A DNA stretch of 28,263 nt, from the IMG/VR virus record IMGVR_UViG_3300025671_008986, positions 1 through 28,263 of that record; one strand, given 5' to 3'. The stretch's first letter is position 1. Every line of letters begins with the position of its first letter. The position numbers were made by a program, and so were the translations under genes. The notes beneath the pieces were generated by a model that saw nothing but the letters and a program-made list of their open reading frames with translations, ran no database searches and was not told the DNA's origin. Shown here piece by piece: positions 1-28,263 of this stretch. Source of the DNA: a virus.

Positions 1-252
1 AGCACTCAAGAGGTTTTGATTTTGGCTTGCGACCTTGGTTTAATTAGCAAGGGTGGAGCTTGGTTTACTTGCGACTTTGTTACTGAGTGCAAGGATTTAA
101 TTAAAGAAATAGACAAAGATGCTAATATTGAGGACGACGAAGCGCTGATGAAAGCTTATAAATTTCAAGGCCAAGACAAGCTCTACGCTTTTCTAAAACA
201 AAATCCTAAGTTAGTTGATTTTTTAGAGACTCAAATCAAAGCAATGCTATGA
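1..252 (+). CDS. recA: RecA recombinase, C-terminal fragment
   Basis: This is the end of a gene that begins before the window; the frame is open from base 1 and stops at TGA 250-252. The 83 visible residues match the C-terminal part of bacterial RecA: a helix leading into GLISKGGAWF (RecA has GLIEKSGAWY or similar), then a short acidic insert, then KLYAFLKQNP and a terminal helix (RecA: a Lys/Asn-rich turn followed by FLKENP). RecA forms filaments on single-stranded DNA and catalyses strand exchange. The ATPase core lies upstream and is not visible. The TTG at 16 is only an internal codon. The stop overlaps the next start (ATGA), so the two are probably translationally coupled. Position at the head of a replication cluster fits a phage RecA used for recombination-dependent replication. 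Confidence 0.85.
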   Translation, partial: STQEVLILACDLGLISKGGAWFTCDFVTECKDLIKEIDKDANIEDDEALMKAYKFQGQDKLYAFLKQNPKLVDFLETQIKAML

Positions 253-653
253 AAATAACCGGACTAGATGGTAGAGAGTACACTTGGAACCCTAAGTCTG
301 GAGGCGGAAAAAGATCAAAACTTCACCAAAAGGCTAAAAAAGTACTTGAAAATTGTTATCCGTATGATACAATTCTGGAAGAAGTGACTCTAGCAGGAAC
401 GCAAACAGAAAGAAGTCGTTCTAAACTTAGGGGTGACTTCTATATACCGAACAGGAATTTGATTGTTGAAGTACATGGTAAACAACACTTCGAGTTTAAC
501 AAGTTTCATTTTAAAGATAAGTTATCATTTTACAAGGCGCAAGCACGCGACCGCGACAAAAAAGAATGGTGTAATGTTAACAGTATAACAATTATTGAAT
601 TTAACTACAACGAGACAGAAGATGACTGGCGAAGAAAGATTACAGGAATTTAA
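249..653 (+). CDS. Small Vsr/EDxHD-like nuclease next to recA
   Basis: The product is 134 aa. Its core is a predicted nuclease fold: GDFYIP (D63), then a strand ending in IVEVHGKQHFEF (E74, Q79, H80), then a helix with ARDRDKKEW (D101, D103) and a last strand ITIIEF. This D...ExxGxQHF...D layout is the one seen in Vsr-like EDxHD nucleases, and the same pattern recurs in the homing endonuclease at 26756-27526 in this window. The N-terminal 30 residues are basic (SGGGKRSKLHQKAKK). There is no separate HTH or NUMOD part, so it is a bare nuclease domain. The known EDxHD enzyme I-Bth0305I sits in a phage recA intron, so a relative directly after recA is suggestive. Start ATG 249 overlaps the recA stop; I see no good RBS. 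Function as a homing or repair nuclease is inference. Confidence 0.6.
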   Translation: MKITGLDGREYTWNPKSGGGKRSKLHQKAKKVLENCYPYDTILEEVTLAGTQTERSRSKLRGDFYIPNRNLIVEVHGKQHFEFNKFHFKDKLSFYKAQARDRDKKEWCNVNSITIIEFNYNETEDDWRRKITGI

Positions 654-1092
654 GCAAGCTATTGAAGACTGGAAAACTTCTAAGCATTTGAAAGAAGTAA
701 AAGCTCCAGAAAAAGATAGCAGGATCAGTGAATTGCTGAACATGGACGCAGACAGAATGCGTGCGCTAACTTCTGCCGAATGTTTGATGTGCGCCTACGA
801 GTTATATGCTTACGCAGAATATGTAGAAACTGTAAAAGTTAAAGAAAAAAACATTTTAGAGTGGGCAGATTCTTCGATTTGGTATATAATAGGTGGGGTA
901 CTTGATCAGTACGGTGGGCAGTACGCTAAATGGCAGCAGCGATATTATGCCGCCATCAAAGAAAATCCGCTGGCTGACGAAATACTTGTAATCAAAAAAC
1001 ATGCCGAAGCTAGAGTCAGAACATTAGAAGGATGTGCTAGTAGAATTTTAAGCATGGCAGACATACTAACCAACTTAGCTAGGAGAAAATAA
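622..1092 (+). CDS. Helical hypothetical protein, possible UvsY-like recombination mediator
   Basis: The chosen start, ATG 622, gives 156 aa and overlaps the previous gene by 32 bases; a TTG at 595 would add nine residues but is less likely. The protein looks all-helical and has no catalytic motif. Its middle part has the character of a small coiled or bundled protein: MCAYELYAYAEYVETVKVKE, a conserved-looking YGGQYAKWQQRY segment near the centre, and a C-terminal helix ending in ADILTNLARRK. Size, helix content and place beside recA resemble UvsY-type mediators, which load the recombinase onto SSB-coated DNA. This is a context argument; I cannot see a decisive UvsY motif. The stop overlaps the next ATG by one base. 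Confidence 0.6.
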   Translation: MTGEERLQEFKQAIEDWKTSKHLKEVKAPEKDSRISELLNMDADRMRALTSAECLMCAYELYAYAEYVETVKVKEKNILEWADSSIWYIIGGVLDQYGGQYAKWQQRYYAAIKENPLADEILVIKKHAEARVRTLEGCASRILSMADILTNLARRK

Positions 1093-1511
1093 TGACCACA
1101 AAAGACAAGATTAAAAAATTACTCAAAAAAGCAAAAGAAGAAGGCGACATCGACATGATAGAGCTTGCTATGGAATTACTCGATGAAATTCCAGTAGAGA
1201 CTGCTACAATGTCAGAGTCGGAAGCAGATAGGTCTAAGCTGCCATCTAAGTTCTCAGAATTTGCTATGAATAACGTAAGCAATAGTCGTCAGCCAGTTGT
1301 AACGCCTCCGGGCAGAGTTAATCAGTTTGTAGACAATGGAACTGAACATAAAGACAAGATCAACCAAACGCCAGATATTAGCAGAACCGAAAGAACTAGA
1401 CCTAAATTTTCTAAAGTTGTTCAAGTTTGCACTCGATGTAATAAAGAAGTTGAAATTCATCCAACATTCAAACGTGACTTTTTTGTTTGTGACAAATGCC
1501 TAAGACGATAA
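1092..1511 (+). CDS. Hypothetical protein with C-terminal zinc-ribbon-like motif
   Basis: The product is 139 aa and unrecognised. The first 40 residues form a charged amphipathic helix rich in Lys and Glu. Residues about 40-105 look disordered (Ser, Asn, Pro, Thr). The last 30 residues hold two CxxC knuckles, CTRC and CDKC, separated by a short strand region (VEIHPTF, DFFV), which is a typical small zinc ribbon. ATG 1092 is preceded by TAGGAGAA, a good RBS placed in the end of the previous gene. The last 16 bases overlap the start of the helicase gene, so the two are probably co-translated. A zinc-ribbon tail and a flexible linker next to the helicase and primase suggest an adaptor or DNA-binding accessory factor, but that is inference. 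Confidence 0.65.
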   Translation: MTTKDKIKKLLKKAKEEGDIDMIELAMELLDEIPVETATMSESEADRSKLPSKFSEFAMNNVSNSRQPVVTPPGRVNQFVDNGTEHKDKINQTPDISRTERTRPKFSKVVQVCTRCNKEVEIHPTFKRDFFVCDKCLRR

Positions 1512-2962
1512 ATAAACTAGAAGATTTAGCATCTGAACGAGCTGTGCTGGCCGGATTGTGCCAGCATGGTCTTGATGCTTATCTAGAAATTGACTACGTT
1601 ACGTCTGAGACATTTACAGACGCAATGAACCAGTTAATATTTGACTGTGTTTACAAATCAATTTCTGAAAATACAGAGGTTGAATTATCATCTATACTGT
1701 CCGTAGCAAATAATATGGGCGTAGAGGAAGTAATCAACACCAAAGAAGAGATTGGATATATTCGATCTCTTTTTAACATGCCAATTGTTAAAGATAATAT
1801 TGGTATTTACGCATCCAAAATAACAAAGCTAAGAGTGGCTAGAGATTTCCGCAAGATGATGAAGGCTTGTGATTCTGAGCTTAGTTCAGTTACAGGCGAT
1901 GAAGATATCATGGATATTATTTCGCGTGTTGAGAACCGTATTCTGGAAGCCACAGGAGATATTTACCAGTCGGGCAACAAAAAGACAGAGACCATTGGAG
2001 AAGGTCTTGACGAATATCTAGACTTCTTAGAAAATAATGTTTCAGATTATATTGGGATACCTTCTGGATTTAGCGATTACGACCGAGCTATCGGAGGCGG
2101 CTTTAGAAGAAAGTGTGTTGATTTGGTAGGGGCGAGGCCAAAAGTTGGTAAGTCTATGTATGGGGACGCTGTTGGACTTTATGTTGCTGGAGAAGAAAAT
2201 GTTCCAGTATTAATGCTTGACACAGAAATGTCAAAAGAAGATCATTACCATAGAATGTTGGCCAATATTTCTGGTGTTGAAATTAACAGAATTGCGAGTG
2301 GCAGATTTACCGAAAGTGAGATTGATAAAGAAAAGGTACACAAAGCCGCAGAGAAATTAAAATCAATTCCATACCACTATATTAGCATTGCTGGTGAATC
2401 GTTTGAAAATATTTTAAGCCAGATGAGAAAATGGATTTATCAACATGTTGGATTTGATGAGCATGGTAGAACCAATGACTGTCTGATTATTTATGATTAC
2501 TTGAAGTTGATGGGCAGCGAAGGCATTAGCGCATCTATGCAAGAATATCAGGTCTTAGGCTTTCAAATTACGCAGCTGCATAACTTTACTGTTAAATATG
2601 ATGTCGCATGTCTAGCTTTTGTACAATTAAACAGAGATGGGACTACGACCGAAACAACCACAGTTGTTTCTGGTTCTGACAGGCTTATTTGGCTATGTAC
2701 AAGTTTTTCTATTTTCAAGATGAAATCGCCCGAAGAGATAGCTGCCGATGGAGAGAGCAATGGCAACAGAAAATTAGTTCCGGTTGTAGCGCGTCACGGG
2801 GAGGGTCTTGATGATGGTGACTACATTAGTATGGTAATGCATGGTAGGTTTGGCAGAATCGAGCAAGGTTTAACAAGAAACGAGATTCATGAGAATGAAA
2901 GATCGCGGGAAGAAGGGTTCGAGACAGATGATGTCGAGTCAGAAGATATCTTCGATATCTAA
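1496..2962 (+). CDS. dnaB: Replicative DNA helicase, DnaB-like
   Basis: This 488-aa protein has the two-domain DnaB layout. Residues about 5-110 form the N-terminal helical domain (SERAVLAGLCQHG is typical of its start), followed by a linker and a RecA-like C-terminal domain. The latter starts with GIPSGFSDYDRAIGGG and has a Walker A GARPKVGKS (residues 212-220), the LMLDTEMS segment, a Walker B-like strand CLIIYDYLKLMG, and later AFVQLNRDG and SDRLIWLCTSF corresponding to DnaB motifs 3 and 4. DnaB-family hexamers unwind the fork 5' to 3' and recruit primase. The next gene is the primase, as expected for a helicase-primase pair. The tail after about residue 455 is acidic and probably flexible. 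Length is normal for the family. Confidence 0.93.
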   Translation: MPKTINKLEDLASERAVLAGLCQHGLDAYLEIDYVTSETFTDAMNQLIFDCVYKSISENTEVELSSILSVANNMGVEEVINTKEEIGYIRSLFNMPIVKDNIGIYASKITKLRVARDFRKMMKACDSELSSVTGDEDIMDIISRVENRILEATGDIYQSGNKKTETIGEGLDEYLDFLENNVSDYIGIPSGFSDYDRAIGGGFRRKCVDLVGARPKVGKSMYGDAVGLYVAGEENVPVLMLDTEMSKEDHYHRMLANISGVEINRIASGRFTESEIDKEKVHKAAEKLKSIPYHYISIAGESFENILSQMRKWIYQHVGFDEHGRTNDCLIIYDYLKLMGSEGISASMQEYQVLGFQITQLHNFTVKYDVACLAFVQLNRDGTTTETTTVVSGSDRLIWLCTSFSIFKMKSPEEIAADGESNGNRKLVPVVARHGEGLDDGDYISMVMHGRFGRIEQGLTRNEIHENERSREEGFETDDVESEDIFDI

Positions 2963-3965
2963 TGAACTACTTCTACACATCGAAAAAGTTTTAACTCACT
3001 TCGATATAAATTACGTTGAATTTCCAAATAGGCTTGCCTTTCCATGTCCAGTTCATGGTGGCGATAGTCCTGAAGGATGTTGTATTTTTACTGATGGGAC
3101 AACCAAGCAGGGCAATTGGACTTGCTGGACGCAAGGATGTCAAGAAGAATACATTGACAGTTTGTTTGGATTCGTTCGAGGATGTTTATCTTACCACGCA
3201 GACAGAAAAGTTTCGATGCAAGAGACAGTTGACTTTTGTCTAGATATAATCGGAAAAGATTTTGACGAAATCAAAGAAGCTCCCAAAAAGAAATTTAAAA
3301 CGTTAGATGTTTTTAATCGTCGTATTGAAAGAGAGGAAGGGGTAATATCGAGATCTGATCTACGGGGAAAACTAAATATACCTGCTCAATATTATTTAGG
3401 AAGAAATTATAGCCAACTTGTTCTTGAAGCTTTCGACGTAGGCGAATGCACGACTGGCAATCAGCCAATGTCTGGCCGCGTAGTAGTGCCTGTTTACGAT
3501 GAAGATTATAACTATGTTGGCTGCGTTGGTCGCGCAATTAAAGAACATCTAAAACCTAAATGGCTACACAGTCAAGGTTTCAAAAAAAATGTTTTATATG
3601 GGCTAAACCTCGCAAAAGAAGAGATAATGAATACAGGAAGCGTCGTCTTAGTCGAAGGACAGGGAGATGTTTGGAGGCTCCACGAAGCTGGCATCGCTAA
3701 TGCCGTTGGCATTTTTGGGTGCAGTTTGAATGAAGACCAGCTAATATTATTGGAGCAAAGTGGCGCGATGAACGTAGTCATACTTACTGATTATGATGAT
3801 GCGGGAAATGGCGCTGCTGAGCAAATCGTAAAAACCTGCGGACGGCGATTTAATTATATTCGTCCAGAAATGATTGAAGGTGTCAAAGACGTGGGTGATT
3901 TAACAGTTCAACAAATAAGAGAATTTCTATATCCACAGTTAAAAGGATTTATAAATGAAAACTAA
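2928..3965 (+). CDS. dnaG: DNA primase, DnaG-like (zinc finger + TOPRIM)
   Basis: The frame is open from ATG 2889, but I prefer ATG 2928, which has AGAAGGG ten bases upstream and a shorter overlap with the helicase gene (345 aa). An N-terminal zinc-binding domain carries FPCPVHGG and later WTCW and QGC, giving a CHC2-type ligand set. A core follows in which VVLVEGQGDVW supplies the TOPRIM Glu and ILTDYDDAGNGA the DxD pair. TOPRIM primases make the short RNA primers for lagging-strand synthesis. At about 350 aa it is shorter than E. coli DnaG (581 aa) and lacks most of the C-terminal helicase-binding domain. That is common in phage primases. It sits directly behind its likely partner, the DnaB-like helicase. 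Confidence 0.9.
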   Translation: MMSSQKISSISNELLLHIEKVLTHFDINYVEFPNRLAFPCPVHGGDSPEGCCIFTDGTTKQGNWTCWTQGCQEEYIDSLFGFVRGCLSYHADRKVSMQETVDFCLDIIGKDFDEIKEAPKKKFKTLDVFNRRIEREEGVISRSDLRGKLNIPAQYYLGRNYSQLVLEAFDVGECTTGNQPMSGRVVVPVYDEDYNYVGCVGRAIKEHLKPKWLHSQGFKKNVLYGLNLAKEEIMNTGSVVLVEGQGDVWRLHEAGIANAVGIFGCSLNEDQLILLEQSGAMNVVILTDYDDAGNGAAEQIVKTCGRRFNYIRPEMIEGVKDVGDLTVQQIREFLYPQLKGFINEN

Positions 3966-4875
3966 GGTCATCGCCTTCGCTGGCGGTAAAGGATGCGGCA
4001 AAACAACAAGCATGAATTTTCTGCATGGATACCAAATGCGCGCCCATCGCATCATTGAAAACTTTGGGGTGTCCAATCGAGGTCAGCTCATCATCAAGAC
4101 AGATGTTGAGACAGAAAGCGGCAAAATAGAGGTCGCAGACACTTATATGGACATCAATAGAAAAGATGTAGAATTTATCGAATGGGCTATGTATAATATG
4201 TGGCCGTTCGTTAAAAAATACTCTTTTGCAGACCCTCTGAAAGAGATGGCTGTTGGTTTATTCGGCCTTAAAAATGAGCAGGTTTACGGAAGTTTAGAAC
4301 ATAAGAAGCAAGTAGTTCCTCATCTAAGATGGGAAAACATGCCGGGGATTTTGACTCATGAGGTTGCTGAAGAAGAATGGGGGTATTTGCGTCTGAATTA
4401 TGATAGTAAGGCAATGCAAAAAGAATTTTCTAAAATAAATCTAACATATCATACCGCAGGCCCAATGACCGTTCGCGACTTCCTACAACATTTCGGCACA
4501 GATATTTGCCGCAAAATTCACCCAAATATTTGGGTCGATAGATGTCTGCAAGACATTCAGCTAGAGCAGCCACTACTCGCAGTAATAGATGATTGTAGAT
4601 TTCCTAACGAAGTTGAAGCTATTCAGGAAATAGGCGGCAAGGTTATCGGACTTACTCGCTCTACTGAAGGGGTAGATCATCATTCCAGCGAACAGGAAAT
4701 AAAAAAGAGCTGGGACAAAATAGATCATGTTATCGACAACCAAGATATGACAATACATGAAACGTGCGCAGCTATTATAGAAGCAATTGAAGGCTTTGGA
4801 TGGTTGCAGGAAGAAATTGTTGCGGACTCAAAGAACACTAGAAAAAAGAAAATCCATAAAATTAAGGAAGACTAA
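3955..4875 (+). CDS. Deoxynucleoside monophosphate kinase
   Basis: This 306-aa P-loop kinase begins with a strand and AGGKGCGKTT (residues 9-18). It then shows blocks seen in phage dNMP kinases such as T4 gp1: KKYSFADPLKEMAVGLFGL, TVRDFLQHFGTDICRK followed by NIWVDR, and VIDDCRFPNEVEAIQEIGG with VIGLTR. These enzymes phosphorylate dNMPs, often including modified ones, to raise dNTP supply during phage replication. Its place between primase and a nuclease fits this role. The start is supported by AAAGGA seven to twelve bases upstream. The C-terminal 25 residues are Lys-rich and probably disordered. Substrate range cannot be read from sequence. Confidence 0.85.
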   Translation: MKTKVIAFAGGKGCGKTTSMNFLHGYQMRAHRIIENFGVSNRGQLIIKTDVETESGKIEVADTYMDINRKDVEFIEWAMYNMWPFVKKYSFADPLKEMAVGLFGLKNEQVYGSLEHKKQVVPHLRWENMPGILTHEVAEEEWGYLRLNYDSKAMQKEFSKINLTYHTAGPMTVRDFLQHFGTDICRKIHPNIWVDRCLQDIQLEQPLLAVIDDCRFPNEVEAIQEIGGKVIGLTRSTEGVDHHSSEQEIKKSWDKIDHVIDNQDMTIHETCAAIIEAIEGFGWLQEEIVADSKNTRKKKIHKIKED

Positions 4876-5897
4876 TGATAGTAACCTATATTCGTAGCTC
4901 CAGCTACAATAATTATGAGTATTGTCAAATGCAATACTTTATCACTTATGTTTTAGGTCATCAAAGCTTATCTGGTAAAAAGGCTCAGCTAGGCACAGTT
5001 GTCCACAAAGTCATGGAGGTTCTTGCCGCCTGCACCAAAAAACTGCAAGAAAATGCAGACAGTAAAAGCTTGTATATCAATGACGACGCTGTGGGCAAGG
5101 TAAATTTTACTCCAAGATCTTTGACTACAAAAAAATTCGTTGCCAAAGTTTTAGATCTGAGTTATAAGCATTACACAGAAAATTGTCATCACTCCTACAA
5201 GCCTGCTGATTTTAGGTTCTGTGAGGAGCAGGTCAAGACTGCACTAGAATTTAACGAGGGACAGTTCGATCCTCGGAATAGAAATATCGTAGATACCGAG
5301 CCGCAATTTGATATTCCTATTGAAGAAGATTGGGCCAAATTTAAGTATAAAATGCCTAATGGAAAAATGATGGAAGGTCAGCTTGCAATCAAGGGAACAA
5401 TCGACTTAGTTACTCAGGTTGACGACGGTGTGATCGAAGTTGTGGATTGGAAGACTGGGCGCAGGTTGAATTGGGCGACGGGTGAAGAAAAAACTTATGA
5501 GAAATTACTTGAAGATCCGCAACTTCTATTGTATAATTATGCTATCTCTAAACTTTATCCTCAATATGAACAAGCAATCATGACGATATTTTACATTAGG
5601 GATGGCGGTCCTTTCAGTATGTGTTTTGACCAGTCGGATCAGGTTAAGTTTTTAGAAATGTTGAAAAATAGATTCGGACAAATTCAGCACAATGAATATC
5701 CGCGACCATGCAGCGCTAAGCGCTCGCATTTTAAGTGTACTAAGCTGTGTCATTTTTACAAAAATAATTGGCCCGGAACAAATCAACCTATGTGTAATTA
5801 TGTTGAAGACCATCTCAAGGCATTTGGTCACGATGAAACTGTAGAAAAGTGTACAAGAGACGGATTTAATATTGGATACTATGAGGCTCCGGGATAA
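4875..5897 (+). CDS. PD-(D/E)XK exonuclease of the RecB/Cas4/AddB type with Fe-S-type cysteines
   Basis: The product is 340 aa. An opening segment SSSYNNYEYCQMQYF (C17) and LGTVVHKVMEV (H44) are typical of RecB-family nucleases. The catalytic core is GTIDLV (D177) followed by EVVDWKTG (D191, K193), and motif QLLLYNYA (Q216, Y220) completes the QxxxY signature. The C-terminus has C279, C288, C292 and C307. One early Cys and three late ones is the arrangement that holds a 4Fe-4S cluster in AddB, Dna2 and Cas4. No helicase domain is present, so it is a single-domain nuclease. It probably processes DNA ends or flaps for recombination-dependent replication. There is no cas1 or cas2 nearby, so CRISPR adaptation is not implied. 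The start follows an AAGGAAG RBS. Confidence 0.85.
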   Translation: MIVTYIRSSSYNNYEYCQMQYFITYVLGHQSLSGKKAQLGTVVHKVMEVLAACTKKLQENADSKSLYINDDAVGKVNFTPRSLTTKKFVAKVLDLSYKHYTENCHHSYKPADFRFCEEQVKTALEFNEGQFDPRNRNIVDTEPQFDIPIEEDWAKFKYKMPNGKMMEGQLAIKGTIDLVTQVDDGVIEVVDWKTGRRLNWATGEEKTYEKLLEDPQLLLYNYAISKLYPQYEQAIMTIFYIRDGGPFSMCFDQSDQVKFLEMLKNRFGQIQHNEYPRPCSAKRSHFKCTKLCHFYKNNWPGTNQPMCNYVEDHLKAFGHDETVEKCTRDGFNIGYYEAPG

Positions 5898-6397
5898 TGA
5901 TTGAAGTACAAATTACAGAAGGGATGAAAAAGCGAGCATGGCGAAAAGCCCGAGAAATGGGGGTTATTAACAATTCCATTATGAAGGGTGATGGAAATAT
6001 TGCAGGATTTTTAGGAGAAGAGGTTGCAAATTATGTTTTGTGTGGTATAATCAATAACACATACGATTATGATATTGTTACTGGAAACCTTTGTGGAAAT
6101 AGCCAACAGGTTACTTGGGACGTAAAAACCAAACGTTGCACTAGCCCGCCAAAGCCTTACTATGATTGTTCAGTTGCAAACTACAATACCAAGCAAAAAT
6201 GCGACAACTATGTCTTTGTCAGGATTGAGAATAAGAATGGGCGATGGGGCCGAGCTTGGGTGCTTGGCTGGTTGCCTCGCGATGAATATTACAAAAAGGC
6301 AAGAAAGCTAACCAAAGGCGAAATCGACCCTTCTAACGGTTTTGTTGTTAGGGCTGACTGTCACAATGTTGCGATTAAAGATTTGAACAAACCTTGA
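5897..6397 (+). CDS. Conserved phage protein with PD-(D/E)XK nuclease-like core
   Basis: This 166-aa protein resembles a type I recall as common in large phages but without an established function. It starts with a basic helix (MKKRAWRKAREMG), then GNIAGFLGEEVANYVL (E41, E42), then YDYDI (D57, D59), then the strand TWDVKTKR (D75, K77). An alpha-helix carrying Glu followed by D...DxK is the PD-(D/E)XK nuclease layout. The second half has AWVLGWLPRDEY and GEIDPSNGFVVRADCHN, probably strands of the same fold. It follows the RecB-type nuclease with a one-base overlap and precedes the polymerase. A role in DNA processing or host DNA breakdown is plausible; the real substrate is unknown. Confidence 0.65.
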   Translation: MIEVQITEGMKKRAWRKAREMGVINNSIMKGDGNIAGFLGEEVANYVLCGIINNTYDYDIVTGNLCGNSQQVTWDVKTKRCTSPPKPYYDCSVANYNTKQKCDNYVFVRIENKNGRWGRAWVLGWLPRDEYYKKARKLTKGEIDPSNGFVVRADCHNVAIKDLNKP

Positions 6398-6405
6398 GAA
6401 ATAAA

Positions 6406-7962
6406 ATGTGGAATCCTATAAATTGTAAAACGCACTTCAGTCTACAGACTGCATTTTGCAAAACTGATAAACTAGCACAAAGATGCAAGGAATATGGCTA
6501 TACTGCCTGTGGTATTGCTGACTTTGAAAGTGTTTCTGGTGCTGTAGAATTTAGTGCAGACTGTAAAAAGCATGGTATCAAGCCAATCATTGGTTGTGAG
6601 TTTGATGGTTATATTTTATATGCTAAGAATAAAAATGGATGGTTTGATTTAGTTCGATATGTTTCCAATAAAAATCTAGACGTTCTGAAACAAGTTGCTA
6701 AAGCTGGAAATGTTATCTGTGTTACAAAAGAAAAGAATGGATTTGCCAAGCTATTTAAGCATAATCATTATCAGTTAGACTATGAAAATCAAGCGATCTA
6801 CTATGTTGATCAAAGTGACGCTGATTGTCATAGGGTCATGCTGTGTAGCAAGCTAAAAACTACGCTTAAAAAAATCAAGAACATAGAACACGACTACGAA
6901 CAGTTTTTTAATGGTGATGACAAGTGGTTTTTGCCTAAGCTAACTGGCAAAACTGCTGGATTTGACATCGCTGATAAATGTGAAGATTACGATCTTGCCG
7001 GACCTCCGCTCCTGCCCACGTTTGAATGTCCAGAAGGATACAATGAGGATGAATATCTAACTCAACTATGTAGAGATGGCTGGGCTAGATTGCTGATTCC
7101 TTCAGGCAAGGTTAAAGACAAAGAATACAAAGAAATCTATGCAGATAGAGTAAAACATGAGCTTAAAGTTATTTTTAAAGCTCAACTGTCTGGATATTTT
7201 TTGATTGTTCAGGACATTATTAGATGGGTGCGCGAGCAAGGCTGGCTTGCGGGTCCGGGTCGAGGCTCAGCCGCAGGATGTTTAGTGTCGTATCTACTAG
7301 GCATCACAGAAGTAGATCCTATAGAATACGACCTTATTTTCGAGCGATTCTACAACGAAGGTAGAAACACTGAGGGCAACGTAGCGATCCCCGATATTGA
7401 CATGGATGTTCCAGCAGAACGTAGGGACGAAGTTATTGATTATATCAAACAAAAATATGGGGCAAATAAAGTGGCTCAGATGATTACGTTTGGGCGATTG
7501 CAAGGACGCGCGGCACTAAAAGAAGTATTAAGAATCAATGAAAGCGTGTCATTTGCAGAAATGAATGCGATAACAGATTGTATGATTGACGAATCTAAAA
7601 TTTCTGACCAATTAGAGATGATGGAAGACAAGTCTGTAATTCGTTGGAACTTGGAAAACAAGGCAGACGATCTTAAAAATTATTGTTACTATAATGATAA
7701 AGGGGAATTAGAAGGTCCGCTTGCAAATATTTTTGAACAAGCAATTAATATTGAAGGAACTAACAAGTCGCAAGGAAAGCATCCTGCCGGTGTTATTATT
7801 TCAAGTGTAAATTTGGCCGATGTTTGTCCTATGACTGAAGATAAAGATGGCAATCCTGTAGTGGCGTTTGAAATGAACGCACTAGAGTTTCAAGGACATA
7901 TCAAATTTGATGTTCTCGGGATTGCATTATTAAGTAAAGTAATGGAGGTGTGTAATGCTTAA
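6406..7962 (+). CDS. dnaE: DNA polymerase III alpha subunit, N-terminal half (PHP + palm), split gene
   Basis: Start ATG 6406 gives 518 aa; TTG 6394 is unlikely. Residues about 1-200 are a shortened PHP domain: the usual HxH start is replaced by CKTHFSL and the TDHG-type motif by ADFESV, so the metal site looks lost. The polymerase part follows, with AGPGRGSAAGCLVSYLLGI (about 281-299), PDIDMD (D330, D332, the DnaE catalytic pair), KYGANKVAQMITFG, KHPAGVIIS and HIKFDVLG (D502, the third catalytic Asp). The protein stops 16 residues later, before the fingers. The remainder is encoded at 9518-11062. Together the two parts give 1032 aa against about 1160 in E. coli DnaE. The last codons contain a strong RBS for the next gene. 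The two proteins must associate to make an active polymerase. Confidence 0.9.
   Translation: MWNPINCKTHFSLQTAFCKTDKLAQRCKEYGYTACGIADFESVSGAVEFSADCKKHGIKPIIGCEFDGYILYAKNKNGWFDLVRYVSNKNLDVLKQVAKAGNVICVTKEKNGFAKLFKHNHYQLDYENQAIYYVDQSDADCHRVMLCSKLKTTLKKIKNIEHDYEQFFNGDDKWFLPKLTGKTAGFDIADKCEDYDLAGPPLLPTFECPEGYNEDEYLTQLCRDGWARLLIPSGKVKDKEYKEIYADRVKHELKVIFKAQLSGYFLIVQDIIRWVREQGWLAGPGRGSAAGCLVSYLLGITEVDPIEYDLIFERFYNEGRNTEGNVAIPDIDMDVPAERRDEVIDYIKQKYGANKVAQMITFGRLQGRAALKEVLRINESVSFAEMNAITDCMIDESKISDQLEMMEDKSVIRWNLENKADDLKNYCYYNDKGELEGPLANIFEQAINIEGTNKSQGKHPAGVIISSVNLADVCPMTEDKDGNPVVAFEMNALEFQGHIKFDVLGIALLSKVMEVCNA
7944..7957 (+). promoter_or_regulatory. Strong ribosome binding site inside the polymerase N-half
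   Basis: GGAGG at 7944-7948 lies six bases before ATG 7955, inside the codons for the last residues of the polymerase N-half (MEVCNA). It is one of the best Shine-Dalgarno matches in the window and fixes the start of the 72-aa gene that follows. Confidence 0.6.
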
Positions 7963-8173
7963 CACAACGGCGGACTACAAGTCTGTGATTTTTTCTGGAT
8001 GTTCGATTGAGTCCAGAGGGGTTTCGGTTTGCAATTTAGAAGATTTTATGATGGGGCAGTTTGTCCCACGGGCTAAATATCAGGTTTGGTCTGATCGTCA
8101 CAAGTTTTACAGACTTTATCACAACATTGATGATGCTGTAGAGAAGTTTATTGAATTAAGGAGAAAGCGATGA
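7955..8173 (+). CDS. 72-aa orphan protein, first gene of the insert in the split polymerase
   Basis: I do not recognise this protein. It has two cysteines near the N-terminus (SGCSIESRGVSVC), a central MMGQFVPRAKYQVW stretch and a helical, charged end (IDDAVEKFIELRRKR). No membrane segment or signal peptide is visible. No intein block (an N-terminal Cys with a following TEI or TVE motif, or a C-terminal HN pair) is present. It starts within the last codons of the polymerase N-half behind a strong GGAGG site and overlaps the exonuclease start by four bases, so it is probably well translated and coupled to both. A small partner that helps join the polymerase halves or the exonuclease is possible but unsupported by any motif. 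Confidence 0.6.
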   Translation: MLNTTADYKSVIFSGCSIESRGVSVCNLEDFMMGQFVPRAKYQVWSDRHKFYRLYHNIDDAVEKFIELRRKR

Positions 8174-8856
8174 ATTATCGAGATATTATTGTATTTGACT
8201 TTGAGACAACGGGGCGCAATCCTTACAAGTGTCAGCCCACGCAAATTGCTGCTGTGGCTATTCATGCTAGAAAATTAACCCTGCAACCGGGAGGTGTGTT
8301 TGAAAGTAAGATTCGTTGCATTACTGACGAAGAAAAGTGTATCGCCGCAGGATTCGATCCGGTTGAAGATGAGGCGTTAGAAGTAACAAGAAAGACTAGG
8401 GCAGAAATTGCTACTGGCCCAATGCCTAAAACGGTTTGGAAAAAGTTTGGGCAGTTTTGTGATAAGTTTAATTTCAAAGGAACTAACTGGACAGCCCCAG
8501 TTGCTGCTGGCTGGAATATCAATAGTTATGATATGCCAATTGTAAACCGAATGTGTAAAGCTTTTGGCCCTTGGGACGACAAGCGAGAAGAACAAAAACT
8601 ATTCAATCCTATTTTTACAATGGACGTAATGCAGCACGTCTACTGCTGGTTCGAGAACAATGCAGAAGTTAAGGGTTATAACATGGATTACATGAGAGAT
8701 TATTTCGGTATGTCTAAAGACAATTCCCACGACGCACTCCAAGATGTTAAAGATACAGCAAATATTCTTATCAAGTTTTTGAAGATGCAGAGAAATTTAT
8801 CGAATAAAATTAAGTTTGAAAAAGCTTTTGCAAACGGACAATTATATGTCGAATAA
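8170..8856 (+). CDS. DEDDh 3'-5' exonuclease (DnaQ-like), probable proofreading subunit
   Basis: The product is 228 aa, the usual size for a DnaQ-type exonuclease. Exo I is IVFDFETTG (D10, E12), Exo II is GWNINSYDMPIV (D121), and Exo III is NSHDALQDVKDTA (H187, D192), giving the complete DEDDh set. These enzymes remove 3' nucleotides using two metal ions and proofread for Pol III. The gene lies between the two halves of the polymerase alpha gene, whose own PHP domain looks inactive, so it very probably proofreads for that enzyme. The substrate region between Exo I and II has an extended insert (residues about 40-110). A good AAGGAG site precedes ATG 8170. I see no clear clamp-binding motif in the last 20 residues. 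Confidence 0.9.
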   Translation: MNYRDIIVFDFETTGRNPYKCQPTQIAAVAIHARKLTLQPGGVFESKIRCITDEEKCIAAGFDPVEDEALEVTRKTRAEIATGPMPKTVWKKFGQFCDKFNFKGTNWTAPVAAGWNINSYDMPIVNRMCKAFGPWDDKREEQKLFNPIFTMDVMQHVYCWFENNAEVKGYNMDYMRDYFGMSKDNSHDALQDVKDTANILIKFLKMQRNLSNKIKFEKAFANGQLYVE

Positions 8857-8867
8857 AGAGAATATAA

Positions 8868-9521
8868 ATGCAAATCAGATTGGAAAATATTGGAAAGTAT
8901 AAAGTTCCTCCAGAAACGCGCGGCGGCAAGTGCTTAGAAATAGGCGCAAATGTAGGTTCTTTTACTGAAAAATACAAAGACCATTTTGGAGTCATTCATT
9001 ATTACGAGCCAGTAAGGAAGTGTTTTGAAATAATCCAAGGCAAAATCAAAAGCGACAACATTGTTGGCTTTAACCTAGCCTGCGCTAAAAGATCTGGAAA
9101 TGAAGTTGAGATTATCATGCATCAAAATAACGATAGCGGATCTTGTGCATTAAAAAATGAAATAACATCAGTTCATGAAGAATGGGATAAAACTAATGTT
9201 ATTCAAAAGGTGCAAACTATATCATTAGAAGATTGCATTAGCAAGATTGGAGGTAGTGTAGACTATTGTAAATCAGATTGCGAAACCAGTGAATACAATA
9301 TATTTTATAACCAAGACTTAACTCCTATTAAATATCTCGCAATTGAAATACATCACCAAATAGGCATACAAAAATGGCGAAATCTTTTGGCTTATATACA
9401 GAAAACACATGGTATTATAAAAGGTAATGTGTCTTATTCCGAACGGCAAAATAAAGAATTCTTATTTAAAAGAAAGCAGCATATTATTGTTAAAAACCCT
9501 AAAACTGGAGTGTGGGCATGA
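8868..9521 (+). CDS. FkbM-family SAM-dependent methyltransferase
   Basis: The product is 217 aa. The SAM-binding motif I is CLEIGANVGSFTE (E24 to G30), followed by the acidic loop VIHYYEPV and later SLEDCISK and DYCKSDCETSEYNIF, which stands where FkbM enzymes have a VDYIKIDVEG-like block. The usual D-x-E-G is changed to DCETSE, so catalysis or substrate may differ from the family norm. FkbM proteins O-methylate sugars and small molecules. Two other members sit in the glycan module (22886-23527 and 24969-25598), but this one is placed alone between the exonuclease and the polymerase C-half. Start ATG 8868 follows AAAGAGA. Its stop overlaps the C-half start as ATGA, so it feeds ribosomes to that gene. 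Confidence 0.75.
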   Translation: MQIRLENIGKYKVPPETRGGKCLEIGANVGSFTEKYKDHFGVIHYYEPVRKCFEIIQGKIKSDNIVGFNLACAKRSGNEVEIIMHQNNDSGSCALKNEITSVHEEWDKTNVIQKVQTISLEDCISKIGGSVDYCKSDCETSEYNIFYNQDLTPIKYLAIEIHHQIGIQKWRNLLAYIQKTHGIIKGNVSYSERQNKEFLFKRKQHIIVKNPKTGVWA

Positions 9522-11062
9522 ATTTTAATATCAACAATTTTGACGACCCAGAAGTATGGGATTTGATTTGCGCTGGCGATACCAAGGGCGTGTTTCAGCT
9601 TGAATCTAATCTAGGTAAAAAATGGGCCAAAGAAAGTCGGCCTAGAAATATCAAAGAATTAGCAGCACTAATTAGCCTGATTCGTCCGGGAACGCTATTG
9701 GCTAAACATAAAAGCGGCAAGAATATGACCGAGGTGTATTGCCTGAGAAAAAATGGCTCTCCAGACTTCCCAGTAGAATATGATCATGAATCTTTAGAGC
9801 CAATCTTAAAAGAAACTTATGGTGTACTTGTATACCAAGAACAGTCCATGCAGATTGCTCAAAAGTTAGCAGGGTTTGATCTTAAAGAAGCCGACGCTCT
9901 TCGAAAGGCTATTGGTAAAAAGAAAGCCGACCTCATGGAGAAAGTTAAAAAATCTTTCCTAAAAGGGGCCGCTGATAAAGGAATCGTTACTAACAAAGTC
10001 GCAGAAGAAATTTTTGCAAATATTGAGAAGTCCAACCGTTACGCCTTTAATAAATCCCACGCTGTGGCCTATGCCATCAATGCATACTGGGCCGCTTACT
10101 GCAAGCACCATAGAAGAAAAAAGTTTTATAAAGTTTGGCTAGACGGATCGAAAGGCAAGCCAAAAGAAGATGTCGAAAAAAAGCAATTAATCATGGATGC
10201 TAGAAGAGCAGAAATTGATGTATATCCACCTAGACTTGGACATTTATACAGTAATTTTACTATAGACGAAAGTCGCGATGTTATTTATTATGGATTAAAC
10301 TATATCAAGCTTGTGGGCAAAAAGGAATGCGAAAAACTTGAAAGTCTAGAAGATGTTTCTGGCTATACATGGATGGACTGCCTATGCAACATCGTTCACA
10401 AACTTAGGATCAATAAAAGATCAGCAATCGCACTAATTTCTGTTGGAGCATTTAATGGTAAAAATAATCGAGAATGTCGCCAGCAAATGTTGTACGAGTT
10501 TGATAGCTGGAAACAACTTACTGCCAGAGAGCAAGAAGCTATTGTAGAGGCTCACAATGAGAACGGACTCAAAAACTTGTCCGAAGCTATTGAAGTCATG
10601 ACAAAAAAAATCAATGTGAAAGCTAAAAGATATGAAACTGTAATAGATATCAAAAAATCTTTAGATAATCCTTTTTACAATTTGGATGACGAATCTTCGG
10701 TTATAGCAATGGCAGAAGAAAAATACTTATCGTGCGGGCTGACTTGCAGTAAAGTTGATAGTTCTTCGTTAAATATGGCAGTTAATATGTGCAAAGACAT
10801 AGTAAACGAGACGATAATAGGTAAAGCAAGTATTGGTGTTGAAATTGAAAGAATTAAAGTCATCAAGACCAAAAAAGGCGATGAGATGGCGTTTTTGACT
10901 GTTGAAGACAGTAGTGGAAGTTTAGATTCTGCTGTTGTATTTCCAGAAACTTGGGAAAAGCATAAAAATCTACTAATTGAAACTAACACTGTTTTGTTGA
11001 CTGGAGAAGTCCAGCGCAGAGATCGCGGAAGTTTAATCGTCAATGAAGTAAAGCAAATATAG
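9518..11062 (+). CDS. dnaE: DNA polymerase III alpha subunit, C-terminal half (fingers, HhH, OB), split gene
   Basis: ATG 9518 (514 aa) is preferred over GTG 9512 because GGAG lies seven bases upstream and it forms an ATGA overlap. The protein resumes DnaE exactly where the N-half stops: DDPEVWDLICAGDTKGVFQLES matches the start of the fingers. Next come IRPGTLL, YGVLVYQEQSMQIAQKLAGF, ADALRKAIGKKK and AFNKSHAVAYAINAYW. The region after about 240 includes the helix-hairpin-helix part (YYGLNYIKLVGKKE), and the last 80 residues an OB fold (AFLTVEDSSGSLDSAVVFP, LLTGEVQRRD). No catalytic Asp of the palm is in this half, so it cannot polymerise alone. I see no clear QxxLF clamp-binding motif. The stop TAG overlaps the first hairpin of the downstream RNA element. 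Confidence 0.9.
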   Translation: MNFNINNFDDPEVWDLICAGDTKGVFQLESNLGKKWAKESRPRNIKELAALISLIRPGTLLAKHKSGKNMTEVYCLRKNGSPDFPVEYDHESLEPILKETYGVLVYQEQSMQIAQKLAGFDLKEADALRKAIGKKKADLMEKVKKSFLKGAADKGIVTNKVAEEIFANIEKSNRYAFNKSHAVAYAINAYWAAYCKHHRRKKFYKVWLDGSKGKPKEDVEKKQLIMDARRAEIDVYPPRLGHLYSNFTIDESRDVIYYGLNYIKLVGKKECEKLESLEDVSGYTWMDCLCNIVHKLRINKRSAIALISVGAFNGKNNRECRQQMLYEFDSWKQLTAREQEAIVEAHNENGLKNLSEAIEVMTKKINVKAKRYETVIDIKKSLDNPFYNLDDESSVIAMAEEKYLSCGLTCSKVDSSSLNMAVNMCKDIVNETIIGKASIGVEIERIKVIKTKKGDEMAFLTVEDSSGSLDSAVVFPETWEKHKNLLIETNTVLLTGEVQRRDRGSLIVNEVKQI

Positions 11063-11131
11063 ATTTGGTGAGGGAGGTTAGGCCGCGCATCCCGCTAGTT
11101 GGGAGGTTAGCCCGCACATCCCGCCAAATCT
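11061..11131 (+). ncRNA. Structured RNA element, unit A of a tandem pair
   Basis: A 71-nt unit is closed by a perfect 8-bp stem: AGATTTGG at 11061-11068 pairs with CCAAATCT at 11124-11131. Inside are two copies of a 22-nt motif, at 11072-11093 and 11101-11122, joined by a 7-nt linker. In each, GGGA can pair with TCCC and, after a G-A mismatch, one more G-C pair follows, leaving a 10-nt loop. A three-way junction results. An alternative rod fold pairs the outer GGGA with the far TCCC. The unit starts within the stop codon of the polymerase C-half. I do not recognise a known family. Confidence 0.7.
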
Positions 11132-11202
11132 CTAAAAAACAAAACTGGTGAGGGAGGTTAGGCGTTGCATCCCACTTGTTGGGAGGTTAATCACCGCATC
11201 CC
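11072..11202 (+). repeat. Four copies of a 22-nt hairpin motif
   Basis: The copies lie at 11072-11093, 11101-11122, 11152-11173 and 11181-11202. All four read GGGAGGTTA, then seven variable bases, then CATCCC, with no mismatch in the 15 fixed positions. The variable parts are GGCCGCG, GCCCGCA, GGCGTTG and ATCACCG. The spacing pattern (7-nt linker within a unit, 80-nt period between units) is identical in both units, which points to duplication of a whole unit followed by divergence of loops and stems. Confidence 0.9.
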
Positions 11203-11211
11203 GCCAGTTTT
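11141..11211 (+). ncRNA. Structured RNA element, unit B of a tandem pair (U-tract at its 3' end)
   Basis: Second 71-nt unit, 9 nt after the first. AAAACTGG at 11141-11148 pairs with CCAGTTTT at 11204-11211. Compared with unit A, three of the eight base pairs are changed on both strands (G-C to A-U, U-A to A-U, U-A to C-G), so pairing is kept while sequence is not. The stem runs into six T at 11208-11213, so this unit could end transcription or attenuate it. The ssb start codon is only 18 nt after the unit, with its RBS (AAAAGGA) just outside the stem, so control of ssb translation is equally possible. Confidence 0.7.
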
Positions 11212-11228
11212 TTATAAAAGGAATTTGA

Positions 11229-11540
11229 ATGAACAAATGTATATTTTTGGGCAAATTAACCCATCAGCCAGCTGTAGAAATTGATCAAGATACTGGCACT
11301 CCAATGTTAGTTTTTGAATTGGAGATTGAAGAATTTAGACGTGACAAAGGCGGAAACAAGAAAAGAACGTTGACGCTACTTCAGTTTGAGGCTTGGGACA
11401 CTGCCGCTTTGACGATTGAGAAATATGCTTGCGAAGGCGATTTAATGTCTGTGGAATCCAGCGCTAGAAGTTCCTATATTGATGGACAAGAATACGATTT
11501 CACTTACTTCAGGGTTACTAGTTTTAAGATTTTATCATGA
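11229..11540 (+). CDS. ssb: Single-stranded DNA-binding protein, SSB-like OB fold
   Basis: The product is 103 aa. It opens like bacterial SSB: MNKCIFLGKLTHQPAVEI (SSB has MNKVILIGRLTRDPEL or similar), followed by a strand PMLVFELEIEEF, a basic loop RDKGGNKKRT, LLQFEAWDTAA (the SSB W in the third strand), the KYACEGDLMSVESSAR turn corresponding to SSB's KGDLVEVEGRL region, and FRVTSFKIL as the last strand. The usual acidic C-terminal tip used for partner recruitment is missing, so it is a bare OB domain. The ATG is preceded by AAAAGGA. Directly upstream lies the tandem RNA element, which may control it. Overlap of the stop with the first glycosyltransferase gene (ATGA) joins the replication and glycan modules. 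Confidence 0.8.
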   Translation: MNKCIFLGKLTHQPAVEIDQDTGTPMLVFELEIEEFRRDKGGNKKRTLTLLQFEAWDTAALTIEKYACEGDLMSVESSARSSYIDGQEYDFTYFRVTSFKILS

Positions 11541-13183
11541 GAAAAAAACGAATACTATGGATAAATGAATGCTCTTGGAAAAACACTGGATACGCAGTGT
11601 ACGGAAGAGAGGTTTTGTCCAGACTTAACAAAGTTCCTGAATTTGAAGTCGCGGAATTGGCCTGTTATGCGTCCGCAAAAGATGTTCAGGAAAATCCACA
11701 AGACTGGATAGTTTTTCCTAACAAGCCAGACGAAGAATCTCCAGATTATGAAGGGTATTTATCAAATCCTAGCATGATTTTTGGAGAGTATAGCTTTAAC
11801 AGTGTGTGTCTTGATTTTATGCCAGACATCGTGATGGATATTAGAGACTGGTGGATGTTTGAATACCAGCAAAGATCTGTTTTTAGAGATTACTTTCATT
11901 GGGCCATTATGCCAACCGTAGACGCAATGCCACAAAACCCTCAGTGGATCAATACATTTGCTAGTGCGGATTCTGTTATGGCATATTCTGAATTTGGACG
12001 CGACACAATGTTGAGTCAGTGTGATTCAATAAAATTTGCAGGCATACCATCACCTGCGGCCAGCGATGCGTTTTATCAAGTTTCAGACAAGGCAAAACAT
12101 CGAGAGCTGATGGGTATGGACCCCTCGTCTTTCATAGTAGGCACTGTTATGAGAAATCAGCGCAGAAAACTATATCCAGATCTTTTCAAAGCGTTTAGAA
12201 TGTTTTTAGACAAAACTAAAATGTCAGACGCCTTCCTTTACTGCCACACAAAATATCCAGATATTGGTTGGGAGATTCCTTATTTACTTGATAAATTTAA
12301 ATTAAACAATAGGGTTTTATTTACTTATAAATGTCGCAACGAAAACTGCCAACATATATCCGTTGGATTTTACCAAGACGCGGCGTCGTATTGCAGTCAT
12401 TGCAAGAAATTTGCCAAGGAGCTTGTTGGCATCAGGAATCCAATCGACGAGCAAGAGCTAAATAAAATATACAATCTGTTCGATGTTTATGTTCAATATG
12501 CAAATAGCGAAGGTTTTGGCATGCCTCAACTTGAGGCGGCTTATGCTGGAATTCCACTAATAGCAACTAATTATTCGGCTATGGAATCTGTAATTAAAAA
12601 CATTGGAGCAGTAGGAATTGAGCCCTTGGCGCTTTCTATGGAGTGTGAGACAGGCTGTTACAGGGCTGTGCCAGACAATCAAACATTTGCAGAGATACTA
12701 GAAATATATGCTCAGCATAGACCGGCGCTAACCATGTATGGCAGCGGACAAAGAAGTCTGGCTCGGGAAAAATATAATTGGGATAAAACTGCCGATGTAT
12801 GGATTAATCATTTTAAATCCTTACCGCTTTTAGATATACAAGACACTTGGCTTTCAGAGCCCAAAATTAGAATACCCGCAGAAGGTATACCTGAATATCT
12901 TACAGATATAGTCCAACAGGTAAACTTCTTATTTACTAATGTTTTGTATAAACCTGAATGGATAGGTGGTAATTTTTGGTCGAAAGTTGTAAAAGATTGT
13001 ACACTTAAGTATAGGGCTAAAGGTATGGACGATTATTATTTTAATGAATCTCATATTCCAGATCAGCATAAGTTTGAATCTTTTACAATTGGTCACGCTG
13101 GCAAGGAGTTGTCTGCACTCAGAAATCAATGGAATACTTGGGAACATATCAGGACACAACGTCTGATAGGCGGATTAAAATGA
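11537..13183 (+). CDS. GT4-like glycosyltransferase with inserted zinc ribbon and C-terminal extension
   Basis: The product is 548 aa. The N-terminal Rossmann half starts with a strand and NECSWKNTGYAVYGREV, the glycine-rich acceptor loop of GT-B enzymes. The C-terminal half has TVMRNQRRKLYPDLFKAF and the EX7E signature EGFGMPQLE (E325, E333) that binds the nucleotide sugar. Between them a zinc ribbon is inserted: CRNENC (C266, C271) and CSHC (C286, C289). About 120 residues after the GT fold (from about 425) form an extra domain with FWSKVVKDCTLKYRAKGMDD and a helical end; I do not recognise it. The gene starts the glycan module. The sugar donor and acceptor cannot be told from sequence. Confidence 0.8.
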   Translation: MRKKRILWINECSWKNTGYAVYGREVLSRLNKVPEFEVAELACYASAKDVQENPQDWIVFPNKPDEESPDYEGYLSNPSMIFGEYSFNSVCLDFMPDIVMDIRDWWMFEYQQRSVFRDYFHWAIMPTVDAMPQNPQWINTFASADSVMAYSEFGRDTMLSQCDSIKFAGIPSPAASDAFYQVSDKAKHRELMGMDPSSFIVGTVMRNQRRKLYPDLFKAFRMFLDKTKMSDAFLYCHTKYPDIGWEIPYLLDKFKLNNRVLFTYKCRNENCQHISVGFYQDAASYCSHCKKFAKELVGIRNPIDEQELNKIYNLFDVYVQYANSEGFGMPQLEAAYAGIPLIATNYSAMESVIKNIGAVGIEPLALSMECETGCYRAVPDNQTFAEILEIYAQHRPALTMYGSGQRSLAREKYNWDKTADVWINHFKSLPLLDIQDTWLSEPKIRIPAEGIPEYLTDIVQQVNFLFTNVLYKPEWIGGNFWSKVVKDCTLKYRAKGMDDYYFNESHIPDQHKFESFTIGHAGKELSALRNQWNTWEHIRTQRLIGGLK

Positions 13184-14250
13184 AAATTCTATACATAGGT
13201 CACTACAGAGATGGCACAGGTTGGGGCAACGCCGCCCTTAACAATATACTGGCTATGGATGCTGCTGGAATAAACGTCGTGCCCAGAGCGATTACTTATG
13301 AAGCCCAAGATCGAGAATACCCAGACAGGATCAAGCAATTAGAACAGCAATCAAATCTAGATTGTGACGTTGTTGTACAGCATACGATTCCTACAAATTT
13401 TGTTTATGATTCAAACTATAAAAACATTGGCTGCTTTTGTATTGAATCTACAAACATGAAGCCAACTGGCTGGGTAAAGCATCTAAATTTAATGGATGAA
13501 GTTTGGGTAGCATGTCGCGCAAATAAAATTATAGCTGAAGAATCGGGAGTTACTACACCTATAAAGATTGTTCCATATAGCTTAGACGTTGACAAGTATA
13601 CACAGACTGATGGAGATAAAATTCAGGAGTTAAACAACAACTTTACATTTGGTTTTGTGGGTGAGTTTATTGAAAGAAAAAATTTAAAAGCGTTGATCAG
13701 AGCTTTTCATATGGAGTTTGATCCCAAAGAACCAGTTAATTTATTTATCAAGACTTCTAAGACATCTTTAGAGGGAGCGCAAAAATACATACAGCATGTA
13801 AAAAATGGACTTAAAATCAGAAGTACTTATAAAGAAGAAGTTATTGTTTCAGGTATGATGGATAGTAAAGACTACATATCTGTTTTAAATCAGATTGATT
13901 GTTTCGTAATGCCTAGTCGTGGAGAGGCGTTCTGCATTCCGGGACTAGAATGTATGGCGCTAGGCAAGCCAGCAATTTATACAAAGGGCACTGGCATGGA
14001 TTATTTAGTGGGACATCCTGTGGAAGCTTATAAAACGCCGTGTTTTGGCGCTGTTGACACGATGTCATATATAGATACAGCTGAATCAAACTGGCTAGAA
14101 ATCGACGTAATTAAACTTGCAAAAACTATGCGTCAGGTATATAATGAATATGACAGAGAAAAAATTAGTAAAAAATGCAAGGCGGCAGCGACAAAGTTAA
14201 GCCATGAAAAAGTAGGAAGTATTATAAAGGATTATCTAAATGACGGCTAA
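13180..14250 (+). CDS. GT4-like glycosyltransferase
   Basis: ATG 13180 is preferred (356 aa) because it overlaps the previous stop as ATGA and has a TAGGCGGA site upstream; ATG 13129 would add 17 residues of poor quality. The fold is GT-B. The N-terminus is MKILYIGHYRDGTGWGNAAL, and in the C-terminal half GFVGEFIERKNLKALIRAF is followed by DCFVMPSRGEAFCIPGLE, with the EX7E pair at E249 and E257. This pattern is typical of GT family 4 retaining transferases. It lies between two other GT-B genes, all of which are translationally coupled, so they probably add successive sugars to one chain. Confidence 0.85.
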   Translation: MKILYIGHYRDGTGWGNAALNNILAMDAAGINVVPRAITYEAQDREYPDRIKQLEQQSNLDCDVVVQHTIPTNFVYDSNYKNIGCFCIESTNMKPTGWVKHLNLMDEVWVACRANKIIAEESGVTTPIKIVPYSLDVDKYTQTDGDKIQELNNNFTFGFVGEFIERKNLKALIRAFHMEFDPKEPVNLFIKTSKTSLEGAQKYIQHVKNGLKIRSTYKEEVIVSGMMDSKDYISVLNQIDCFVMPSRGEAFCIPGLECMALGKPAIYTKGTGMDYLVGHPVEAYKTPCFGAVDTMSYIDTAESNWLEIDVIKLAKTMRQVYNEYDREKISKKCKAAATKLSHEKVGSIIKDYLNDG

Positions 14251-15259
14251 AGCTAATCAAAGAAGTTTGCGATCAATTATGAAAAAAATCAAAAGAGGCG
14301 ATAAATTAAACATTCTTACATTCGCCACTCACGAAAGATATGAAGAGAATCTATGCAGAACAGGGCATAATTTCTATTCGCTAAAATATGGCAAAGAGTG
14401 GGACACAACTTACGCTCCAGTACCAGACAATTACCACATTATAGATTCACTGCCTCAACATATTGATATTGATCTAGTTCTGAGCCACACAAGCTGTAAT
14501 AGACTGCAAGTAGCTCATGATATTTTAACAGATACCAATGGAATGTCTGGACAATCTCCCGTTCCTATTCTGCGCCACTGCCACGTATTGCCCGATATTA
14601 GGTTTGATGTAGAAACGCAAATCCAAAGCTACAACAGTCTGCCAATTAAGCACAACTCATTTATTTCTGACTATAACAAAACCCAATGGAAAAGCAGTGG
14701 CTATGTTGTAGAACATGGTGTCGATACTAATTTTTGGTGTCCATCAAATAGAAAGGTTCCCGAGATAGAGGGATGTTTATCTGTCGTCAACGAATTTCCT
14801 ACAAGAGATTGGTGTTGCGGATTTCAGCTATGGAAGGACGTAGTAAAAGATATTTCACGCTTTATAGTGGGTAAATGTACGACTCATCCCGGTTTTTCTG
14901 AGCCAGCCCGCACCAGAGAAGAGCTGAGAGATTATTATCAAAGGGCAAGATTATTCCTAAATACATCACTTCATTCGCCAGTACCTACCGTAATGTTGGA
15001 AGCTATGGCCTGTGGATGCCCAGTGGTTTCTACTAAAAACTGCATGATACCAGAAATTATCGAACATGGAGTGAATGGTTTTATGTCTAACGATGCTGGT
15101 GAACTAAAGTCATACTGTCAAAAATTACTAGACGATCCAGAGCTGGCAGCAAAGATTGGAGCCGCTGGACGCAAAACAATACAAGAAAAATATAATCTTG
15201 ATAGATTTGTTAAAAATTGGAACGATCTATTTTATCAAGTGATAGGAGATTACAAATGA
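14240..15259 (+). CDS. GT4-like glycosyltransferase with altered EX7E
   Basis: The product is 339 aa; ATG 14240 follows AAGGATTA, and ATG 14279 is an alternative. The second half resembles GT4 enzymes: RLFLNTSLHSPVPTVMLEAMACGCPVVST, followed by IPEIIEHGVNGFM and a C-terminal helix EKYNLDRFVKNWNDLF. In the EX7E motif the second Glu is kept (E254), but the first position is Ser (S246), which occurs in some family members and may affect donor binding. The N-terminal half is less typical, with FATHERYEENLCRTGHNFY and PILRHCHVLPDIRFD, so the acceptor side may be unusual. It overlaps the previous gene by eleven bases and the next one by four. Confidence 0.8.
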   Translation: MTAKANQRSLRSIMKKIKRGDKLNILTFATHERYEENLCRTGHNFYSLKYGKEWDTTYAPVPDNYHIIDSLPQHIDIDLVLSHTSCNRLQVAHDILTDTNGMSGQSPVPILRHCHVLPDIRFDVETQIQSYNSLPIKHNSFISDYNKTQWKSSGYVVEHGVDTNFWCPSNRKVPEIEGCLSVVNEFPTRDWCCGFQLWKDVVKDISRFIVGKCTTHPGFSEPARTREELRDYYQRARLFLNTSLHSPVPTVMLEAMACGCPVVSTKNCMIPEIIEHGVNGFMSNDAGELKSYCQKLLDDPELAAKIGAAGRKTIQEKYNLDRFVKNWNDLFYQVIGDYK

Positions 15260-15672
15260 AATTTTACTTAGGCGTGGAATCAAAAGATGGCTACAAAAAT
15301 CTTGGCTGCAATTCTTCAGAAATCAACAAAGCGATTTTAGACGCAGAAGCTATGGAAATATATTCAGATAAATTTCTTTCTAGATTCAATTTCTTTGAAG
15401 TCCCTAAAGTGCTAGAACTTTTGATTAGAAAAATAAGGCGTGGAGGAACTCTGACTATATGTGATACTGATTTTGATCTTATAGCAAGAACGATATTTAG
15501 ACAAGAAGCGTCGTTGGAAGCTATTAATCGGCACATTTTTTCAGACGGGATTATAGCTAAAAGCATGCTAAACTTTGAATTCATAAAAGATTTGCTCCCT
15601 GATAATTTTCAAATAATAAATACACATTTTCAACAAGACACATTTTTGCTGTGTGCAAGGAGAATTAAATAA
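15256..15672 (+). CDS. Methyltransferase-like protein lacking SAM motif I
   Basis: ATG 15256 is chosen (138 aa) because it overlaps the previous stop as ATGA and follows TAGGAGA. The part FEVPKVLELLIRKIRRGGTLTICDTDFDLIART resembles the second half of a class I methyltransferase sheet (a helix, then an RRGGTLTICD strand as in predicted SAM-dependent methyltransferases), and the end FQIINTHFQQDTFLLCARR forms the last strand pair. The glycine-rich SAM motif I is not present; the N-terminus MKFYLGVESKDGYKNLGC is too short for it. It may be a degenerate or partner-type methyltransferase. Activity is doubtful. Confidence is high that it is a gene, low for its function. Confidence 0.6.
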   Translation: MKFYLGVESKDGYKNLGCNSSEINKAILDAEAMEIYSDKFLSRFNFFEVPKVLELLIRKIRRGGTLTICDTDFDLIARTIFRQEASLEAINRHIFSDGIIAKSMLNFEFIKDLLPDNFQIINTHFQQDTFLLCARRIK

Positions 15673-16481
15673 TGGACAATAGATTAGTAACAAAATGTAA
15701 TGGATGTATCTTTTCGATTACTGATGAAAACAAAGCTCAAACAGGATGCGAACTAAACAGACCTGAAAAACTAGGAATTTTAGGAAAAGATGACGACGAA
15801 TATTTTATTTGCGATAGATTCTGCACTGCCTATCGCCCGCAACAATGGCTAGATGATTTAAGTTTTGAAGACCAGCTAAATCCAGAAAATTCATTAATGG
15901 AAGAGCTGTACCCTAATATGGGATTTTTTATTAAGCTTAACTCAGATAGCGACAACGCAATTGCAGATCTAGAAAAAACGTTGAGCAGCATTGTCGCTGC
16001 ATGTCGCAAAAAAGACGGCAAGCCATTGTTTTTAGTAGTTATAAATAGTAAAGTAGAATACAACAATGAAATTTGGAATTTGTTTGTCTCTTATTTTGGA
16101 GAAAAAAGCGATACTAATTACCACATTGTACAAATGGAATCAACAGCTCAAACAGCGGCACACATAATTGATGAGGCTTTTATTCATGCGCAAAACGGAT
16201 GGGCCTATATTACAACTTCTGGTGAAGAAATCCCTCATGACGTACTAGACAATATTCACAACATGGTTTCTGTAGATCTTAAACAGTTTGTCGCCATAGA
16301 GCCTTACAACGGATTTGATGGCTTTGTATTTCCTACATTTCTTTTTAAGTTTTTAAACGGCAACAAGACCAAAATATTTCAAGACGAAATATCTGATGGC
16401 AGGCAGTTTCTAGATAAGCTAAAGAGTCACGAAGGCGAAGTAAAAACTATTTATACTTGGGAGGAATTTAATGCTTCCTAA
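15672..16481 (+). CDS. Cysteine-cluster protein with degenerate GT-A-like domain
   Basis: The product is 269 aa. Residues 1-55 hold five cysteines, C9, C12, C26, C47 and C51 (CNGC, then TGCELN, then FICDRFC), a spacing that could bind zinc or an iron-sulfur cluster. The rest (about 80-265) has alternating strands and helices, with LFLVVINSKVEYNNEIW and NGWAYITTSGEEIPHDVLDNI, where a GT2-type enzyme would have its DxD region; the DxD itself is absent. FVFPTFLFKFLNGN then follows. It may therefore be a non-catalytic relative of a glycosyltransferase. The gene overlaps the true GT2 gene downstream by eleven bases, so the two proteins may act together. I do not know a characterised relative. Confidence 0.6.
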   Translation: MDNRLVTKCNGCIFSITDENKAQTGCELNRPEKLGILGKDDDEYFICDRFCTAYRPQQWLDDLSFEDQLNPENSLMEELYPNMGFFIKLNSDSDNAIADLEKTLSSIVAACRKKDGKPLFLVVINSKVEYNNEIWNLFVSYFGEKSDTNYHIVQMESTAQTAAHIIDEAFIHAQNGWAYITTSGEEIPHDVLDNIHNMVSVDLKQFVAIEPYNGFDGFVFPTFLFKFLNGNKTKIFQDEISDGRQFLDKLKSHEGEVKTIYTWEEFNAS

Positions 16482-17214
16482 AGTGGCTATTATTTGTGCG
16501 AATTATAATTATGGTAATTATATCGTTCCCGCCATGAAAAGTATCATGGACCAAACTTACAAAGGTCCAATTCGGCTGTTCGTTGTGGATGATGGCTCGT
16601 CTGATGATTCTTGGGAAAAGATTAAAGGTTTCAAAATAACTTACGGTGTGCAAAACTTGCATGATGTGGAGAAAATCAACGTAAAAAAAATCAAAAACTC
16701 CGGTGCTAGTGTCGCTCGCAATACAGCTATCGAGATGTGCTTGGAATGGGCCGACATTATTGGCGTGCTAGATGCTGATGATGCTTACTACCCAGAAAAG
16801 GTTGAAAAGCTAGTAGCAAAACTTGTCGAACACGAAGAAGTAGGAGTGGCATACGCTGACTATGAAAATGTCAATCCTGATTTCAGCAAGCGAGAATTTA
16901 AACCTGCTTACAGTAAGGAAAGATTGTTAAGACAATGCATGGTTCATAGCAACGCACTAATTAAAAAAGAGTACCTAGAAATGGTAAGACTTCCTAATGG
17001 TGAGTTCTACGACAGCAAGCTGCATGGGCCTGCTAGTCAAGGCTTTATCGGATGCACGGAAGACTACGATTTATGGTTAAGGCTTTCGAGAGTGTGTGTC
17101 ATGTCTCACATCCCTGAATCCTTAGCTGTGGCAAATATACACGGTAACAACCAGTCACTAAAAATGACTAAAGAAATATTCGAACAAAACGCACAGACTA
17201 TGAGAAACAGATGA
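16471..17214 (+). CDS. GT2 family glycosyltransferase
   Basis: The product is 247 aa with a full GT2 (GT-A) core. The N-terminal strand is VAIICANYNYGNYIVPAM, followed by LFVVDDGSSDDSW (D40, D41, nucleotide binding), GASVARNTAIE, then GVLDADDAYYPEKVE (D101 and D103, the metal-binding DxD) and, further on, CTEDYDLWLRLS (E197, D198, the catalytic base region). These enzymes transfer a sugar from a UDP- or GDP-donor with inversion. It starts inside the previous gene behind GGGAGGAA, a strong RBS. No membrane segment is visible, so it is probably soluble in the host cytoplasm. The acceptor is unknown. Confidence 0.9.
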   Translation: MLPKVAIICANYNYGNYIVPAMKSIMDQTYKGPIRLFVVDDGSSDDSWEKIKGFKITYGVQNLHDVEKINVKKIKNSGASVARNTAIEMCLEWADIIGVLDADDAYYPEKVEKLVAKLVEHEEVGVAYADYENVNPDFSKREFKPAYSKERLLRQCMVHSNALIKKEYLEMVRLPNGEFYDSKLHGPASQGFIGCTEDYDLWLRLSRVCVMSHIPESLAVANIHGNNQSLKMTKEIFEQNAQTMRNR

Positions 17215-17912
17215 AAAGACACACAGTAAATATTAAAAAGGTCAAAGTAAACAAAGAAGAGAGCATCGCCGTAGCTATTTTGGCTGCGGGATCTGGAAAA
17301 AAAATCAAATCGTATGAGCCTCGTAGTTTGATTAAAATAAGCAACGATTTTTTATTGCAGCATCAAATAAAAGCATTGAATAATTATTTTGACAATCCTG
17401 AGATTATAACCGTTGTTGGCTGCCATGCCAATAGGATTATAAAAAGATTCAAGGGCAAAACTAGATTTGTAGAGAATCAGATGTTTGACCAGACTAATTC
17501 ATCTGAAAGTTTGAGGCTTGCATTTAATAACTCATCGTCTAAACACCTTATGTTCATACATGGCGATGTATTATTCAATACAGACACTATTAGCCTTGAT
17601 TACTCCCGATCATTTGTAATTAAGGATATAAATTCTCAGCTAAAAGACACAGAGGTAGGTCTGACGGAAATAGACAACGAGCTTTCTATTATGTCTTATG
17701 GACTCAAGGATAAATGGGCGCAAATAGCTTACTTTACTGGAAAAGAGTACGAAATGCTGAAATGTATATTTAACAAGTTTGAAACAAAAGATAAGAAAAA
17801 ACTATCATTTGAAATCATAAATGAGATTTTAGCTATGGGCGGTTCTTTCGCGTGTTTAGCTCATAAAAAAATGAACATATTAGAGATAGACAGGATAAAG
17901 GATATTAAATGA
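17211..17912 (+). CDS. Nucleotidyltransferase (sugar-1-phosphate or phosphocholine type)
   Basis: The product is 233 aa. Residues about 19-40 are IAVAILAAGSGKKIKSYEPR, the glycine-rich loop of NTP transferases, normally LAAGxGxR, here with Lys in place of Arg at residue 31. LMFIHGDVLFN supplies the Asp of the metal site, and FVENQMFDQTNSSESL matches the base-binding region of the choline cytidylyltransferase (LicC) and sugar nucleotidyltransferase family. Such enzymes activate a sugar phosphate or phosphocholine as an NDP derivative. The C-terminal part is short and has no trimerisation helix. It would supply an activated donor for the surrounding transferases. Which sugar is not clear. The N-terminal 15 residues are basic and may be a tail. 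Confidence 0.65.
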   Translation: MKRHTVNIKKVKVNKEESIAVAILAAGSGKKIKSYEPRSLIKISNDFLLQHQIKALNNYFDNPEIITVVGCHANRIIKRFKGKTRFVENQMFDQTNSSESLRLAFNNSSSKHLMFIHGDVLFNTDTISLDYSRSFVIKDINSQLKDTEVGLTEIDNELSIMSYGLKDKWAQIAYFTGKEYEMLKCIFNKFETKDKKKLSFEIINEILAMGGSFACLAHKKMNILEIDRIKDIK

Positions 17913-18979
17913 AAATATTAATTTGCAATGATGGTCGCCATGCTCATTACTACCAAAGGATGGCATGGGCCAATGCGTTTAAAGCATGTGGGGCGCAGGT
18001 CGCCTTATGGGAAAAAGACGCAGTGCCAGCTTTCGACGTTTTCGACGATTTTGAGCCAGATATTTTTATGGGGCAATCTTACAACTTGGACGAAGCAACG
18101 ATCAAATGTATCATGGAAAGGCCGCACCTAAAGGTTGGACTGCGAGCTGGAGACTGGGGCGATCATGCAGCAATTGTAGATAAAGAAAAATACAATATTC
18201 TTTTTTGCTCGCCTAAAGAGCGAGAAATACTGCAAAGATTGAAAGACGAGACGGGCCAACCTGAATTCGTGCATATTCACTACACCCCAGAGGCGGTCGA
18301 GTGGACGCATAATTACTTTGAAACCATCGGCATTCGCCCAATTTCTTTAATGATGTGTGCAGATGTTACAACGTATCGCGATGCAAAATTTGATCCAGCG
18401 CTAGAGTGTGATATTGGATTTGTAGGTGGGTACTGGCCGTACAAGGGGCAGGTAATCAATAAATATCTATTTCCGCTATTAGGTCCGACATCCCAAACTA
18501 TGGGCGATTACAAAGTTAAAATTTTTGGCAATCAACCTTGGCCCGTAAATCAATATTGCGGATTTATTCAAGATAACGACGTAAAGAATTTGTTTCGCTC
18601 TGCCGCAATCTGTCCAAATTTAAGCGAGCCACATGCGCAGGAATTTGGATTCGATGTAAATGAAAGAATTTTTAAGATTTTGTATGCGGGCGGGTTCTGT
18701 ATCAGCGATAATGTAGAAGGGTACAAAAGTTTGTTTGGAGACAGTGTTCCACTAGCAAACGATCCCGAACATTTTAAATCATTGATTGATCAATATTTGA
18801 ATGATCCAGAAGGCAGAAAAAAACTAGCCGAAGAAGGTCTCAAGATTGTCGAACGTAATCACACATCAGTACATAGAGCAGCGCAAATATTGGCTGAGTT
18901 TGGATATGAAGAAGATAGTAAAAGTATCATACAAAGCTATTTCGGAAGTTACGCTTTTTATAAAGGAGAGATTTTGTGA
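17909..18979 (+). CDS. Glycosyltransferase, CgeB-like GT-B
   Basis: The product is 356 aa. The N-terminal half has MKILICNDGRHAHYYQRMAW, EPDIFMGQSYNLDE and KVGLRAGDWGDH. The C-terminal half has CDIGFVGGYWPYKGQVIN, KIFGNQPWP, then FDVNERIFKILYAGGFCISD (E252 near its start), which is the CgeB-like signature of a GT-B enzyme with a conserved N-E-R-x-F followed by a small-residue run. A typical GT-B helix (YLNDPEGRKKLAEEGLKIV) follows. It probably moves a sugar from an NDP donor onto the glycan made by this cluster. The gene overlaps its neighbours on both sides by four bases. Confidence 0.8.
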   Translation: MKILICNDGRHAHYYQRMAWANAFKACGAQVALWEKDAVPAFDVFDDFEPDIFMGQSYNLDEATIKCIMERPHLKVGLRAGDWGDHAAIVDKEKYNILFCSPKEREILQRLKDETGQPEFVHIHYTPEAVEWTHNYFETIGIRPISLMMCADVTTYRDAKFDPALECDIGFVGGYWPYKGQVINKYLFPLLGPTSQTMGDYKVKIFGNQPWPVNQYCGFIQDNDVKNLFRSAAICPNLSEPHAQEFGFDVNERIFKILYAGGFCISDNVEGYKSLFGDSVPLANDPEHFKSLIDQYLNDPEGRKKLAEEGLKIVERNHTSVHRAAQILAEFGYEEDSKSIIQSYFGSYAFYKGEIL

Positions 18980-19944
18980 GAATTTTGGTGACTGGCTCAA
19001 GTGGATTTTTAGGCACTGCCGTAATGAAGCGCCTAAATTCCGCGAGCCATTTTGACACAGTAGGGATCAGAGGGCGATCCGATTGGGATCTCACAAAACA
19101 GAAGCATGTTGATTATGTATTGCAAACTTATGAGCCAGATGTGATCGTTCATTTGGCTGCTGCTTGTGGTGGCATTGGCATTAATAGAGAGCAGCCCGGA
19201 AAATTTATGTATGACAACCTTGCAATGGGTATGAATCTGATCGAATCGTGCAGAAAGTATGGAAAGCTGCATAAGTTTGTGATGGTGGGAACTGTGTGTG
19301 CTTACCCCAAACACACGCCGGTGCCATTCAAAGAGACAGATATTTGGAATGGCTATCCGGAGGAAACTAACGCTCCCTACGGCATCGCCAAGAAAACATT
19401 GATGGAGCTACTTATTTCTTACAATAAACAATATGGAATGCAGTCAACCAATCTAATTCCTGTCAATATGTACGGCCCACACGATAACTTCAATCCCAAA
19501 AGCAGTCATGTCATCCCCGCTCTGATCTTAAAAATAGACAGAGCTATCACGGTCGGACATGGCAAGATCGAGCTATGGGGAACCGGAGAAGCCAGCCGAG
19601 AATTCTTATATGTTGACGACTGCGCAGAATTCATCGCGCTTGCTTGTTCCACAGACACTCGCGCATATCCGTTCCCGATTAATATTGGGACTGGCGTGGA
19701 AATTAAAATTAAAGATTTGGTTGCCATGATAGCCAAAATTATGGGCTATAAGGGTGACATTGTGTATAATTCTGAATATCCAGACGGTCAGCCTCGCAGA
19801 TGCTTGGACACCAGCTTGTCTAAGAATGTATTTGGAATCGAAGCGCCAACAGGTTTATACGAAGGATTGCAAAAAACAATCAGTTGGTACTATACCAATA
19901 AAGACAAGGAGAGATTTAGTGGTTACTTCGATCATATTCAGTAA
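18976..19944 (+). CDS. fcl: GDP-L-fucose synthase (GDP-4-keto-6-deoxymannose epimerase/reductase)
   Basis: The product is 322 aa and belongs to the extended SDR family. The NAD(P)-binding loop is TGSSGFLG (residues 6-13). HLAAACGGIGINREQPG, VCAYPKHTPVPFKE and ETNAPYGIAKK are hallmarks of GDP-fucose synthase. Y135 and K139 form the catalytic YxxxK; C108 and H178 (SSHVIPA) match the epimerase Cys and His. The usual catalytic Ser appears as Thr (T106), a conservative change. The enzyme makes GDP-L-fucose from GDP-4-keto-6-deoxymannose. The dehydratase that makes that substrate (Gmd) is not in the window. Start GTG 18976 is supported by AAGGAG at 18963-18968 and a GTGA overlap. It fits the fucosyltransferase-like gene at 24283. 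Confidence 0.88.
   Translation: MRILVTGSSGFLGTAVMKRLNSASHFDTVGIRGRSDWDLTKQKHVDYVLQTYEPDVIVHLAAACGGIGINREQPGKFMYDNLAMGMNLIESCRKYGKLHKFVMVGTVCAYPKHTPVPFKETDIWNGYPEETNAPYGIAKKTLMELLISYNKQYGMQSTNLIPVNMYGPHDNFNPKSSHVIPALILKIDRAITVGHGKIELWGTGEASREFLYVDDCAEFIALACSTDTRAYPFPINIGTGVEIKIKDLVAMIAKIMGYKGDIVYNSEYPDGQPRRCLDTSLSKNVFGIEAPTGLYEGLQKTISWYYTNKDKERFSGYFDHIQ
19906..19921 (+). promoter_or_regulatory. RBS and GTG start for the glycosyltransferase at 19919
   Basis: AAGGAG at 19906-19911 lies seven bases before GTG 19919 inside the end of fcl. The frame stays open upstream to 19754, but this site, and the fact that the recognisable fold begins right here, fix the start at 19919. Confidence 0.65.
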
Positions 19945-20782
19945 GAACAGACCCTTACAGCTAGATCTTACACTAAAAACAATAGCTAAAAATTTTGAAC
20001 AATGTACTAAAGTTATTGTGCTTTACAATGCAGATCCTGAATATTCAGATGCTTATGAAGTATTAAAAAAAGAACACTTAGAGGTTGACTGGAGGCAACA
20101 AACTAGAAATTTCTATAAAGACGTACTGCACTGCGCTTCAGCTTTTGACTGCAACAATGAATTTATATGCTTTTTCACCGATGATTGTATTGTTTATAGA
20201 AACATACCCAACCTTTCGCCAATGCTCCTAAATTTGGCAAATGATCAACTTAAATGTATTTCATTGCGGATGGGAAGTAATATTAAAGAAAGACAATCTG
20301 GAGAACAAATGATTCAAGATCTTCCGGGCGGTAAAGTGTATGCAGATGATGCTCAGGAGTGGATTGTTTGGAACATGTTGTCCAATCCTTACAGTTCTTA
20401 TTGGTGCTATCCCATGTCTGTAGACGGTCATATATTTAAACGCACTGTTATGAAAGAAATGCTAGAAGAACTCTATATACTTAGCACTCATGTATATAGC
20501 GACTGGATTCAAAATCCAAATGGCTTAGAATCCAACATGCAAAGATTTTTTGTGACAGGAGGATGCAACATAGCAGCGCCATTTCTCAGCTGTGTATTTA
20601 ATAGCCCTAACAATAGAGTCCAACAAAGCCATTCCAACCGATCAGGAGATTGGTATCAATATACTCCAGAATTTTTGCTAAAAAAATTCAATGAAGGAAA
20701 AAGAATCAATCTAGAAAATCTAAAATTTGAAGACATTAAATGCCCTCACACAGAAATTAATTTAACAGAAGGATTATCATGA
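19919..20782 (+). CDS. GT-A-like glycosyltransferase
   Basis: Start GTG 19919 gives 287 aa and overlaps fcl by 26 bases; the fold opens with TSIIFSKNRPLQLDLTLKT, a GT-A first strand and helix. KVIVLYNADPEYSDAYEVL follows as the second strand, and FICFFTDDCIVYRNI carries the DxD-like acidic pair for metal and donor. The region EWIVWNMLSNPYSSYWCYPMSVDGHIFKR is where GT2-like enzymes have their acceptor site. The C-terminal third is less typical and has FVTGGCNIAAPFLSCVFN. The donor could be GDP-fucose given the neighbour, but nothing in the sequence proves it. The stop overlaps the next ATG (ATGA). Confidence 0.7.
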   Translation: MVTSIIFSKNRPLQLDLTLKTIAKNFEQCTKVIVLYNADPEYSDAYEVLKKEHLEVDWRQQTRNFYKDVLHCASAFDCNNEFICFFTDDCIVYRNIPNLSPMLLNLANDQLKCISLRMGSNIKERQSGEQMIQDLPGGKVYADDAQEWIVWNMLSNPYSSYWCYPMSVDGHIFKRTVMKEMLEELYILSTHVYSDWIQNPNGLESNMQRFFVTGGCNIAAPFLSCVFNSPNNRVQQSHSNRSGDWYQYTPEFLLKKFNEGKRINLENLKFEDIKCPHTEINLTEGLS

Positions 20783-21306
20783 GTGATTATTATACCCATA
20801 GACCCTATTTAAAAACACAGCTAGACTCTTTAGGATCGAAAGCTCGCGTTCTTGAACTAGGAACCGGAGATGGAAGTGGGCCACTTATGCAGGATTTCTG
20901 TCAAAAAAATCCTGAAGCAACTGTGACAGCAATTGAAACTGATGGACATTGGTACAACAAAACTAAAACAAAGTACTCTTTAGAGAACTACAACTTTTTA
21001 CATTTTCAAGATTGGAGTGAGCTGCAAGGTTTTATTGATGCCGACGATACTGAATGCTATGATCTGGTTTTTGTAGATCAGGCTCCGTGGCAAGCTAGAA
21101 CAGATTCTATAGATCTCCTAAAACATAAAACAAAAGTTTTTGTTGTTCATGACTATGACTATTTCAATGGAGTTAACGGAACATCTAGTTCAAATACATA
21201 TATTTGCGATGAAGGTTCTTGGTGGGGAAAAACATACGCTAATGAGTTTAATTTAGTGGCAAATTATAACAAGCTTCCTCCAACACTAATTATGGAGAAA
21301 ATTTAA
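20779..21306 (+). CDS. Class I SAM-dependent methyltransferase, small
   Basis: The product is 175 aa. Motif I is RVLELGTGDGSGP (residues 23-35), followed by ATVTAIETDGHWY, the acidic end of the second strand that holds the ribose of SAM. YDLVFVDQAPWQART is motif IV-like, and TKVFVVHDYDYFNG is the next strand with its His-Asp turn. The arrangement is a compact Rossmann methyltransferase without an added substrate domain. Its place in the glycan module suggests sugar O-methylation. It overlaps the previous gene by four bases and the following one by one. Confidence 0.75.
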   Translation: MSDYYTHRPYLKTQLDSLGSKARVLELGTGDGSGPLMQDFCQKNPEATVTAIETDGHWYNKTKTKYSLENYNFLHFQDWSELQGFIDADDTECYDLVFVDQAPWQARTDSIDLLKHKTKVFVVHDYDYFNGVNGTSSSNTYICDEGSWWGKTYANEFNLVANYNKLPPTLIMEKI

Positions 21307-22028
21307 TGAACTACGATTTATTAATGCTTGCTCATCCTAAAGACTATACCAAACTGGAATACTCAATCAACTCCTGCATGGAGTTTTTAAATCCAAAACC
21401 AGACAATATTTATCTAGTTTCGCCTACTGAAATCACCTCTGATAAAATCCAACATATTCCAGACGAAGACGCTCTGCCAATCGACTGCCAAGATATTAAA
21501 TTTAAAAGAAAAAACTGGATATATCAACAATTTATCAAACTGTTTCAGAACTTTACTGAAAACGATTTTTACCTAGCGGTAGATTCTGATGTGATTTTTA
21601 ATAATCAACAAAAGCTTTTTCAAAACAAAAAGCCTGTATTTTTTATCAGTGACAGAGAGCAGTTCCATAAACCATATTTTAATTTTATGGAAAAGTGGAG
21701 TGGCATGGAGCGAGTTGTCGATCACACGTTTATTAACGACTTTATGATGTTTGACAAAAAGATATGCAGAGAAATGCTGCCAGACATAAATACATTTCTT
21801 GATTATGGAAATCAAGTTTTTTGCGATCAATGCGTATTGTCTGAATTTGAAATGTATGGAAATTACGTTAGTTGGGCATATCCAGAAATGTATGAAATCA
21901 AATCTACTAAAACTCAACTCAACGGAAAATATCAAAACAACCCTTGGCAGCGCCACGAAATAGAGTCTTTAATAACAAGAAATAGAATAACGGATTTAGA
22001 CCTTTTCACTATACATAGTTGGACTTAA
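21306..22028 (+). CDS. DUF6492-like glycosyltransferase
   Basis: The product is 240 aa. The N-terminal strand YDLLMLAHPKDYTKLEYSI, the later NWIYQQFIKLF segment and FYLAVDSDVIFNN (the DSD forms the DxD) give the pattern of DUF6492-type GT-A proteins: a W-x-x-Q-Q-x-x-K helix followed by a yLxxDxD strand. PVFFISDREQFHKPYF follows. The C-terminal half has VFCDQCVLSEFEMYGNY and a final IHSW. It probably is a soluble transferase. No characterised substrate is known to me for this family. It lies between a methyltransferase and another GT-A-like gene. Confidence 0.65.
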   Translation: MNYDLLMLAHPKDYTKLEYSINSCMEFLNPKPDNIYLVSPTEITSDKIQHIPDEDALPIDCQDIKFKRKNWIYQQFIKLFQNFTENDFYLAVDSDVIFNNQQKLFQNKKPVFFISDREQFHKPYFNFMEKWSGMERVVDHTFINDFMMFDKKICREMLPDINTFLDYGNQVFCDQCVLSEFEMYGNYVSWAYPEMYEIKSTKTQLNGKYQNNPWQRHEIESLITRNRITDLDLFTIHSWT

Positions 22029-22029
22029 T

Positions 22030-22893
22030 ATGAGAATTGTAAACACTTTTATATCAGATACAGATAGTATACCACCATATGTAGAGATTTCGCTACGACA
22101 GGCCCGCAAAATGAATCCGGGGCTAGAGATAGATTTTATCTCTAAAAAACCGGCAGACTATTTTGAAGAACTGTATGTTAATTGGATTTCGCAAGACGAT
22201 ATTAGTCATCCCATGCTAGATGATTTTAGAAGGCTGTCTTGGTTTGATAATCACGGAACCCCTAACACCACATATCCAAGTCCAGCCGGATTTTGGCAAA
22301 AAACATGCGAAAGAATTTACTATGTGATGGCGCATGTTTACGATAATCAATATGAAAAGGTTTTCCACTTTGAGAATGATGTGCTGTTATACGGCAAGCT
22401 CAGAGAGCTAGAACATCTTGGAGAAAAGGTGAAAATAACTGATATGTCGCCCACACAGTCAACCTTTGCATTTTGTTACTTCCCAAATGCAGAACAGCTA
22501 ATCAACCTATGCGCATCTTTTAATTATCTATTAACAAGAGGAAATGCTAAATTACAAGAATGGGTTCGCGACCATATTAGCGAGATGTCCTTGGCAAAGA
22601 TGGTCCTTAGCACCGGAGGAATTCAGTCCTTTCCAACACTGCCAAAAAATATTCAATATGGCTCGCTTCTTTTTGACCCCGGATCATATGGGCAGTTTTT
22701 AGGAGGAACTAATAATGGACACAGCAATGGTTTTATAGACCCTAAGCATTATATAGGACAGGCTATAAATGAAGGGCTTGAAGTTGGATTTGTTGATGAC
22801 AAGCCGTATGTTCTAGATAAAGATAAAATCTATTATAAGCTATTCAATCTTCATATCCATAGCAAAAATTTGGAGAGCTTCATAATTGAGTAG
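22030..22893 (+). CDS. GT-A-like glycosyltransferase of unknown family
   Basis: The product is 287 aa. It begins VNTFISDTDSIPPYVEISL, then has GLEIDFISKKPADYF, as in a GT-A enzyme that starts with a name-like search of the acceptor. VFHFENDVLLYGKL stands where the DxD-type motif is expected (here END), and LFDPGSYGQFLGGTNNGH is a loop I associate with phage and bacterial GT-A-like proteins. The rest has no recognised domain. Assignment rests on the general strand order and the END motif, so it is moderate. The start is two bases after the preceding stop. The end overlaps the FkbM gene that follows by eight bases. Confidence 0.55.
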   Translation: MRIVNTFISDTDSIPPYVEISLRQARKMNPGLEIDFISKKPADYFEELYVNWISQDDISHPMLDDFRRLSWFDNHGTPNTTYPSPAGFWQKTCERIYYVMAHVYDNQYEKVFHFENDVLLYGKLRELEHLGEKVKITDMSPTQSTFAFCYFPNAEQLINLCASFNYLLTRGNAKLQEWVRDHISEMSLAKMVLSTGGIQSFPTLPKNIQYGSLLFDPGSYGQFLGGTNNGHSNGFIDPKHYIGQAINEGLEVGFVDDKPYVLDKDKIYYKLFNLHIHSKNLESFIIE

Positions 22894-23527
22894 TACATAC
22901 ACACAAAAGGTTTTTACTAAATTTATCAAATTAGATAATGAGCCAATAATTTTTGAATGCGGATCAAGAGATGGTTTAGATGCTATACATATGCTCGACT
23001 ACTATCGGCCTAGCAAGATTTATTGTTTTGAGTGCAACCCAGAATCTATAGATGTATGTAGAAAAAATATTTCTAATTATGAAAAAATAGAACTAATACC
23101 GATTGCTGTTGGAGATAAAAATTCTGACATAGAATTTTTTGCCACAGACATGGAAGAAAGTATAGACAAAAACATTGGCGCTTCATCGGCGTTAATCCAT
23201 GCAGGAGATCAAATAAATTTTAAGCAAAAGAAAATTAGTGTGCCCTGTACTAGACTCGACACTTTTATGGAAGATAGGAAAATACAAAAAATAGATTTAC
23301 TCTGCTTGGATTTGCAGGGATACGAAAAAATAGCGCTGGAAGGAATGGGCGACCGTTTGTCAGATGTAAAATATATTATAACCGAAGTAAATTTTCAAGT
23401 TTACTACCACAATCAAGTCATGTACGAGGCGCTTTTAGACTTTTTAGGACTAAAGGGTTTTGAGTGCCGTGAAGTATATCCATACGGCACTTCGGGCTTT
23501 GGAGATGCTTTATTCGAAAGGATTTGA
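22886..23527 (+). CDS. FkbM-family SAM-dependent methyltransferase
   Basis: Start TTG 22886 gives 213 aa; GGAGAG at 22872-22877 lies eight bases upstream and no in-frame ATG is close, so TTG is likely. SAM motif I is IFECGSRDGLDAI, followed by KIYCFECNPESIDVCRKNI. The family block CTRLDTFMEDRKIQKIDLLCLDLQGYE carries the SLD-type helix and the D-L-Q-G-Y-E segment typical of FkbM enzymes (usually DVEGxE). FkbM members O-methylate hydroxyl groups of sugars and secondary metabolites. It is one of three in the window. Placement among glycosyltransferases points to methylation of the phage-directed glycan. Confidence 0.85.
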   Translation: MSSTYTQKVFTKFIKLDNEPIIFECGSRDGLDAIHMLDYYRPSKIYCFECNPESIDVCRKNISNYEKIELIPIAVGDKNSDIEFFATDMEESIDKNIGASSALIHAGDQINFKQKKISVPCTRLDTFMEDRKIQKIDLLCLDLQGYEKIALEGMGDRLSDVKYIITEVNFQVYYHNQVMYEALLDFLGLKGFECREVYPYGTSGFGDALFERI

Positions 23528-23528
23528 T

Positions 23529-24296
23529 ATGATTGACCCGATTTATGGAAATGCGTTTAAGAAAGTCTGCGATTTTGACTTTAGAAATCCGGCGATTGAT
23601 GCTAAAAAAAATTATATAGTGTATTCTCCAACACATCACCATCTAGAAGCTTTGACTTACATAAGCAACAATCCTAGCTATAATTACGTTTTAGTAACTC
23701 ATAATAGTGATGAATCAGTTAATCCTGTGGGACTGCCGGTGAATCTAGTTCATTGGTACGCGCAAAATCTGAACTGTAACCATCCTAAAATTTCACCCCT
23801 TCCTATTGGACTGGAGAACCCGCACTGGCATCCGGCGAAAATAGGCCATTTGAGATACCAGCGTGAAAATGTAAGCTACCGAAGACTTAACAAAGGATTT
23901 GCACAATTTAATCCAAACACAAACAAGCAGGTTAGAGTTGGAATGCTACAGGAACTCAATGAGTCAGGAATTGATTACGACTGGATTCCAGCGGTTAACG
24001 GAAGAGATTTTGATAAGTATGCCACAAATCTACTTCTTTATAAATTTTGCTTCTGTCCAAGAGGCAATGGTATTGACACTCACAGACTTTGGGAGGCTCT
24101 TTATATGGGATGCATTCCAGTAATTAAAAGACATAGAACTCACGATTTTGAAGAATCTGATCTTCCAATAATATTCTTAGACAATTGGAGCGATTTTCGG
24201 CCAGATATGCAGCCAGAATCCTCAAATTGGGAAAGCCGTTTGCTAACGATGAGCTATTGGGAAAATAAAATAAGGAGTAGTTTTGATATACGTTAA
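23529..24296 (+). CDS. Exostosin/GT47-like glycosyltransferase
   Basis: ATG 23529 is chosen (255 aa) as it has AAAGGA six bases upstream; the frame is open further back to 23460 but that part is inside the previous gene. The last third holds FCFCPRGNGIDTHRLWEALYMGC followed by IPVI, read here in parts: FCPRGNGID, THRLWEALY, MGCIPVI. This is the C-terminal nucleotide-sugar-binding block of exostosin-type (GT47) transferases. Upstream SPLPIGLENPHWHP and a loop at YDWIPAVNGRDFDKY complete a GT-B-like layout. Substrates cannot be told; bacterial relatives act on surface polysaccharides. Confidence 0.75.
   Translation: MIDPIYGNAFKKVCDFDFRNPAIDAKKNYIVYSPTHHHLEALTYISNNPSYNYVLVTHNSDESVNPVGLPVNLVHWYAQNLNCNHPKISPLPIGLENPHWHPAKIGHLRYQRENVSYRRLNKGFAQFNPNTNKQVRVGMLQELNESGIDYDWIPAVNGRDFDKYATNLLLYKFCFCPRGNGIDTHRLWEALYMGCIPVIKRHRTHDFEESDLPIIFLDNWSDFRPDMQPESSNWESRLLTMSYWENKIRSSFDIR
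24272..24285 (+). promoter_or_regulatory. RBS and TTG start for the fucosyltransferase-like gene
   Basis: AAGGAG at 24272-24277 lies five bases before TTG 24283. No in-frame ATG occurs before the conserved GRFGNHLFQ block, which begins eight codons later, so this site decides the start. Confidence 0.65.
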
Positions 24297-24969
24297 ATGG
24301 AAGGGACGATTTGGCAATCACTTATTTCAAATGTCGGCGGCTAATATATTGTCTGTAAAACATGACCAAAGTATTCACCACGAATGGAATGACATACTGT
24401 CTGTAAATACGGGGCGAGATAATAAGGTTTATAATAAAAACATTATTGTCAACAATGAAAATATAGTAGACATATTTAACCTTGGTGACAAAATTGAAGC
24501 AAATTTGTGGATGGATGATTATTTTCAGAATCGGTGGTGCATAGATAAGTTTATCGAGATAAACAAGTATAAAAATCCAGAATCTCATCAGGTAGATGCT
24601 ACTTTTGTGCATATTAGACTTGGAGATATAAAATTTACGCGGGCGCTATCTTATAGTTATTATCAAGAAGCTATCGAATCGCTGGACAATAAAAGAATCA
24701 TATTAACTAGCGACAGTCCCGAAGATGAAATGGTTAAAAGTTTAGAGAAATCATACAATGCAGAAATCTACAACGGCTCGCCTCTCGATACCATAATTTT
24801 AGGAGCTAACTGTAAAAAGAAAGTTCTTTCTTTAGGGACTTTTAGCTGGTGGATTGGTTTTTTAGGCAGTCTATATTGGAAGAATCAGGAGACGGTTTGT
24901 CCACTAGTAAACAGAACTCAAGTGTGGCATGGAGATATATTTCCTTTATTTAATTGGAGAAGCTTTTAA
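24283..24969 (+). CDS. GT11-like fucosyltransferase
   Basis: Start TTG 24283 gives 228 aa, a little shorter than typical GT11 enzymes (about 280-300). GRFGNHLFQM (residues 8-17) corresponds to the family's GRLGNQMFQ, and FVHIRLGD (H110 to D115) to the HIRRGDY motif that binds GDP-fucose. IILTSDSPEDEM matches the FSDD-type segment, and LSLGTFSWWIGFLGS the STFSWWGAWL motif near the end. GT11 enzymes add alpha-1,2-linked (or O-) fucose from GDP-fucose. The GDP-L-fucose synthase at 18976 in the same operon would supply the donor. In the HIRRGDY motif the second Arg is Leu, which may weaken donor binding. Confidence 0.8.
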   Translation: MIYVKWKGRFGNHLFQMSAANILSVKHDQSIHHEWNDILSVNTGRDNKVYNKNIIVNNENIVDIFNLGDKIEANLWMDDYFQNRWCIDKFIEINKYKNPESHQVDATFVHIRLGDIKFTRALSYSYYQEAIESLDNKRIILTSDSPEDEMVKSLEKSYNAEIYNGSPLDTIILGANCKKKVLSLGTFSWWIGFLGSLYWKNQETVCPLVNRTQVWHGDIFPLFNWRSF

Positions 24970-25598
24970 TGTTGTTGTCAATGAAAGAACTTTTTGAAAA
25001 GTACAAACTTAACGATATAAACGTCTTGCATATAGGCGCCCATCAAGGCCAAGAAGCGGAGAGCTACAAAGAACTAGGAATTAAAAACGTTTTATTTTTT
25101 GAGCCATGTAAAGCAAATTACGAAATATGTAAAGCTCGCGTCGAACCTATGGGTTATAAAGCCTTTAATATAGGTCTTGGAAACGAAAAGGGCGAAAAGC
25201 AAATGTTTACTGAAACTGCAAATAGTGGAATGTCGTCCTCGCTACTGATGCCAAAAATTCATCTCCTGCAACATGCGGGCATTATTTTTGATGGTCAAGA
25301 AACAGTAACTATTACAACTTTAGATGATGTCTTAGAAGGGCAAGATCATTCATTTAACTTTATAAATATGGACGTTCAAGGCTATGAATTGGAGGTTTTA
25401 AAAGGCGCCACTAAGACTCTAGAAAAAATAGAACATATTTACTGCGAAATCAACAGACATGAAATGTATGAAAATTGTGCTATGATTGACGATTTAGATC
25501 TGTTTTTAAATAAGTACAATATGCAAAGATTAGAAACGAGATGGTTTGGAAATCTCGGATGGGGCGATGGGTTTTATTCTAATAAGTGTGTCAATTAA
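24969..25598 (+). CDS. FkbM-family SAM-dependent methyltransferase
   Basis: ATG 24969 gives 209 aa, overlaps the previous stop by one base (TAATG) and has GGAGA upstream; TTG 24954 is less likely. Motif I is VLHIGAHQGQEAESY, with NVLFFEPCKANYEIC as the SAM-ribose strand. TITTLDDVLEG and NFINMDVQGYELEVLKGA form the FkbM family block, including the D-V-Q-G-Y-E segment around residue 135. The C-terminus RWFGNLGWGDGFYS is also typical for the family. It follows the fucosyltransferase-like gene, so its target may be fucose or a neighbouring sugar. It ends a tightly coupled run; a 53-base gap follows. Confidence 0.87.
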   Translation: MLLSMKELFEKYKLNDINVLHIGAHQGQEAESYKELGIKNVLFFEPCKANYEICKARVEPMGYKAFNIGLGNEKGEKQMFTETANSGMSSSLLMPKIHLLQHAGIIFDGQETVTITTLDDVLEGQDHSFNFINMDVQGYELEVLKGATKTLEKIEHIYCEINRHEMYENCAMIDDLDLFLNKYNMQRLETRWFGNLGWGDGFYSNKCVN

Positions 25599-25616
25599 GA
25601 GTTTTAATACTATAAT
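25588..25616 (+). promoter_or_regulatory. Candidate sigma70-type promoter
   Basis: TATAAT at 25611-25616 is preceded, 17 bases earlier, by GTGTCA at 25588-25593 (four of six matches to TTGACA). It sits in one of only two real intergenic gaps (25599-25651), and the downstream gene has its own RBS (AGGAAAG). The region is very AT-rich, so a chance match is possible. Confidence 0.35.
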
Positions 25617-25651
25617 AATATACATGCAAATAACTTAACAGGAAAGAAAAA

Positions 25652-26290
25652 ATGATTGGATTGATATTAAATAATTTTTATATATCGCCAGAACGTCCTT
25701 GGATTTGGAATATAGTCGAAGGAACTATTCAGCACTATAAAGCGCAGGGGGATTTCTATGTTGCTGGAAGTTGTGCTGGAGTAAGACCTTACGACAGGCC
25801 GGAAGATTTAGGATTTGACGTTCTACGAATGCAGTCAGCTGCTAATTCTATTCAGGCCATGCATAACAACCCATCGCTAATTAAAGATACCGTAAACGAA
25901 TGTATAGATAAAAAATGCGAGAAGCTTTTATTTGTAACCCCATTCTACAGAATCAATAACTTCAAAGTTTTGGAAAACAGTAGCCTAGCGTTTTTAAAAG
26001 GCAAGTTCGAATATGCTATAGATATTATTGAAGACAAGAATTTAAGTTTTGATTTCCTGTTTGCTGACGCATCAATTATAAAAAAGGTGTGGAACAGTAG
26101 ACCTTGGAATTACAATATTAAAAAACCATCAGAAAATCTATACGAAAATTTTATCAATGTTGTTGGCAAAAGAAAACTAATGGCGAATGGTCGGTTTCTA
26201 TCAAAACACGATCTAGAAATAGATGAAATAAAAGTATACTGGGAAACCAACATTAAAACTATAAAACATCGACACCGCCGAACAGGATAA
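25652..26290 (+). CDS. Hypothetical protein in the glycan module
   Basis: The product is 212 aa and unrecognised. It starts with a strand and helix, MIGLILNNFYISPERPWIW, a Rossmann-like opening, and has KKCEKLLFVTPFYRINNFK as another strand with a turn. The later part shows no known motif and ends in a basic tail (KTIKHRHRRTG). No signal peptide, membrane segment or catalytic acidic motif is visible. ATG 25652 follows AGGAAAG. Its placement after the glycosyltransferases and before another orphan suggests a carbohydrate-related job, but this is weak. Confidence 0.55.
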   Translation: MIGLILNNFYISPERPWIWNIVEGTIQHYKAQGDFYVAGSCAGVRPYDRPEDLGFDVLRMQSAANSIQAMHNNPSLIKDTVNECIDKKCEKLLFVTPFYRINNFKVLENSSLAFLKGKFEYAIDIIEDKNLSFDFLFADASIIKKVWNSRPWNYNIKKPSENLYENFINVVGKRKLMANGRFLSKHDLEIDEIKVYWETNIKTIKHRHRRTG

Positions 26291-26294
26291 ATAA

Positions 26295-26759
26295 ATGAGA
26301 ATAGCTTCAGCACTAACCGATCTTTCAATGTCTCAAAATTCTTTTTATATGATTAAAGAATTTAATAAACTGATTGCTAATCCAGACATATCGGCAGGGG
26401 CATTTTATCAAAGATCTTCTATTCCCGCCACTCAGCCATTGTTTGGCGTAAAAATGTGCGCTCATTTATCTTCTTATAATGGCGTAATTATTCCTACAAC
26501 TTTAGAGTTAGCGGAAATGTGTCTTAAAACATCGTCAAATGCGCAGATATATTTTTATGTATGGGATTTAGATTGGATAGATAGTCCAGTGTACTTTGAT
26601 AATGCTGTGCGGATTATGAGAAATGACAGAGTGCAAATATTAGCAAGAAGCCAATCACACGCAGAATGTATCGAAAATTTCTGCAACAAAAAGCCTTGTG
26701 GCATAGTTGACAACTGGAATGTGGACGATCTGCTGCGAATTATAGGAGAAACAAAATGA
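26295..26759 (+). CDS. Hypothetical protein, possible GT-B half-domain
   Basis: The product is 154 aa. It opens with MRIASALTDLSMSQNSFYM and continues with strand-helix pairs (YNGVIIPTTLELAEMCLKT, QIYFYVWDLDWIDSP, RVQILARSQSHAECIENF), like one Rossmann half of a GT-B enzyme without the donor half. YVWDLDW resembles the sort of strand seen in phage proteins next to glycosyltransferases. I cannot name a family. Its ATG lies four bases after the previous stop behind AGGA, and its end overlaps the homing endonuclease start (ATGA). Confidence 0.55.
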   Translation: MRIASALTDLSMSQNSFYMIKEFNKLIANPDISAGAFYQRSSIPATQPLFGVKMCAHLSSYNGVIIPTTLELAEMCLKTSSNAQIYFYVWDLDWIDSPVYFDNAVRIMRNDRVQILARSQSHAECIENFCNKKPCGIVDNWNVDDLLRIIGETK

Positions 26760-27526
26760 AAATAGATGAATCTTACGTTGTTAAGCAGTACGCAGATGGA
26801 TTTAGCACCATATCAATTGCAAAAGAACTTGACACGTATCCTAAAAAGATAGAAAGAATTTTAAAGAAAAACAATCAAAAAATTCGCACAAGATCCGAAT
26901 CTCAAAAACTAGCAATCGAAAAAGGACGTTCAAAACATCCCACCGAGGGAATGACACGTACTGAAGAAGAAAAACTCGCCATCAGCAAAGGTGTTGAGAA
27001 GGCTTGGCAAAACATGTCTGAAGAAGATCGCGAGACTTTTTCGCAAAACGCAAAAGAAAGATGGGATAATATACCTGACTCTAAAAAGCGGGAAATGCAA
27101 GAACGCGCTGGGCGTGCGCTTAGATTGGCATGCTTAGAAGGTTCTAAACAAGAAAAATTTCTTCAGGGCAAGCTACAGGAAATGGGCTACGAAGTTGTTA
27201 TGCATAAGAAGGGATTAATTGAAGGAAATTTTGAAATCGACTTGCTTTTGCCAGAGTTAAACACTATAATAGAGGTAGACGGGCCGCAACATTTCTTGCC
27301 ATACTTTGGAGAAGCCAAGTTAGCAGAGACTATCAAAATGGATAGCATCAAGAATGGATTGCTTGTATCTAGAGGCTTCTGTGTAATTAGGGTGAAATAC
27401 TTATGCAAGAACATGTCTAAAGCTGTTGAAAGAAAATTGTGGGATGTTGTATCTACTGAAGTAGAAAAGGTTGCAAATAAATTCCCACCTAAAACTAAAC
27501 GTTTTATTGAAGTAGAGGTTAGTTAA
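26756..27526 (+). CDS. Free-standing homing endonuclease, HTH + NUMOD-like + EDxHD nuclease
   Basis: The product is 256 aa. Residues 1-50 form a helix-turn-helix (DESYVVKQYADGFSTISIAK, then ELDTYPKKIERILKKNN). Residues about 60-118 contain NUMOD-like repeats (GMTRTEEEKLAISKG, AWQNMSEEDRETFSQNAKERW) that bind DNA. The C-terminal domain has a helix SKQEKFLQGKLQEMGY, then NFEIDLLLPELNTIIEVDGPQ and HFLPYF (D162, E173, Q178, H179), and D196 further on: a Vsr-like EDxHD nuclease. Such enzymes cut intron-less or HEN-less alleles and spread by repair. It is not inside an intron here and its neighbours look intact, so it is free-standing. The fold is shared with the smaller protein at 249-653. Confidence 0.8.
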   Translation: MKIDESYVVKQYADGFSTISIAKELDTYPKKIERILKKNNQKIRTRSESQKLAIEKGRSKHPTEGMTRTEEEKLAISKGVEKAWQNMSEEDRETFSQNAKERWDNIPDSKKREMQERAGRALRLACLEGSKQEKFLQGKLQEMGYEVVMHKKGLIEGNFEIDLLLPELNTIIEVDGPQHFLPYFGEAKLAETIKMDSIKNGLLVSRGFCVIRVKYLCKNMSKAVERKLWDVVSTEVEKVANKFPPKTKRFIEVEVS

Positions 27527-27527
27527 A

Positions 27528-28263
27528 ATGCAAGAATCTATGTTTGACGTAGAAACTATTAAACAAGAAGCAAACGAGGAACTTAGGAAGGAAAGAATGA
27601 TGAACGACGATCTTATGCCTGCTTACGGATCAGAAGATTGGAATGACTACGTTATGACAAAGTTCAACAAGTCTGAACTGTTTGACGGTAATCCAACATG
27701 CGCTGGACTTAGGCGAGTAGCAGAAGAGCTGCTGGGGACGATTGTGGTTAGCCGACCCGCTCAGGTTTGGCCTGCAACCGATTCTAATGGCCCCGGCAGA
27801 GCAACCGTGGTGTTTGAGATCGTTATTGATTGGATGGATTCGGGACAATTAAGGACGTATTCTGAGGTTGCAGATGTGTGGCATGGAAACTGTGATGATC
27901 TATTTTGCGCTCATCCAGTTGCTACAGCATCTACACGAGCAGAAGGAAGAGCGCTGCGGAAGGCTTTGAAAATCAAGACTATCGCAGCCGAGGAATTAGC
28001 AAAGAAGGATATTGTTTCTATCGTTAGGCAGACTGTAGCTGCTGAGCCTACCGATGGAGAGTGGAAGGAAGACAGCATGATTTCTAGTGCGCAGGTAAAC
28101 TTTATTGATAGTAAGTGTAAAGCACTTAACATCAACGTAATGTCGTTTATTAATATGGGCGAGAATGTATATGCTGAAATTAAGGATGTCAAGAAAAGCA
28201 CGGCAGCAAAAATGTTAAAAATATTAAATGAGTACCAGACTAAATCTAAGCCTATTCCTGAAG
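27528..28263 (+). CDS. Hypothetical protein, partial; possible DNA-annealing-type protein
   Basis: The frame is open from ATG 27528 to the window end without a stop, so the C-terminus is missing; 245 residues are visible. GAGG lies nine bases before the ATG. The N-terminus is acidic and helical (QESMFDVETIKQEANEELRK). The middle has strands (ATVVFEIVIDWMDSGQLRTY) and CAHPVATASTRAEGRALRKA, a helix of the R-A-E-x-R-A-L-R-K-A-L kind found in several phage DNA-binding and annealing proteins. The visible end has SSAQVNFIDSKCKALNINVM. I cannot assign a family with certainty. Placement after the endonuclease and its resemblance make a role in replication or recombination possible. Confidence 0.6.
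   Translation, partial: MQESMFDVETIKQEANEELRKERMMNDDLMPAYGSEDWNDYVMTKFNKSELFDGNPTCAGLRRVAEELLGTIVVSRPAQVWPATDSNGPGRATVVFEIVIDWMDSGQLRTYSEVADVWHGNCDDLFCAHPVATASTRAEGRALRKALKIKTIAAEELAKKDIVSIVRQTVAAEPTDGEWKEDSMISSAQVNFIDSKCKALNINVMSFINMGENVYAEIKDVKKSTAAKMLKILNEYQTKSKPIPE

Follow-up and report, generated by a model that had tools for sequence, protein, structure and literature searches.

A repeated long-hairpin element at gene borders of one phage lineage, probably acting as RNA

The window, an IMG/VR virus record of 28,263 bases analysed here as a whole, carries two tandem units of a structured element between its genes for the C-terminal half of DNA polymerase III alpha and the single-strand binding protein SSB. 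On comparison of related copies, we assign the element to a new RNA family within a general kind already known, the repeated start-associated phage element, and action as RNA is supported. By the same comparison, the sense-strand RNA is kept as a long hairpin of ~70 nt, in most copies just upstream of a free ribosome-binding site. Tentatively, and with slightly less than even confidence, we read it as a multi-copy, lineage-specific, cis-acting hairpin for mRNA processing or protection that would be read by a trans factor.

The gap between the polymerase gene and ssb spans 166 nt (11063-11228), and the stop codon of the polymerase gene overlaps the base of unit 1. By mechanical gene calls this is the sole gap longer than 53 nt among the 36 genes of the window, all on one strand, and its counterpart in the relative L141 is the sole gap of at least 30 nt in that genome; tight gene packing is common to the element-bearing genomes. 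A sequence-only reading had described two 71-nt units separated by 9 nt, and these are present (Table 1). Just as had been described, three pairs differ between the 8-bp closing stems, AGATTTGG/CCAAATCT in one unit and AAAACTGG/CCAGTTTT in the other, and every difference is compensated. The 15 fixed positions reported for the four GGGAGGTTAN6RCATCCC motifs also stand: allowing up to three mismatches to GGGAGGTTAN6GCATCCC, there are four matches against 0.06 expected in shuffles, and none of 100 shuffles contained four. The window alone cannot decide between folds, because GGGA and TCCC pair either way in its copies. Folding of the single region was only moderately better than shuffles (z -2.0), and the case therefore rests on comparison.

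Table 1. Coordinates of the tandem units and adjoining genes in the window
Feature	Position	Strand	Basis
DNA polymerase III alpha, C-terminal half	9512..11062	+	Pfam DNA_pol3_finger 1e-44, HHH_6, OB fold
Unit 1, predicted as one long imperfect hairpin	11061..11131	+	closing-stem covariation over 8 copies
Unit 1 closing stem	11061-11068 with 11124-11131, plus U11069.G11123; GA bulge 11070-11071	+	
Unit 1 core	11072..11122	+	covariation over 13 copies; model match 61.9 bits (training member)
Unit 1 outer stem	11072-11078/11116-11122	+	
Unit 1 8x8 loop	11079-11086/11108-11115	+	
Unit 1 inner stem	11087-11093/11101-11107	+	
Unit 1 apical part, pair 11094-11100, pentaloop CTAGT	11094-11100	+	
Spacer between units, 9 nt	11132..11140	+	
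Unit 2; closing stem 11141-11148 with 11204-11211, plus U11149.G11203; GA bulge 11150-11151	11141..11211	+	
Unit 2 core	11152..11202	+	covariation over 13 copies; model match 62.9 bits (training member)
Unit 2 outer stem	11152-11158/11196-11202	+	
Unit 2 8x8 loop	11159-11166/11188-11195	+	
Unit 2 inner stem	11167-11173/11181-11187	+	
Unit 2 apical part, pentaloop CTTGT	11174-11180	+	
AAAAGGAA, likely ribosome-binding site of ssb, outside the hairpin	11216..11223	+	read from sequence
ssb, single-strand binding protein, downstream gene	11229..11540	+	Pfam SSB 1.1e-8

Beyond the window's pair, 11 further copies were found, and all of them belong to this phage group. When viral contigs were first scanned, the motif turned up in contigs overlapping the window's genome or a near-identical genome (L001/L002/L034, L009/L013/L019 and L014/L027). 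Contig L002 shares a 7.2-kb overlap with the window at 99.8%, and L001 and L009 link up with it; these contigs therefore represent one phage population with many copies and not independent phages. The polymerase-ssb site was then located in relatives via the polymerase. A clearly diverged unit pair lies there in L141 (97% polymerase identity) and L143 (75%), whereas L142 (85%) and L144 (74%) have no unit, so that L143 and L144 represent a filled and an empty site. The insert may be flanked by a 4-bp ATAA duplication (L143:9540-9690 versus L144:9540-9562), but in so A+T-rich a region this may be due to chance.

A structure scan of 2.2 Mb (7 bp, YAN6, 7 bp, 7-nt loop, 7 bp, YAN6, 7 bp), in which the apical-loop sequence was not used, returned 11 members scoring at least 28, against 26 for the best chance match. 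Among them was a new member at L199:5039, and an RCNWGWY apical loop proved common to all 11. Two more pattern scans added a member in L224. Members thus score at least 28 and all else at most 26 overall, or at most 11 among pattern matches. What the broad pattern scans picked up was mostly chance similarity within coding DNA, and pattern matches in L201 and L202 were rejected as lacking the structure. A covariance model recovered a 13th copy from outside its training set, L009:4988 (37.3 bits, E 4.3e-6 in 1.15 Mb), which retains every stem pair; a partial 18-bit model match in G089 was taken as chance.

Across these copies, each unit appears to form one long imperfect hairpin, with the 22-nt hairpins supposed earlier as its two arms. 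In order, it consists of the closing stem, a 2-nt bulge, 7 bp, a symmetric 8x8 internal loop (mostly YAN5Y on either side), 8 bp and a CNWGW pentaloop. Twelve cores align without gaps, and in the long hairpin 89.9% of their cells are paired, with changes on both sides in 7 of 14 pairs and a covariation of 0.374 versus 0.193 in shuffles (reached by 0 of 500). For all 13 ungapped copies the figures are 91.3%, 8 of 15 pairs and 0.432 versus 0.213, again with 0 of 500 shuffles reaching the observed value; because the copies are related, these shuffle counts are not probabilities. The layout as two independent 22-nt hairpins did not hold: it pairs 73.2% of cells over the 12 cores, with no covariation above shuffles, and 73.1% over the 13 copies, where covariation is 0.130 against 0.133 in shuffles. 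RNAalifold unaided picks the long hairpin and adds pair 23-29, which is U-A in L009:4988 and G-U, A-U or G-C in the other copies. The closing stem also covaries across eight copies, among which L034 is offset by one base and was scored against covariation. The changes nevertheless affect many different pairs, and some cores are only 41% identical. Further copies with compensatory changes, proposed in the sequence-only reading as a check, thus exist, and covariation of the core fold and closing stem bears out its view that pairing rather than sequence is conserved. Its perfectly kept inner motif is a property of the window's phage; in relatives the loop bases and the pairing persist, but the stem sequence does not.

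Wobble pairs and orientation indicate which strand is selected. The 195 pair cells include 22 G.U pairs and no A.C, and the opposite strand would break these wobble pairs, which suggests that only one strand is under selection. Copies at all seven sites described below are oriented like the genes. Together, these observations point to an element acting as a transcript: selection sees the transcript, or at least that single strand. Plain folding energies separated the strands poorly. The element may be a free small RNA, but this would sit poorly with copies that are all in sense and in line with the genes, most of them immediately ahead of a ribosome-binding site.

The unpaired positions are conserved in a distinct manner. 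A9, A38, C24 and G27 are invariant, both internal-loop strands have a pyrimidine as their last base throughout, and one loop strand of L009:4988 starts with AA in place of YA. At the five inner positions of the loop strands, variation is seen even among copies of the window's phage (2.7 distinct bases per column versus 1.2 elsewhere), and these bases show no convincing pairing with each other; pairing between the two strands was rejected as too weak, with 2.15 of 5 positions complementary versus 1.65 for swapped partners. CsrA sites were rejected since GGA sits in a stem and is lost in relatives, and an integron attC-like site since GTTAGGC of unit 1 is absent from the other copies.

Because the loop bases are invariant, a phage RNA-binding protein remains a strong rival to a processing or protection factor. 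The element would then be an operator RNA whose CNWGW loop and two YA loop corners are read in trans by a phage-encoded, perhaps dimeric, regulator of translation or elongation of a gene set. Such a reader would fit loop bases that stay the same in 13 of 13 copies while stems change, an internal loop of always 8+8 nt with no indel in those copies, the two-fold symmetric layout, and the greater likeness of copies within one genome than of copies at the same site in a relative. However, no candidate reader protein was found, the downstream genes have no obvious common function, the ribosome-binding site lies outside the hairpin, and one copy follows an operon's final gene and precedes a terminator. 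We consider an operator RNA possible but rather doubtful.

The element was found at seven non-coding sites, all at gene borders, with several copies per phage and one unit each at most sites. At the polymerase-ssb border (window, L141 and L143) it is tandem each time. The second site, between PhoH and a zinc-ribbon gene (FmdB-like by eye), is filled in L034/L001, L199 and L224, and in these three phages the core lies 21-34 nt behind a TATAAT-like hexamer; a hidden ORF was rejected, as the open frame ahead of the zinc-ribbon gene shows no conservation among L001, L199 and L224. The third, filled in L199 only and empty in L001, lies between a MazG-like gene (by eye) and a gene for a 417-aa protein without known PHROG. 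The copy at L009:4988 overlaps the stop codon of the upstream gene, whereas that at L009:8089 follows a sigma-factor-like gene and precedes an intrinsic-terminator-like hairpin, at an operon 3' end. At L014:1243 the element is placed between a second SSB and a small protein. The seventh site, L014:1743-1764, holds a single-hairpin form, GGGAGGT TAACTTTT GCATCCA closed by AATTGGC/GCCAATT, which begins 11 nt downstream of a promoter that matches the sigma-70 type perfectly (TTGACA-N16-TATAAT) and scores only 10.7 bits with the full model. For 9 of the 13 full copies, 21-41 nt separate the end of the core from a start codon, and the ribosome-binding site is not part of the hairpin; the remaining four are the leading unit of each tandem pair (three pairs) and the copy at the operon end. 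With copies at six other sites, beside unrelated genes, the element is not ssb-specific, and the suggested regulator of ssb is not upheld.

Several features of the neighbouring genes were also recorded. DNA polymerase III alpha of the window is split into two genes (6394-11062), a PHP/NTPase half and a finger/OB half, and genes for a DnaQ-like exonuclease and an FkbM methyltransferase lie between them. L142 and L144 have, instead of the methyltransferase, a small CxxC-rich ORF that by eye may be an HNH endonuclease. Downstream of ssb, positions 11537-19944 contain a run of glycosyltransferases and a nucleotide-sugar epimerase-like gene, a sugar-modification block that is large by phage standards. 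The phage population has two different SSBs (L014:858-1220 and window 11229-11540), and the element comes after one and before the other. Type III toxin-antitoxin RNA repeats were rejected: the neighbours at the polymerase-ssb site are DnaE and SSB, with no ToxN/AbiQ-like toxin gene, and at other sites PhoH, a sigma factor, SSB or unassigned proteins adjoin.

The leader position and a U-run behind unit 2 would be in accordance with an attenuator or riboswitch ahead of the downstream gene. However, the U-run is missing after most other copies, the downstream genes are many and unrelated, no second exclusive fold is conserved (the two-hairpin fold being without covariation on 13 copies), and a scan of 10950-11300 for an intrinsic terminator or attenuator (a GC-rich stem-loop followed by a U-run) found none. 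Thus, the simple terminator or attenuator allowed by the sequence-only reading is not seen, and with no Rfam match either, an attenuator or riboswitch seems very improbable indeed. The put RNA of HK022, ~70 nt long, folds into two stem-loops in a V shape and occurs in two copies per genome downstream of early promoters, putL just behind its promoter (PMC9378689). It gives terminator read-through without protein factors. A similar processive antitermination RNA, acting on RNA polymerase from the nascent transcript, could be proposed here, as the element is likewise a structured phage RNA of ~70 nt that closely follows a promoter at two sites and immediately precedes a terminator at another. Yet it has one hairpin per unit, and one unit at most sites, against the two V-shaped stem-loops of put (PMC9378689); there are many copies per genome and not one per early operon, and no promoter-like site was found in the polymerase-ssb gap. 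We regard such a role as quite unlikely.

Outside this phage group the element was not encountered. In agreement with the earlier statement that no family was recognised, Rfam 15 gave no match at the gathering-score threshold in the window or in nine element-bearing or related loci, and the best sub-threshold matches were at chance level. Comparison of the elements by blastn with 50,697 phage records gave no usable match, a pattern search of 84,980 cellular species genomes, weaker than a model search, gave seven matches, none with the structure, and a model search of ~75 more distant phage-relative records found no element. The PhoH-FmdB site has an unrelated leader in L235/L236 (95% PhoH identity) and no element in L240, L242, L246 and L248. 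Several near relatives thus do without the element at the same site, making it dispensable there. It appears to be lineage-specific, gained and lost, and other hairpins can apparently take its place. The L235/L236 leader (L235:2342-2540, L236:3105-3300) is a different ~150-nt sequence behind the same promoter with inverted repeats of its own, and its two copies differ at few, possibly compensatory, positions. L237:1585-1700 and L238:9673-9790 have a plain perfect 9-bp hairpin, ATGGAGCTA...TAGCTCCAT, directly behind the -10 box. No multi-copy elements were found in the L235/L142 and L238 relatives.

Filled and empty sites in near relatives (L143/L144 and L199/L001), similar copies inside one genome and tandem duplication would also be expected of a palindromic repeat, mobile or selfish, that invades the intergenic gaps of phages and keeps its structure for mobility. 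This is improbable in our view, as the gene-sense orientation at all seven sites and the presence of G.U without A.C pairs speak for selection on a single strand, placement before ribosome-binding sites is regular, and no transposase-like partner was seen.

Processing or end protection is favoured by the position of the element and its tandem use before ssb, by its presence near a 5' end as well as at the 3' end of an operon, and by its replacement with plain hairpins. The operon-end copy before a terminator fits this better than translation control alone, and the unrelated leader or plain 9-bp hairpin at the PhoH-FmdB site fits a generic mRNA-end function. The hairpin would mark a place in the polycistronic phage mRNA and be read as a structure by a trans factor, most likely a nuclease that recognises double strands (RNase III type) or a function that protects mRNA ends, of the host or the phage. 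The downstream cistron would thereby gain a 5' end that is processed or protected, which might, for example, yield abundant SSB from the same operon as scarce polymerase; alternatively, the upstream cistron would gain a protected 3' end. Counting against processing or protection are the four invariant bases and the fixed 8+8 loop, which plain end-protecting or RNase III hairpins do not need, and the several near relatives without the element at the same site.

Known systems offer partial parallels. RNase III sites of phage T7 are irregular ~60-nt hairpins with an internal loop in polycistronic mRNA, several per genome, lying in sense between genes and upstream of the next ribosome-binding site. 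The layout of the element seems to match theirs as an irregular hairpin with an internal loop, in sense between phage genes. The T7 sites have an asymmetric internal loop without fixed loop sequence, whereas the element has a constant-length 8x8 loop, invariant A's and a conserved pentaloop, and is sometimes tandem. Stabilisation by a 5' stem-loop needs mainly base pairing near the 5' end. The 5'-terminal stem-loops of ompA and papA, which stabilise bacterial mRNA (cited in PMC3997798), resemble the element as hairpins at or near a 5' end that leave the ribosome-binding site free, but differ in that the element has invariant loop bases and many copies far from any recognised promoter.

By genome layout, the closest described phenomenon is that of the start-associated sequences (SAS/ESAS) of Cluster K mycobacteriophages, short repeats of not established function that precede start codons in numerous intergenic gaps of a single phage clade (PMC3203893); similar repeats occur in Microbacterium and Cluster O phages (PMC7302621, PMC4351075). 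The element likewise repeats in many gaps upstream of start codons of one clade. SAS is a 13-bp sequence, GGGATAGGAGCCC, in one orientation at the ribosome-binding site and 3-7 bp ahead of the start codon; the ESAS consensus differs between subclusters, departures in its arms do not support RNA pairing, and the authors favoured DNA-binding sites (PMC3203893). In contrast, the element lacks GGGATAGGAGCCC, its cores stop 21-41 nt ahead of the start codon and leave out the ribosome-binding site, and its arm changes are compensated, with pairing that covaries. Sequence relation to known repeats was tested only by blastn of the elements against phage records, and literature searches for a described equivalent returned analogues only (SAS/ESAS-type repeats, put RNA and stabilising stem-loops). 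Since the layout is like that of SAS/ESAS and the T7 sites and the put architecture is different, we place the element as a probable new family of a known kind.

A bolder reading, which we think unlikely, is a post-transcriptional regulon that spans the whole phage. A single phage-encoded factor, probably a dimer and either an RNA-binding protein or a specialised nuclease, would read the two-fold symmetric hairpin with its hypervariable loop cores at no fewer than seven places in the transcriptome, a new RNA-protein recognition diversifying together with its reader between close relatives. Because the invariant positions are defined and near relatives provide natural empty sites, the function is directly testable. 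Repeated intergenic elements have long been noted in phages, and whether they act as DNA or RNA was unclear; for this element, compensatory changes, wobble pairs and orientation together show that a folded transcript is what is selected.
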